Assembly: GCF_018305005.1 (NCBI RefSeq)
Contig: NZ_JAGQEG010000040.1
Span: forward strand, 1 to 47,160
Source: Collimonas silvisoli
GTDB taxonomy: Bacteria; Pseudomonadota; Gammaproteobacteria; Burkholderiales; Burkholderiaceae_D
Length of the DNA stretch: 47,160 nucleotides
Direction: 5' to 3'
The notes under the pieces were generated by a model. It was given only the letters and a program-made list of their open reading frames with translations. It was not told the DNA's origin and did not search any database. The position numbers and the translations under genes were made by a program. Shown piece after piece: positions 1 to 47,160 of this stretch (position 1 is its first letter; every line of letters begins with the position of its first letter).

Positions 1-96
1 GCGCACGTTTTGGTTGGAACCCTTCGGGAACGGCTGCAGGCGTCGCCTGCCGCGCGTTCGCACTCACAAATCAATTGTTAACAGGCCCTAAGTTAC
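1..96. other. Intergenic end fragment downstream of prlC
   Basis: No gene is visible here. A 15-bp inverted repeat (GCAGGCG T CGCCTGC, positions 36-50) could form a hairpin after the prlC stop codon, but no T-run follows it on the minus strand, so it is not a convincing intrinsic terminator. Confidence 0.4.
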
Positions 97-2145
97 TTAT
101 CCAATCAAGCCGCGCTTAGCCAGCATCGGCTCCACCTTCGGATCGCGGCCACGGAATGCGCGGAACGCCAAGGCTGGATCCTGCTTGTTGCCTGAGCTGT
201 AGATGTAGCGCTGCAAGCGCTCGGCGATCTTTGGTTCGAACGGATCGCCGGCTTCGATGAAGGCGTCGTAGGCATCGGCGTCCAGCACCTCGGCCCACAT
301 GTACACGTAATAACCTGCCGCATAATCGGCGCCGCTGAACAAATGCTGGAAGTGCGACAGATAATGGCGCTGGCCGATGTCTTGCGGCACGCCCAGCAGT
401 TCGCACTGCTGCGCTTCGAAGGCGGCGATATCGACCGCGCTGCCGTTCGGCAGCGAGTGCAAAGCCATATCGATCAGGGCCGGACCGGCATACATGATGG
501 TGGCCCAGGCCTGGTCGAACTGGCGTGCCCGCTTCAGCTTTTCCAGCAAAGCCAACGGCATCGCCGCGCCGCTCTGGTAGTGACGGGCGTGGCGCTGCAA
601 CACGATTTCTTCTTCCGCCCAATTTTCAAAAATCTGCGAAGGCAGTTCAACGTAATCCTGCAGCACCTGGGTGCCGGCCAGGCGTTCGTATTTCACCTGC
701 GACAGCAAGCCGTGCAAACCGTGGCCGAACTCATGGAACAAGGTGCGCACATCGTCGAAACTCAGCAAGGTCACATCGGCCTTGGCGAAATTATTGTTGT
801 TGATGACCACCGGCAGCGTGCCGCCGTTGTGGCCGGACTGGCTGCGGAAGATATGCATCCAGGCGCCGCTGCGCTTGCTGGCGCGGGCGTAATTATCGCC
901 GATGAACAGGCCGATCAAGGCGTTGTCGCGATTGCGCACTTCCCACAGGCGGGCGTCGGCGTGATGCAGGGCGACACCGTGCTGCTCGACGAAGCTGAGG
1001 CCGAACAGGCGCTGGGCGCAGTCGAACATGGCGTTGATCATGTTTTCCAGCGCAAAGTAGGGCTTCAGCTCGGCGTCGTCCAGATCGTAGCGCGCCTGCC
1101 TGACTTTCTTGGCCAGGTAGCGCCAGTCCCAGGCGGCGATCGGCGTCGGCTGGCCCAGGCTGCGCGCCATCTCGGTCAGTGCGGCACGGTCGGCGGCGGC
1201 TTTGGCCTTGGCCGGTTCCCACACCTTGCCGAGCAACGCCGAGACCGCTTCCGGCTTGCCGGCCATGCGGTCGATCAGCTGGTAATCGGCGTAAGTCGGA
1301 TAACCGTGCAACTGCGCCTGTTCCTGGCGCAAAGCCATGATTTCTGCGGCCACCGGGCGATTGTCATGCACGCCGGCGTGAGCGCCGCGCGCTACCCTGC
1401 CCTGCCACACCGCTTGCCGCAGATCGCACCGGTCGGAAAATGTCAGGAACGGTTCGGCCAGCGATGGCGACAGCGTAATCACATGGCTGTTTTCCGGCAG
1501 ACCGCGCTGCTGCGCCGCCGAGCGTGCCGCAGCACGCAGGAATTCGGGCAAGCCGGCCAGTGCCGCTTCGTCTTCCAGCAGCAGGGCAAAACTGGATTCG
1601 TCGGCCAGGACGTTTTGCGTGAATTCGGTGCTCAAGGCTGCCAGTCGTTCCATCAAGGCGCTGTAGCGGGCCCGCGATTGCGGCGGCAGATTGGCGCCGG
1701 CGCGCACGAAATCCAGATGCACACGCTCCAGCAAGCGCAGTTGCTCCGGATCCAGATCAAGCTCGGCGCGCCTTGCGTACAGCGCCGCGATCCGCGCAAA
1801 CAGGCCGGCATGCAGATAAATCGCATTCTTGTGCGCCGCCAATCGCGGCGCCAGTTCGACCTCGACCGCTTGCAGGGCCGGTGAGGTTTCGCTCGCAGTC
1901 AGGTTCTCGAACAGCAGGCTGATGCGGCTGTTCAAGCGGCCCGAGGCGTCGAAGGCGGCTAACGTGTTGGCGAAATCGGGCGCCGCGGACTGGCCGGCAA
2001 TCGCATCGATTTCAGCCAGATGAGCCGGCAGCGCCACTTCAAAAGCCGGGACAAAATGCTCGGCCTTGACCAGATCGAAAGGCGGCAATCCGTATGGGGT
2101 ATTCCAGTCTTGCAGCAGCGGGTTGATGGCTTGAGTATCTGTCAT
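97..2145 (-). CDS. prlC: Oligopeptidase A, M3-family zinc metallopeptidase
   Basis: Cytoplasmic zinc endopeptidase that degrades short peptides and cleaved signal peptides. The protein is 682 aa from the chosen ATG, close to the usual 680 aa of family M3A. The zinc motif HEFGH lies at about residues 471-475, followed about 25 residues later by the third-ligand region ENWAEE, and the C-terminal half carries typical M3 signatures such as GYYVYMWAEVLDADAYDAF. Two further in-frame ATGs lie upstream (2154, 2178), but none of the starts has a good Shine-Dalgarno sequence. I prefer 2145 because MTDTQAINPLL matches the usual N-terminus of the family. The downstream neighbour lies outside the window. 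Identification is secure; only the start is uncertain. Confidence 0.93.
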   Translation of the reverse strand: MTDTQAINPLLQDWNTPYGLPPFDLVKAEHFVPAFEVALPAHLAEIDAIAGQSAAPDFANTLAAFDASGRLNSRISLLFENLTASETSPALQAVEVELAPRLAAHKNAIYLHAGLFARIAALYARRAELDLDPEQLRLLERVHLDFVRAGANLPPQSRARYSALMERLAALSTEFTQNVLADESSFALLLEDEAALAGLPEFLRAAARSAAQQRGLPENSHVITLSPSLAEPFLTFSDRCDLRQAVWQGRVARGAHAGVHDNRPVAAEIMALRQEQAQLHGYPTYADYQLIDRMAGKPEAVSALLGKVWEPAKAKAAADRAALTEMARSLGQPTPIAAWDWRYLAKKVRQARYDLDDAELKPYFALENMINAMFDCAQRLFGLSFVEQHGVALHHADARLWEVRNRDNALIGLFIGDNYARASKRSGAWMHIFRSQSGHNGGTLPVVINNNNFAKADVTLLSFDDVRTLFHEFGHGLHGLLSQVKYERLAGTQVLQDYVELPSQIFENWAEEEIVLQRHARHYQSGAAMPLALLEKLKRARQFDQAWATIMYAGPALIDMALHSLPNGSAVDIAAFEAQQCELLGVPQDIGQRHYLSHFQHLFSGADYAAGYYVYMWAEVLDADAYDAFIEAGDPFEPKIAERLQRYIYSSGNKQDPALAFRAFRGRDPKVEPMLAKRGLIG

Positions 2146-2244
2146 GGCTAGCATCCGGACTAAAGAAGAGAACGCCATTGTATAGCCGTACGGAAAACTT
2201 TTTACGCGACGCTACTTCAGATAGCCAGGTCCATCCCCGCTACC

Positions 2245-2724
2245 TTACAAACCCAGATCGCTCAATCCCGGATGATCGTCCGGACGCCGCCCCAGCGGCC
2301 AGTGAAACTTGCGTTCCGCTTCCTTGATCGGCAGGTCGTTGATGCTGGCGTAACGCCGGTGCATCAGGCCGTTTTCATCGAATTCCCAATTCTCGTTGCC
2401 GTAAGAGCGGTACCAGTTGCCGGCGGCGTCGTGGCATTCGTAGGCGAAACGCACGGCGACGCGGTTGCCGTCGAAGGCCCACAACTCCTTGATCAACCTG
2501 TAATCCAGCTCGCGCTCCCACTTGCGGGTGAGGAACTGCACGATCTGCTCGCGCCCCTGCGGGAATTCGTGGCGGTTGCGCCAGATGCTGTCCACGGTAT
2601 ACGCCAGCGACACGCGTTGCGGATCGCGGCTGTTCCAGCCGTCTTCCGCCATCCTGACTTTCTGTATCGCCGTCTCGCGGGTGAAGGGTGGAAATGGCGG
2701 ACGGGCTTCGCTGGTTTGACTCAT
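2245..2724 (-). CDS. DUF1348 nuclear transport factor 2-like protein
   Basis: Small soluble protein of 159 aa in the SnoaL/NTF2-like fold, DUF1348 family. It shows the family's highly conserved blocks: RPPFPPF at the N-terminus, [31 protein letters not shown] and [11 protein letters not shown]. The biochemical function of the family is unknown; related NTF2-like proteins bind small hydrophobic ligands or act as isomerases. The start at 2724 is fixed by a strong AAGGAG ribosome binding site 9 bp upstream; a frame extension to 2781 lacks one. It is divergent from the LysR-family remnant at 2862, the usual arrangement of a LysR regulator and its target, so its control has probably changed. Confidence 0.88.
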
Positions 2725-2861
2725 GGTAGAGCTCCTTGGTTGGGCTATGAATGGATGTTGCAGGCTGCTTGCGCCAGGCAAGCCTGTACTTTACGGAATT
2801 CCACTGAAATAAAGAATGATCATAGAATGCAATTCATTTTTCCTCTGACTGGAATTCAATA

Positions 2862-3124
2862 ATGGACCGGTTTCACCTGATGAGCGTGTTCGTGACGGTA
2901 GCCGAAGAACAGAGTTTTGCCGCTGCGGCGTGACCCGGCTGCTGTCTTACCAGATCGCGCCTTATCTGGATTCCGGCCAGTTGCAGATCGTGCTGGCGGA
3001 TCATCAGCCTGCCTGCGTGCCTATCCATGTATTGCATCGCGAAGGACGGCTGGCGTCTGCCAAGGTAAGAAATTTTGTCGACCTGCTGGTGGCTAGTTTA
3101 CGTGCCGACAAAGCGCTGCGTTGA
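2862..3124 (+). pseudogene. LysR-family regulator remnant with internal deletion
   Basis: The ATG at 2862 opens a typical LysR N-terminus (MDRFHLMSVFVTVAEEQSF) that reaches AAAA and meets TGA at about 2931. A second frame starting near 2930 continues as TRLLSYQIAPYL through HVLHREGRLASAKVRNFVDLL to a stop at 3122-3124, which is the C-terminal 60 or so residues of the same kind of LysR effector domain. A normal protein is about 300 aa, so roughly 210 residues (helix-turn-helix remainder and most of the effector domain) are missing and the two ends are out of frame. The junction lies at about 2925-2935 in a GCGGCGTG context. It cannot bind DNA and is non-functional. An alternative, two unrelated small genes, is unlikely because both pieces fit one family in the right order. 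Confidence 0.8.
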
Positions 3125-3169
3125 GATAAGGGATAAAGTGGCGGCTTGATTTTTTATAGGCATTTCAAC

Positions 3170-4363
3170 ATGGCACAAGCACAATCCGCCAAGCTCAGTC
3201 CCGGCCTGGTGATCATGATGTCGATCGCCACCGGTGTCGCGGTGGCCAGCAATTATTACGCACAACCCCTGCTGCATACGATCGCCGCCCGTTTTGGCAT
3301 TTCCAACGGCAGCGCCGGCCTGGTGGTTACCGTGGCCCAGCTCGGTTATGCGCTGGGCTTGATGCTGCTGGTGCCGCTGGCGGACATGGTCGAGCGCAAG
3401 AGACTGATCGTCGTGATGACATTGCTGTCGGCCTGCGGGCTGCTGATCACCGCCACCGCACAGAGCCTGGCGTTCGTCTTGATAGGCACCGCGCTGACCG
3501 GTTTGTTTTCGGTGGTGTCGCAAGTGCTGGTGCCGTTTGCCGCCACGCTGGCCGCGCCGCATGAGCGCGGCAAGGTGGTCGGCCATGTGATGACCGGCCT
3601 GCTGCTGGGCATTTTGCTGGCGCGTACCGTGGCCGGTTATTTGTCGGCGCTGGGCGGCTGGCAGACCGTGTACTGGTTTGGCGCCGCGCTGATGATCGTC
3701 ACTGCGGCTGTGCTGGGGAGGACTTTGCCGCGCCATCAGCAGACGCAGCATCTCAGCTATCCGCGCTTGCTGGTCTCGATCCTGAGTTTGTTCGCGGCGG
3801 AACCGGTGCTGCGCATCCGCGCCCTGCTGGGAGCCATCATCTTCGCCGTGTTCAGCGTGCTGTGGACCTCGATTTCCTTCTTGCTGGCAGCCGCGCCATT
3901 CAATTATTCCGACGGCACCATCGGCTTGTTCGGCCTGGTCGGCGCCGCCGGCGCCATGGCCGCTTCGCACGCCGGACGGCTGGCCGATCGCGGCCATGCC
4001 GGCCGCTCGACCACCATCGGCCTGGCTCTGTTGCTGCTGTCGTGGCTGCCGCTGCTGTTTGCCAAAAGCTCGCTGCTTGGCCTGATCGCCGGCATCTTGC
4101 TGCTGGATCTGATGGTGCAGGCGATCCACGTCACCAATCTCAGCGTCATCAATCATCTGCACCCGGATTCCAGGAATCGCCTGACCGCCGGCTACATGAC
4201 TTGCTATTTCATCGGCGGCGCTTGCGGCTCGGTGCTCTCGACATCCATGTACGGCTACGCCGGCTGGTTCGGGGTCTCGATGACAGGCGCCGAACTAAGC
4301 GCAGCCGGCCTGCTCGTCTGGTGGTTTGCCGGAGCCGGCAAAACGGACAGCAGAACCAATTAA
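3170..4363 (+). CDS. MFS transporter, probable drug/metabolite exporter
   Basis: Inner-membrane permease of 397 aa with about 12 hydrophobic segments. The N-terminus SNYYAQPLLHTIAARFG and the loop 2-3 motif PLADMVERKRLI place it in the MFS_1 group that includes YnfM-like and other proton-coupled exporters. Substrate is unknown. The start at 3170 (MAQAQSAKL) is preferred over a TTG at 3146 because an AGG sits about 10 bp upstream and the family begins here. It follows the LysR remnant in the same direction but there is no evidence for a shared function. Confidence 0.85.
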   Translation: MAQAQSAKLSPGLVIMMSIATGVAVASNYYAQPLLHTIAARFGISNGSAGLVVTVAQLGYALGLMLLVPLADMVERKRLIVVMTLLSACGLLITATAQSLAFVLIGTALTGLFSVVSQVLVPFAATLAAPHERGKVVGHVMTGLLLGILLARTVAGYLSALGGWQTVYWFGAALMIVTAAVLGRTLPRHQQTQHLSYPRLLVSILSLFAAEPVLRIRALLGAIIFAVFSVLWTSISFLLAAAPFNYSDGTIGLFGLVGAAGAMAASHAGRLADRGHAGRSTTIGLALLLLSWLPLLFAKSSLLGLIAGILLLDLMVQAIHVTNLSVINHLHPDSRNRLTAGYMTCYFIGGACGSVLSTSMYGYAGWFGVSMTGAELSAAGLLVWWFAGAGKTDSRTN

Positions 4364-4549
4364 CGCTTGCCTGATTTTTCCGTTTGACGAAAGAGGCGCC
4401 CTTCTCTATATACTGGCCGCAGTGGCTGCCCTGGCCTCTTTATCGCAAGGCTGGCGCAGCTTGGCGCAACAGCGATTGACGCTAGGCCGGGTTGAAAACT
4501 GGGCTGCGCGCCTGAGCACGCCGCCGCTGGGATAGGCGGCGGCAGTTGC
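4364..4549. other. Intergenic region between convergent MFS gene and nasA
   Basis: This 186-bp region separates two genes that converge. It holds one GC-rich dyad, CCGCCGC at 4521-4527 and GCGGCGG at 4536-4542, which could be a hairpin after nasA. There is no T-run on either strand. A short open frame of 69 codons overlapping the end of the MFS gene has no family resemblance and is not called. Confidence 0.4.
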
Positions 4550-7327
4550 TTACGACGTTTCTTCGACCAGAATCTCCGACAACAGTTTTTTGATCTCAGG
4601 CACGCAAGAACCGCAGTTGCCGCCGGCCTTCAAGCAAGCGGTGACTTCAGCCACGCTGCTCAAACCCTGCTTGCGAACCGCATCGCAAATCGTATTGCGG
4701 CCAACCGAAAAACACGAACACACAGTAGGTCCGGTATCGGCGCCTTTCTCGATCGGCTGGCCGATCAACAGGCCGACACGGTCGGCGTCTTCCAGCTTTT
4801 CCTTGATGAACAGGCTGGCCAGCCAGGCGCGCGACGGCAGATCCGGGCGCGGCGACAGGAAGACACAGGCGTCGATGCAATCATCGACCACATGCACGGC
4901 ACGATAGACGCCGGCGCTGGCGTCCTCGTATTCCAGCCAGTCGGCGTCGGCGGCGTCGACTCCCAGCAGCTTGGCGGCCCAGGCGCCGTGATCGGCAATC
5001 GGGCTGCGGCCGGCCAGCTCGTAACGGTTAAAGCGCCGTCCCTGGATCCGGGTCCAGTGGGTGACATCGTCCAGCAGCGGGCGGCTGCGGCTCAGCACGA
5101 AACCGTACCAGGCCACGCGGAATTCTTCGACCCGCACCGGGGTGTGCTTGAATTCCGGTTCGCCGGAAACCGGATCGACCACCGGATTGATCAGCGCTCC
5201 CACCCGTGCATCGGAAGCCGATTGGCCATTCCAATGAATCGGCACAAAAATACTGCCACGGGCAATCCCGCCGCCATGCTGCACCCGCGCCACCATTGCA
5301 CCCCAACGGGTCGACACGCGCGCCAGCATGCCTTCGCGCACGCCGTACAAAAGAGCGTCTTGCGGATGCATGTCGACGAAAGATTCCGGCACATGGTCGG
5401 CCAGCTTGGGCGACTTGCCGGTGCGCGTCATGGTGTGCCACTGGTCGCGCACGCGGCCGGTGTTCAGGCTCATCGGATATTCATCGTCGGGGGCGTGCTG
5501 CGGCGCTCGCGGCGGCGTGGCGACGAAACGCGCCTTGCCGTCGGCATGGGAAAATCGGCCGTCGGCGAACAGGCGCGCAGTACCCCGTTTTTCACCCGAG
5601 GCGGTGGTGACGATAGGCCATTGCACCGGCTGCAAGGCATCGAAACCGGCTTGATCGAGACCGCTCAGGCCGGCCAGGTTGAACGCCCGGCGCTGGCCGA
5701 AGGCGTCGCCATTGCGGAAGGCGCTCAAGCGGGTGTGTTCGTCGAATATCTGGTGTACCGCGCTGAATGCAAAACCCTGATAACCCATGCGCTGCGCCAC
5801 CTGGCATAGGATCTGCCAATCGGCGCGGGCCTCGCCCGGCGCCTTCAGAAAAGCACGCTGGCGCGAGATGCGGCGCTCGGAGCTGGTGACCGTGCCATCT
5901 TTTTCACCCCAGCCCATGGCCGGCAGCAAGACATGGGCAAAGGCGTTGGTGTCGGTTTTTTCGATGATGTCGGAGACCACCACCAGCTCGCATTTCGCTA
6001 ACGCGCGCTGGACCTGGTCGGCGTCCGGCAAGCTGACGACAGGATTGGTGGCGATGATCCATACCGCCTTGACGCGGCCCGCTTCGATGGCCTGGAACAA
6101 GTCGACCGCCTTCAAGCCGGGCCGCGCGGCCATGCTTGGCGACTGCCAGAAATCCTGCACGGTTTGGCGATGCTGGGGATTATCGAGATCCATATGCGCC
6201 GCCAGCATGTTCGCCAGGCCGCCGACTTCGCGGCCGCCCATCGCATTCGGCTGGCCGGTGATCGAGAACGGCCCCATGCCGGCTTTGCCGATGCGGCCGG
6301 TCAGCAAGTGGCAGTTGATGATGCTGTTGACCTTGTCGGTGCCGGAGGACGACTGATTGACGCCTTGCGAGAAAGCAGTGACGACTTTTTCATTGGCCGC
6401 AAACCATTCGTAAAAGGTCAGCAAGTCCTGCGGATCAAGTTTGCATATTTTTGCCACCGCTGCTGGATCGGCGCAGTCGACCTCCGCTGCTTCCAGCGCT
6501 GCGTCCAGACCATTGGTATGCGCGGCGACAAAACCGGCGTCGGCGATATCGTGGCGCGCCAGGAAACTAAGCAAGCCATTGAACAGCCAGACATCACTGC
6601 CAGCTTTCAGCGGCAGGTGCAGATCGGCCAGTTCGCAAGTCGCGGTGCGGCGCGGATCGATCACCACCAGCTTCATCTGCGGCCGCGTCTCCTTGATTTT
6701 GGCGATGCGCTGGAACAGGATCGGATGACACCAGGCGGTGTTCGAGCCGACCAGCACCACCAGATCGGCCAGCTCCAGGTCTTCGTAGCACACCGGCACC
6801 AGGTCGGCGCCGAAAGCGCGCTTGTGGCCGGCCACGGCAGACGACATGCACAGGCGCGAGTTGGTGTCGATGTTGGCGCTGCCGATGTAGCCCTTCATCA
6901 GCTTGTTGGCGATGTAATAGTCTTCCGTCAGCAACTGGCCGGAGACATACAGCGCGACCGCATCCGGGCCGTGCTGGTCGATGATCTTGCGGAAACCATG
7001 GGCGACTTTATCCAACGCCGCATCCCAGGAAACGCGCTGCAAGGACTGTGGATCATCTTGCTGAACTCGCATCTGCGGATACAACAGCCGCCCGTCCAGA
7101 TCGACCGTCTCACCCAGCGCAGAACCCTTGACGCACAAGCGGCCGAAATTCGAAGCATGGGTTTCGTCGCCGGCGATGTCAACCTGGCCGTCGCTGCGCA
7201 AGGTGGCGCGCACGCCGCAACCGACGCCGCAATACGGACAGGTAGTCTGCGTGCCGCCCGGCTTTTCAGCAAGCTTGCCGGCCAGCTGGCCGGCCGCAAC
7301 CAGGGGAAAAGTGGGGACGGAATTCAT
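4550..7327 (-). CDS. nasA: Assimilatory nitrate reductase catalytic subunit with C-terminal BFD domain
   Basis: Cytoplasmic molybdenum enzyme of 925 aa that reduces nitrate to nitrite. The N-terminus carries the [4Fe-4S] motif C30-x2-C33-x3-C37-x27-C65, followed by the bis-MGD molybdopterin oxidoreductase core (for example LVVLVGSNTAWCHPI and the molydopterin-dinucleotide-binding domain near 650-770, with LNTGRVRDQWHTMTRTGKSP). The last 58 residues form a BFD-type [2Fe-2S] domain with C870, C872, C905 and C908, as in Klebsiella NasA. The ATG lies 12 bp after the stop of the FAD-dependent partner, which probably passes electrons from NAD(P)H to this BFD cluster. Last gene of the transporter-nirB-nirD-reductase-nasA operon; regulated through the sigma-54 promoter and leader near 13.0 kb. 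Confidence 0.95.
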   Translation of the reverse strand: MNSVPTFPLVAAGQLAGKLAEKPGGTQTTCPYCGVGCGVRATLRSDGQVDIAGDETHASNFGRLCVKGSALGETVDLDGRLLYPQMRVQQDDPQSLQRVSWDAALDKVAHGFRKIIDQHGPDAVALYVSGQLLTEDYYIANKLMKGYIGSANIDTNSRLCMSSAVAGHKRAFGADLVPVCYEDLELADLVVLVGSNTAWCHPILFQRIAKIKETRPQMKLVVIDPRRTATCELADLHLPLKAGSDVWLFNGLLSFLARHDIADAGFVAAHTNGLDAALEAAEVDCADPAAVAKICKLDPQDLLTFYEWFAANEKVVTAFSQGVNQSSSGTDKVNSIINCHLLTGRIGKAGMGPFSITGQPNAMGGREVGGLANMLAAHMDLDNPQHRQTVQDFWQSPSMAARPGLKAVDLFQAIEAGRVKAVWIIATNPVVSLPDADQVQRALAKCELVVVSDIIEKTDTNAFAHVLLPAMGWGEKDGTVTSSERRISRQRAFLKAPGEARADWQILCQVAQRMGYQGFAFSAVHQIFDEHTRLSAFRNGDAFGQRRAFNLAGLSGLDQAGFDALQPVQWPIVTTASGEKRGTARLFADGRFSHADGKARFVATPPRAPQHAPDDEYPMSLNTGRVRDQWHTMTRTGKSPKLADHVPESFVDMHPQDALLYGVREGMLARVSTRWGAMVARVQHGGGIARGSIFVPIHWNGQSASDARVGALINPVVDPVSGEPEFKHTPVRVEEFRVAWYGFVLSRSRPLLDDVTHWTRIQGRRFNRYELAGRSPIADHGAWAAKLLGVDAADADWLEYEDASAGVYRAVHVVDDCIDACVFLSPRPDLPSRAWLASLFIKEKLEDADRVGLLIGQPIEKGADTGPTVCSCFSVGRNTICDAVRKQGLSSVAEVTACLKAGGNCGSCVPEIKKLLSEILVEETS

Positions 7328-7339
7328 GCGCGCTCCCGC

Positions 7340-8605
7340 TCAGGCGGCCTGGGCGCACAGCGCCTGGCCGAACAGCAACTGGCTGCGCAAGGCCGAAATA
7401 TCGGTGCGGCTCTGGATCATCTCGAAATACCAGGGGCCGTCCTTGACGTCGCCATACAGCACCGCGCCGACAATATGCGGGCCGTTGATCACCAGCCGTT
7501 TATAGATGCCGCGGCGCGGATCGCGCAACACCAGGTCTTCGCTGCCTTCGCTGCCGATGAAATCGCCGGCGGAATACAGGTCGACGCCGGTGACCTTGAG
7601 CTTGGTGGCGGTGGCTTGCTGCACATAGCGCCGATGGCCGGCGCCGGCCAGATGGGCGCCGCAGACCCGCGCCTGATCCCAGATCGGCGCCACCAGGCCG
7701 AAGGTCGCCATGCGATGCTGCACACATTCGCCGACCGCATAGATGCGCGGATCGTAAGTCTGCAAAGTGTCGTCGACCACGATCGCGCGTTCGCAATGCA
7801 GGCCGGCTTGCTGCGCCAGTTCGATATTGGGACGGACGCCGGCGGTCATCACCACCAGATCGGCCGGGATTTCACTGCCGTCCTTGAAGCGCACGGCAGT
7901 CACTTGTTCTGTCCCGACGATTTCAGCTGTTTGGGCGTTCAATAAGAAACGCAGGCCTTTTTGTTCCAGCGCCTTCTTCAACAGAATTGCCGCCGACTTG
8001 TCGAGCTGCCTTTCCATCAGGCTGTCCATGACATGCACCACGGTCACATCCATGCCTTGCCGCATCAGGCCGTTGGCGGCCTCCAGGCCAAGCAGGCCGC
8101 CGCCGATGACTACCGCATGACGATGGTTGCGCGCCGCCGTCAACATGGTTTCGACATCCTGGATATCGCGGAAGGCGATCACGCCGGGCAGTTGATGGCC
8201 TGGCACCGGAATGATGAAAGGCTTGGAGCCGGTCGCCAGCAGCAGACGGTCGTAGCGCAGTTCAACCCCGGCGCGCGAACGGACGATGCGCCGATGGCGG
8301 TCTATGCTCAGCACCGGATCGCCGGCATGCAGCGTGATGCCGTGCTGCCGATACCATTCAGGCGTATTCAGCATGATGTCGTCCATGCTCTTGTCGCCCG
8401 CCAGCAGCGGCGACAGCAGGATGCGGTTGTAATTGCCGTGCGGCTCGGCGCCGAACACGGTGATGTCATACAGGTCCGGCGCCAGCTTGAGCAGCTCTTC
8501 CACCGTGCGCATGCCGGCCATGCCATTGCCGATCACCACCAGCGATGGCTTGTTGGCTTTCGATGGCGCGCCGGCTGTCGCTGCCGTTTTCTTGCTAATG
8601 CTCAT
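7340..8605 (-). CDS. FAD/NAD(P)-dependent oxidoreductase, nitrate reductase electron-transfer subunit
   Basis: Flavoprotein of 421 aa that resembles the N-terminal half of NirB. The FAD-binding Rossmann motif VVIGNGMAG is near residue 25, the NAD(P)-binding motif VVIGGGLLGLEAA near 165, and the second FAD motif YAVGECVQHR near 295. It lacks a BFD iron-sulfur domain, siroheme domain and any Fe-S cysteine cluster. In Klebsiella the equivalent NasC, and in Bacillus NasB, feed electrons from NADH to the nitrate reductase; position between nirD and nasA supports that role. The start is the ATG at 8605, overlapping the nirD stop in an ATGA. A longer open frame upstream overlaps nirD and is not coding. 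It is not a truncated NirB: it has its own start and the fold is complete. Confidence 0.85.
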   Translation of the reverse strand: MSISKKTAATAGAPSKANKPSLVVIGNGMAGMRTVEELLKLAPDLYDITVFGAEPHGNYNRILLSPLLAGDKSMDDIMLNTPEWYRQHGITLHAGDPVLSIDRHRRIVRSRAGVELRYDRLLLATGSKPFIIPVPGHQLPGVIAFRDIQDVETMLTAARNHRHAVVIGGGLLGLEAANGLMRQGMDVTVVHVMDSLMERQLDKSAAILLKKALEQKGLRFLLNAQTAEIVGTEQVTAVRFKDGSEIPADLVVMTAGVRPNIELAQQAGLHCERAIVVDDTLQTYDPRIYAVGECVQHRMATFGLVAPIWDQARVCGAHLAGAGHRRYVQQATATKLKVTGVDLYSAGDFIGSEGSEDLVLRDPRRGIYKRLVINGPHIVGAVLYGDVKDGPWYFEMIQSRTDISALRSQLLFGQALCAQAA

Positions 8606-8949
8606 ACGCCTATCCAGACCTTGCCATCGCTGATGCGGGCCGGATAAGCGCTCACGGAATGCTCCGGCGCTTCCAGGCATTCGCCGGTTTGCAAATCGAA
8701 ATGATGTTTGTAGATGGGCGAAGCAACTACGATGCGTTCCCCCAGGCTGCCGATCAGGCCGCGCGACAATACCGCGGCCTCGGCGTTCGGATCGTAGTTG
8801 CCGATGGCGAACACGCGATGCTCGCCGTCGATCACATGGAATACGGCGATCTGCTCGCCGTTGACCAGCGCGCAGACGCCGGTATTCGGCACGATATTTT
8901 CCAGCGGGCAAACGGCGATCCAGTTGCTGCTTTGGCGATCGTTGTGCAT
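8602..8949 (-). CDS. nirD: NADH-dependent nitrite reductase small subunit
   Basis: Small subunit, 115 aa, of the cytoplasmic siroheme nitrite reductase NirBD. It has the Rieske-like fold of the NirD family (WIAVCPLENI, VFAIGNYDP, SPIYKHHFDLQTGECL) but no cluster-binding Cys/His pairs, as is normal for enterobacterial-type NirD. The start at 8949 is preferred over an in-frame one at 8979 because a GGGA sequence precedes it and the longer form would overlap the end of nirB. It begins 10 bp after the nirB stop and overlaps the next gene by 4 bp, so translation is probably coupled. Confidence 0.93.
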   Translation of the reverse strand: MHNDRQSSNWIAVCPLENIVPNTGVCALVNGEQIAVFHVIDGEHRVFAIGNYDPNAEAAVLSRGLIGSLGERIVVASPIYKHHFDLQTGECLEAPEHSVSAYPARISDGKVWIGV

Positions 8950-8959
8950 GGTGTTTCCC

Positions 8960-11536
8960 TTAAGCGGTTTCGACAGCAATCGGAATAATTATGCGCTTGC
9001 GTTCTTCAATCGTGGCCGGCCGGATCTGTCCGCGCTCTTCCATGAACACCACGTTGTTGTCGGCCTGGTCGCTGTTGACGAAATGCTGGAAGCGCTTGCG
9101 CGTTTCGGCATCGGTCACGGCGTGCTTCCATTCGCATTCATAGGTGTCGACCACGTGCTGCATGTCGGCTTCCAGTTCGGCTGCGATGTTCAGTTTATCG
9201 TCCACCACTACCTGCTTCAGGTAGTCGAGGCCGCCTTCCAGGTTGTCGCGCCAGACGCTGGTGCGCTGCAGGCGATCGGCGGTGCGGATGTAGAACATCA
9301 GGAAGCGGTCGATGGTCTTGATCAAGGTCGCTTTGTCCAGATCGGCCACCAGCAGTTCCGCGTGGCGCGGTTTCATGCCGCCGTTACCGCAGACATACAG
9401 GTTCCAGCCTTTTTCGGTAGCGATGATGCCGACATCCTTGCCCTGCGCCTCGGCGCATTCGCGGGTACAGCCGGAAACACCGAACTTGATCTTGTGCGGC
9501 GCCCGTAATCCCTTGTAGCGGTTTTCCAGTTCGATTGCCAGGCCGACGCTATCGTCGACGCCATAACGGCACCAGGTCGAGCCGGCGCAGGATTTGACGG
9601 TGCGCAGGGATTTGCCGTAGGCATGGCCGGATTCAAACCCGGCAGCGATCAACTCTTCCCAGATCAGCGGCAATTGCTCGACCCGAGCGCCGAACAAATC
9701 GACCCGCTGGCCGCCGGTGATCTTGGTGTACAAACCGTATTTCTTGGCCACCTGGCCGACCGCGATCAAACCGTCCGGCGTGACTTCGCCGCCGGCCATG
9801 CGCGGCACCACCGAGTAGGTGCCGTCCTTCTGGATATTGCCAAGGAAATAGTCGTTGGAATCCTGCAGGCTGGCGTGTTCTTTTTTCAGCACGAAATCGT
9901 TCCAGCAGGAAGCCAGGATGCTGGCCGCCACCGGCTTGCAGATATCGCAGCCGAGGCCCTTGCCATGCTGTTCCAGCAAGGCGCCGAAGGTCTTGATCTG
10001 GCCCACCTTCACCAGGTGGAACAACTCCTGGCGCGAATAGGGAAAATGCTCGCAGACATGGTTGTTGACCGCCATGCCCTGCTTCTTCATCTCCGCCTTC
10101 ATGATCTGCGTCACCAACGCCACGCAACCGCCGCAGGAAGTGCCGGCCTTGGTGCAACTCTTCAAGGCGCCGATGTCGGTGGCGCCGGCGCTGACTGCCG
10201 CGCACAGATCGCCCTTCGAGACATTATTGCAAGAGCAGATTTGCGCCGTCTCCGGCAAGGCGTCGACTCCTAGCCCCACCTTGGCTTGACCGTCGGCTTG
10301 CGGCAGGATCAGAAATTCCGGCGAGGCCGGCAGCTCGATGCGGTTGAGCATCATCTGCAGCAGCGTGCCATATTCGCTGGCGTCGCCCACCATCACGCCG
10401 CCCAGCAGGTATTTGCCGCATTCCGATACGACGATTTTCTTGTAGATCTGTCTGCGTTCGTCGGTGTACTGATAGGAGCGGCTGCCGGCTTCCTTGCCGT
10501 GCGGATCGCCGATGCTGGCGACGTCAACGCCCATCAGCTTGAGCTTGGTGCTCATGTCGGCGCCGGTGAATTCCGGGGTGGCCGCGCTGGCATCGGCGGC
10601 AACGTCGGATTCAGCCAGCATATGCTTGGCGGCGATGCGCGCCATGTCGTAACCGGGTGCGACCAGGCCGAATATCTTGCCGTTCCACAAAGCGCATTCG
10701 CCGATCGCATAGATGTCCGGATTGGAGCTGCGGCAGCTGTTGTCGATCACGATGCCGCCGCGCTCGCCGACCTTGAGGCCGCTGTCGCGCGCCAGCTCGT
10801 CACGTGGCCGGATGCCGGCCGAGAACACGATCATGTCGGTATCGAGATGGCTGCCGTCGTCGAAATTCATGCGATGCGTGCCGGTTTTTCCGTCGACGAT
10901 TTCCAAGGTGTTCTTTTGGGTATGCGCAGTAACGCCCAGTTCTTCGATTTTCTGGCGCAGGATGCGGCCGCCGCTTTCATCCACCTGCACCGCCATCAGG
11001 CGCGGCGCAAATTCGACCACATGGGTTTCCAGCTGCATGTCGCGCAATGCCTTGGCGCACTCTAGCCCAAGCAGGCCGCCGCCTATCACCACGCCGCTGC
11101 GCGAGCGCTTGCCGCACTCCAGCATCGCTTCCAGATCTTCGATGGTGCGATAGACGAAACAATCCTTGCGCTGGTTGCCGGCCAGGGTCGGCACAAAGGG
11201 ATAGGAACCGGTAGCGATCACCAGTTTGTCGTAAGACAGTGTTTCAACCGCGCCGCTGACATTAACGGTGACGGTCTTGGCAGCGCTGTCGATCAGTTGC
11301 GCCTTGGCGTTCAGCTTCAGTTCGATATGGCGGTTGCCTTCGAAAAAGCCAGGCGCCACCAGCGACAGATCCCGCGCCGATTTGCCGGCAAAGAATTCCG
11401 ACAGATGGACGCGGTCGTAAGCCGGGCGCGGTTCTTCGCACAGCACCGTGACTGCGATCCCTGGTGTGCCGGCCTCCGCCAGGCATTCCAGGAATTTGTG
11501 GCCGACCATGCCGTGACCGATGACGATGATTTTCAT
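8960..11536 (-). CDS. nirB: NADH-dependent nitrite reductase large subunit
   Basis: Large subunit, 858 aa, reducing nitrite to ammonium with NADH. Order of domains: FAD/NAD(P) oxidoreductase (about 1-400, with GHGMVGHKFLE and GVVIGGGLLGLECA), two BFD-type [2Fe-2S] segments (CSCNNVSKG with CTKAGTSCGGC near 425-470, and a second with GLGCDICKP near 520), then the nitrite/sulfite reductase ferredoxin-like and siroheme/[4Fe-4S] domains, with SCAGSTWCRYG and GVSGCTRECAEA giving the four cluster cysteines. An AAGGAA sequence lies just upstream of the ATG. It starts 10 bp after the transporter gene stop. Siroheme synthase is not in the window. Confidence 0.96.
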   Translation of the reverse strand: MKIIVIGHGMVGHKFLECLAEAGTPGIAVTVLCEEPRPAYDRVHLSEFFAGKSARDLSLVAPGFFEGNRHIELKLNAKAQLIDSAAKTVTVNVSGAVETLSYDKLVIATGSYPFVPTLAGNQRKDCFVYRTIEDLEAMLECGKRSRSGVVIGGGLLGLECAKALRDMQLETHVVEFAPRLMAVQVDESGGRILRQKIEELGVTAHTQKNTLEIVDGKTGTHRMNFDDGSHLDTDMIVFSAGIRPRDELARDSGLKVGERGGIVIDNSCRSSNPDIYAIGECALWNGKIFGLVAPGYDMARIAAKHMLAESDVAADASAATPEFTGADMSTKLKLMGVDVASIGDPHGKEAGSRSYQYTDERRQIYKKIVVSECGKYLLGGVMVGDASEYGTLLQMMLNRIELPASPEFLILPQADGQAKVGLGVDALPETAQICSCNNVSKGDLCAAVSAGATDIGALKSCTKAGTSCGGCVALVTQIMKAEMKKQGMAVNNHVCEHFPYSRQELFHLVKVGQIKTFGALLEQHGKGLGCDICKPVAASILASCWNDFVLKKEHASLQDSNDYFLGNIQKDGTYSVVPRMAGGEVTPDGLIAVGQVAKKYGLYTKITGGQRVDLFGARVEQLPLIWEELIAAGFESGHAYGKSLRTVKSCAGSTWCRYGVDDSVGLAIELENRYKGLRAPHKIKFGVSGCTRECAEAQGKDVGIIATEKGWNLYVCGNGGMKPRHAELLVADLDKATLIKTIDRFLMFYIRTADRLQRTSVWRDNLEGGLDYLKQVVVDDKLNIAAELEADMQHVVDTYECEWKHAVTDAETRKRFQHFVNSDQADNNVVFMEERGQIRPATIEERKRIIIPIAVETA

Positions 11537-11546
11537 GGTGCTTTCC

Positions 11547-12866
11547 TTAAGCGTTTCTAGTGGCCAATGCAGCGTTGTGCAACTCTTGCTCTTGCGCCTT
11601 GTGCTCCGGACTGAAACGCACCGCGATGGCGCACAATGCCGAGACCGCCACTAGCCCGCCGAGTACGGTCAGCGTCTGCTGGGTGTCGCCCAGGCCTTTC
11701 ATCAGGAAGCCGGCAGCCACCGCGCCGACATTGCCGCCGGCGCCGATGATGCCGGCCACGCCGCCGAGCGCCTTGCGATCGATGAACGGCACCAGCGCAT
11801 AAGTCGCGCCGCAAGCCATGTGGGTGAACAGGCCGAAGGTCAGCATTGCCACCACCGCCAGCGCCACGCTGCCGGCGTGGGCGAACCACAGCAAACCGAG
11901 ACCCTCGCCCAGCATCAGCACAAACAGCAAGGCCGCACGGCTGTCCAGGTTGCCGCGGGTTGCCGCCTTATCGGACAGCCAGCCGCCCAACGCACGCGCA
12001 AACAGGGCCAGCAAACCGAAACTGGCGGCCGCCATGCCTGCGCCTTTCAGCGACAAACCGAAGTGGTCGACGTAATAGATGGCGGCGATGTTATGAATGA
12101 AAATCTCGACGCCGAAACAAGCGCCGTAGGTGATGAACAGCAGCCACACCCGGTAGTTGGCGCTGGCGGCGCGGAAACTGGCCCAGCCGCCCTTTTTACC
12201 GCCTTCGATGGCAACGCCGCGAGCGCGCAAATCTGCGTAATTGCCTTGCGGGCAATCCTGCGTGTAACGCCAGTACACTGCCGCCATGATCAGCATCAAC
12301 ACGCCCGGCACCAGCAACGCCAAGCGCCAGCCCATGGTCTCGCTGACGCCCATCATCAGCATGGCCGCCACCAGCAGCGGCATCAAGGCTTGCGCCGCGC
12401 CGCCGCCGGCATTGCCCCAGCCGGCCGAGGCGGCGTTGGCGGTGCCGACCACGTTGGAGGCGAACATGACCGAGGTGTGATATTGCGTGATGACAAAACT
12501 GGCGCCGACCGCACCGATGCACAGGCGGAAGAACAGGAAACTCTCATAACTCTGCACCAGGGCCACGCCGAACACCGGCAGCGCGCCGATCAGCAGCAAG
12601 CCGGTATAAGTCTTGCGCGGGCCGTAACGATCGCACAGCGGACCGACCAGCAGGCGCACCAGTATCGTCACCGCCACCGCGGCGATATTGATATTGGCGA
12701 TCTGCGCCATGCTCAGCCCGAGCTGGCCCTTGATCAGCGGCATCAGCGGCGCGCAGGCGAACCAGGCGAAGAAACAGACGAAGAACGCCATCCAGGTCAG
12801 ATGAAAGGCGCGCATCTGCGGTGTACGCAGGCTGAAGAGTTGGATACTGGTCGCTTTGTTTGCCAT
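11547..12866 (-). CDS. narK: Nitrate/nitrite MFS transporter, NNP family
   Basis: Inner-membrane transporter of 439 aa and about 12 membrane spans. The NNP signatures are visible: AGWGNAGGGAAQALMPL (nitrate signature 1), GAGGNVGAVAAGF (signature 2), and RLLVGPLCDRYGPRKTY in the loop after helix 2. It is the first gene of the nitrate assimilation operon, so it most likely imports nitrate and possibly exports nitrite. The ATG is preceded by AGAGAC and lies directly downstream of the intrinsic terminator in the leader, meaning every gene in the operon sits behind that terminator. Confidence 0.93.
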   Translation of the reverse strand: MANKATSIQLFSLRTPQMRAFHLTWMAFFVCFFAWFACAPLMPLIKGQLGLSMAQIANINIAAVAVTILVRLLVGPLCDRYGPRKTYTGLLLIGALPVFGVALVQSYESFLFFRLCIGAVGASFVITQYHTSVMFASNVVGTANAASAGWGNAGGGAAQALMPLLVAAMLMMGVSETMGWRLALLVPGVLMLIMAAVYWRYTQDCPQGNYADLRARGVAIEGGKKGGWASFRAASANYRVWLLFITYGACFGVEIFIHNIAAIYYVDHFGLSLKGAGMAAASFGLLALFARALGGWLSDKAATRGNLDSRAALLFVLMLGEGLGLLWFAHAGSVALAVVAMLTFGLFTHMACGATYALVPFIDRKALGGVAGIIGAGGNVGAVAAGFLMKGLGDTQQTLTVLGGLVAVSALCAIAVRFSPEHKAQEQELHNAALATRNA

Positions 12867-12876
12867 TTTTTGTCTC

Positions 12877-12935
12877 TAAAAACAAAAAGGCGTCCTCTCG
12901 GCCCAACCACAGAGTGGTCAAGCCAAGAGGACGCC
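12877..12935 (-). terminator. Intrinsic terminator (attenuator) in nitrate operon leader
   Basis: On the minus strand a perfect 10-bp stem, GGCGTCCTCT (rc at 12926-12935) with AGAGGACGCC (rc at 12889-12898), encloses a second stem ACCAC/GTGGT, and is followed directly by TTTTTGTTTTTA. It ends about 10 bp before the transporter ATG, so it is a conditional terminator rather than the end of another gene. Confidence 0.85.
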
Positions 12936-13002
12936 GTTGTCCAACAGATCCATCGTTGGACCTGCGTAAGAAAAGGTCGGATCGCCGTTGATCCTGTGAC
13001 CT
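12929..13002 (-). ncRNA. ANTAR-responsive two-hairpin antiterminator leader
   Basis: On the minus strand the leader contains GGATC AACGGC GATCC (P1, 12979-12994, with flanking AGGTC/GACCT at 12974-13002) and GGAC AACGGC GTCC (P2, 12929-12942). Both have an identical six-base loop with A at position 1 and G at position 4, the hallmark of RNA bound by ANTAR-domain antiterminators such as NasR and NasT. The 3' arm of P2 is also the 5' arm of the terminator, so folding of P2 and the terminator exclude each other. A third stem, GTCCAAC/GTTGGAC (12939-12961), competes with P2 and could be a further switch element. No ANTAR gene is in the window. Confidence 0.8.
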
Positions 13003-13009
13003 GATCTAA

Positions 13010-13026
13010 AGCAAACACTGTGCCAA
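13010..13026 (-). promoter_or_regulatory. Sigma-54 promoter of the nitrate assimilation operon
   Basis: Minus-strand sequence TGGCACAGTGTTTGCT matches the -24/-12 consensus TGGCAC-N5-TTGC exactly in both boxes and spacing. Transcription would start near 12999, at the beginning of the two-hairpin leader, which fits NtrC/sigma-54 control of nitrate assimilation as in Klebsiella nasF. Confidence 0.82.
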
Positions 13027-13120
13027 ATGTGTAAGCCGTTGATTTAAAACGATTTATTTATTTTAAAAGTAAGAAAAACAATTATCCGCCGCGCTGTTGC
13101 AGCGCACTTGACAGGATTTT

Positions 13121-13137
13121 TGCGTGAAAATGGTGCA
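13121..13137. promoter_or_regulatory. Probable NtrC enhancer site
   Basis: TGCGTGAAAATGGTGCA matches the NtrC consensus TGCACC-N5-GGTGCA in the whole right half and in three positions of the left half. Its centre lies about 130 bp upstream of the predicted start at 12999, a normal enhancer distance. A second dyad at 13091-13105 lies between it and the promoter. Confidence 0.6.
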
Positions 13138-13176
13138 CTGCATTCTATTTCGGTGCGGTAGTCAGCCGCAGCTCGG

Positions 13177-13824
13177 CTAGATTGCCTGCCACCCCTCGAT
13201 TCCGGTAAATATCCCGGCAGCAATCAATAGTCCGCCGACCATGCGGGCGGTGATCAGGCTGCCGCGCGGATTGTCTTCGAACCAGCCGCGGGTACGGCTG
13301 GAAAGGATGGCAATCACACCGTACACGCCGGCCTGGGTAGACGCGGTGATCAGCCACAGCACCAGCGCCTGGCTCCAGATCGGGCCGGCGTCGATTTTCA
13401 GGAATTGCGGAAATATCGCCAGCATGAAGACGTAGGCTTTCGGGTTGAGCAAACTGGTCAGCATGCCTTGGTAAAAGGTGGTTGCATTCGCCTTGGCTAC
13501 AGCCTGGCCTGGCGTCGACGTGGTGAAGTGGAAACCATGCTCGCTGCGCAACAGCGACCAGCCGATCCAGGTGATATAAGCAGCGCCGGCCAGCAGCACC
13601 AGATTGAACAAGCCGGGCCACAGCTTGAGCACCACAGCCAGGCCCAGCGCGCCCATGGTGACGTGGCAGACGCCGCCGGCGACGATGCCGGCCACCGCCG
13701 CCAGGCCCGAGCGCCGGCCACCGACCAGCGCACTAGCCAGCACGAAGGCCATATCCAGCCCGGGCAAGACGATGACGCCGAACACGATCAGAAAGTAAAG
13801 CCAGAGATTGATGGATTGATGCAT
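13177..13824 (-). CDS. LysE/RhtB-family amino-acid exporter
   Basis: Inner-membrane exporter of 215 aa with about six hydrophobic segments, the normal size for LysE/RhtB proteins. The N-terminal family signature PGLDMAFVLASALVGGRRSGLAAVAGI is visible, as are the internal MLTSLLNPKAYVFMLAIFPQF segment and the C-terminal hydrophobic helix. The substrate (an amino acid or derivative) cannot be read from sequence. The start at 13824 has a GGAG 8 bp upstream. It is divergent from the WYL regulator at 13950, a likely regulator/target pair. Confidence 0.88.
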   Translation of the reverse strand: MHQSINLWLYFLIVFGVIVLPGLDMAFVLASALVGGRRSGLAAVAGIVAGGVCHVTMGALGLAVVLKLWPGLFNLVLLAGAAYITWIGWSLLRSEHGFHFTTSTPGQAVAKANATTFYQGMLTSLLNPKAYVFMLAIFPQFLKIDAGPIWSQALVLWLITASTQAGVYGVIAILSSRTRGWFEDNPRGSLITARMVGGLLIAAGIFTGIEGWQAI

Positions 13825-13949
13825 GTTGTGTCTCCTAATGATCTGCAACAAAATTCGGCCATGGTTGGCTTGCATCTTTTGTTGCTGGAATCGAAGATAA
13901 GATAGATTTAGGACATAATCCGCCCTATATATAAATTATCCTGCGGAGC

Positions 13950-14900
13950 ATGTACCACCCAACCACACGCGTGCTGGCAGTGCTGGAACTGCTGCAAACC
14001 CACGGCCGGATGAGCGGGGCCGAGATGGCCGCGCGCCTGGAAGTCGACGGCCGCACGCTGCGCCGCTATATCGTGACCTTGGAAGAAATGGGGATTCCGA
14101 TCACCACCGATCGCGGACGCCATGGCGGTTATGCATTGATGGCCGGCTTCAAGCTGCCGCCGATGATGTTTACCGACGACGAGGCGCTGGCCTTGTCGAT
14201 CGGCTTGCTGGCAGCGCGCAGCCTGGGCTTGGCCGAGGCGGCGCCGGCGGTGGCGAGCGCCCAGGCCAAGCTGGAGCGGATCATGCCGGCCAATCTGAAA
14301 CGCCGCGTCAGCGCCGTCGACGAGACGGTCAAACTGGATCTGTCGCAAGCCATCTCGCCGGCGGACAACGCCGCCCTGGTAACGCTGAGCGCGGCGGCGC
14401 AAAACAGGCAGCGGGTACATCTGCATTACCGCAACGCCAGCGGCGACGATAGCGAGCGCGATTTCGACGCCTATGGCCTGGTCTACCGCGGCGGCCGCTG
14501 GTATGTGGCCGGCATGTGTCATCTGCGCAAGGCATTGCGTTCATTCCGGCTCGATCGTATCCGCCAGGTGCAGCTGCTGGAGCAAAGCTTTACCCGGCCG
14601 GCCGATTTCGACGCTTTGGCGCATCTGGCGTTTTCGGTAGCCACCATGCCGCGGGCGTTCGCCATCGAAGTGCTGCTCAAGACCGATCTCAAGTCAGCCC
14701 GCGATCACCTGTTCGACGCCATCGGTATCTTCGAGCAAACGGCGGACGGAGTTCTGGTCCATAACCAGTCCGACGACCTCGACTGGTTTGCCCGGCAGCT
14801 GGCGCGGCTGCCCTTCGCATTTGAGATCCGTCATCCGCCTGAATTGCGCAACGCGGTCCGGGTCTGCGCCGAAAGACTGTTAGCGCTATCAGAGAATTAA
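13950..14900 (+). CDS. YafY-type transcriptional regulator with HTH and WYL domains
   Basis: Regulator of 316 aa. Residues 5-60 form a winged helix (HTH_11: VLAVLELLQTHGRMSGAEMAARLEVDGRTLRRYI), followed by RGRHGGYAL, and a WYL domain around 145-200 with YGLVYRGGRWYVAGMCH and FRLDRI. A C-terminal WCX extension follows. WYL domains are thought to bind small ligands or nucleic acid. It starts 126 bp from the divergent LysE-type exporter, which is its likely target. No operator could be assigned beyond an A/T-rich stretch at about 13900-13945. Confidence 0.88.
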   Translation: MYHPTTRVLAVLELLQTHGRMSGAEMAARLEVDGRTLRRYIVTLEEMGIPITTDRGRHGGYALMAGFKLPPMMFTDDEALALSIGLLAARSLGLAEAAPAVASAQAKLERIMPANLKRRVSAVDETVKLDLSQAISPADNAALVTLSAAAQNRQRVHLHYRNASGDDSERDFDAYGLVYRGGRWYVAGMCHLRKALRSFRLDRIRQVQLLEQSFTRPADFDALAHLAFSVATMPRAFAIEVLLKTDLKSARDHLFDAIGIFEQTADGVLVHNQSDDLDWFARQLARLPFAFEIRHPPELRNAVRVCAERLLALSEN

Positions 14901-15106
14901 TGCGACGCCTGCCAAGATTGACAGTATGTCGGCGCGCCAGTGCGCGGTAGACTGCGTGCGATGCCAATTCGCAGCTTCGTGGTTCTCTGTAGAGCAACAA
15001 GCCGAAGAAAAACGTCGCCTCGGGCCGGAAAACCTGGCTGAGGCAAGGGCTTGGAGGCATCTCCGTGATATCCTGAGCGTTCTAAAACACACTGCTTTTG
15101 TTGTCA

Positions 15107-15556
15107 ATGAATACACCTGCTGTTGCATCCAGTCCCAACCCCGTTCAAACCGCACGCGTTCTGCTCAAGGAGCTCCAGGAAAAATACGCGGTATTTCGCG
15201 ATTACCTGCCGCTCGCCATCGGCGTCGACAAGCAACTTATCGCGCTGTCCCCTGAACTCAATCGCAAGACCTTGCGCATAGCGCTGGGCATGCATACCAA
15301 CTCGCTGCGTTATCTCAAAGGGATGGAGAAAGCGACGCACAGATTCGATCTCGACGGCAACAGCACGGATGAAGTGACGGAAGTCCACCGCAGCCATGCT
15401 ACCGAAACGCTGCGCGAACGTTTCAAGAAAAACGCCGAACAGCGCAAGGCCCAGCGCGCCGCCGAAGCAGCACAGGAGGCCGCCGAAAAAGCGGCGCGCC
15501 TGCACGCAGAAAAGCTGAACCAGCTGACGGCAAAGTTTTCGCGCAATCGTGGCTAA
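15107..15556 (+). CDS. ProQ/FinO-family RNA chaperone
   Basis: RNA-binding protein of 149 aa. The FinO/ProQ domain occupies about residues 15-95: LLKELQEKYAVFRDYLPLAIGVDKQL, LRIALGMHTNSLRYLKGM and the RFDLDG motif. The C-terminal third is a lysine-, glutamate- and alanine-rich helix (QRKAQRAAEAAQEAAEKAARL), a common charged tail in betaproteobacterial members. Such proteins bind structured RNA and stabilise sRNA-mRNA pairs. A TTG nine bases upstream is also in frame, but the ATG at 15107 is the natural start. Stand-alone gene, with nothing recognisable in the 200 bp upstream. Confidence 0.88.
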   Translation: MNTPAVASSPNPVQTARVLLKELQEKYAVFRDYLPLAIGVDKQLIALSPELNRKTLRIALGMHTNSLRYLKGMEKATHRFDLDGNSTDEVTEVHRSHATETLRERFKKNAEQRKAQRAAEAAQEAAEKAARLHAEKLNQLTAKFSRNRG

Positions 15557-15587
15557 CAATCGTGGCTAAATAAACAGGCGGCGCCCG

Positions 15588-15748
15588 TAATACCGTTCAG
15601 TTAGGGGCAATTCCCCCATATGGCAGCCCCGTCATTCCCGCGAACGCGGGAATCCAGGTTGCTGAGTATGGTGGTGAAAATGGATTCCCGCGTTCGCGGG
15701 AATGACGCAACGGAGGGGAATTCGTGCCGCCTAACTGAACGGCATTAA
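15588..15748. mobile_element. MITE-like element with nested inverted repeats and TAA target repeats
   Basis: The outer ends are inverted repeats: CCGTTCAGTTAGG at about 15593-15605 and its complement CCTAACTGAACGG at 15730-15742, extending inward with ATTCCCC/GGGGAAT. TAA flanks both ends (15588-15590 and 15746-15748). Inside is a perfect 26-bp inverted repeat (15631-15656 with 15681-15706), each arm itself containing the palindrome ATTCCCGCGAACGCGGGAAT. There is no coding capacity. The inner unit resembles the ATTCCC-N8-GGGAAT class of dispersed repeats (dRS3-like); the 3-bp TAA is what IS5-group transposases leave. Confidence 0.75.
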
Positions 15749-15761
15749 GGCGGCGGCCGGC

Positions 15762-16217
15762 TTATTTACGCGTCAGCAGCCAGACCCAGTTAGGGCTGGC
15801 GTTGGCTATCGTAATTTCCTCGGTCAGAGAACAAGATTTTGGCTGGGCTACTCTGCCCAGCATCGAACTGTAAGCAATCCTGTTGTCTTTATTGGCCTGC
15901 CTTTGCGCAGCGCGCCGGGTGTATTCGTCGCCAAACGCGACAATCGCGCCCAGCATTTTCTGCAACTCGCTGTCGTCCTTCAGATGATGCGCCAGCTGGC
16001 GCCAGATGTCGGCTTGATTCCAGCGCATGAAACGCACATAGGAAGTCTGCCAGCGGCCGAATTCCGGCGGCAAGGCCGACCATTTGGCGCGGCTCTCCAC
16101 GATCCACAAAATGGCCTGCAGGAATAAACGGTTGTTGCGGCCGGTGGCGCCTGGATCAGCGTCTCCCCCAGGCAACAATGGTTTCAGTCTTTGCCAATAC
16201 TCTTCTCGAAGATCCAT
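15762..16217 (-). CDS. Short IS5-type transposase N-terminal domain protein (DUF4096)
   Basis: Protein of 151 aa. The first 85 residues match the N-terminal domain of IS5/IS1182-like transposases: LREEYWQRLKPLLPG, GRNNRLFLQAILWIVESRAKW, LPPEFGRWQTSYVRFMRW and LAHHLKDDSELQ. The DDE catalytic part is absent and is replaced by a tail of about 60 residues ending TRK. The frame is open from a plausible ATG to a stop with codon use like the host's. It may be a captured domain protein rather than fresh debris. Its position 14 bp from the MITE-like element may be chance. A 30-bp dyad (16236-16265) lies just upstream. Confidence 0.65.
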   Translation of the reverse strand: MDLREEYWQRLKPLLPGGDADPGATGRNNRLFLQAILWIVESRAKWSALPPEFGRWQTSYVRFMRWNQADIWRQLAHHLKDDSELQKMLGAIVAFGDEYTRRAAQRQANKDNRIAYSSMLGRVAQPKSCSLTEEITIANASPNWVWLLTRK

Positions 16218-16235
16218 AGCGCGCTTTGATGATGG

Positions 16236-16265
16236 TGATCAAATTGTTAGAACTATTTTTGATCA
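16236..16265. promoter_or_regulatory. Dyad TGATCAAA-N14-TTTGATCA upstream of the DUF4096 gene
   Basis: Perfect 8-bp arms separated by 14 bp begin 19 bp upstream of the start codon at 16217, in an A/T-rich patch. The position fits an operator. The binding protein is unknown. Confidence 0.4.
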
Positions 16266-16380
16266 TTTCGAGTAAAAAATACATAAGGGATGACTGAATC
16301 CTGATGCAGCGAATGCCTGCGTTTTTGTCTTTTCTGGCGAGATCGGCAAATCGATGAAGGAGATGACGAATGGCGCTCGG

Positions 16381-16920
16381 CTACTTGATCAGTTTCAGTA
16401 TTTCGCGGAATTTCGGATGGTCGCTATCGCGCATCCATTCGAACATCAGCATTTCGCTAGTGACGATTTCGGCGCCGGCTGCGCGGGCGCGATCGATGGC
16501 GGCAATCTTGTCGCCGGCCTTGCGCGAGCCGATTGCATCGCTGACCAGTTTTACCCGCCGTTGCCGATGCAGCAAACCCAGCACCGTCTGCAACACGCAA
16601 ACGTGGGCTTCGCAGCCAAGCACGACCAGTTCATCTCTGCCGTTGGTCAATGCCGACATGAATTCAGCCTTGGCACAGGCATCGAAGCTGGATTTCTCTA
16701 TGGTCCGATGCAGCAGCGCATGGAGCGGCGCCACAATCGGCCCCAGCCGCAGCGGCTGCTGAGCCGTGCCGATGACAGGGATGTCCAGCAGTTTCGCGGC
16801 CTGCGCCAGTATCACGGCACGTTGCAGGAGTTGCGCGCCGTCGCTGATCACCGGCATCAGTTTTTCCTGCAAATCGACGATGATCAGCGTTGTACGGGAT
16901 GCGTCGCATAGATAGCTCAT
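16381..16920 (-). CDS. Isochorismatase-family cysteine hydrolase
   Basis: Cytoplasmic hydrolase of 179 aa, YcaC-like branch. The catalytic triad is visible as Asp in LIIVDLQEKL, Lys in HRTIEKSSFDAC and Cys in VVLGCEAHVCVLQT (the second Cys, preceded by the cis-peptide region). The family includes nicotinamidases and N-carbamoylsarcosine and isochorismate hydrolases; substrate is unknown here. It has only a weak Shine-Dalgarno sequence. It lies downstream of pcaF in the same direction, 90 bp away, so read-through is possible, but no pathway link is evident. Confidence 0.85.
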   Translation of the reverse strand: MSYLCDASRTTLIIVDLQEKLMPVISDGAQLLQRAVILAQAAKLLDIPVIGTAQQPLRLGPIVAPLHALLHRTIEKSSFDACAKAEFMSALTNGRDELVVLGCEAHVCVLQTVLGLLHRQRRVKLVSDAIGSRKAGDKIAAIDRARAAGAEIVTSEMLMFEWMRDSDHPKFREILKLIK

Positions 16921-16992
16921 GGCTGGTCCGGCAAAATGGAGATACCTTGTTTTATACCACGCGCTGCATGTGCTGCATGTGCTACCTATCGC

Positions 16993-17010
16993 GCCGGGTT
17001 TTCGCCCGGC
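16993..17010 (-). terminator. Possible hairpin terminator after pcaF
   Basis: GCCGGG TTTTCG CCCGGC forms a 6-bp GC stem directly against the pcaF stop codon at 17011. No T-run follows on the minus strand, so termination strength is doubtful. Confidence 0.35.
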
Positions 17011-18228
17011 TTAAACCCGTTCCAGCACCACCGCAATCCCCTGGCCGACGCCGATGCACATCGTGCACAGCGCATAACGGCCCTGAATCCGCTGCAGCTG
17101 ATTCACCGCCGTGGTAGCCAGGCGAGCGCCGGATGCGCCCAGCGGATGGCCGAGCGCAATCGCGCCGCCGTTCGGATTGACGCGCGGGTCGTCGTCCTGC
17201 AGGCCGAGCTGGCGCAGCACCGCCAATCCCTGTGCGGCAAACGCCTCATTCAGTTCAATCACATCGAACTGCTCCAGGCGCAGGCCGGTCATGGCCAGCA
17301 CTTTCAGCGTCGCCGGCGCCGGGCCTATGCCCATGATGCGCGGCGCCACGCCGGCGGTCGCCATGGCGACTATTCTTGCCTTGGGCGTGAGGCCATATTT
17401 TGCGGCGCTGGCTTCGCTGGCCAGCAGCAGTGCGCAAGCGCCATCGTTCACACCGGATGCGTTGCCTGCCGTCACGCTGCCGTCCGGCCTGACTACCGGT
17501 TTCAGCTTGGCCAGCGCTTCCAGGCTGGTGGCGCGCGGGTGCTCATCTTTGCTGACGATGATCGCTTCGCCTTTTTTCTGGGCTATCGTGACCGGCGTGA
17601 TTTCACTGTCGAAATAGCCGGCGTTTTGCGCCGCCACCGTTTTCATCTGGCTGGCCAGCGCCATGCGGTCCTGGTCGGCGCGGCCGACGCCGAATTCGGC
17701 CGCCACATTTTCAGCGGTTTCCGGCATCGAATCGACGCCGTATTGCTGCTTCATCAAAGCGTTGATGAAGCGCCAGCCGATGGTGGTGTCTTCGATTTTG
17801 GCGGCGCGCGAAAACGCGCTCTCGGCCTTGGCCATCACGAACGGCGCCCGGCTCATGCTCTCGACGCCGCCGGCGATCATCAAGCCGGCCTCGCCGCTTT
17901 TGATGGCGCGCGCCGCCGTGCCCAGCGCATCCAGGCCGGAGCCGCACAGACGGTTCAGCGTCGCGCCCGGCACTTCCAGCGGCAGGCCGGCCAGCAGCGC
18001 CGACATGCGCGCCACGTTGCGATTGTCTTCGCCGGCCTGGTTGGCGCAGCCGTAGATGACATCGGCCACGGCTTGCCAGTCGACCTGCGGATTGCGCGCG
18101 ATCAGGGCGCGGATGGGGATCGCGCCGAGATCGTCGGCACGGACGCTGGACAGCGCGCCGCCATAACGGCCGAAGGGGGTGCGTTGGGCGTCACAAATAA
18201 AAGCGTGGTGCATGGAAGAGTGAGACAT
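17011..18228 (-). CDS. pcaF: 3-oxoadipyl-CoA thiolase
   Basis: Thiolase of 405 aa cleaving 3-oxoadipyl-CoA with CoA into acetyl-CoA and succinyl-CoA, the last step of the beta-ketoadipate pathway. The acylated cysteine is C95 in LNRLCGSGLDAL; the second active-site block NEAFAAQGLAV, the GHPLGASGAR His block, and CIGVGQG (the variant typical of PcaF, not CIGGGQG) are present. A GGAG sits 8 bp before the ATG. It follows pcaJ by 39 bp in a pcaI-pcaJ-pcaF operon. A plain acetyl-CoA acetyltransferase is the alternative, but context and the C-terminal motif favour PcaF. Confidence 0.94.
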   Translation of the reverse strand: MSHSSMHHAFICDAQRTPFGRYGGALSSVRADDLGAIPIRALIARNPQVDWQAVADVIYGCANQAGEDNRNVARMSALLAGLPLEVPGATLNRLCGSGLDALGTAARAIKSGEAGLMIAGGVESMSRAPFVMAKAESAFSRAAKIEDTTIGWRFINALMKQQYGVDSMPETAENVAAEFGVGRADQDRMALASQMKTVAAQNAGYFDSEITPVTIAQKKGEAIIVSKDEHPRATSLEALAKLKPVVRPDGSVTAGNASGVNDGACALLLASEASAAKYGLTPKARIVAMATAGVAPRIMGIGPAPATLKVLAMTGLRLEQFDVIELNEAFAAQGLAVLRQLGLQDDDPRVNPNGGAIALGHPLGASGARLATTAVNQLQRIQGRYALCTMCIGVGQGIAVVLERV

Positions 18229-18267
18229 GAAATCTCCTAAATCAATTAATCTGCGTAGAACCGCGTA

Positions 18268-18909
18268 TCAGCAAGCCATGATGAGGGGCACCGAGGTCAG
18301 CTTCTGCAGCTCCTCGAACGATAGGCCGTCGACGATGGCGCTCACTTTGGCGCCGTCCGCAGTCAAGTCGATCACTGCCAGATCGGTATAGATCCGGCTG
18401 ACGCAGCCGATGCCGGTGAGCGGATAGGTGCAAGCGGAGACCAGTTTGCTTTCCCCACTTTTGGTGAGGTGTTCCATCATCACATAGGTTTTTTTAGCGC
18501 CGATGGCAAGGTCCATGGCGCCGCCGACGGCGGGAATCGCATCCGGCGCGCCGGTGTGCCAGTTGGCCAGGTCGCCGCTAACCGAGACCTGGAACGCGCC
18601 CAGCACGCAAACATCCAGATGGCCGCCGCGCATCATGCCGAAACTGTCGGCATGATGAAAATAACAGCCGCCCGCCAGCAGCGTTACTGCTTGCTTGCCG
18701 GCGTTGATCAGATCGTAGTCTTCCTCGCCTTTGGCGGGCGCCGGGCCCATGCCGATCACGCCGTTTTCGCTATGCAGGATAACCTCGCGATCGCTCGGCA
18801 ACTGGTTCGCCACCAGCGTCGGCAAGCCTATCCCGAGGTTGACCACGGCGCCGTCAGGGATGTCTTGCGCCACGCGCGCCGCCATTTGCTCTCTGCTCCA
18901 TTTATTCAT
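18268..18909 (-). CDS. pcaJ: 3-oxoadipate:succinyl-CoA transferase subunit B
   Basis: Subunit B, 213 aa, of the heterodimeric CoA-transferase that activates 3-oxoadipate with succinyl-CoA. The catalytic glutamate is in SENGVIGMGP, and NLGIGLPTLVANQL near the N-terminus and the GGAMDLAIGAK motif are typical. It lies 24 bp after pcaI. AtoA-type acetoacetate transferase is an alternative on sequence alone, but adjacency to PcaF and the full catechol pathway supports PcaJ. Confidence 0.92.
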   Translation of the reverse strand: MNKWSREQMAARVAQDIPDGAVVNLGIGLPTLVANQLPSDREVILHSENGVIGMGPAPAKGEEDYDLINAGKQAVTLLAGGCYFHHADSFGMMRGGHLDVCVLGAFQVSVSGDLANWHTGAPDAIPAVGGAMDLAIGAKKTYVMMEHLTKSGESKLVSACTYPLTGIGCVSRIYTDLAVIDLTADGAKVSAIVDGLSFEELQKLTSVPLIMAC

Positions 18910-18933
18910 GTGTGTTCTCTCTTAGACGCATTT

Positions 18934-19632
18934 TTATGCTGCTTTGAAGCCCGCTGGGCCGGTTGCACTGCGTGGCACTTGCACCACTCTATGGACGAAC
19001 AAGCCCGGCGTAATCACGCTCTCGGGATCAAGGCTGCCCAGTTCCACGATTTCATGCACCGAGGCAATCGTGAGCTTGGCCGCGCTGGCCATGATGGGAC
19101 CGAAATTACGGGCGGTCTTGCGGTAGGTCAGGTTGCCCCAGCGGTCGCCGCGCTCGGCTTTGATCAAAGCGACATCTGCATGAATCGGATGTTCCAGCAC
19201 ATACATCTTGCCGTTGATTTCGCGGGTTTCCTTGCCTTTGGCGAGTTCCGTGCCATAGCCGGTAGGCGTAAAAAAGGCGCCGATGCCGGCGCCGGCCGCG
19301 CGTATCCGTTCCGCCAGATTGCCTTGCGGGACCAGTTCCAGCTCCAGTTCGCCGGCGCGGTACAAACCGTCGAAGATTTGCGAATCGGCCTGGCGCGGGA
19401 AGGAGCAGATGATCTTGCGCACCCGTTTTGTCTTGAGCAATGCGGCCAGTCCGGTTTCACCGTTGCCGGCATTGTTGTTGACGATGACCAGGTCGCGTGC
19501 GCCTTGCTCGATCAGGGCGTCGATCAATTCTGCCGGCTGGCCGGCGCCGCCGAAACCGCCGATCATGATGGTGGCGCCGTCATGGATATTCGCGAGGGCT
19601 TGTTCGACCGTAGGAATAATTTTGTTAATCAT
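18934..19632 (-). CDS. pcaI: 3-oxoadipate:succinyl-CoA transferase subunit A
   Basis: Subunit A, 232 aa from ATG 19632 (MINKIIPTVEQAL). The CoA-binding motif GGFGGAGQPAELIDAL near residue 30 and NNNAGNGETGLAALL are visible. An ATG at 19647 is also in frame and would add five residues; neither start has a good Shine-Dalgarno sequence, so the exact start is open. It is first in the pcaIJF operon and divergent from the IclR regulator, with an A/T-rich control region containing an 8-bp dyad at 19668-19705. Confidence 0.92.
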   Translation of the reverse strand: MINKIIPTVEQALANIHDGATIMIGGFGGAGQPAELIDALIEQGARDLVIVNNNAGNGETGLAALLKTKRVRKIICSFPRQADSQIFDGLYRAGELELELVPQGNLAERIRAAGAGIGAFFTPTGYGTELAKGKETREINGKMYVLEHPIHADVALIKAERGDRWGNLTYRKTARNFGPIMASAAKLTIASVHEIVELGSLDPESVITPGLFVHRVVQVPRSATGPAGFKAA

Positions 19633-19652
19633 AGTTTTTACGAACATTTAAG

Positions 19653-19705
19653 TTGAAAAATAAAATAAAGTTCTTATAATGAACAAATATTCGTACAAAG
19701 AACTT
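19653..19705. promoter_or_regulatory. Divergent promoter/operator region between pcaI and the IclR regulator
   Basis: AAGTTCTT (19668-19675) and AAGAACTT (19698-19705) form a perfect 8-bp dyad 22 bp apart. On the plus strand TTGAAA (19653-19658) and TATAAT (19675-19680) with 16-bp spacing give a plausible sigma-70 promoter for the regulator. Several GAAC/TTCG half-sites lie between. An IclR-family operator is likely here. Confidence 0.5.
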
Positions 19706-19883
19706 ATTTGAAAAGAATAGTCAGCTGGCAGAACACTGTCAAGCGCTGATTTCTTGCGTCTGGGCGTAAAGCCAAGTCAGCGCCTTGCACGCAGACCATG
19801 CCTCTTGGGCGCAATATCCGTAGCGGCCTCGTCGCATGGCAGCTGTGCGGCAACTGTATGGCAACTTAATGAAGGCTAACGCC

Positions 19884-20720
19884 ATGTCGAATTCATCTCC
19901 CTTCCCCAGTCCGGCTGTGATGGCAAGCAGCGAGGATGCAAGCGCCCATGATCCGAAGCCGGGCGACAGCTATGTGCAATCGTTCGCGCGCGGGCTGGCC
20001 GTGCTGCGCAGCTTCGGCGCCTATGCGCCGGCGCAGACGCTGACCGAAGTCGCGGCCAGCGCCGGACTGACCCGCGCCGGTGCGCGCCGCATCCTGCTGA
20101 CCTTGCTGCATCTGGGCTATGTCGAGATGGATGGGCGCTTGTTCCGTTTGACGCCTAAAGTGCTGGAGCTGGGCTTTGCTTATCTGTCGTCGCTGCCGAT
20201 CTGGACCCAGGCCCAGCCGGTGATGGAAGATCTGGTGCAAAGCTTGCGGCAGTCTTGTTCCGCCGCAGTGCTGGACGGCGATGAGATTGTGTATGTGCTG
20301 CGGGTGCCGGCGCACAAAATCATGTCGATCAATCTTGGCGTAGGCAGCCGCTTGCCGGCCTACTCTACTTCGCTGGGACGGGTGCTGCTGGCCGGCTTGC
20401 CGGATGAAACCGTCAAGCAGCGTTTGGCCAAGGCCTCATTGCCGGCCCATACGGCGCAGACCGTGGTTGACCGGCAGCGTCTGTACGAAATCATCCAGCA
20501 GGTGAGAATCCAGGGCTGGTGCCTGGTTGGCGAAGAACTGGAACCGGGGCTGGTGTCGCTGGCGGCGCCGATCTTCGACCGCAACGGCCGGGTGGTTGCC
20601 GCCATCAACATCAGCGGCCAGGTAAATAATCCGACCCCGGCGCACATGCTGGAACATTGCCTGCCGATGCTGCTGGCCGCTGCGGCCAAAATCAATCTGC
20701 TGGTGCGGGCGCAAAAATAA
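19884..20720 (+). CDS. IclR-family regulator of the beta-ketoadipate genes (PcaR/PcaU-like)
   Basis: Regulator of 278 aa. The N-terminal winged helix spans about residues 30-90 (FARGLAVLRSFG, LTEVAASAGLTRAGARRILLTLLHLGYV) and the IclR effector domain follows (YLSSLPIWTQAQPVMEDLVQ, AYSTSLGRVLLAGLP, RVQGWCLVGEELEPG-like segment, AAINISG). It matches the PcaR/PcaU/PobR group, which usually senses 3-oxoadipate or protocatechuate. The start at 19884 has a GAAGG 8 bp upstream; longer frames to 19836 lack one. Divergent from pcaIJF, its likely target. Confidence 0.87.
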   Translation: MSNSSPFPSPAVMASSEDASAHDPKPGDSYVQSFARGLAVLRSFGAYAPAQTLTEVAASAGLTRAGARRILLTLLHLGYVEMDGRLFRLTPKVLELGFAYLSSLPIWTQAQPVMEDLVQSLRQSCSAAVLDGDEIVYVLRVPAHKIMSINLGVGSRLPAYSTSLGRVLLAGLPDETVKQRLAKASLPAHTAQTVVDRQRLYEIIQQVRIQGWCLVGEELEPGLVSLAAPIFDRNGRVVAAINISGQVNNPTPAHMLEHCLPMLLAAAAKINLLVRAQK

Positions 20721-20736
20721 GGCTGCCGGCTGTCCG

Positions 20737-21753
20737 CTAGTGACGGGCAGCCCTGGTTTGCTTGGGCAGCTCGCCGAAGCGCTGCCGGTAATACGCCGAG
20801 AAGCGGCCCAGATGGGCGAAACCGAATTCAAAGGCAGTGTCAGTGATAGTCGCCCCTGCTTGCGCCTGCAGGCGCTGGCGCGCCGCGTCCAGGCGGGTGT
20901 TGCGCAGCAGGTCCATGGGAGCGACGCCATGATGCTGGTGGCACAGGGCATTCAGCCCGCGCACACTGACGCCGGCGGCGCACGCCAGCTCGGCCAGCGT
21001 CAGCGGCGCGCACAAATGTTCCTGCATGTATTGTTCGAGCGCTTGCAGACGATTGAATTTCCCGGATCCGCATGCTGCCGATCCGGATTTTTCTTCCGCG
21101 CGCTCATGCATTGCTGGCATTCCCGACACTGCCGATATAGTAGCTGCCGGCCGCTGCGACCAGAGGAACCGGGCAGCGCCGCGCTCGAAATGATCGATCC
21201 ACAAGCCATGATTGCCGCCGGTCCCGGATAGCTCCAGAACACCGAGCAGCGATTGCATCAGGAGCTCCCAGTGCGCCGCCAGCTGCGGCTGCAGCAGCAA
21301 CAGGGACGGCATGGCGATCGTACTGCTGTCGCGGCAGGCGCCGATTTCCCCAAACAGGGCGAGTGGCACCTTCAATATCAGTTGTTCCGAGCCGGCCTGC
21401 CACCACAGCCGCACATTCCGTTTCGGTGCAATGATCGCCGTGCGTCCCTGGGGAATGCGTATTTTTTGTCCGTCGGCCTCTATTTCCGCAATCCCGCTCA
21501 GCGTCATGTGGACCAGCACGAAGCCCTCGAACAGTTGCGGCCTGACCACCACCTCGGCGCCGTACTTCAGCATGAACACCTGCAGCTGGCGGATAGTGGC
21601 CTTGAACAGGACGGTGTCGACCGCGTCGCCCTTCCAGTGCAGGTCATGGGCAGACAGTTCCTGCGCGACCTGGGCATGGCAATCGACCTTCTCGCTGGAC
21701 TGGAATACGCGGCGCCGATATAAGGGCGCCAGGCTCGCTGACTGGCTATGCAT
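20737..21753 (-). CDS. AraC/XylS-family regulator (AndR-like candidate)
   Basis: Regulator of 338 aa. The N-terminal two thirds resemble the AraC-binding-like domain seen in XylS-type and AndR/AntR-type activators (RPQLFEGFVLVHMTLSGIAEIEADGQ). The C-terminal AraC helix-turn-helix pair spans about 240-335 (PLTLAELACAAGVSVRGLNALCHQHHG, DTAFEFGFAHLGRFSAYYRQRFGELP). An AGGTAGCG Shine-Dalgarno precedes the ATG. AndR, an AraC/XylS protein, activates anthranilate dioxygenase in Burkholderia, so this is a candidate for the operon at 28.1 kb. Divergent from the LysR gene at 21861. Confidence 0.78.
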   Translation of the reverse strand: MHSQSASLAPLYRRRVFQSSEKVDCHAQVAQELSAHDLHWKGDAVDTVLFKATIRQLQVFMLKYGAEVVVRPQLFEGFVLVHMTLSGIAEIEADGQKIRIPQGRTAIIAPKRNVRLWWQAGSEQLILKVPLALFGEIGACRDSSTIAMPSLLLLQPQLAAHWELLMQSLLGVLELSGTGGNHGLWIDHFERGAARFLWSQRPAATISAVSGMPAMHERAEEKSGSAACGSGKFNRLQALEQYMQEHLCAPLTLAELACAAGVSVRGLNALCHQHHGVAPMDLLRNTRLDAARQRLQAQAGATITDTAFEFGFAHLGRFSAYYRQRFGELPKQTRAARH

Positions 21754-21770
21754 CGCTACCTCGCGTCAAT

Positions 21771-21786
21771 ATGCCTACATTGGCAT
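21771..21786. promoter_or_regulatory. Dyad ATGCC-N6-GGCAT between divergent AraC and LysR genes
   Basis: A 16-bp inverted repeat lies in the 107-bp gap between the two regulator genes, in the position expected for LysR autoregulation. Arms are only 5 bp, so the call is tentative. Confidence 0.35.
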
Positions 21787-21860
21787 GCTTATGCATAGTA
21801 GGCCTTGCCATGGAAAACGTACAATATCGTTTCTGCATCGAAGTATGCGCGGGAGGTATG

Positions 21861-22751
21861 GTGGAACTTCGTCATCTTAAGTATTTCAACGCCGTCGCCA
21901 GCGAACTGAATTTCAGCCGCGCCGCCGAATTGTTGCATATTGCGCAGCCGCCGCTGAGCAGGCAGATCCGCCAGCTGGAAGATATTCTCGGGGTCGAGCT
22001 GATCAACCGCGATTCGCGTCCGATCGCGCTGACCAAGGCCGGCAAGTTCTTTTACGAGCAGACGGTACAGGTGCTGTCGCGCATAGGCGAAATCCAGAAC
22101 GCCACCCGGCGCATCGCCAGCGGTCAGCAAGACTGGTTCAGCATCGGTTTCGTGCCGTCCACCTTGTATGGCGTGCTGCCGGAACTGATCAAGCGCTTTC
22201 GCCAGGACAACGCGGGCATCGAGGTCGGCTTCTCGGAGCTGATCACGATGGAGCAGGTCGAAGCGTTGAAATCGGGACGTATCGATGTCGGCTTCGGCCG
22301 CCTGCATATCGACGATCCCGACATCGTTTGCCAGACAGTTATCGAAGAACCGCTGGTCGCGGTTTTTCCGGTCGGCCATCCCTTGCTGAAAAAACCCAAA
22401 GTCACGCTGGTCCAGCTGGCCACGGAAGACTTCATCCTGTATCCGGCCAAGCCGCGTCCCAGCTATGCCGACCAGGTATTGACTATCTTTGCCGACAAAG
22501 GCCTGAAGCCGGTTATTGTCAAGGAAGCCAATGAAATGCAAACCGCCATCGGACTGGTGGCGGCCGGCGTCGGCGTGGCGCTGGTGCCGCAATCGGTGCA
22601 GGGCTTGCATCGTACCGACGTGGTCTATCGGCCGCTTTCGAACAAGGGCGTATTTTCACCGGTGATCATGAACTTCCGTGCCAATGACCATTCGCCGGCC
22701 TTGCAGCATTTCCGTGCGCTGGTGGCCAGCGTGGTGCCGCCGGCAGCTTGA
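21861..22751 (+). CDS. LysR-family regulator of catechol degradation (CatR/BenM-like)
   Basis: LysR-type regulator of 296 aa. The winged helix is canonical (MELRHLKYFNAVASELNFSRAAELLHIAQPPLSRQIRQLE), and the effector domain carries BenM/CatM-like blocks (GFVPSTLYGVLPELIKRFR, IDVGFGRL, ATEDFILYPAKPRPSYAD). BenM/CatM bind cis,cis-muconate. The start is probably GTG 21861, which gives the standard MELRHL; GGGAGG at 21851-21856 sits 4 bp upstream. The adjacent ATG at 21858 would leave only one base after the Shine-Dalgarno sequence. It ends 9 bp from the convergent pcaD. A perfect ATAC-N7-GTAT site at 27863 is the expected target. Confidence 0.85.
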   Translation: MELRHLKYFNAVASELNFSRAAELLHIAQPPLSRQIRQLEDILGVELINRDSRPIALTKAGKFFYEQTVQVLSRIGEIQNATRRIASGQQDWFSIGFVPSTLYGVLPELIKRFRQDNAGIEVGFSELITMEQVEALKSGRIDVGFGRLHIDDPDIVCQTVIEEPLVAVFPVGHPLLKKPKVTLVQLATEDFILYPAKPRPSYADQVLTIFADKGLKPVIVKEANEMQTAIGLVAAGVGVALVPQSVQGLHRTDVVYRPLSNKGVFSPVIMNFRANDHSPALQHFRALVASVVPPAA

Positions 22752-22760
22752 ATCCGGCGC

Positions 22761-23537
22761 TCAGGCCAGGAATTGCAGCAGCAATCGATTGAAATCCGCA
22801 CGCGCTTCGATATTCGACAGGTGCGAAGCATCCAGCTCCGCATAGCGTGCGCCGGCGATAGCGTCTTGCATGAAGCGGGCATCGGCCGTGGTCGTTACGG
22901 GATCGTGCAAACCGGCAATCAGCAAGGACGGCGTCTTGATCGCGGCAATCTCGCTACGCAGATCGGCGTCGGCCAGCGCCAGGCAGCAACCGGCGTAGCC
23001 TGCCGGATTGCAGGCGCGCAAAGCAGCCACATGCTGCAGTACCTGCTCCGGCGCGCGGGCGATGAAAGCGGGTGTAAACCAGCGGCCGGCAGCGCCGTCA
23101 GCCACCGCATCCATGCCGCTGTCCAGCACCAGCTGTGCCCGGGTGCGCCAGCCGTCGGCCGTGCCTATGCAGGCAGCGCTATCGGCGACCACCATTCTTT
23201 GCAGACGCTGGCCGGCATGGAGCGCCAGCCACAAGCCAGTCAAGCCGCCCATCGATATGCCGCAGAAATGAAATTTTTCTATCTGCAATGCATCGAGCAG
23301 ATGCAGCACATCCTGCCCCAGCATTTGCAACGTGTAGGGTGCGGCAGACACCAGCGAACGGCCATGGCCGCGGGTGTCGTAACGCAGTACGCGGTAGTGC
23401 TGCTGCAGGACCTGCGCCTGGCCGTCCCACATCGCCAGCGTGGTGCCCAGCGAATTCGACAGCACCACGACCGGCGCATTGACCGGGCCATCCAGCGTGT
23501 AAGCGATATTTCCAAGTTCAAGTTTCGATAATGGCAT
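22761..23537 (-). CDS. pcaD: 3-oxoadipate enol-lactonase
   Basis: Alpha/beta hydrolase of 258 aa that opens 3-oxoadipate enol-lactone. The nucleophile elbow is GISMGG with S95, the acid Asp is in LLIAGLHDPVT, and the base His in ASHLSNIE. The length and the LSNSLGTTLAMWDGQ oxyanion segment are typical of PcaD. An AAAGGAGG ribosome binding site lies 5 bp before the ATG. Same strand as the symporter upstream (100-bp gap), so it may be co-transcribed with it. Confidence 0.93.
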   Translation of the reverse strand: MPLSKLELGNIAYTLDGPVNAPVVVLSNSLGTTLAMWDGQAQVLQQHYRVLRYDTRGHGRSLVSAAPYTLQMLGQDVLHLLDALQIEKFHFCGISMGGLTGLWLALHAGQRLQRMVVADSAACIGTADGWRTRAQLVLDSGMDAVADGAAGRWFTPAFIARAPEQVLQHVAALRACNPAGYAGCCLALADADLRSEIAAIKTPSLLIAGLHDPVTTTADARFMQDAIAGARYAELDASHLSNIEARADFNRLLLQFLA

Positions 23538-23638
23538 GGGCGCCTCCTTTCCTAACGCTTGTGCGCCGGCGACGTTGCATGACTTGCCAGCACAGATTCT
23601 GGTGGGAACGCATCTCCCAAATCGAAGGTTTACGGGCT

Positions 23639-25075
23639 CTAAGTCAAATCACCGGCAGGCTGCAGATTGCCGCCTTGTTCCGACTTCCTGGCATGTTGCT
23701 CGATATTCCCCTTCAACATCAGCGCAAGGCTGGCAATCAATGCAGGAACGGCCAGTATCAGCATGATGCTGGTCAGACTGAGATTCAGGCTTAACAGCCC
23801 GGCCCCGATAAAAGTCCCGGCAATCGCCCCGAGGCGGCCAATGCCATGCATCCAGGAAACGCCCGTTGCACGACCTTCGACAGGATAAAAAGACGCGGTG
23901 AGCGCAGGCATGGAAGCTTGTGCGCCACCAATCATGGCGCCAGACAGGAAAATACCGATGCCAAACAATAGAGCCACGCCGGAAAACAGCCCCGTCAGGA
24001 CCAGCAAAAACACGGCCAGCGCATAGCTCAGCACCAGCGTGCGATTGGAATTGACCTTATCCATCAGATAACCCATCGCAATCGCGCCAACCGTGCCGCC
24101 AACCGGGAAAATAGCACTCGCCCGGCTTGCCTCTGCCTGCGCAAGCCCGGAAACGTGCAGCAAAGTTGTCAGCCAACTGGTCATCAGATAAAAAACCAGC
24201 AAACTCATAAAGCAGGTGACCCACAACAGCAGCGTGCCGACCCGGAATTGCGGGGAAACAATCAGCGCAAGACCCGTGGATGCGGACGCTGCTTGAACAG
24301 TTGCAGCGGCTTCTTTCACCACGGTTGCCGAAGCGACAAATTGTGCGCGGCCGGAAATGACGATGTCCGGCTGAATTTTCCTGACAACATGCGTAATTTT
24401 TTCATGCGCCTTTTCATGAGTCGCCATGAACTGAAGCGATTCAGGCAAGGCAAAAAATAAAATCCCCAGCAGCAGCAGCGGGAAAAGACCTCCTGCCCAC
24501 AATACACTGCGCCAGCCTTCGCTGTCGACCAGATACGACGATGTCACGCCGCTAATGGCAATACCTAATGGAAAAGCGCAGCACACTAAATTCACCATGG
24601 TCGAACGGATGCGCCTAGGCATGTATTCCGCCAGAAGCGTAAGCATGTTCGGCATCGCCGCCCCCAATCCCAATCCGGTCAGAAAACGCCAGGCGACCAG
24701 TTCCGCCACACCGTTACTGGTGGCAGAAGCCAGGCAAGCGCCGCCAAAAAGCAAGACCGTGAGCCACACCAGCAGTTTGCGTCCCAGTCTGTCAGCCAGC
24801 GGCCCGCCGATCAACGCGCCAATCGCCATGCCGAACAAGGCAGCGCTCAACACAGGCCCCATCGATTGCCGCGCGACCTGCCATTCATTTGCCACCGAAG
24901 GAGCAATAAAACCCATCGCTCCGGTATCGAAACCATCCGCAGCGATGATTAAAAATGCCATGATGAATACCGTCCACTGAAAAGCAGACAAGGGAGCATC
25001 ATCAATCAGTTTTTCCACATCGATGACAGGGTCCTGCCCATGTTGCCGCGTGTTCTGTCGCATTGCATCTTCCAT
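23639..25075 (-). CDS. Aromatic acid:H+ symporter, MFS AAHS family (BenK/PcaK type)
   Basis: Inner-membrane transporter of 478 aa with about 12 spans. FQWTVFIMAFLIIAADGFDTGAMGF carries the DGxD-type motif in helix 1 that is diagnostic of PcaK/BenK; GGPLADRLGRKLLVW is the helix 2-3 loop. It likely imports an aromatic acid such as anthranilate, benzoate or catechol-pathway substrate. The first ATG at 25081 directly abuts a GGAG; the second ATG at 25075 (MEDAMRQ) has that GGAG at 6-bp spacing and is preferred. By eye its codons look less GC-rich than those of catA or pcaD, which may mean separate acquisition. Confidence 0.86.
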   Translation of the reverse strand: MEDAMRQNTRQHGQDPVIDVEKLIDDAPLSAFQWTVFIMAFLIIAADGFDTGAMGFIAPSVANEWQVARQSMGPVLSAALFGMAIGALIGGPLADRLGRKLLVWLTVLLFGGACLASATSNGVAELVAWRFLTGLGLGAAMPNMLTLLAEYMPRRIRSTMVNLVCCAFPLGIAISGVTSSYLVDSEGWRSVLWAGGLFPLLLLGILFFALPESLQFMATHEKAHEKITHVVRKIQPDIVISGRAQFVASATVVKEAAATVQAASASTGLALIVSPQFRVGTLLLWVTCFMSLLVFYLMTSWLTTLLHVSGLAQAEASRASAIFPVGGTVGAIAMGYLMDKVNSNRTLVLSYALAVFLLVLTGLFSGVALLFGIGIFLSGAMIGGAQASMPALTASFYPVEGRATGVSWMHGIGRLGAIAGTFIGAGLLSLNLSLTSIMLILAVPALIASLALMLKGNIEQHARKSEQGGNLQPAGDLT

Positions 25076-25383
25076 CGTCATCTCCTGAAATATTTTTATT
25101 TTTTATAAAAAAGGCAACGATAAGCTGAGCAATCGTTCAGGACCGCTATCGACGCAGCGCCGTGGAGTCTCTATGCGGAATTTCGGCTTCTTGAGATAAG
25201 ACGACAAATCAAACGATCTGTTTATCGTATTAAACACGGCCGCATTGACGATCATTTTTCAACAGCTTGAAAAATTGCCATTGTCGTCCAGAATCATTTC
25301 AAATGACTCTGGAATAAGACGATGAGCATTGCCATCAAACACATGCCCATCGTCCTGATGATTACAGTGACGTGTGACTATAT
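25076..25383. other. 308-bp gap between catA and the symporter gene
   Basis: Unusually A/T-rich for the window. It contains a 25-bp imperfect palindrome at 25288-25312 (CCAGAATCATTT C AAATGACTCTGG) and A/T-rich tracts at 25090-25112 that could serve the minus-strand symporter promoter. The palindrome lacks a T-run, so it looks more like an operator than a terminator. No gene is seen. Confidence 0.5.
25288..25312. promoter_or_regulatory. 25-bp near-perfect palindrome upstream of the symporter gene
   Basis: CCAGAATCATTT and AAATGACTCTGG match as inverted arms at 11 of 12 positions around a central C. The surrounding TCGTC (25284-25288) and GACGA (25318-25322) extend the symmetry. It lies about 210 bp upstream of the symporter start. 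Confidence 0.5.
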
Positions 25384-26295
25384 TTATGCACTGGCGCGCG
25401 GACGGATGATTTCGGTGTCCGGCAACGTTGCTTGTTCCGCATGCAAGGTGAAGTTAAAGTCGATCGACGCAAATGGCGCATCAACCTGATGCGCGTCCAA
25501 GCCAGCAGGATCGGTGACGCGCACCAGTTTCGGCACCAGGCCCTCGCGGGTGGCAAAGGCGAAGTCGTTCCACAGGTAGGGATCGCCGTCGATATTGATT
25601 TGCGTGGTCAGCTTGCGGTGACCGGGAGCGGATACGAAGAAATGGATATGCGCCGGCCGCGTTCCGTGCCGTCCCATTTGCTTCAGCAGCCGGTCAGTTG
25701 CGCCGTTCGGCGGCACGCTATAGCCTATCGGCAGGACGCTGCGGAAACGGTAGCGGCCGTGGGCATCGGTGCGTATGCTGCGGCGCAGATTGAACTCTTG
25801 CTGGCTCTTGTCGAAATAGGAATAATGGCCCTGGTGATTCGCATGCCACACCTCCACCAGCGCGCCGGCCAGCGGCTTGCCGTCGTCCGCCAGCACCTGG
25901 CCTTGCATGAACAGCAGCTCCCCCGGCTCGCCGTCGCTGTCGAGCCTGGCTTCGCCCAGCGTCTCCGGCGCGCCTGCCACATACAGGGGGCCTTCAATCG
26001 TGCGCGGCGTACCGCCCACAATGCCGGCACGGGCTTCCGCTTCATCCATGCGCAGATCGAGAAAATGCTCGAAGCCGAGGCCGGCGGCGATCAGGCCGTA
26101 CTCGCCGGAACGGCCGGCTTCGGTCAGGTAATTGACGGCGGCCCAAAATTCTTCCGGCTGCACATCCAGGTCCTCTATCGTGTAAAACAGATCCTGCACA
26201 ATGCGATTGACGATCGCCTTGGTGCGGGGATTGCCGGCGGCCGTTTCCGTGTCTTGGATTTTTTTCAGTACGGCGTCTATGGTGTTCTTGTCCAT
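25384..26295 (-). CDS. catA: Catechol 1,2-dioxygenase
   Basis: Intradiol dioxygenase of 303 aa cleaving catechol to cis,cis-muconate with non-haem Fe(III). The Fe ligands are visible as the Tyr of GHYSYFD (about 158), the Tyr of PIGYSVPP (192), and H216/H218 in RPAHIHFF. The N-terminal helical dimerisation domain (DLFYTIEDLDVQPEEFWAAVNYL) is present. It starts 30 bp after catC, in the order catB-catC-catA. A chlorocatechol dioxygenase would be shorter (about 255 aa), so CatA is preferred. Confidence 0.96.
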   Translation of the reverse strand: MDKNTIDAVLKKIQDTETAAGNPRTKAIVNRIVQDLFYTIEDLDVQPEEFWAAVNYLTEAGRSGEYGLIAAGLGFEHFLDLRMDEAEARAGIVGGTPRTIEGPLYVAGAPETLGEARLDSDGEPGELLFMQGQVLADDGKPLAGALVEVWHANHQGHYSYFDKSQQEFNLRRSIRTDAHGRYRFRSVLPIGYSVPPNGATDRLLKQMGRHGTRPAHIHFFVSAPGHRKLTTQINIDGDPYLWNDFAFATREGLVPKLVRVTDPAGLDAHQVDAPFASIDFNFTLHAEQATLPDTEIIRPRASA

Positions 26296-26325
26296 GGGGT
26301 CTCCTCGATGGCTTGGGTTAGTCTG

Positions 26326-26616
26326 TCAGCGGTCGTCCGCGCGGATCGCCGACGGATGCCGGCACAGCGCCTCTACTTCTATCTGCATGTACGGAAACAA
26401 AGGCAAGGATGTCAGCAGATCATGCAACTCGGTCGAACTGTCGACATCGAAGATGCTGATGTTGGCATACCGGCCGACCACGCGCCACAGATGCCGCCAC
26501 TTGCCTGAACGCTGCAGTTCCTGTGCCAGCTCGCGCTCGGTTTTTTTCAATTCGTCCGCGGCCGCCTGCGGCATATCCGGCGGCAGCTGGACAGTCATCC
26601 TGACCTTGAATAGCAT
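26326..26616 (-). CDS. catC: Muconolactone delta-isomerase
   Basis: Isomerase of 96 aa, the standard size, converting muconolactone to 3-oxoadipate enol-lactone. It begins MLFKVRMTVQLPPDMP and carries the conserved KKTERELAQELQRSGKWRHLWRVVGRYANISIFDV core and FPYMQIEVEAL. It lies 20 bp after catB and 30 bp before catA. Confidence 0.96.
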   Translation of the reverse strand: MLFKVRMTVQLPPDMPQAAADELKKTERELAQELQRSGKWRHLWRVVGRYANISIFDVDSSTELHDLLTSLPLFPYMQIEVEALCRHPSAIRADDR

Positions 26617-26636
26617 CTTCTTCTCCTGTGATCACT

Positions 26637-27794
26637 TCATTGCATTGCGAATACTGCGGCGGCCTTCTTGTCGCGCCGCAAAAAATCCAGGCGGTCCTCA
26701 TCCAGCACGATGCCCAGTCCCGGCGCCATCGGCAGTTGCAGGCAGAAATCCTTGTATGCCAGCGGCGTCTGCAAGATTTCTTCGGTCAGCAGCAGAGGGC
26801 CGAACAGTTCGGTACCCCATGCCAGCGTCGGAAAGCCGGCGAACAGCTGGGCCGACGCCATGGTGCCGATGGCGCCTTCCAGCATGGTGCCGCCGTACAG
26901 GTCGACATGCGCTGCGGCGGCAATCGCCGCCACATGGCTGGCGCCGGTAAGGCCGCCTGACTGCGTGATCTTGACGGCGAAGACGTCCGCCGCATGAAGC
27001 CGCGCCAGCGCCATCGCATCCGCCGGCCCGTGCAAGGCTTCGTCCGCCATCAAGGGGATATTGCATTTTGCGCGCAGCTGCCGCAGCCCCTCATGATTAC
27101 GGGCAGCTATCGGCTGCTCCACCAGATCGACGCCGGCGTCGTGCAACAGCGCCATGCCGAGCAGCGCCTCGGTTTCGCTCCATGCCTGATTGATGTCGAC
27201 GCGGACGCTGGCGCGCTCGCCGAGCGCACGCTTGATGGCCGCCACATGGGCGACATCTTCACGCACCGGGCGCAGGCCGATCTTGAGCTTGAAAATATTG
27301 TGACGGCGCAGATCCAGCATCTTTTCTGCCTCCGCAATATCCCTTGCGGTATCGCCGCTGGCCAGCGTCCATGCGACCGGCAGCGAATCGCGGACGCGAC
27401 CGCCGAACAGCGTGCTCAGCGGCACGCCCAGCCGCTGCGCCTGGGCATCGCACAACGCGGTTTCAACTGCGCATTTGGCGAAGCGGTTGCCCTGCACGTT
27501 TTTCGCTACCAGGGCCATCAGCAAGGCGACCTGGCTGGCGTCGCGGCCCAGCAGCAGGGGCGCGATATAGGTATCGATATTGATCTTGATGCTTTCCGGG
27601 CTTTCGCTGCCGTAGGCCAGGCCGCCGATGGTGGTCGCCTCGCCCCAGCCGACGATGCCTTCGCTGTCGGCCAGCCGCAGCAGCACCAGGGTCTGGTGAT
27701 GCATGGTGGCGACCGACAGGCGGTGCGGCCTGATAGTCGGCACGTCGAGCAGCATGACTTCTATTTTTTCGATCACGGCATTCATCTTCGGCAT
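26637..27794 (-). CDS. catB: Muconate cycloisomerase
   Basis: Enolase-superfamily lactonising enzyme of 385 aa converting cis,cis-muconate to muconolactone. The Lys-x-Lys general base pair is in FKLKIG, the metal ligands include VDINQAW, VEQPI and DEAL, and KITQSGG supplies the second catalytic Lys. First gene of catBCA. An alternative ATG at 27785 (MNAVIEKI) is equally plausible. Divergent from the dioxygenase operon across a 300-bp control region. Confidence 0.95.
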   Translation of the reverse strand: MPKMNAVIEKIEVMLLDVPTIRPHRLSVATMHHQTLVLLRLADSEGIVGWGEATTIGGLAYGSESPESIKINIDTYIAPLLLGRDASQVALLMALVAKNVQGNRFAKCAVETALCDAQAQRLGVPLSTLFGGRVRDSLPVAWTLASGDTARDIAEAEKMLDLRRHNIFKLKIGLRPVREDVAHVAAIKRALGERASVRVDINQAWSETEALLGMALLHDAGVDLVEQPIAARNHEGLRQLRAKCNIPLMADEALHGPADAMALARLHAADVFAVKITQSGGLTGASHVAAIAAAAHVDLYGGTMLEGAIGTMASAQLFAGFPTLAWGTELFGPLLLTEEILQTPLAYKDFCLQLPMAPGLGIVLDEDRLDFLRRDKKAAAVFAMQ

Positions 27795-27862
27795 CTCAAG
27801 TTGTTTGCCCTATCTTATGGACCAGGCGCCGGCCCTGTCCAAGACCGATTTTGGCGGGCGCC

Positions 27863-27877
27863 ATACCTTTGCGGTAT
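27863..27877. promoter_or_regulatory. LysR-type (CatR/BenM) operator
   Basis: ATACCTTTGCGGTAT matches ATAC-N7-GTAT, the recognition site of BenM/CatM, without mismatch. It lies upstream of catB, the usual target, and could also serve the divergent dioxygenase operon. Confidence 0.72.
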
Positions 27878-27896
27878 ATCGCGCAACGGTGGCGAT

Positions 27897-27920
27897 GTTG
27901 CAATGACTGTTGCATTGACA
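27897..27920 (+). promoter_or_regulatory. AraC-type tandem repeat overlapping a -35 box
   Basis: GTTGCAATGAC (27897-27907) and GTTGCATTGAC (27909-27919) are repeated 12 bp apart with one mismatch. TTGACA at 27915-27920 overlaps the second copy. This is how XylS/AraC activators sit at the promoters they activate. The candidate binder is the AraC-family protein encoded at 20737. Confidence 0.5.
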
Positions 27921-28096
27921 AGCGGCCGCCAAGCTTTGCAAGAATCGGATAGTGCGCCCCCGTAATCGTGCAAGCAGCGGATATTTTCCGGCCGCGCCTT
28001 TACCTACCATATGGATACGGACGGAGACACACGAAGACACGGGCGGCCAGGGCCGCACTCGCCATTGGTGCATAAAAATACGGAAGGAAGATCCCG

Positions 28097-29362
28097 ATGA
28101 ATGAAACGACAGCACAATCCGGCTATGCGCCGCTGGTGCAGTTTCCGCGCAAGGACGGTTCGCGCACCCCATACAAGGTATTCAATTCGCAAGAAGTCTA
28201 CGACCTGGAACAGGAACGCATTTTCCGCGGGCAGGTCTGGAACTTTCTCGCGCTGGAAGCCGAGATTCCCGGCAACGGCGACTTCAAGAGCACTTTCATC
28301 GGCGACACCCCGGTGGTGGTCACCCGTACCGAAGATGGCACGCTGGCGGCCTGGGTCAACAAGTGCGCGCACCGCGGCGCCATGGTGTGCCGCACCCCGC
28401 GCGGCAACGCCAGCTCGCACAGCTGCGCCTATCACCAGTGGAGTTTCGACAGCCGCGGCAACCTGCTCGGGGTGCCGTTCCGCCGCGGCCAGAAAGGCAT
28501 GAGCGGCATGCCCAAGGATTTCGATCCGGCATGCCATAGCTTGCGCCAGCTGCGCGTCGACAGTTATCGCGGCCTGGTGTTTGCCACCTTCAGTGCAACC
28601 ATGGAGCCGCTGGCGGACTATATCGGCGCCGAAATGCGGCCCTGGCTGGACCGGATTTTCCACAAACCCGTGGTCTATCTGGGCTGCACCCGCCAGTATT
28701 CGAAATCCAACTGGAAGCTGTATCTGGAAAACGTGAAGGATCCCTATCACGCCAGCCTGCTGCACCTGTTCCACACGACGTTCAATATTTTCCGGGTCGG
28801 CATGAAGGCGCGCTCGCTGGTCGACAAGCGGCATGGCTTGCACAGCATCATCACCGCCACCAAGAATGAAGCGGAAACCTCCGACGCCTACAAGCAGCAG
28901 GCGATACGCTCCTTCGACGAAGGCTTCACGCTGGAAGACGATTCCGTGCTGGGCCAGATCAAGGAGTACGAAGAGATGACCACCAACCACATCCAGCCGA
29001 TCTTTCCGCAGCTGGTGGTGCAGCAGATCCACAACACGCTGGTGGCGCGCCAGCTGCTGCCGAAGGGGCCGAAGAATTTCGAATTGATCTTCCATTTCTT
29101 CGGCTATGCCGACGATACCCCGGAACTGCGTGCCTTGCGCATCAAGCAAGCCAATCTGGTGGGCCCGGCCGGCTATATCTCGATGGAAGACACCGAAGCG
29201 ACCGAGCTGGTGCAGCGCGGCACGGTGCGCGATCCGGACGACTGCTCGGTGCTGGAAATGGCCAAGGACAATCCAGACCAGGAAGATACGCTGATCACCG
29301 AAGGCCTGATCCGCAGATTCTGGCTCGGCTATCAGAAACTGATGGGCTTTGAAGAGGCTTGA
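28097..29362 (+). CDS. andAc: Rieske aromatic-ring dioxygenase large subunit (anthranilate 1,2-dioxygenase, AndAc-like)
   Basis: Oxygenase alpha subunit of 421 aa. The Rieske [2Fe-2S] ligands are C90, H92, C110 and H113 (CAHRGAMVC, HSCAYHQW); the mononuclear iron site lies in NVKDPYHASLLHLFH. The length is nearer AndAc (about 423 aa) and NagG than BenA (about 450). No cis-diol dehydrogenase gene (benD) is adjacent, and the neighbours degrade catechol; anthranilate 1,2-dioxygenase gives catechol directly, with loss of ammonia and CO2. Salicylate- or benzoate-type substrates cannot be excluded. First gene of a three-gene operon, divergent from catBCA. Confidence 0.82.
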   Translation: MNETTAQSGYAPLVQFPRKDGSRTPYKVFNSQEVYDLEQERIFRGQVWNFLALEAEIPGNGDFKSTFIGDTPVVVTRTEDGTLAAWVNKCAHRGAMVCRTPRGNASSHSCAYHQWSFDSRGNLLGVPFRRGQKGMSGMPKDFDPACHSLRQLRVDSYRGLVFATFSATMEPLADYIGAEMRPWLDRIFHKPVVYLGCTRQYSKSNWKLYLENVKDPYHASLLHLFHTTFNIFRVGMKARSLVDKRHGLHSIITATKNEAETSDAYKQQAIRSFDEGFTLEDDSVLGQIKEYEEMTTNHIQPIFPQLVVQQIHNTLVARQLLPKGPKNFELIFHFFGYADDTPELRALRIKQANLVGPAGYISMEDTEATELVQRGTVRDPDDCSVLEMAKDNPDQEDTLITEGLIRRFWLGYQKLMGFEEA

Positions 29363-29365
29363 GAC

Positions 29366-29866
29366 ATGACTAACATGACCAACACGACTAACACGACCGA
29401 CATGGCATTGTGGTTCGAACTGCACCAGCTGCAGCAAGCGTATGTGCATGCGCTCGACAACGACCGTCTGGAAGAATGGCCGGAATTCTTCACCGACGAC
29501 TGCCTGTATGAAATCATCCCGCGCGAAAACGCCGATGCCGGCCTGCCGATCGGCATCATCTACTGCGACAGCAAGCGCATGCTGCGCGATCGCGTGCTGT
29601 CCTTACGCCATGCCAACATCTACGAAGCGCATAGTTACCGCCATATGACTTCCGGCCTGATGATCAAGGCCATCGACGCCGATACGGCCGACACCGAATC
29701 CAGCTATTTGGTGATACAAACCCTGCAGGATGGCGAATCGACCGTGTATCAGGCCGGCCGCTACGTCGACCGCGTGGTCAGGACGCCGGCCGGCTGGCGC
29801 TACGCCAAAAAGCGCGTGGTGTACGACACGCTGCGCGTGGCGACCTTGCTGGCTACCCCGATCTGA
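29366..29866 (+). CDS. andAd: Rieske dioxygenase small subunit (AndAd-like)
   Basis: Beta subunit of 166 aa, SnoaL/NTF2-like fold, needed for assembly of the alpha/beta hexamer. The core ALWFELHQLQQAYVHALDNDRLEEWPEFFTDDC, RVLSLRHANIYEAHSYRHM and GWRYAKKRVVYDTLRV is typical of AntB/AndAd. The N-terminus MTNMTNTTNTTDM comes from a short tandem repeat with two alternative ATGs. It begins 3 bp after the large-subunit stop, so translation is probably coupled. Confidence 0.82.
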   Translation: MTNMTNTTNTTDMALWFELHQLQQAYVHALDNDRLEEWPEFFTDDCLYEIIPRENADAGLPIGIIYCDSKRMLRDRVLSLRHANIYEAHSYRHMTSGLMIKAIDADTADTESSYLVIQTLQDGESTVYQAGRYVDRVVRTPAGWRYAKKRVVYDTLRVATLLATPI

Positions 29867-29874
29867 AGGCGAAC

Positions 29875-30936
29875 ATGAGCGACTGGCACGATATCGGCAC
29901 GGCCGACGATTTCAATGAAGGCGAAGCGCTGGCAGTAGTCGCCGGCGGCCAGCCGGTGGCAGTATTCCGGCTCGGCGAAGAAGTGTTTGCGCTGCGCGAC
30001 TTATGCACGCACGGCAACGCCAGGCTGTCCGACGGCTATATCGAGGACGGCTGCATCGAATGTCCGCTGCACCAGGGCTTGTTCGACATCAGGAGCGGCG
30101 CGCCGCGCTGCCTGCCGGTGACCGAAGCGGTGCGCAGTTTTCCGGTACGGATCGTGGCAGGACGGGTGGAAGTCGAAGTCAGGGACACGGCTGCGCTCAC
30201 GCACGAGGCCGCCATCCAGCACAGAAATATGCAGGTCGAGGCGGTCGAACGGGCGGCGCCTGACGTCGCGGTCATCCGGCTGCGCAGCAACGGCGCTGCA
30301 CCTCTGGAGTACATCGCAGGCCAATACGTCGATGTCTTGCTGGCAGAAGGCCAGCGCCGCAGCTACTCGATGGCGACCCCAGCCGGCGCCGATGTGCTGG
30401 AACTGCATGTGCGGCATCTGCCCGGCGGCTTGTTCAGCGACCGTGTATTTGCCAGCCTCCAGGCCGGCGAACAGTTGCAGATCGAAGGTCCGTGCGGCAG
30501 CTTCTACCTGCGCGACGGCAGCCAGCCGGTGATCCTGCTGGCCAGCGGCACCGGCTTCGCGCCAATCAAGGCACTGGTGGAAGAAGCGATCCGCAGCGGC
30601 AGCACGCGCAGCATGTGCCTGTACTGGGGCGGCCGCAAAGAGTCTGACTTGTATAGGGATGCCCTGTGCCGCAGCTGGGCCGAAACCCTGCCCTGGTTCC
30701 GCTACATACCGGTATTGTCGGAACCGGAGGCCGCCGGCCACTGGCCGGGGCGCAAAGGTTTCGTCCATCTGGCGGTGATGCAGGACTATCCCGACCTGTC
30801 GCAGCATCAGGTATATGCCTGCGGCGCGCCGGTAGTGGTAGAAGCGGCAAGGCGCGATTTTGGCGCCGCTTGCGGCTTGCCGGCGGCGCATTTCTTTGCC
30901 GATGCGTTTCTGTCGAAAGCGGACAGCCGGCCTTGA
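29875..30936 (+). CDS. Fused Rieske ferredoxin-FNR reductase of the dioxygenase
   Basis: Electron-transfer protein of 353 aa. Residues 1-105 are a Rieske ferredoxin with C44, H46, C63 and H66 (CTHGNARL, CIECPLHQG). Residues 120-350 are an FNR-type reductase with the FAD motif RRSYSMATP, the NAD-binding GTGFAPIKALVEEAI, and YACGAPVVVEAARRDF. In AntC/BenC the iron-sulfur domain is a plant-type ferredoxin, and in the And system the Rieske ferredoxin (AndAb) and a glutathione-reductase-type AndAa are separate. Here a Rieske domain is joined to an FNR module, a less common arrangement. It lies 8 bp after the small subunit and ends the operon. Confidence 0.8.
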   Translation: MSDWHDIGTADDFNEGEALAVVAGGQPVAVFRLGEEVFALRDLCTHGNARLSDGYIEDGCIECPLHQGLFDIRSGAPRCLPVTEAVRSFPVRIVAGRVEVEVRDTAALTHEAAIQHRNMQVEAVERAAPDVAVIRLRSNGAAPLEYIAGQYVDVLLAEGQRRSYSMATPAGADVLELHVRHLPGGLFSDRVFASLQAGEQLQIEGPCGSFYLRDGSQPVILLASGTGFAPIKALVEEAIRSGSTRSMCLYWGGRKESDLYRDALCRSWAETLPWFRYIPVLSEPEAAGHWPGRKGFVHLAVMQDYPDLSQHQVYACGAPVVVEAARRDFGAACGLPAAHFFADAFLSKADSRP

Positions 30937-31020
30937 AAACGCGATGATCTTCTGACTATTTGCTCACCGTGCTGGATGGAAAATGAACGCACCAGGCCAG
31001 CGCGGCAACAGCCAGGCGAA

Positions 31021-31632
31021 TCAGTAAGCTACGGTAAAGCGCTGGCGCAGATGCTTGGGCTGTTCGATTTCATCCAGCATCGCGATGGCATAGTCTTCCA
31101 TCGAGATATGGCTCTTGCCCTGGCTGTCCGCCATCAGCTGGTCCCGGCCGAGGCGGAATTTGCCGGTTCGCTCACCCGGCGCGAACATGGCTGGCGGCGA
31201 CATGAAAGTCCATTCGATCTCGGTTTCTGCACGCAGGTCGTCCAGGAATTGCTTGCCGGGCACCGCTTCCGCCTTGTACTGGGCCGGAAAATCCGGGCTG
31301 TCCAGCAAGATCACGCCGGGCGCCGTTTCCAGGCTGGCCGCGCCGCCCATCACCAGCAGGCGCCTGACGCCGGCGCTCTTCACTCCTTGCAGCAGCGTGG
31401 CCGCGTTCAGCGAGCTGAACCTGGCCGAACTGACCACCACGTCATGGCCGCGGATCAGCTCCGCCAGTTGCGCGGGCTGGGTAGCGTCGCCCTGGCGCAG
31501 CGCGACGCCGGCCGGTGCTTTGGCCTGATCGGCAGAGCGGGTGATGCCGGTCACGCTGTGGCCGCGGCGCAGGGCCTCGGCAGCGATACGGGAGCCGGCA
31601 TTGCCGGTAGCGCCGATGATGGCAATCTTCAT
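31021..31632 (-). CDS. NAD(P)-binding oxidoreductase, NmrA/SDR-like
   Basis: Protein of 203 aa with one Rossmann domain. The dinucleotide motif GATGNAGSRIAAEALRRGH is at the N-terminus and FRLGRDQLMADSQGKSHISMEDYAIAMLDEIE is the typical C-terminus of the YwnB/NAD(P)H-binding family. Substrate is unknown; relatives reduce quinones or aldehydes. It is divergent from the HxlR regulator, the common arrangement in which HxlR proteins control redox enzymes. Confidence 0.85.
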   Translation of the reverse strand: MKIAIIGATGNAGSRIAAEALRRGHSVTGITRSADQAKAPAGVALRQGDATQPAQLAELIRGHDVVVSSARFSSLNAATLLQGVKSAGVRRLLVMGGAASLETAPGVILLDSPDFPAQYKAEAVPGKQFLDDLRAETEIEWTFMSPPAMFAPGERTGKFRLGRDQLMADSQGKSHISMEDYAIAMLDEIEQPKHLRQRFTVAY

Positions 31633-31669
31633 GATGGTTTCCTTTGGGTTGCGGCCGTGCTGCGCGGCC

Positions 31670-31699
31670 TTGGTAGTTATTTAAAGTAACCAGTATAAT
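31670..31699 (+). promoter_or_regulatory. HxlR promoter with overlapping operator dyad
   Basis: TTGGTA (31670-31675) and TATAAT (31694-31699) with 18-bp spacing form a plausible sigma-70 promoter for the HxlR gene. GTTATTTAAAGTAAC (31676-31690), symmetric at 12 of 15 positions, lies between the two boxes, where a bound HxlR protein would block its own promoter. Confidence 0.55.
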
Positions 31700-31731
31700 T
31701 ATTTGAAACTTATACGCAAGAAGGCACTTTG

Positions 31732-32157
31732 ATGAACGATAGGAACATGCAGGTAACCACCCTCGCCGGTGCGCCTGCTCCGGCACGCGGCAGAGGCCGC
31801 CCCAGTGCCCGCGAAGACCTGCCCTGCCCGATCCGCGATGTGCTGGATCGTATCGGCGATGCCTGGAGCGTGCTGGTCATCACCACGCTGGAACCCGGCC
31901 CGGGCCGTTTCAATCAATTGCGGCGCCAGGTTGACGGCATTTCACAACGCATGCTGACCGTGACCCTGCGCCACCTGGAACGCGATGGGCTGGTGTCGCG
32001 CACCGTGATCCCGAGCACGCCGCCGCAGGTCGAGTATGCATTGACCGATACCGGGCGCTCGCTGTGCCTGCCGCTCAAGGTGCTGGCCGACTGGGCCGGC
32101 AGCCATCAGAGCGTGATCCGTGGCGCGCGCCGGCAATACGATATCGGTGGCAACTGA
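31732..32157 (+). CDS. HxlR-family transcriptional regulator
   Basis: Regulator of 141 aa. The HxlR winged helix covers about 30-120: PCPIRDVLDRIGDAWSVLVITTL, with the conserved Cys that in several HxlR proteins senses electrophiles or redox stress, followed by FNQLRRQVDGISQRMLTVTLRHLERDGLVSRTVIPSTPPQVEYALTDTG. An extended N-terminus of about 28 residues is Ala/Pro/Arg-rich. Divergent from the NAD(P)-binding oxidoreductase it probably controls. Confidence 0.88.
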   Translation: MNDRNMQVTTLAGAPAPARGRGRPSAREDLPCPIRDVLDRIGDAWSVLVITTLEPGPGRFNQLRRQVDGISQRMLTVTLRHLERDGLVSRTVIPSTPPQVEYALTDTGRSLCLPLKVLADWAGSHQSVIRGARRQYDIGGN

Positions 32158-32171
32158 ACGCCGGCAACTGA

Positions 32172-32206
32172 ATCTTTCCCGAAGATTGCAAGTCTTCGGG
32201 AAAGAT
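32172..32206. terminator. Perfect 14-bp hairpin between convergent genes
   Basis: ATCTTTCCCGAAGA and TCTTCGGGAAAGAT enclose a 7-nt loop TTGCAAG. It sits between the ends of the HxlR gene and the autoinducer synthase. There is no T-run on either side, so it may slow or protect transcript ends rather than act as a classic terminator. Confidence 0.55.
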
Positions 32207-32234
32207 CGGTAACGCGGCTGATACAGGCCAAAAA

Positions 32235-33488
32235 TCAGCCGATAGGCGCAGGCGCTGCAGCCATGCGGCGGCTGGACGACCATTTTGCCAGCTGCACTTT
32301 TTCACGAATCGCCGCGCATGCTTGCAAGACCCGCTGAATCTCTACCTCGGTCAAGCCGGAATTAAGTGTCAGCCGGACCAGCGAACGGTTCTTGGGTGTC
32401 GCCGGAGCGCAAAAAACCGCACCGAAAATACCCTCCGCCTGCAGCGCTTTGCGCAACATCAGCGTCATCGGCTCTGTTCCGGCTTCCAGCGCGATGATTT
32501 GCTCGGTGCCGTCGCTGACGTTGTAGCCTAAATCGCTCAAGCCGTCGCGTATGCGGCGTGCATTGCGATGCAAGGCGAGGCGGCGGTCGTCGGCGTTGCG
32601 GATGAAATCGAGCGCTGCATCGAACCAGGCAAGTTCGTGTCCCAGCAAGCAGGAGCTGAAGATGGCAGGACGCGAGGCCGACAGGAAATAGCCTTTGAAC
32701 TTGCTGGAACAGGTAATGAATCCGGCCCGACCGCCAAGCGCCTTGGCCAGCGACGCGGTACGGAAATGCACGCGTTCGGACAAGCCCATTTGCGCTACCA
32801 GACCGGCGCCTCCCGGTCCATGCGTGCCGAGCGAGTGCGACTCATCCACCACCAGAATGCTGCCGCTTTGTTCGGCTATATCCAGCACTTCGGGCAACGG
32901 GCAAGCGCTGCCGTTGGTGCTGTAGACCGCATCGACCACAATCACCCCGGCGCCATGCTTAAGCACCTGCCGCCGCAGATGCTCGATCTCGTTGTGCAGA
33001 AACGGCACCGGACGCGCCTGCCCGGAATGCACGCCTTCCCACAGCGATGCATGGGCTTGCATATCCAGATACACCGGGACGCCGGGGCCGGCGATGCTTT
33101 GCATCAATCCGACATTGCCACTCCAGCCGGATTGCGTGATCAGGCCGTCTTCCGATTCCATGAAGCGAGCCAGCCGTTGTTCGAGACAGTGCTGAGGACT
33201 GCCCTCCTGTAAAAACACCTGCGACATCAACAAATCGACGTCGCCCTGCTTCAGGCGCGATACCTGGGCCTCAATCAAGGCCGGCTCCGCCGCGATGCAC
33301 AAGTAGTCGTTGCTGGACAGGTAAATCGCATTCGGACCGGGCGCGCACCATTTATGCAGGTGTTCGCCACCCAGCAGTCTTTCGATGCGATCAATATAAT
33401 GCTCGTCCATCCGAGTCGATACGAAGGCGGGCAACCGTTGCTCCGCTGCTGAAGTTAATTCAGCATGGTAGCTTGTAGTTAGTGGCAT
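32235..33488 (-). CDS. jqsA: Alpha-hydroxyketone quorum-sensing autoinducer synthase (CqsA/LqsA/JqsA family)
   Basis: PLP-dependent acyltransferase of 417 aa in the alpha-oxoamine synthase family, the group making CAI-1/LAI-1-type signals from an acyl-CoA and an amino-acid-derived substrate. Visible: IYLSSNDYLC near 55, VVDESHSLGTHGPGGAG with Asp215 and His218, and the PLP lysine K249 in RTASLAKALGGRAGF. KBL/BioF enzymes are alternatives, but the divergent sensor kinase and response regulator identify the signal synthase. The start at 33488 is fixed by a GGGAG 6 bp upstream; a longer frame to 33575 runs through the control region. Named by analogy with Janthinobacterium jqsA. Confidence 0.86.
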   Translation of the reverse strand: MPLTTSYHAELTSAAEQRLPAFVSTRMDEHYIDRIERLLGGEHLHKWCAPGPNAIYLSSNDYLCIAAEPALIEAQVSRLKQGDVDLLMSQVFLQEGSPQHCLEQRLARFMESEDGLITQSGWSGNVGLMQSIAGPGVPVYLDMQAHASLWEGVHSGQARPVPFLHNEIEHLRRQVLKHGAGVIVVDAVYSTNGSACPLPEVLDIAEQSGSILVVDESHSLGTHGPGGAGLVAQMGLSERVHFRTASLAKALGGRAGFITCSSKFKGYFLSASRPAIFSSCLLGHELAWFDAALDFIRNADDRRLALHRNARRIRDGLSDLGYNVSDGTEQIIALEAGTEPMTLMLRKALQAEGIFGAVFCAPATPKNRSLVRLTLNSGLTEVEIQRVLQACAAIREKVQLAKWSSSRRMAAAPAPIG

Positions 33489-33658
33489 AATTTTCTCCCA
33501 AGACACTATTCTGTTGACATGCCAGACAGAATAGCCAGCGCTCGCCTGTCTGGAATCTGGAGCCGAGCTGAGCAAATCGTTGTGAAAGCGCGGTAATCAG
33601 CCGGCCCATCAACTAATTGCAGCGCAGCAATTTATAATAGGCTAATATTTCAACTCCC
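33489..33658. promoter_or_regulatory. Divergent jqsA/jqsS control region with two overlapping dyads
   Basis: CTATTCTG (33506-33513) pairs with CAGAATAG (33527-33534), and the overlapping CCAGACAG (33522-33529) pairs with CTGTCTGG (33546-33553). Both dyads are perfect over 8 bp and share CAGA. They lie 18-65 bp upstream of jqsA, where they could be an operator for the response regulator or LuxR-type protein. TATAAT at 33633-33638 is a candidate -10 for the kinase gene. Confidence 0.5.
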
Positions 33659-34984
33659 ATGATTGAGCACACAAGCATTTGGAGCCGGTTAAGCCAGCGT
33701 TGGCCAGTCTGGCGGAACGCCACGAGTACATGGTGGTCCCGCTTTTATAGGCAATACAACAACTCCGTCGAACGTTTGATGGTGCTGGCATGGGTCGCCA
33801 TCGTCGGCATGCCGCTGTACTACATCGTGTGGGCGTACTGGTTTCCGCAACCTTATGAAAATCTCGCCTTGCGGATTTTCGGCGTAGTGCTTTGCCTGCC
33901 CGCCATCTTCGTCCGGCATCTGATCCCAAAAAAATGGCTGACCGTTTATTTTTTTATCGGCCTGACCTATGTGGCGCCATTTTTCTTCACCTTCATGTTT
34001 CTGATGAACGATGGCTCCTCGATCTGGGGCCAGTCACTGCTGATAGCGCTCATCATCCTGTTCCACTTTGACACCACGCTGGCCTTCCTGTCCTACACAG
34101 CGGGCACAGCGCTGGCCTATCTCGTGTATGTCGTGCTCCACGGCAGTGTTATTGCGCCGAGCTTTCATGCGCTGGAACAATGGCCGATCCAGATTTTTGC
34201 CATCCTCACGGTATCGATCGCCAAGGTCAGCAGGAAAGTGCTGGCCCAGGAAAAACTGGCTGGCATGGCGACCGCGCTGGCGACGGTGTCGCACGAACTG
34301 CGCACGCCCCTGCGCAGCATTAACGCCAATGCGCGCGGCTTGAGCCGCCTGCTGCAGGAAGGCCCCACCCCGGCAGCGCCAAACCAGATACCGATGGAAA
34401 AGGCGCTGGCCCGGATCGAACTCGAAGTCCGGCACATGAACAACGTCATTGACCTGTTTCTGTTGAGCGCCTCGACCAGCAGGGAAAATCTGATACCGAA
34501 GGACATCGTGTCGATGGCGGCAGCGGTGGAGCTGATGATGCAACGCTATCCGTTCGTCAACCAGGAACAGCGCGCGCTTGTAGCGATCACGGTCCGCTCC
34601 GATTTTCGTTTTCTGGGGCAAGTCGAATTGTGCTCGATGGTCCTGGTCAATTTGTTGCGCAATGCGCTGACCTCGATCCAGCGCGTCGGCAAGGGCCGCA
34701 TCCGGATCCTGCTGGACGGCGCCCGGGCGCGGCCCAGGCTGTTGTTTATCGATACCGGCTGCGGCATAGAAGCGAGCCGCGCAACGCACATTTTCGAACG
34801 CTTTTATGCCTACCCCGAACATAACGGCACCGGCATCGGGCTGGCATTCTGCACAGAGGTGCTGGAAGCCTGGGGCGCCCACATACGCGTGGTTTCGCGT
34901 CCGCTTGGCTATACCATTTTTGTGCTGGAATTTCCGCCGGTAGTGCAACAAAAAGCAGCAGACGTGCGCTCTCTGTTAAATTAA
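33659..34984 (+). CDS. jqsS: Membrane sensor histidine kinase of the alpha-hydroxyketone system (JqsS/LqsS-like)
   Basis: Kinase of 441 aa. Residues about 35-190 hold roughly six hydrophobic segments with short loops, the sensor type of CqsS/LqsS, with no large periplasmic domain. The HisKA motif TVSHELRTPLRSI has the phospho-accepting H212; HATPase motifs are NLLRNAL (N), DTGCGIE (G1), FERFYAY (F) and GTGIGLAFC (G2). No receiver domain is attached, unlike Vibrio CqsS. Divergent from the synthase and upstream of the response regulator. Confidence 0.85.
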   Translation: MIEHTSIWSRLSQRWPVWRNATSTWWSRFYRQYNNSVERLMVLAWVAIVGMPLYYIVWAYWFPQPYENLALRIFGVVLCLPAIFVRHLIPKKWLTVYFFIGLTYVAPFFFTFMFLMNDGSSIWGQSLLIALIILFHFDTTLAFLSYTAGTALAYLVYVVLHGSVIAPSFHALEQWPIQIFAILTVSIAKVSRKVLAQEKLAGMATALATVSHELRTPLRSINANARGLSRLLQEGPTPAAPNQIPMEKALARIELEVRHMNNVIDLFLLSASTSRENLIPKDIVSMAAAVELMMQRYPFVNQEQRALVAITVRSDFRFLGQVELCSMVLVNLLRNALTSIQRVGKGRIRILLDGARARPRLLFIDTGCGIEASRATHIFERFYAYPEHNGTGIGLAFCTEVLEAWGAHIRVVSRPLGYTIFVLEFPPVVQQKAADVRSLLN

Positions 34985-35037
34985 CCGTATTTTCATCCCA
35001 AGCGCAAACATCGTCCTTGCGCCGGCCAGGCCTCGAC

Positions 35038-36048
35038 ATGAATATTTCATTACCCGTTTATCAACATCCGACCTTGACTATCCTGATCGACGATAGCCAG
35101 AGTTTCCTGGACAGCCTGGCTTTCCAGTTGCCGCCGCAGATGGCGCGCAAAGTGTTCCACGATACTCAGGCCGCCCTGGAGTGGCTGCGCGACGCCTATC
35201 GGCAGTCGCCCAGCAAGAGCCAGTCGATCCGGGTCAACTATGACGAGCAGACATTCTCGTTCGAGCGGCGCACGGTGGCGGTCGATATCGATCAGATTTA
35301 CCGGCAATCGATGAATCGGCGGCGTTTCCTGTTGCCCTCGGTGCTGGTGATCGATTACGCCATGCCGCAAATGAACGGCCTGGCGTTTTGCCAGGCGGTG
35401 CAGGACCTGCCTTGCAAAAAAATCCTGTTTACCGGCCAGGCCGACGAAAAGATCGCGATCGACGCCTTCAATCGCGGCCTGATCGATCGCTTCATCAAGA
35501 AGGGCGACCACGACGCGCTCGATCATCTGGAACTGGAAATACACAGCCTGCAAAAAGAATTCTTCCACGCCCAGTCGCTGACGCTGAAAGATCTGCTGTC
35601 GCGCCATTCCTTTACTTTCCTGTCCGACCCGGCGATGGCGGCGCTGGTCGAGCAGCTGTGCAAACGGCACGGCTTTGTCGAATACTATCTGTTTCCTAAC
35701 CCGACCGGCATCCTGTTCTTTGACATGCAAGGCAAGGCGACCCTGATGGTGGTGGAAACCGAGGCCAGCCTGTTGTCGCAGCTGGAAGTGGCGCAGGATT
35801 ACGGTGCGCCGCTGGAATTGCTGACCGGTTTGCGCGAAATGCGACTGGTTCCTTTCTTTTCCGACAGCGGCGGCATGTATACCGACGCGTTGCGCCACGA
35901 TTGGCTATCATACTGTTTGCCGGCTCAGATTTGTTTCGGAACACAAGACTACTACTGGGCCTTGTTTGATTTCCCTGCGCATTATTTGCGCGAACCATTT
36001 TATTCGTTGGCGGATTTTTTGCGCGATCAATCCGCCGATATAAAATAA
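35038..36048 (+). CDS. jqsR: Response regulator of the alpha-hydroxyketone system (JqsR/LqsR-like)
   Basis: Response regulator of 336 aa with an atypical receiver. The acidic pair is D18/D19 in ILIDDSQSFL, the phospho-acceptor is D106 in VLVIDYAMPQMNGL, and the switch lysine is in FIKKGDHDA. The distance from the acidic pair to D106 is about 87 residues instead of about 40, from an insertion at about 45-95. After the receiver comes about 170 residues with no recognised DNA-binding domain, as in LqsR. ATG 35038 is preferred over TTG 35017. It lies 53 bp after the kinase and 19 bp before the LuxR gene. Confidence 0.82.
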   Translation: MNISLPVYQHPTLTILIDDSQSFLDSLAFQLPPQMARKVFHDTQAALEWLRDAYRQSPSKSQSIRVNYDEQTFSFERRTVAVDIDQIYRQSMNRRRFLLPSVLVIDYAMPQMNGLAFCQAVQDLPCKKILFTGQADEKIAIDAFNRGLIDRFIKKGDHDALDHLELEIHSLQKEFFHAQSLTLKDLLSRHSFTFLSDPAMAALVEQLCKRHGFVEYYLFPNPTGILFFDMQGKATLMVVETEASLLSQLEVAQDYGAPLELLTGLREMRLVPFFSDSGGMYTDALRHDWLSYCLPAQICFGTQDYYWALFDFPAHYLREPFYSLADFLRDQSADIK

Positions 36049-36067
36049 TCGAACCCGAAAGAATCCC

Positions 36068-36805
36068 ATGCTGCGTAGCGAAACCGCTCCTCGAATATCC
36101 ACTCCCGATCTGCTGCAGGTAGTGCAGGTACCCGATTGGGAACAATTGCGCGCCTGCGTGCAGCGTCTGCTGACGCCACTCGGCATTTGCGATTTCATGT
36201 TGCAGATGGAGATCAGCAGCGTCAACGGCGCGTCTCAGATGCAACTGTTCGGCAGCCTGCCAAGCGCGATGCTGCAGCAGTTCAGCCAGCCTGCGGACGA
36301 CAAGAGCGACCCGGTCCGACAACATCTGGCGCGTTCATGCCTGCCGCTGAACTGGCAGGTCGAACAGCTGTGCCTGCTGCACGGCGGACAGATCTATCCC
36401 TTGTTGAAAACCATGGGCATCACGCAAGGCATGAGTTTGGCGATGCACAGCAAACATGCGGTGAGCCGTCTCGATTTCTATAGCAATGCGGCGCGCCAGG
36501 CCGCGCTGTCTACCAGCGTGCAAGCCGACGCCCTGCTGCTTGCCGTCCATCTGCAGGAAGCGGCCGAACTGTTGTGGCGCAAGGCCGCGCCGAATCAGGA
36601 ACCGGTGTTGTCGACGCGCGAACTCGAATGCCTGCGCTGGAGCGCCGACGGCAAGACCAGCAGCGAAATCGGACTTATCTTGGGAATATCCCAGCGCACC
36701 GTGTATTTTCACATGAAGAATGTGGCGATGAAGCTGGGCGTCTACAGCACCCGCCACGCGATCAGCAGAGCGGTCATGATGGGCATCATCAAGCCTAATA
36801 ATTGA
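36068..36805 (+). CDS. LuxR-family regulator with altered autoinducer-binding domain
   Basis: Regulator of 245 aa. Residues about 15-160 match the autoinducer-binding domain and 180-240 the LuxR helix-turn-helix (LSTRELECLRWSADGKTSSEIGLILGISQRTVYFHMKNVAMKLG). In the ligand pocket the conserved DPV (D81) and the following Trp (W96 in CLPLNW) remain, but the YPxxWxxxY segment reads LPSAMLQQF (64-72), so the pocket Trp is Met and the Tyr is Phe. No luxI-type synthase is in the window. It follows jqsR by 19 bp, so it is probably in the same operon and could be an output or a solo sensing a non-AHL ligand. Confidence 0.82.
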   Translation: MLRSETAPRISTPDLLQVVQVPDWEQLRACVQRLLTPLGICDFMLQMEISSVNGASQMQLFGSLPSAMLQQFSQPADDKSDPVRQHLARSCLPLNWQVEQLCLLHGGQIYPLLKTMGITQGMSLAMHSKHAVSRLDFYSNAARQAALSTSVQADALLLAVHLQEAAELLWRKAAPNQEPVLSTRELECLRWSADGKTSSEIGLILGISQRTVYFHMKNVAMKLGVYSTRHAISRAVMMGIIKPNN

Positions 36806-36850
36806 TAAGCTTGATAAGCGACGGCTCTGGCCTGACAGCGTAGCTTAGGT

Positions 36851-37852
36851 TTAGCGTGGCTCGAAGAAGCGTTTGTCGGCCAGCAGACTGAGATTGCCGC
36901 CTAGCTGCGGATTGCGAAACGGCGCCTGTGCCATCAACTCTTGCGATAGCGGAATCAAGGCCGGATCGGCTTGCCGGTAAAACGTTATCCAGCCAAGAAT
37001 GCTGCCTTTCGGTATTTCCTGCTGGGCTCCGGTCTTTTCGACGAACCAGCTCGGATCGGCGATGCCGCTCAAGACCAGGTGCGCCAGCTTTTGCAAGCGT
37101 CCATGCTGGCGCTGGTACCAGTTTTCATGATTCAGATTGGCCAGTTCGGCCATCATGACCAGCGGCGCCAGCGCGTAGTTATGGTAGGACAGTGCACGGC
37201 CGGCGCGATTCAGCTCCAACGGCAAACTGCCGTCGTCGCCGATATCGTTCAACGCAGTGTCGTAGATACGGCTGGCGGCCTTGATATATTTAGCATCGCC
37301 GGTTGCCATCCCGGTCGCCATCACGGCCAGGCCAACCCAGTAATAATGGTTATTGCGCGCCTGGCGGCCGTTATCCGCAAACGCCAGCGCTGCATCCGCC
37401 AGTTGCGGCAGCCATGCCTCGATATGCGCGCGTTGCGCCGGCTCGGCTTGCGGGCGCAGTTTGAGATAGGCCAGCGCCACGCCGGCCAGCGTCCATTTGC
37501 GTTCGTACTGTGCCTGGCTGCTGGCGACTTTGCCCAGCATTGCGCCATCCACCGCCCAGCGGTCCAGCCAGCTCAGCGCGCATTGCGCCGCCGCGCTATC
37601 GCCGCTGGCGAGGTAGCGGTCGGCATTGGCGCTGACCGCGCTCAGATAGTCGCTGAACGGTTTCACCGCCGCCTCGTTCCTGGCCTTGAGCACCGGGTCT
37701 ATGACGGAATAATGGGCGTCGGAGTAATAGCTGTTTGCTTCGATATCGCGCAAACCGGCCGGCGCTGGCGGGCAGCCCGCCAGTGCGCTGCCGCTGCATA
37801 AAAGGAATGCCAAAGGGAGTGTCGCAAACAGCTTGGATTGATGGTCTTGCAT
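36851..37852 (-). CDS. algL: Alginate lyase, polysaccharide lyase family 5
   Basis: Periplasmic mannuronate-specific lyase of 333 aa. A signal peptide (FATLPLAFLLCSGSALA) precedes GCPPAPAGL, the usual mature start of PL5. The catalytic block NNHYYWVGLAVMATG and the Tyr block RALSYHNYALAPLVMMAELAN are intact. GAGGA lies 6 bp before the ATG. AlgL is normally part of the alginate biosynthesis cluster; here no alg gene is nearby, so this is an orphan lyase, suggesting use or breakdown of external alginate. It converges on the LuxR gene. Confidence 0.87.
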   Translation of the reverse strand: MQDHQSKLFATLPLAFLLCSGSALAGCPPAPAGLRDIEANSYYSDAHYSVIDPVLKARNEAAVKPFSDYLSAVSANADRYLASGDSAAAQCALSWLDRWAVDGAMLGKVASSQAQYERKWTLAGVALAYLKLRPQAEPAQRAHIEAWLPQLADAALAFADNGRQARNNHYYWVGLAVMATGMATGDAKYIKAASRIYDTALNDIGDDGSLPLELNRAGRALSYHNYALAPLVMMAELANLNHENWYQRQHGRLQKLAHLVLSGIADPSWFVEKTGAQQEIPKGSILGWITFYRQADPALIPLSQELMAQAPFRNPQLGGNLSLLADKRFFEPR

Positions 37853-37989
37853 TCGGCTTCCTCAAAAAAGATAGTCTGCAATTAATCCTGCGCCGGCGGC
37901 GCTGCTGGTGCAGGTCCGATATCCCAAGACAATTAAAGCATGGCGATCCAGAGAAAGTTGCCATTGAATCATATTGTTGCAGTTTCTTA

Positions 37990-38238
37990 TCAAGGCGTCA
38001 TGCCGGAGCAGGACGAGAGTGCCGCCACCAATTCGGATTGATAGCTGGCGTCGCGGGTCAATTGCTGCGGGGTGACGCCATAATCCAGCGCATGCGCCGC
38101 GATGCAGGTATCCTGGCTGCCGAACAGGCTTGGTTCGAAATAGATATACGCGCTGATTCCAAGTATCGCGACTGCTATGGCGAACAGCAGCGTGCGGCGT
38201 CCTGCAGTTTTCTGCAAATCCTGTGAAATGGCTGACAT
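37990..38238 (-). CDS. Small single-span membrane protein
   Basis: Protein of 82 aa with a basic N-terminus, one hydrophobic segment at about 16-36 (RTLLFAIAVAILGISAYIYF), and a C-terminal region of about 45 residues outside the membrane with two cysteines (C45, C77) that could form a disulphide. No family was recognised. AGGA precedes the ATG. The 15-bp motif TTAGCTAAACAACTA at 38262 ends 24 bp upstream of the start, exactly as the same motif does before the MarR gene, so MarR probably controls it. Confidence 0.6.
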   Translation of the reverse strand: MSAISQDLQKTAGRRTLLFAIAVAILGISAYIYFEPSLFGSQDTCIAAHALDYGVTPQQLTRDASYQSELVAALSSCSGMTP

Positions 38239-38261
38239 GGCGATTCCTTTTATTAAACAAG

Positions 38262-38276
38262 TTAGCTAAACAACTA
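38262..38276 (-). promoter_or_regulatory. MarR-type operator, copy upstream of the small membrane protein
   Basis: TTAGCTAAACAACTA sits 24 bp upstream of the start codon at 38238. The wider AGTTAGCTAAACAACT is an imperfect palindrome. It differs from the copy at 38792 in one of 15 bases. Confidence 0.6.
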
Positions 38277-38290
38277 AATGAATAGAAATT

Positions 38291-38335
38291 AAGGCAGATA
38301 AGTAAGGCGCTTGCTTGCCGCTCTATATCTGCCTT
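38291..38335 (-). terminator. Hairpin after marR
   Basis: AAGGCAGATA (38291-38300) and TATCTGCCTT (38326-38335) form a perfect 10-bp stem with an inner GGC/GCC pair in the loop. On the minus strand it is followed by TTAATTTCTATT, a weak T-run, so it probably separates marR from the next gene. Confidence 0.6.
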
Positions 38336-38351
38336 GAGGATTACCTGACAA

Positions 38352-38768
38352 TCAGCCGATGCTTTCCCTGACCCCGCGCAAGGCGCTGATCGAATCATCA
38401 AAGCGCTCGCCGCCGACCTGTCCGCGCAAACGTTGGGCCACCTCCGCGCTGACAGCGTTGATCGGCGCATCCAGCGCCAATCCTGCCGCGGTAGGGAAAA
38501 TATTCCATTCGCGACCGTCGGCAGCGGAAGGGCGGCGTTCGATAAGTTTTTTCGCAAGCAGCGCATCCAGCAAGCGTGTTGCAGTTGGCCTGGCGATACC
38601 GAAGATGCCTGCCAGTTCGCTATTGAGCAAGCCGGGTTGCCTTAACACGGCGCGCAAGACAAAACCCTGTGGCGCAGTCAGGTCGAACGGCTGGTAGGCG
38701 GCATTCCATTCACGTTCGACGATACGGGCCAAGGCTGTGGTGTTGAAATATAGGCAGTGATCAAACAT
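38352..38768 (-). CDS. MarR-family transcriptional regulator
   Basis: Regulator of 138 aa with the MarR winged helix: FDLTAPQGFVLRAVLRQPGLLNSELAGIFGIARPTATRLLDALLAKKLIERRPSAADGREWNIFPTAAG, including the wing D/E-R motif. No ligand can be inferred. The start at 38768 lacks a clear Shine-Dalgarno sequence. An operator-like motif at 38792-38806 lies upstream and is repeated before the next gene on the same strand, which suggests autoregulation plus control of the small membrane protein. Confidence 0.85.
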   Translation of the reverse strand: MFDHCLYFNTTALARIVEREWNAAYQPFDLTAPQGFVLRAVLRQPGLLNSELAGIFGIARPTATRLLDALLAKKLIERRPSAADGREWNIFPTAAGLALDAPINAVSAEVAQRLRGQVGGERFDDSISALRGVRESIG

Positions 38769-38791
38769 GGGCTTATTCTAGACATAATTAA

Positions 38792-38806
38792 TTAGCTAGA
38801 CAACTA
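38792..38806 (-). promoter_or_regulatory. MarR-type operator, copy upstream of marR
   Basis: TTAGCTAGACAACTA sits 24 bp upstream of the marR start codon, the same distance as the copy at 38262 from its gene, and on the same strand. Confidence 0.6.
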
Positions 38807-38896
38807 TTATTAGCTTCTGCCGGCGGCGAGGCAGGCGTGCGCGGATTTTGTGCCTACGCCCTTGCTGTTTTACCATTTCACCTCTACATTGATAAC

Positions 38897-38926
38897 AACG
38901 AACATTCGGTACAACCATCCGGTACA
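38897..38926. promoter_or_regulatory. TetR-type operator upstream of its own gene
   Basis: The reverse complement of 38897-38913 reads TGTACCGAATGTTCGTT, matching most of the palindrome at 39557-39576. A further CGGTACA half-site follows at 38920-38926. The site is 7-36 bp upstream of the TetR start, fitting autorepression. Confidence 0.6.
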
Positions 38927-38932
38927 CATAAA

Positions 38933-39505
38933 ATGCCAGTAGCCATCCTTACCCGCGACGAAGTCGTTGAACGCATCTTGGCCGCTTTCCGCCGCTACGG
39001 TTATGAGGGCAGCAGCCTGTCGCGCTTGTCGGAAGCCACCGGGCTGGGCCGCTCCAGCCTTTATCATTATTTTCCAAACGGCAAGGAAGATATGGCCAGT
39101 GCAGCGATGGCTGCGGTCGGCGCCTGGTTTTCCCAGCATGTGCTATCGACGCTGAACAGCCCCGAGGCTGCCGCCATCCGCTTGCAGCACTTCGCCGGCA
39201 AATTGATGGAATATTATTCCAGCGGCATGGCGCCCTGCCTGATGGATGTGTTCACCATCGGCGAAGCCGGTTCGCTGTTCCAGCAACATCTGGGCGGCCG
39301 CATGCGGGCGCTGATGACGCTGCTGGCTGAGGTGGCGGAAGAGGCTGGCGTCGATAAGGTGGAGGCGGCGATACGGGCGGAGAATGCGGTGGTGGCGATT
39401 CAGGGGTCGCTGATTGTGTCGCGTGCCCTGGATAGCAACGGCCCCTTTTTGCGCATGATAGAAAACTTCCCCGCCATCCTGCTTGGTTCTCAAGCAAGCG
39501 AGTAG
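38933..39505 (+). CDS. TetR-family transcriptional regulator
   Basis: Regulator of 190 aa. The TetR helix-turn-helix is at about 7-55: RDEVVERILAAFRRYGYEGSSLSRLSEATGLGRSSLYHYFPNGKEDM. The C-terminal domain (FTIGEAGSLFQQHLGGRMRALMTLLAEVAEEAG) is of the TetR_C_33/YcdC-like group. The start at 38933 is chosen because the upstream extension runs through the operator. Same direction as, and 135 bp before, the GST gene, which carries the same operator. Confidence 0.85.
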   Translation: MPVAILTRDEVVERILAAFRRYGYEGSSLSRLSEATGLGRSSLYHYFPNGKEDMASAAMAAVGAWFSQHVLSTLNSPEAAAIRLQHFAGKLMEYYSSGMAPCLMDVFTIGEAGSLFQQHLGGRMRALMTLLAEVAEEAGVDKVEAAIRAENAVVAIQGSLIVSRALDSNGPFLRMIENFPAILLGSQASE

Positions 39506-39556
39506 CCTGTCCTGGGTTTCCTGTTTTTACTTGACAGGGCAGTTTCGCCTTTGTAT

Positions 39557-39576
39557 TGTACCGATTGTTCGGTACA
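39557..39576. promoter_or_regulatory. Palindromic TetR operator upstream of the GST gene
   Basis: TGTACCGATTGTTCGGTACA is a 20-bp inverted repeat with 8 of 10 paired positions. It lies 64 bp upstream of the GST start and matches the site before the TetR gene. Confidence 0.68.
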
Positions 39577-39640
39577 GAATTCCGTGATTCCTTTGAGCAT
39601 CGCCTGCGATGCATTTTATTCAATCCATCAGGAGATTCGC

Positions 39641-40279
39641 ATGTCAGTCGCCCGCCCAACCCAGCCGATCCGTCTTTATCGCGCCGCCTTGTCCGGCCAT
39701 GCCCACCGGGTTCAGCTGTTTCTGTCCTTGCTGGACTTGCCGTTTGAGATGATCGATATCGATCTGCGCGCGGGTGAACAAAGAAAGCCCGAATTCCTGG
39801 CGAAGAATCCGTTTGGCCAGGTGCCGGTGATTGAAGATGGCGAGGTCACGCTGGCCGATTCGAACGCGATCCTGGTCTATCTGGCCGGCAAATATGGCGC
39901 GGCCAGCTGGCTGCCGCAAGATCCTGTGGCAGCCGCAACCGTGCAGCGCTTTTTGTCGCTGGCGGCCGGCGAAATCTTCAGAGGCCCGGCCAGCGCTCGC
40001 CTGGCGACCTTGTTCGGCATGCCGCTGGATCATGCGGCGGCTTGCGCTACCGCCAGACAATTGTTCGCGATTCTGGAACCGCATCTGGCCAGTCGACTTT
40101 TCCTGACCGGCGCGCAAGTGACGATCGCCGATGTGGCGGCTTACAGCTATATCGCGCATGCTCCGGAAGGCGGCGTTGCGCTGGACGGCTACCCTCACAT
40201 CCGTGCATGGCTGGGCCGGGTTGAAGCTTTGCCTGGCTTTGTCGCCATGCAGGCCAGCCGGCCGGCGTTGGCGGCCTGA
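39641..40279 (+). CDS. Glutathione S-transferase
   Basis: Glutathione S-transferase of 212 aa. The thioredoxin-like domain (about 7-85) has the glutathione contacts NPFGQVPVIEDGEVTLADSNAILVYLAGKYG with the conserved cis-Pro and the Asp-Ser pair; the helical domain follows, with ADVAAYSYIAHAPEGGVALDGYPHIRAWLGRVEALPGF. GGAG lies 6 bp before the ATG. Likely a detoxification enzyme induced when the TetR protein leaves the operator at 39557. It is followed by a PNPOx-like gene, probably the same transcript. Confidence 0.9.
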   Translation: MSVARPTQPIRLYRAALSGHAHRVQLFLSLLDLPFEMIDIDLRAGEQRKPEFLAKNPFGQVPVIEDGEVTLADSNAILVYLAGKYGAASWLPQDPVAAATVQRFLSLAAGEIFRGPASARLATLFGMPLDHAAACATARQLFAILEPHLASRLFLTGAQVTIADVAAYSYIAHAPEGGVALDGYPHIRAWLGRVEALPGFVAMQASRPALAA

Positions 40280-40333
40280 GACCGCACGCTCTGATCGGCA
40301 CGCCGCTCAGAGCGCTCATCGAGGAGGCAAGAC

Positions 40334-41338
40334 ATGTCCAATCTTGAGGCAACCGCAACCAGCTCTGCAGACAGCCCTTTCCATAGCGGCGAACGCGCAG
40401 TCCAGCAACGCGTCGGCGTGCTTGAAAAAATGGCGAGCCGCGCTCAGGTGATCCGCAGTTTCATGCCGGACCAGCATCGCGAATTTTTTCAGCAATTGCC
40501 GTTCATGATCGTCGGCAGCATCGATCGCCGGCAACAACCGTGGGCGTCGATAGTGACAGGCGCGCCCGGCTTCGTGACCTCGCCCGACGCCGAACATCTG
40601 ACGATACACGCGTATGCCTTGGCGGCCGACCCGCTGCAGCAGAACCTGGCCGACCACGCCGCCATCGGCTTGCTGGGAATCGAACCGCATACCCGCCGCC
40701 GCAATCGCATGAACGGCAAGGTCGAAAAATCAAGCGCCGCAGGATGGACGCTGAAAGTCGAGCAGAGCTTCGGCAACTGCCCGAAATACATCCAGGCGCG
40801 CCGCCCCAGCCTGGTCGAGGACGCTGCCGCATCGGCGCCGGTGGTCCATCGAAGCGAACAGCTCGATGCGGCGATGCAAGAACTGATCGCCAGCGCAGAC
40901 ACTTTCTTCATTGCGACTGCGTATTTGGGTAAATCCATGGACAATCCAACGACCCCCAGCGAAGCAAACAATCGTCAACACGGGGTTGATGTCTCACACC
41001 GCGGCGGCAAGCCCGGCTTTGTCCGCATCGACGACGCCAGGACGCTGACGGTGCCTGATTTCGTCGGCAATTTTTTCTTCAACACCATCGGCAACCTGGT
41101 TGAACATCCGCGCGCCGGCCTGCTGTTCATCGATTTCGCCAGCGGCGATCTGTTGTATCTGGCGGTCAGCGCCGAGCTGATCTGGGACGGCCCTGAAGTC
41201 GCCGCCTTCAAGGGCGCCGAACGCCTGCTACGCTTCCATGTGGAGCAGGCGATACGGGTCGAAGCTTCCTTGCCCCTGCGCTGGAGCGCGGCAGAACAAT
41301 CGCCGGCGCTGGCGCCAATGGGCTCCTGGCAGGCATGA
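40334..41338 (+). CDS. Pyridoxamine 5'-phosphate oxidase-family FMN-binding protein
   Basis: Protein of 334 aa. The split-barrel, FMN-binding PNPOx-like region runs about 45-310: EFFQQLPFMIVGSIDRRQQPWASIVTGAPGF, HRGGKPGFVRIDDARTLTVPDFVGNFFFNTIGNLVEHPRAGLLFIDF. It is larger than PNPOx itself (about 215 aa) and matches the two-barrel proteins often fused or linked to ferredoxin reductases. Substrate unknown. GAGGAGG at 40320-40326 is a strong ribosome binding site. 54 bp after the GST gene; likely co-transcribed and part of the TetR regulon. Confidence 0.78.
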   Translation: MSNLEATATSSADSPFHSGERAVQQRVGVLEKMASRAQVIRSFMPDQHREFFQQLPFMIVGSIDRRQQPWASIVTGAPGFVTSPDAEHLTIHAYALAADPLQQNLADHAAIGLLGIEPHTRRRNRMNGKVEKSSAAGWTLKVEQSFGNCPKYIQARRPSLVEDAAASAPVVHRSEQLDAAMQELIASADTFFIATAYLGKSMDNPTTPSEANNRQHGVDVSHRGGKPGFVRIDDARTLTVPDFVGNFFFNTIGNLVEHPRAGLLFIDFASGDLLYLAVSAELIWDGPEVAAFKGAERLLRFHVEQAIRVEASLPLRWSAAEQSPALAPMGSWQA

Positions 41339-41375
41339 AAAAAGCCGGCTGCCTGTTTCCAGAGCAGCCGGCTTT
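41335..41375. terminator. Terminator between convergent genes
   Basis: AAAGCCGGCTGC (41341-41352) and GCAGCCGGCTTT (41364-41375) form a perfect 12-bp stem with an 11-nt loop. On the minus strand the stem is followed by a T-run (A-run at 41336-41343 on the plus strand), so it terminates the phosphoesterase gene; it may act in both directions. Confidence 0.85.
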
Positions 41376-41439
41376 CCGAGACCAGACTGAACGCCGATCC
41401 GCTACGGAACCAGCGCTATTTCAGCAATCCATCAGCGAA

Positions 41440-43587
41440 TTACTCCTGCGGCACCGGCGTCAATGCACCAGTCAAATCGCCCATCGGCTTGCCGCCGTTC
41501 GCCACCAGCGCCTTGTCGCGCGCGGTGATGCCAGGCAGTACCGGCAGCGCATAGCGCTTGGTGATGAAGCGCAGGATGGAGGCGGTATCGTATTGCGTGT
41601 GATCGACGAAACCCTTCTTCGCGTACGGCGACACCAGGATAGCCGGCAAGCGGGTGCCCGGACCCCAGCGATCGCCCTTCGGCGGCCCTACGTGATCCCA
41701 GAAACCGCCGTTTTCGTCGTAAGTCACCACGATCAGCATGTGCTTCCATTGCGGGCTGGCTTGCAGCTTGGCGATCACGTCTGCGATATGGGCGTCGCCG
41801 TCGGCGACGTTGGCATAGCCGGGATGCTGGTTCAAATTACCTTGCGGTTTGTAGAACGCCACTGCTGGCAGTTTGCCGGCGGTGGCATCCTGCAAGAACG
41901 ACGCATCGAAATCCTTCAGATGGCTGGCACGTTCTGCCGCGCCGGCCGTGGTCGCCGGATCGAAGCGGCTATAGTAATTGAACGGCTGGTGATGCGGCTG
42001 GAACTGCGTCTTGCCGCTGTAGATGACGCTGCGCGTGGCGTTCGGTGCGTCCGCCACGGCGGCATTCCAGGCGCCGGCATACCAGGCCCAATCGACGCCC
42101 TTGACCGTCAACTGATCGCCGATGGTGGTTTGGGTCTGGATTGGCAGGGTAGTGGCCTTGCTCGGATCGGCATACGCAGCAACTGTGGCAGCCGCATTAC
42201 CGCTCGGCTGAAACGGCGGCTGCATGGTATTGACCGCATAGAACATGCCGGATGCATCTTTCGGCGTAAGGGTGCTGTCTTTTTGATAGACCGGTGCACC
42301 GTTCAGGACCGAAGTCGGCATGCCGGTGCCAGGGGTCAGCCCGATCAGATTGCCGTTGGCATCCAGATTGACGGCCGAGATATTGTTCTTGGCAGGCGAA
42401 GTGGCGGCGTCGGCGTTCGGATAGGTCGGGGCGCAGGCGCAGATCAGATATTGATGGGTCAGGAAGGAGCCGCCGAAGGTGCCCATGAAGAAATTATCGG
42501 CCAGCGTGTATTGCTTGGCAATGTTCCACAGCTTCATGCTGCTGCCGTCGTAATAGCCCATGCTGAGGCCGCCGGCATCGGAGTACGCGGTGAATTTATC
42601 GTTCTTGCCGCCGTTGATCTGCATCTGGTTATTGTAGAAACGATGCACCAGATCGCGGGTGATGACCGACGCCGGCATCGTGATCGGGCTCTTCGGATCG
42701 TCGATCTGGAACGGCGCGTTTGGCAGATTGGCCGATTGCGCCTGAGTGATGACCGTGCTCTGGCCGGCCAGGGTCATGCCGCCCCAGGTAGGGGGCAAGA
42801 CCGGCAAGGTGCTGCCGTCGAAGTCTTTTTGCGGTACGTAGCTGGAGGTGGAAGTCGGATTGACGCCGGGAATGCCGTTGGCGCCGGGGAACAGGCCGTA
42901 CAGATTGTCGAAGCCGCGGTTTTCAGCAAAGATCACCACCACGTTCCGGATTTTTCTCATCGCCAGCGCGCTGCCCAAAGAGCGGCCGAAATCATCGTTG
43001 TCGCCATTGGTCACTGCATCTGCAATGGCGTCGTTGATTTCCGCAGCTTCGGCCTTCAGCTTGGCCAGGTCATCGGCGCCGAGCTGGTTGATATCGGTCA
43101 GCAGGTTGGCTTCAGCGGTACCGATTTTGGCAGCCAGTTTCTTGCTGGCGTCGGCGAAATCGCCGCCGTTGGCGTCCATCGCTGTCGCCAGCTCGGTCGA
43201 AATCGCACTGACGAATGCGCTGCGTCCGACGGGAGCGCGGAACACCAGTTTCTGCGTCACGGCGCTGCCTTTGTCGCCCAGCAGCTCATGGCGGGTGGCG
43301 TTGGCGTCGATAATGGCTACGACCGCGCCCTGGCCTTTGAGTGAGTACGAACCATCGGCCGCAGTCTTGACTACCGGCGATGTGGCGTCGCACGTCGCTT
43401 TCTTGATCTTGTCTTCGAAGCAGACTTGCGCGTTTTCATAGTAGCTGCCGGTCACTTTGCCGGTAGTCACCGCGCCGCTATCGCTAACCGAGCCGCCGCC
43501 GCCGCATGCGCTCAAGCCGGCTGACATAGCCACCGTCGCTACCGCAATCGGCAACCGCTTTATAGTCCGCTTCATAGTCCGCTCCAT
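41440..43587 (-). CDS. Lipoprotein phosphoesterase (acid phosphatase/phospholipase C family)
   Basis: Exported protein of 715 aa. A lipoprotein signal (IAVATVAMSAGLSAC with lipobox LSAC, then GGGG) precedes about 180 residues of N-terminal domain. The PF04185 catalytic domain starts at about 210: VVVIFAENRGFDNLYGLFPG (ENRxFD metal/phosphate site), and continues with GGFWDHVGPP and PAILVSPYAKKG. Relatives include acid phosphatase AcpA and phospholipases C. GGGAGGG lies 4 bp before ATG 43587. The start region holds three tandem 12-bp units, giving a second in-frame ATG at 43575. Confidence 0.85.
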   Translation of the reverse strand: MERTMKRTIKRLPIAVATVAMSAGLSACGGGGSVSDSGAVTTGKVTGSYYENAQVCFEDKIKKATCDATSPVVKTAADGSYSLKGQGAVVAIIDANATRHELLGDKGSAVTQKLVFRAPVGRSAFVSAISTELATAMDANGGDFADASKKLAAKIGTAEANLLTDINQLGADDLAKLKAEAAEINDAIADAVTNGDNDDFGRSLGSALAMRKIRNVVVIFAENRGFDNLYGLFPGANGIPGVNPTSTSSYVPQKDFDGSTLPVLPPTWGGMTLAGQSTVITQAQSANLPNAPFQIDDPKSPITMPASVITRDLVHRFYNNQMQINGGKNDKFTAYSDAGGLSMGYYDGSSMKLWNIAKQYTLADNFFMGTFGGSFLTHQYLICACAPTYPNADAATSPAKNNISAVNLDANGNLIGLTPGTGMPTSVLNGAPVYQKDSTLTPKDASGMFYAVNTMQPPFQPSGNAAATVAAYADPSKATTLPIQTQTTIGDQLTVKGVDWAWYAGAWNAAVADAPNATRSVIYSGKTQFQPHHQPFNYYSRFDPATTAGAAERASHLKDFDASFLQDATAGKLPAVAFYKPQGNLNQHPGYANVADGDAHIADVIAKLQASPQWKHMLIVVTYDENGGFWDHVGPPKGDRWGPGTRLPAILVSPYAKKGFVDHTQYDTASILRFITKRYALPVLPGITARDKALVANGGKPMGDLTGALTPVPQE

Positions 43588-43759
43588 AAGCCCTCCCCGG
43601 GCAATAAAAAGCGTCATCGTATGCCTCGAATATTTCAACTGTGTGAAATCGCGGTGCCGAACACGCAATATTTTTCATCGAAGAATGTGTCATCGTTCTG
43701 TCACAGAGCGGTGCTAGTCTTGGCTCCCATTCTTGCCCCCACACTTTACTTTCCATCCC

Positions 43760-45025
43760 ATGCAACCAGCGGTCATTGCATCTCTCGGCGCGACAGTCGC
43801 GCTTCTCCTGAGCGGCTGCGGCCAGCAGCTGGCGGACGCCGAGGTAGCGGCACGCCAGCCGGCCGTTCCGGCCCACGTTGGCGCCACCTACGCACCAACG
43901 CTGAAAAAGCAGCCGTCGGTGGCCGACATGACTGCACTGGGCCGCACCATGTTCTCCGATCCTTCGCTGTCGGCCTCGGGCAAGATGTCTTGCGCCACCT
44001 GCCATAGTCCCGAGCATGCGTTCGGGCCGCCGAATGATCTGGCGGTGCAGCTCGGCGGCAAGGAAATGAAAACGCTGGGCACGCGCGCAGTGCCTTCCTT
44101 GCGGTATATACAGAATGTGCCGGCCTTCACCGAACATTTCCACGATGACGACGGCGACGACAGCATCGACGCCGGCCCCACCGGCGGCCACAACTGGGAC
44201 GGCCGCGCGCCATCCGCCCACGACCAGGCGCGGATCCCGCTGTTGTCGATGCACGAGATGGGCAATGCGAATCCAGCCGAGGTGGTGGCGAAGCTGAAAA
44301 AAGCCAGTTACGTCGCGCAATTCCGCGCTACCTTCGGCGAAGATATTTTCGACAATCAGGAACAAGCCTTCAAATGGGCGCTGATGGCGCTCGAAGTATT
44401 CCAGGAAAGCCCGACCGAGTTTTATCCGTACAACAGCAAGTACGACGCCTTTTTGCGCCAGCAAACCCAGCTCAGCAAACAAGAGATGAACGGCCTGCGC
44501 CTGTTCAACGATCCGGCCAAAGGCAATTGCGCTTCATGCCATATCAGCGAAATCTCGGCCAGCGGAGCGTTTCCGCAATTTACCGATTACGGCCTGATCG
44601 CCATCGGCGTGCCGCGCAACAAACATATCCCGGCCAACGCCGATCCCAAATATTTCGATATGGGTTTATGCGGCCCGGACCGCACCGATCTCAAGGACAA
44701 GACCGAGTACTGCGGCATGTTCAAGACGCCGTCCCTGCGCAACGTCGCCACGCGCCAGGTGTTTTTCCATAACGGCGCGTTCACCAGCCTGGAACAGGTG
44801 ATGAAATTTTATGTGCAGCGCGATACCCAGCCGCAGAAATGGTATCCGCGCGATACAGACGGCAGTGTGCGCAAGTACGACGATCTGCCGCAGGAATATC
44901 GCGGCAACGTCAATGTGGAAGCGCCGTTTGACCGCAAGCCAGGCGACAAGCCGGCGCTGACGGATGGCGAGATCAAGGATGTCATCGCCTTTCTGAAAAC
45001 CCTGAACGACGGTTATCGGCCATAA
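43760..45025 (+). CDS. Di-haem cytochrome c peroxidase/MauG-family lipoprotein
   Basis: Exported protein of 421 aa. The signal peptide ends in lipobox LLSGC (C20), so it is probably membrane-anchored in the periplasm. Two haem c sites are seen: CATCH at 78-82 and CASCH at 257-261. The N-terminal block TALGRTMFSDPSLSASGKMSCATCHSPEHAFG and the C-terminal FKTPSLRNVATRQVFFHNGAFTSLEQVMKFY are typical of bacterial CCP/MauG proteins. Substrate may be hydrogen peroxide or a protein side chain. Divergent from the phosphoesterase (172-bp gap). Confidence 0.88.
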   Translation: MQPAVIASLGATVALLLSGCGQQLADAEVAARQPAVPAHVGATYAPTLKKQPSVADMTALGRTMFSDPSLSASGKMSCATCHSPEHAFGPPNDLAVQLGGKEMKTLGTRAVPSLRYIQNVPAFTEHFHDDDGDDSIDAGPTGGHNWDGRAPSAHDQARIPLLSMHEMGNANPAEVVAKLKKASYVAQFRATFGEDIFDNQEQAFKWALMALEVFQESPTEFYPYNSKYDAFLRQQTQLSKQEMNGLRLFNDPAKGNCASCHISEISASGAFPQFTDYGLIAIGVPRNKHIPANADPKYFDMGLCGPDRTDLKDKTEYCGMFKTPSLRNVATRQVFFHNGAFTSLEQVMKFYVQRDTQPQKWYPRDTDGSVRKYDDLPQEYRGNVNVEAPFDRKPGDKPALTDGEIKDVIAFLKTLNDGYRP

Positions 45026-45058
45026 AAAAGCTCATGGCTTATCCATGAGCCTGTTTTC
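45024..45058. terminator. Bidirectional terminator
   Basis: GCTCATGG (45030-45037) and CCATGAGC (45043-45050) form an 8-bp stem with a 5-nt loop. An A-run lies before it (45024-45029) and a TTTT after it, so it can end both the di-haem gene on the plus strand and asdA on the minus strand. Confidence 0.82.
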
Positions 45059-45066
45059 TGCCGGCC

Positions 45067-46662
45067 TTACTTGTTGTTGCCGGCAGCTTTCTCAAACTGC
45101 GCATGGTATTCCTGCGCCAGCTTGCGAATCGCCTTGCCGATGTTGGCATAGTCGTATTCGTTCAGATTGGCCAGCGAGACCCGCGCCGACGCATGCGCCG
45201 TGCCAAAGCCGCGGCCTGGCAACAGGATGACGCCGGTTTCTTGCGCCAACCGGAACAGCGCTTCGTTCGGCTTCAAACGCTGCACCATCCACTTGGCGAA
45301 ATCGGCGCCGTACATTTGCGTGGCCAGCGTTTCCATATCGAGCAGGTGATAGTAGCTGACCGAATCGACGTCGACCGGCAGCGGCAAGCCCAGCGCCTGG
45401 TACAACGCTTCCTTGCGGCGCAAGACGATGCGCTTCATCGCATTCTTGTAATACTCCGGCTCGTCCATCAGCGAATACAGGGAGAACAAGGTCATCTGCG
45501 CCTGCACCGGGGTCGACACGCCGGCAGTATGGTTGAGCGCCACGGTGCGGCTGTCGGCCACCAGGCGGTCGATGAATTTCAGGGCGCGCGGTTCGGTGGT
45601 GATCGAGTTGTAGCGCAGATCGAGCTCCTTGCGGCGCGCCTCCGGCAGCGCGGCGATCTTGTCGTCCAGGATATTCTTTTCGTGGGTGGCGATCACCCCC
45701 ATGCGCCAGCCGGTAGCGCCGAAATACTTGGAGAACGAATACACCAGGATGGTGTTGTACGGACAGATGGCAAACAGGGAAACGAAGTTGTCGGCGAAAG
45801 TGCCGTACACATCGTCGGTGAGAATGATCAGGTCGGGACGTTGCTTGATGATCTCGGCGATATACGCCAAGGTCTCGTCATTGATCTTGACCGACGGCGG
45901 ATTGCTCGGGTTGACCAGGAAAAACGCCTTGACCTTGGGATCGAGCAGCTTGTCGAGTTCCTTCTTGCTGAACTGCCAGTTGTTCTCCGGCGGCGCGTCG
46001 ATCATCAGTTCGACCAGCTGGTAATCGTTCAGGTGCGGGATTTCGATATACGGCGTGAAAATCGGCATGCCGAGGGCGATGGTGTCGCCGGCCTTGAGCA
46101 GATGGTTTTCGCGCAGGCTGTTGAAAATGTAAGTCATGGCGGCGGTGCCGCCTTCGACCGCGTACATGTCGAAATTGCCGACAAACGGCTGCCGGCCGAT
46201 CATCTCGCGACGGATGTACTGGCCGACAATCTTCTCGCTCAGGCGCAGCATGCGGTCCGGCACCGGGTAGTTGCAACCGAGGATGGCTTCGCACATCTCG
46301 TAGATGAAAGCGCCGGCCGACAGGCCCAGCTGGTCGCGCACATAGGACACGGCAGCTTCAATGAAACGAATCCCGTCGACGCCGGCATTGGCTTTGGTGA
46401 AAATCTCGAAACGCGCCTCGATGCCGTCCCGTTGCGGGAAGCCGCCGACGCCATCCATATAGATATAGGAGCGCTCGGCTTCGCTCATGGCAAACAGGCC
46501 GAACTGGAAAAAGCCGTGACGCGGCGTGGTCGCCAGGAAATTCGGATTGCCGCGGCCGGCGTTGAGCATGGCGCGGTCGGTGGTCGAGGCCACCTGGATC
46601 AAGGCATCTTTCAATTCAAACGGGCTAAGCAGTGCAAGTTTGTCCGGGTTGCTGAAATCCAT
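45067..46662 (-). CDS. asdA: Aspartate 4-decarboxylase
   Basis: PLP-dependent enzyme of 531 aa converting L-aspartate to L-alanine and CO2. It is an unusually large fold-type I aminotransferase relative, and the length and blocks are diagnostic: NAGRGNPNFLATTPRHGFFQFGLFA near 35, YAVEGGTAAMTYIFNSL, LVNPSNPPSVKI, TDDVYGTFAD, and the PLP lysine in SFSKYFGATGWRMG. GGAG lies 7 bp before ATG 46662. It forms a pair with the AspT antiporter upstream; the two together run an electrogenic aspartate/alanine exchange that builds proton-motive force. Confidence 0.94.
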   Translation of the reverse strand: MDFSNPDKLALLSPFELKDALIQVASTTDRAMLNAGRGNPNFLATTPRHGFFQFGLFAMSEAERSYIYMDGVGGFPQRDGIEARFEIFTKANAGVDGIRFIEAAVSYVRDQLGLSAGAFIYEMCEAILGCNYPVPDRMLRLSEKIVGQYIRREMIGRQPFVGNFDMYAVEGGTAAMTYIFNSLRENHLLKAGDTIALGMPIFTPYIEIPHLNDYQLVELMIDAPPENNWQFSKKELDKLLDPKVKAFFLVNPSNPPSVKINDETLAYIAEIIKQRPDLIILTDDVYGTFADNFVSLFAICPYNTILVYSFSKYFGATGWRMGVIATHEKNILDDKIAALPEARRKELDLRYNSITTEPRALKFIDRLVADSRTVALNHTAGVSTPVQAQMTLFSLYSLMDEPEYYKNAMKRIVLRRKEALYQALGLPLPVDVDSVSYYHLLDMETLATQMYGADFAKWMVQRLKPNEALFRLAQETGVILLPGRGFGTAHASARVSLANLNEYDYANIGKAIRKLAQEYHAQFEKAAGNNK

Positions 46663-46738
46663 GCTGATACTCCTTATTCGATAGGTGGGTCCGCCGCGGC
46701 GGATCGGTAAGCTCAAATGTTGACGCTGCCAGATACCA

Positions 46739-47160
46739 TCAGACCAAGGCCACGACCAGCGGACCCAGCAAAGTCAGAAACACATTAGCCAAGGCATAGG
46801 TGATGGCAAAGGGCACGGTAGGAATCGCGTTTTCCGCTTTATCCAGCACTTCGCCGAAAGCCGGATTGGCGCTGCGTGAACCGGCGAGGGCGCCGGCGAG
46901 CACCGCCGTATTGTTGTAGCGCAGTATGTAACGCCCGATCAGCATGGTCAGTATCATCGGCAAAATGGTCACCACCACGCCGACCCCGAAGATAGTGAAA
47001 CCTTGCTGCCTGACAGTCTGCACCGCCTGCAAACCGGAAGACAAACCGACCACCACCACGAAACCGGCGAGGCCGAGGTCTTTCAGGATTTGCACCGCGC
47101 CGGCAGGCATGGCGCCGAAAGACTGATGCTTGGAACGGAACCAGCCAAACAGCAGGCCGG
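46739..47160 (-). CDS. aspT: Aspartate:alanine antiporter, partial (C-terminal end)
   Basis: The frame is open to the window end, so this is the last 139 or so residues of a protein of about 560 aa. The visible part has several hydrophobic segments (FVVVVGLSSGLQAV, FGVGVVVTILPMILTMLIGRYIL, PFAITYALANVFLTLLGPLVVALV) and the AspT/AspAl-Ex signature GALAGSRSANPAFGEV. Exchanges aspartate for alanine across the inner membrane, and pairs with the decarboxylase 76 bp downstream. Confidence 0.88.
   Translation of the reverse strand, partial: GLLFGWFRSKHQSFGAMPAGAVQILKDLGLAGFVVVVGLSSGLQAVQTVRQQGFTIFGVGVVVTILPMILTMLIGRYILRYNNTAVLAGALAGSRSANPAFGEVLDKAENAIPTVPFAITYALANVFLTLLGPLVVALV

Follow-up and report, generated by a model that had tools for sequence, protein, structure and literature searches.

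A LuxR-type protein encoded beside jqsR in Collimonas as a candidate DNA-binding arm of an alpha-hydroxyketone quorum-sensing relay

Genes and promoter elements of the jqs locus

The window, i.e., the whole 47,160-nucleotide stretch of Collimonas silvisoli DNA analysed here (contig NZ_JAGQEG010000040.1), contains the JQS arrangement, with jqsA divergent from jqsS-jqsR. The jqsA gene (32235–33488, minus strand) encodes an alpha-hydroxyketone-type autoinducer synthase of the CqsA/LqsA/JqsA family, which matches the NCBIfam model NF005526 at 544 bits (cut-off 428). Its start is likely the ATG at 33488, located behind a GGGAG, whereas the mechanical open reading frame opens at a TTG at 33575. On the plus strand, jqsS (33659–34984) encodes a sensor histidine kinase with Pfam HisKA and HATPase_c domains, His212 within the H-box, and six hydrophobic spans distributed over residues 35 to 196. 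It is followed by jqsR (35038–36048), which encodes an LqsR-family response regulator, and by a LuxR-type gene, luxR (36068–36805), whose ATG lies 19 bp beyond the jqsR stop codon. Domain searches and coordinates thus agree with the original prediction of a synthase divergent from a six-span kinase and a regulator, with a LuxR gene 19 bp further on. The layout suggests that jqsS, jqsR, and luxR form one transcript.

JqsR comprises a receiver and a C-terminal domain. A profile of eight JqsR proteins matches PDB entry 6sy9 ('Response regulator'), which we take to be Legionella LqsR, over positions 3–328 of 329 (E 5.8e-95). Residues D18, D19, D106, T132, and K155 are invariant in the eight-row alignment, with Asp106 (8/8 rows) in the place of the phospho-acceptor. 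A structure model of JqsR, built from 7 near-identical rows, was discarded at a mean pLDDT of 44.9. Pfam finds the receiver domain alone, as expected from the prediction that this regulator has no DNA-binding domain, and the C-terminal domain belongs to no known DNA-binding family; the C-terminus of LqsR is likewise described as matching no known output domain (PMC3376566).

The 170-bp divergent jqsA-jqsS promoter region (33489–33658) is without a JAI-1 box (TTGAN6/7TCAA), and none was found in the entire window, where 1.04 would be expected by chance. The jqsA leader contains an inverted repeat, CCAGACAG-N16-CTGTCTGG (33522–33553), found by pattern at the same place in 12/13 Collimonas jqs loci, the spacer being 13 or 16 bp long. 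The pattern CCAGACAG-N-CTGTYTGG was considered as a LuxR operator and rejected: it occurs in the jqsA leader of 12/15 Collimonas genomes and just 3 times elsewhere in this set. Because other occurrences are so few, and because a reversed control of the pattern also matches (11 strand matches in 7 genomes), we regard the repeat as a local element and not a regulon operator. An RNA hairpin was also rejected, since another fold has lower energy in the majority of the 13 leaders. No Rfam family was found in 31000–38000, a dyad count over 17 regions gave no palindrome common to the LuxR-linked promoters, and scans for sigma-70 promoters and terminators gave nothing above chance.

The ligand pocket of the linked LuxR

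The luxR product combines an autoinducer-binding domain (PF03472, Autoind_bind; 36140–36562; 34.9 bits, cut-off 23) with a GerE/LuxR helix-turn-helix DNA-binding domain (36605–36769; 61.5 bits) that is nearly invariant in Collimonas, and its structure model (pLDDT 86.7) has the LuxR fold. With both domains present and a luxI partner absent, it is a LuxR solo in the broad sense; no pip gene lies beside luxR among the genes scanned. In the pocket, LPSAMLQQF aligns with YPAAWREHY of LasR, which places Met68 and Phe72 at the positions of W57 and Y61, whereas D81, P82, W96, and G121 occupy the places of D70, P71, W85, and G113. The predicted replacement of the pocket Trp and Tyr, with the Asp and the second Trp kept, is thus borne out by the LasR alignment. 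Six residues are regarded as the signature of AHL binding, W57 and Y61 among them (PMC10134790, PMC4338825).

The same substitution recurs in every LuxR linked to jqsR. The equivalents of W57 and Y61 are missing in 17/17, where both are non-polar or Thr, and D70 (17), P71 (16), W85 (17), and G113 (17) are kept. The W57 site holds M (4), T (4), V (4), L (4), or I (1), with no single fixed replacement even among the 13 Collimonas proteins (M, T, V, or L), and the Y61 place holds F or L. The gene is under purifying selection, with dN/dS of 0–0.19 in the DNA-binding domain and 0.16–0.43 in the ligand domain, where constraint is weakest within the locus, in six closely related pairs.

Linkage to jqsR and exclusion of the JAI-1 box

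All 13 jqsA-bearing Collimonas genomes have luxR behind jqsR at a gap of 12–24 bp, and the 12 other than the host of the window have the four genes in identical order, which together with the purifying selection on luxR speaks against a chance arrangement. Downstream of luxR the Collimonas genes vary while luxR stays, with an alginate lyase gene within about 2.5 kb in 5/13. In two further Collimonas genomes (G001 and G004), both genes of the pair are absent. Beyond this genus, jqsA-jqsS-jqsR-luxR is present in 3 of the 71 jqsR-bearing genomes of genus g40, and one genome of g38 (G051) has the jqsR-luxR pair with neither jqsA nor jqsS within the 15 kb read and nothing in its genome that scores above the family cut-off as a JqsA-type synthase, which brings the linked loci to 17 (13 Collimonas, 3 g40, and 1 g38). 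This pattern, including the G051 pair, indicates that luxR is tied to the response regulator and not to the synthase. In a direct reading of 87 other jqs loci of the host's GTDB family, luxR adjoins jqsR in one, so that the proposed synteny holds in Collimonas (13/13) but not across Oxalobacteraceae-type genomes, and we judge luxR to be a lineage-specific addition and no standard part of jqs.

The linked loci resemble one another beyond gene order. JqsR of genome G407 groups with Collimonas (98/96), with a mean identity of 70% vs 45–52% to other genera, and its LuxR lies inside the Collimonas LuxR clade (100/100). Other linked JqsR proteins are 68–72% identical to that of the window, and those of 24 LuxR-less loci 46–55%. 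Linked and unlinked loci are set apart by 5 fixed differences in JqsR, 7 in JqsS, and 0 in JqsA, so that JqsR is not singled out; in the LuxR-less genus g6, JqsR is likewise better conserved than JqsA (85.3 vs 78.7).

Proteins of the same LuxR subfamily also occur away from jqsR (in G261, G209, G282, G371, G361, G423, G433, and G070, and as a paralogue in Collimonas OK242), which implies that the subfamily can work without a jqsR neighbour. One such solo in Collimonas adjoins a peptidase gene, presumably S53-type from its sequence. No JAI-1 box was found in the 500 bp before unlinked LuxR solos at 12 loci, which counts against a simple common regulon. An ancestral Trp at W57 was considered, and the OK242 paralogue has one, yet it nests among the Collimonas LuxR proteins (81/97), and gain or retention both fit. 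Finding LuxR solos together with JqsR in g40 is uninformative, because JqsR is present in 71/74 of its genomes.

The JAI-1 operator shows the converse distribution. It is present at the jqs promoter of 106/107 LuxR-less loci in the host's GTDB family (82/83 and 24/24), a count of 83 from which three loci where no jqsR was found (L054, L055, and L188) and 19 loci outside this family were left out, and at 0/17 loci with a jqsR-linked luxR (0/13 for the Collimonas jqsA-jqsS gaps). The box is retained with jqsR at 17 loci that have no jqsA nearby, and at the 7 loci with a solitary jqsR it lies 62–101 bp upstream. Of the 22 loci that belong neither to the four large genera nor to Collimonas, which are the 3 and 19 set aside above, one has the box; in families outside the host's own, box and luxR are both missing, so that a loss in Collimonas and a gain in the sister lineage both fit. 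The linked loci may trace to one event, in which case the mutual exclusion counts once. According to published work, the JAI-1 motif lies upstream of jqsA in all strains studied and also precedes most jqsA-dependent genes; when 49 bp including the motif were deleted, vioA promoter activity fell by 75–90% in two strains (PMC5080296).

Possible output routes and relation to known systems

The original prediction offered LuxR as the DNA-binding output of the phosphorelay. This idea gains indirect support because luxR stays with jqsR at 17 loci, once with neither jqsA nor jqsS nearby, and because these are the very loci that lack the JAI-1 operator. We give near-even odds (about 0.48) to LuxR serving the JqsS-JqsR relay as its DNA-binding arm in a distinct jqs lineage. 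JqsA would make the ketone signal, and JqsS, by analogy with its family, would sense it and move phosphate to or from JqsR. JqsR would then act on LuxR, and LuxR would bind target promoters; the contact would most likely run from the JqsR C-terminal domain to the side of the LuxR ligand domain. Under this scheme, DNA recognition may have passed to LuxR from the route that uses the JAI-1 operator. A bolder and tentative form, which we consider rather unlikely, holds that JqsR and LuxR are a split response regulator, with receiver and DNA-binding domain in separate proteins joined by contact with or without ketone, and that in this lineage the output has moved from a cis operator to a transcription factor. 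If so, JqsR/LqsR-type regulators would pass their state on to a DNA-binding partner that can be exchanged.

LuxR could instead bind the JqsA product, or the amino precursor of that product, inside the cell as a second receptor, so that the ketone is read twice, by JqsS at the membrane and by LuxR in the cytoplasm. In favour of this reading, the substitutions, with Asp70 and Trp85 kept, would leave a greasy pocket with one acid, and in a gapless LasR alignment Leu64 falls at Tyr56 and Phe137 at Ser129, which we take to be polar AHL contacts in the LasR structure. The register near Phe137 and Asp136 shifts by one residue between two alignments, however, and Asp136 was dropped as a new polar pocket contact. 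Other LuxR solos with changes at W57 and Y61 take non-AHL ligands (PMC10134790). Against this, the W57 site varies, unlike a fixed head-group contact, and G051 keeps the pair in a genome without a JqsA-type match above the cut-off, which makes a cytoplasmic ketone receptor unlikely.

We assign an equally low probability to LuxR being a solo that detects a foreign or unknown signal and is encoded last on the jqs transcript, in which case cell density would set how much of it there is and not how active it is. The unlinked solos of the same subfamily, among them the one beside the peptidase gene, and the weaker constraint on the ligand domain are consistent with this proposal, but co-transcription alone explains neither the persistence of jqsR-luxR without nearby jqsA and jqsS nor the shift of the operator pattern along with the pair.

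Box loss in the linked loci may concern input and not output, because the half-sites lean to TTGAT-N4-ATCAA, which resembles what we take to be an Fnr-like consensus. The box would then belong to the Fnr/Crp type and take in oxygen or some other cue, an input lost in Collimonas-type loci, which luxR joined for an unrelated reason. Its position upstream of jqsR even when jqsR is alone is as expected for an input, and one split could yield the whole pattern; nevertheless, the motif upstream of jqsA-dependent genes and the vioA deletion effect also fit an output site (PMC5080296), and we think such a coincidence on one branch improbable. That LuxR still senses AHLs from the genome's own LuxI is scarcely credible: D70, P71, W85, and G113 are kept, but W57 and Y61 are absent from all linked LuxR proteins, and the single LuxI-family match (contig C209) adjoins another, AHL-type LuxR with both residues, with none beside luxR in the window.

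The C-terminal domain of LqsR/JqsR-type regulators has no reported match to a known output domain (PMC3376566), and a genus that ties LuxR to JqsR, set beside LuxR-less relatives with a fixed operator, offers a natural comparison on regulator output. If LuxR is indeed the DNA-binding arm of the relay, a non-AHL class would join the LuxR-type receptors, and ketone quorum sensing would have two outputs within a single bacterial family. Fungi are the habitat of Collimonas, and antifungal traits are affected by jqsA in its relatives (PMC5080296).

The jqsA-jqsS-jqsR arrangement itself is already known; what is new here is the LuxR gene tied to jqsR and the missing JAI-1 operator at the linked loci. 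The JQS system of Janthinobacterium and Duganella shares with the window the divergent layout of jqsA and jqsS-jqsR, all three protein families, and a short jqsA-jqsS gap; the window differs from it in the fourth gene behind jqsR and in the absence of the JAI-1 motif at the jqsA-jqsS promoter (PMC5080296, PMC3566124). The Lqs system of Legionella (LqsA/LqsS/LqsR) shares the regulator with receiver and C-terminal domain without known output, but has a different gene order, with hdeD in place of a LuxR gene between lqsS and lqsR (PMC3376566). As in OryR/PsoR-type and other non-AHL LuxR solos, the window LuxR has a LuxR fold, an intact DNA-binding domain, changed W57 and Y61, and a kept D70. Plant-associated OryR-type solos carry W57M and Y61W beside pip genes (PMC10134790, PMC4338825), whereas the linked proteins carry M/T/V/L/I and F/L at these places, beside jqsR. 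The closest solved folds, QscR, SdiA, RhlR, LasR, and TraR, are also closest in sequence; from these the window LuxR differs in its missing W57 and Y61 equivalents and in having no adjoining luxI.

The jqs locus and the LuxR ligand pocket

The synthase gene jqsA (32235–33488, minus strand) encodes a protein scoring above its family cut-off. On the plus strand follow jqsS (33659–34984), for a sensor kinase with six hydrophobic spans and the H-box histidine; jqsR (35038–36048), for an LqsR-family response regulator with the receiver residues present, matched over its length by PDB 6sy9; and luxR (36068–36805), for a protein with autoinducer and GerE domains (Pfam). From sequence, the domains of JqsA, JqsS, JqsR and LuxR all look intact. 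LuxR shares 78–86% identity with its closest counterparts in named records, from Collimonas, and its structure model (37 alignment rows, pLDDT 86.7) matches TraR, QscR, SdiA, RhlR and LasR in the PDB. An alginate-lyase-family gene (PF05426; 36851–37852) is convergent with luxR, and five of the 13 Collimonas have such a gene no farther than about 2.5 kb from luxR; a putative Rieske-type ring-hydroxylating oxygenase (two subunits) and reductase, assigned by eye, adjoin the jqs locus at 28097–30936.

The original prediction held that the pocket Trp and Tyr of LuxR are replaced, with the Asp and second Trp kept, and alignments to LasR and within the family agree. Met68 takes the place of Trp57 and Phe72 that of Tyr61, and the equivalents of Asp70, Pro71, Trp85 and Gly113 are retained; in the LuxR adjoining luxI in the same genome, Trp57 and Tyr61 are both present. 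Among 17 LuxR proteins encoded directly behind jqsR (hereafter linked), the Trp57 place holds Met, Thr, Val or Leu (four each) or Ile (one), and the Tyr61 place Phe (15) or Leu (two); Asp70, Trp85 and Gly113 are retained in all 17 and Pro71 in 16. The pocket is thus changed and clearly not AHL-typical, but the drift at the Trp57 site argues against a single new fixed contact. The nearest outside relatives (about 30% identity; Roseateles, Paucibacter and others) mostly have Phe or Tyr at the Trp57 place. An RxDFY motif in the ligand domain is common to the Collimonas proteins, the linked protein of G407 (a genome of genus g40) and most other subfamily members read. Collimonas OK242 carries an unlinked paralogue (L065:3781–4551) with Trp back at the Trp57 place, 3' of a putative S53-type peptidase gene.

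Distribution and history of the jqsR–luxR pair

Thirteen of 15 Collimonas-genus genomes carry jqsA, and in all 13 luxR starts 12–24 bp after jqsR; jqsA and luxR are both absent from the other two (one of 1.7 Mb, one 86% complete). A JqsA search of the GTDB family (392 genomes, E up to 1e-100) gave 111 positives, comprising the 13 Collimonas and 98 others. In the 87 non-Collimonas jqsA loci read, luxR lies behind jqsR only once, in G407, so that the jqsA–jqsS–jqsR–luxR synteny holds throughout jqsA-bearing Collimonas (13/13) and is rare in the other loci read from the family (1/87).

A profile search for LuxR relatives gave matches with E up to 1e-22 in 46 of the 392 genomes, most of them weak. 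The strong relatives fetched are eight solos away from jqsR and one linked protein, in G051 (genus g38), where 5 nt separate jqsR from luxR. Neither jqsA nor jqsS was found within the 15 kb read around this pair, and the best JqsA-type match in the genome is far below the cut-off. A search of 74 g40 genomes found JqsR in 71 and luxR beside jqsR in three, which adds G1146 and G1155 to the linked loci.

G407 JqsR clusters with that of the 13 Collimonas (98/96), and G407 LuxR belongs with Collimonas LuxR (100/100), at 35% identity in the ligand domain and 56% in the DNA-binding domain. The JqsS of G407 joins Collimonas JqsS weakly (85/35); its JqsA is unplaced, yet falls outside the clade that the other genera form. 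Since JqsR and LuxR both side with Collimonas, the pairing is either ancient or was passed between genera in one piece; a single event may underlie it. The literature passages found on Collimonas jqsA, jqsR/LuxR, LuxR solos with hydroxyketones and Herbaspirillum alpha-hydroxyketone yielded no description of a linked luxR, which is unreported within that limited scope.

The JAI-1 box at jqs promoters

Haack et al. 2016 (PMC5080296) report the palindrome TTGAN6/7TCAA (JAI-1 box) 5' of most jqsA-dependent genes and of every jqsA gene examined there. The box occurs in the jqsA–jqsS gap of 16/16 loci in genus g12, 8/8 in g19, 32/33 in g40 and 26/27 in g6, against a shuffle expectation of 0.02–0.26 per genus group. 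The sole g6 exception differs by one mismatch, and the sole g40 exception is G407, the only luxR-bearing locus of those 33. The half-sites lean to TTGAT-N4-ATCAA by position counts, resembling an Fnr/Crp-type site.

We read 24 further LuxR-less g40 loci (17 jqsS–jqsR and 7 jqsR alone, with no jqsA in the stretch), L283–L288 chosen for an unlinked LuxR in their genomes and L291–L308 (18 loci) as unread JqsR-bearing genomes chosen regardless of box; all 24 have it. Where jqsR is solitary, with no jqsA or jqsS nearby (L285–L288, L291–L293), the box lies 62–101 bp upstream; JqsR may act there in its own right. The box is absent from the jqsA–jqsS gap of all 13 Collimonas loci and from the 2.7 kb read in each of G051, G1146 and G1155. 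In total, 106 of 107 LuxR-less loci have the box, versus 0 of 17 linked loci.

Three jqsA–jqsS loci (L054, L055 and L188, in g37 and g22; two near contig ends) are ones in which jqsR, luxR and the box were not found. The jqsA–jqsS gap of the window holds an inverted repeat, CCAGACAG-N16-CTGTCTGG (33522–33553), which keeps its place in the Collimonas loci, the arms being 13 or 16 bp apart. By eye, its arm variants mostly remain pairable (with G-U) in the jqsA transcript; single-sequence folds do not bear this pairing out.

LuxR as a candidate partner of JqsR

The box accompanies jqsR, not the synthase, and vanishes where luxR trails jqsR; the simplest reading is JqsR-dependent control through either the box or LuxR. 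In most of the family, control would run through the box, by JqsR or a partner reading a Crp/Fnr-like site, and in the Collimonas-type lineage through LuxR in its place. Contact between JqsR and LuxR, co-transcription and target genes are all what we infer. Because the jqsR–luxR pair can lack a neighbouring synthase and kinase, LuxR is better regarded as the partner of JqsR than as a sensor of what JqsA makes. Against this partnership, no operator common to the linked promoters turned up, and LuxR relatives unlinked to jqsR exist. Fixed differences between linked and unlinked loci number five sites in JqsR and seven in JqsS, so that JqsR is not singled out, and in LuxR-less g6, too, conservation is higher in JqsR than in JqsA. 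A single split may account for the box/luxR pattern, and the box may itself be an input site.

At L185 (G398, g19), a NarL/FixJ-like protein (family by eye; receiver-like N-terminus, GerE) is encoded directly behind jqsR, with the box kept. The loci read outside the family have no luxR of the linked kind, and one only has the box; a GerE-domain protein stands beside jqsS in 2 of these 19. In family f49, such a protein is encoded upstream of and divergent from jqsS in both jqsA-bearing genomes found (L042:10292–11149 in G119; L241 in G705, with no autoinducer domain by Pfam), and it belongs to another subfamily than linked LuxR. Ketone clusters that adjoin a gene for a LuxR-type DNA-binding protein are thus not confined to Collimonas.
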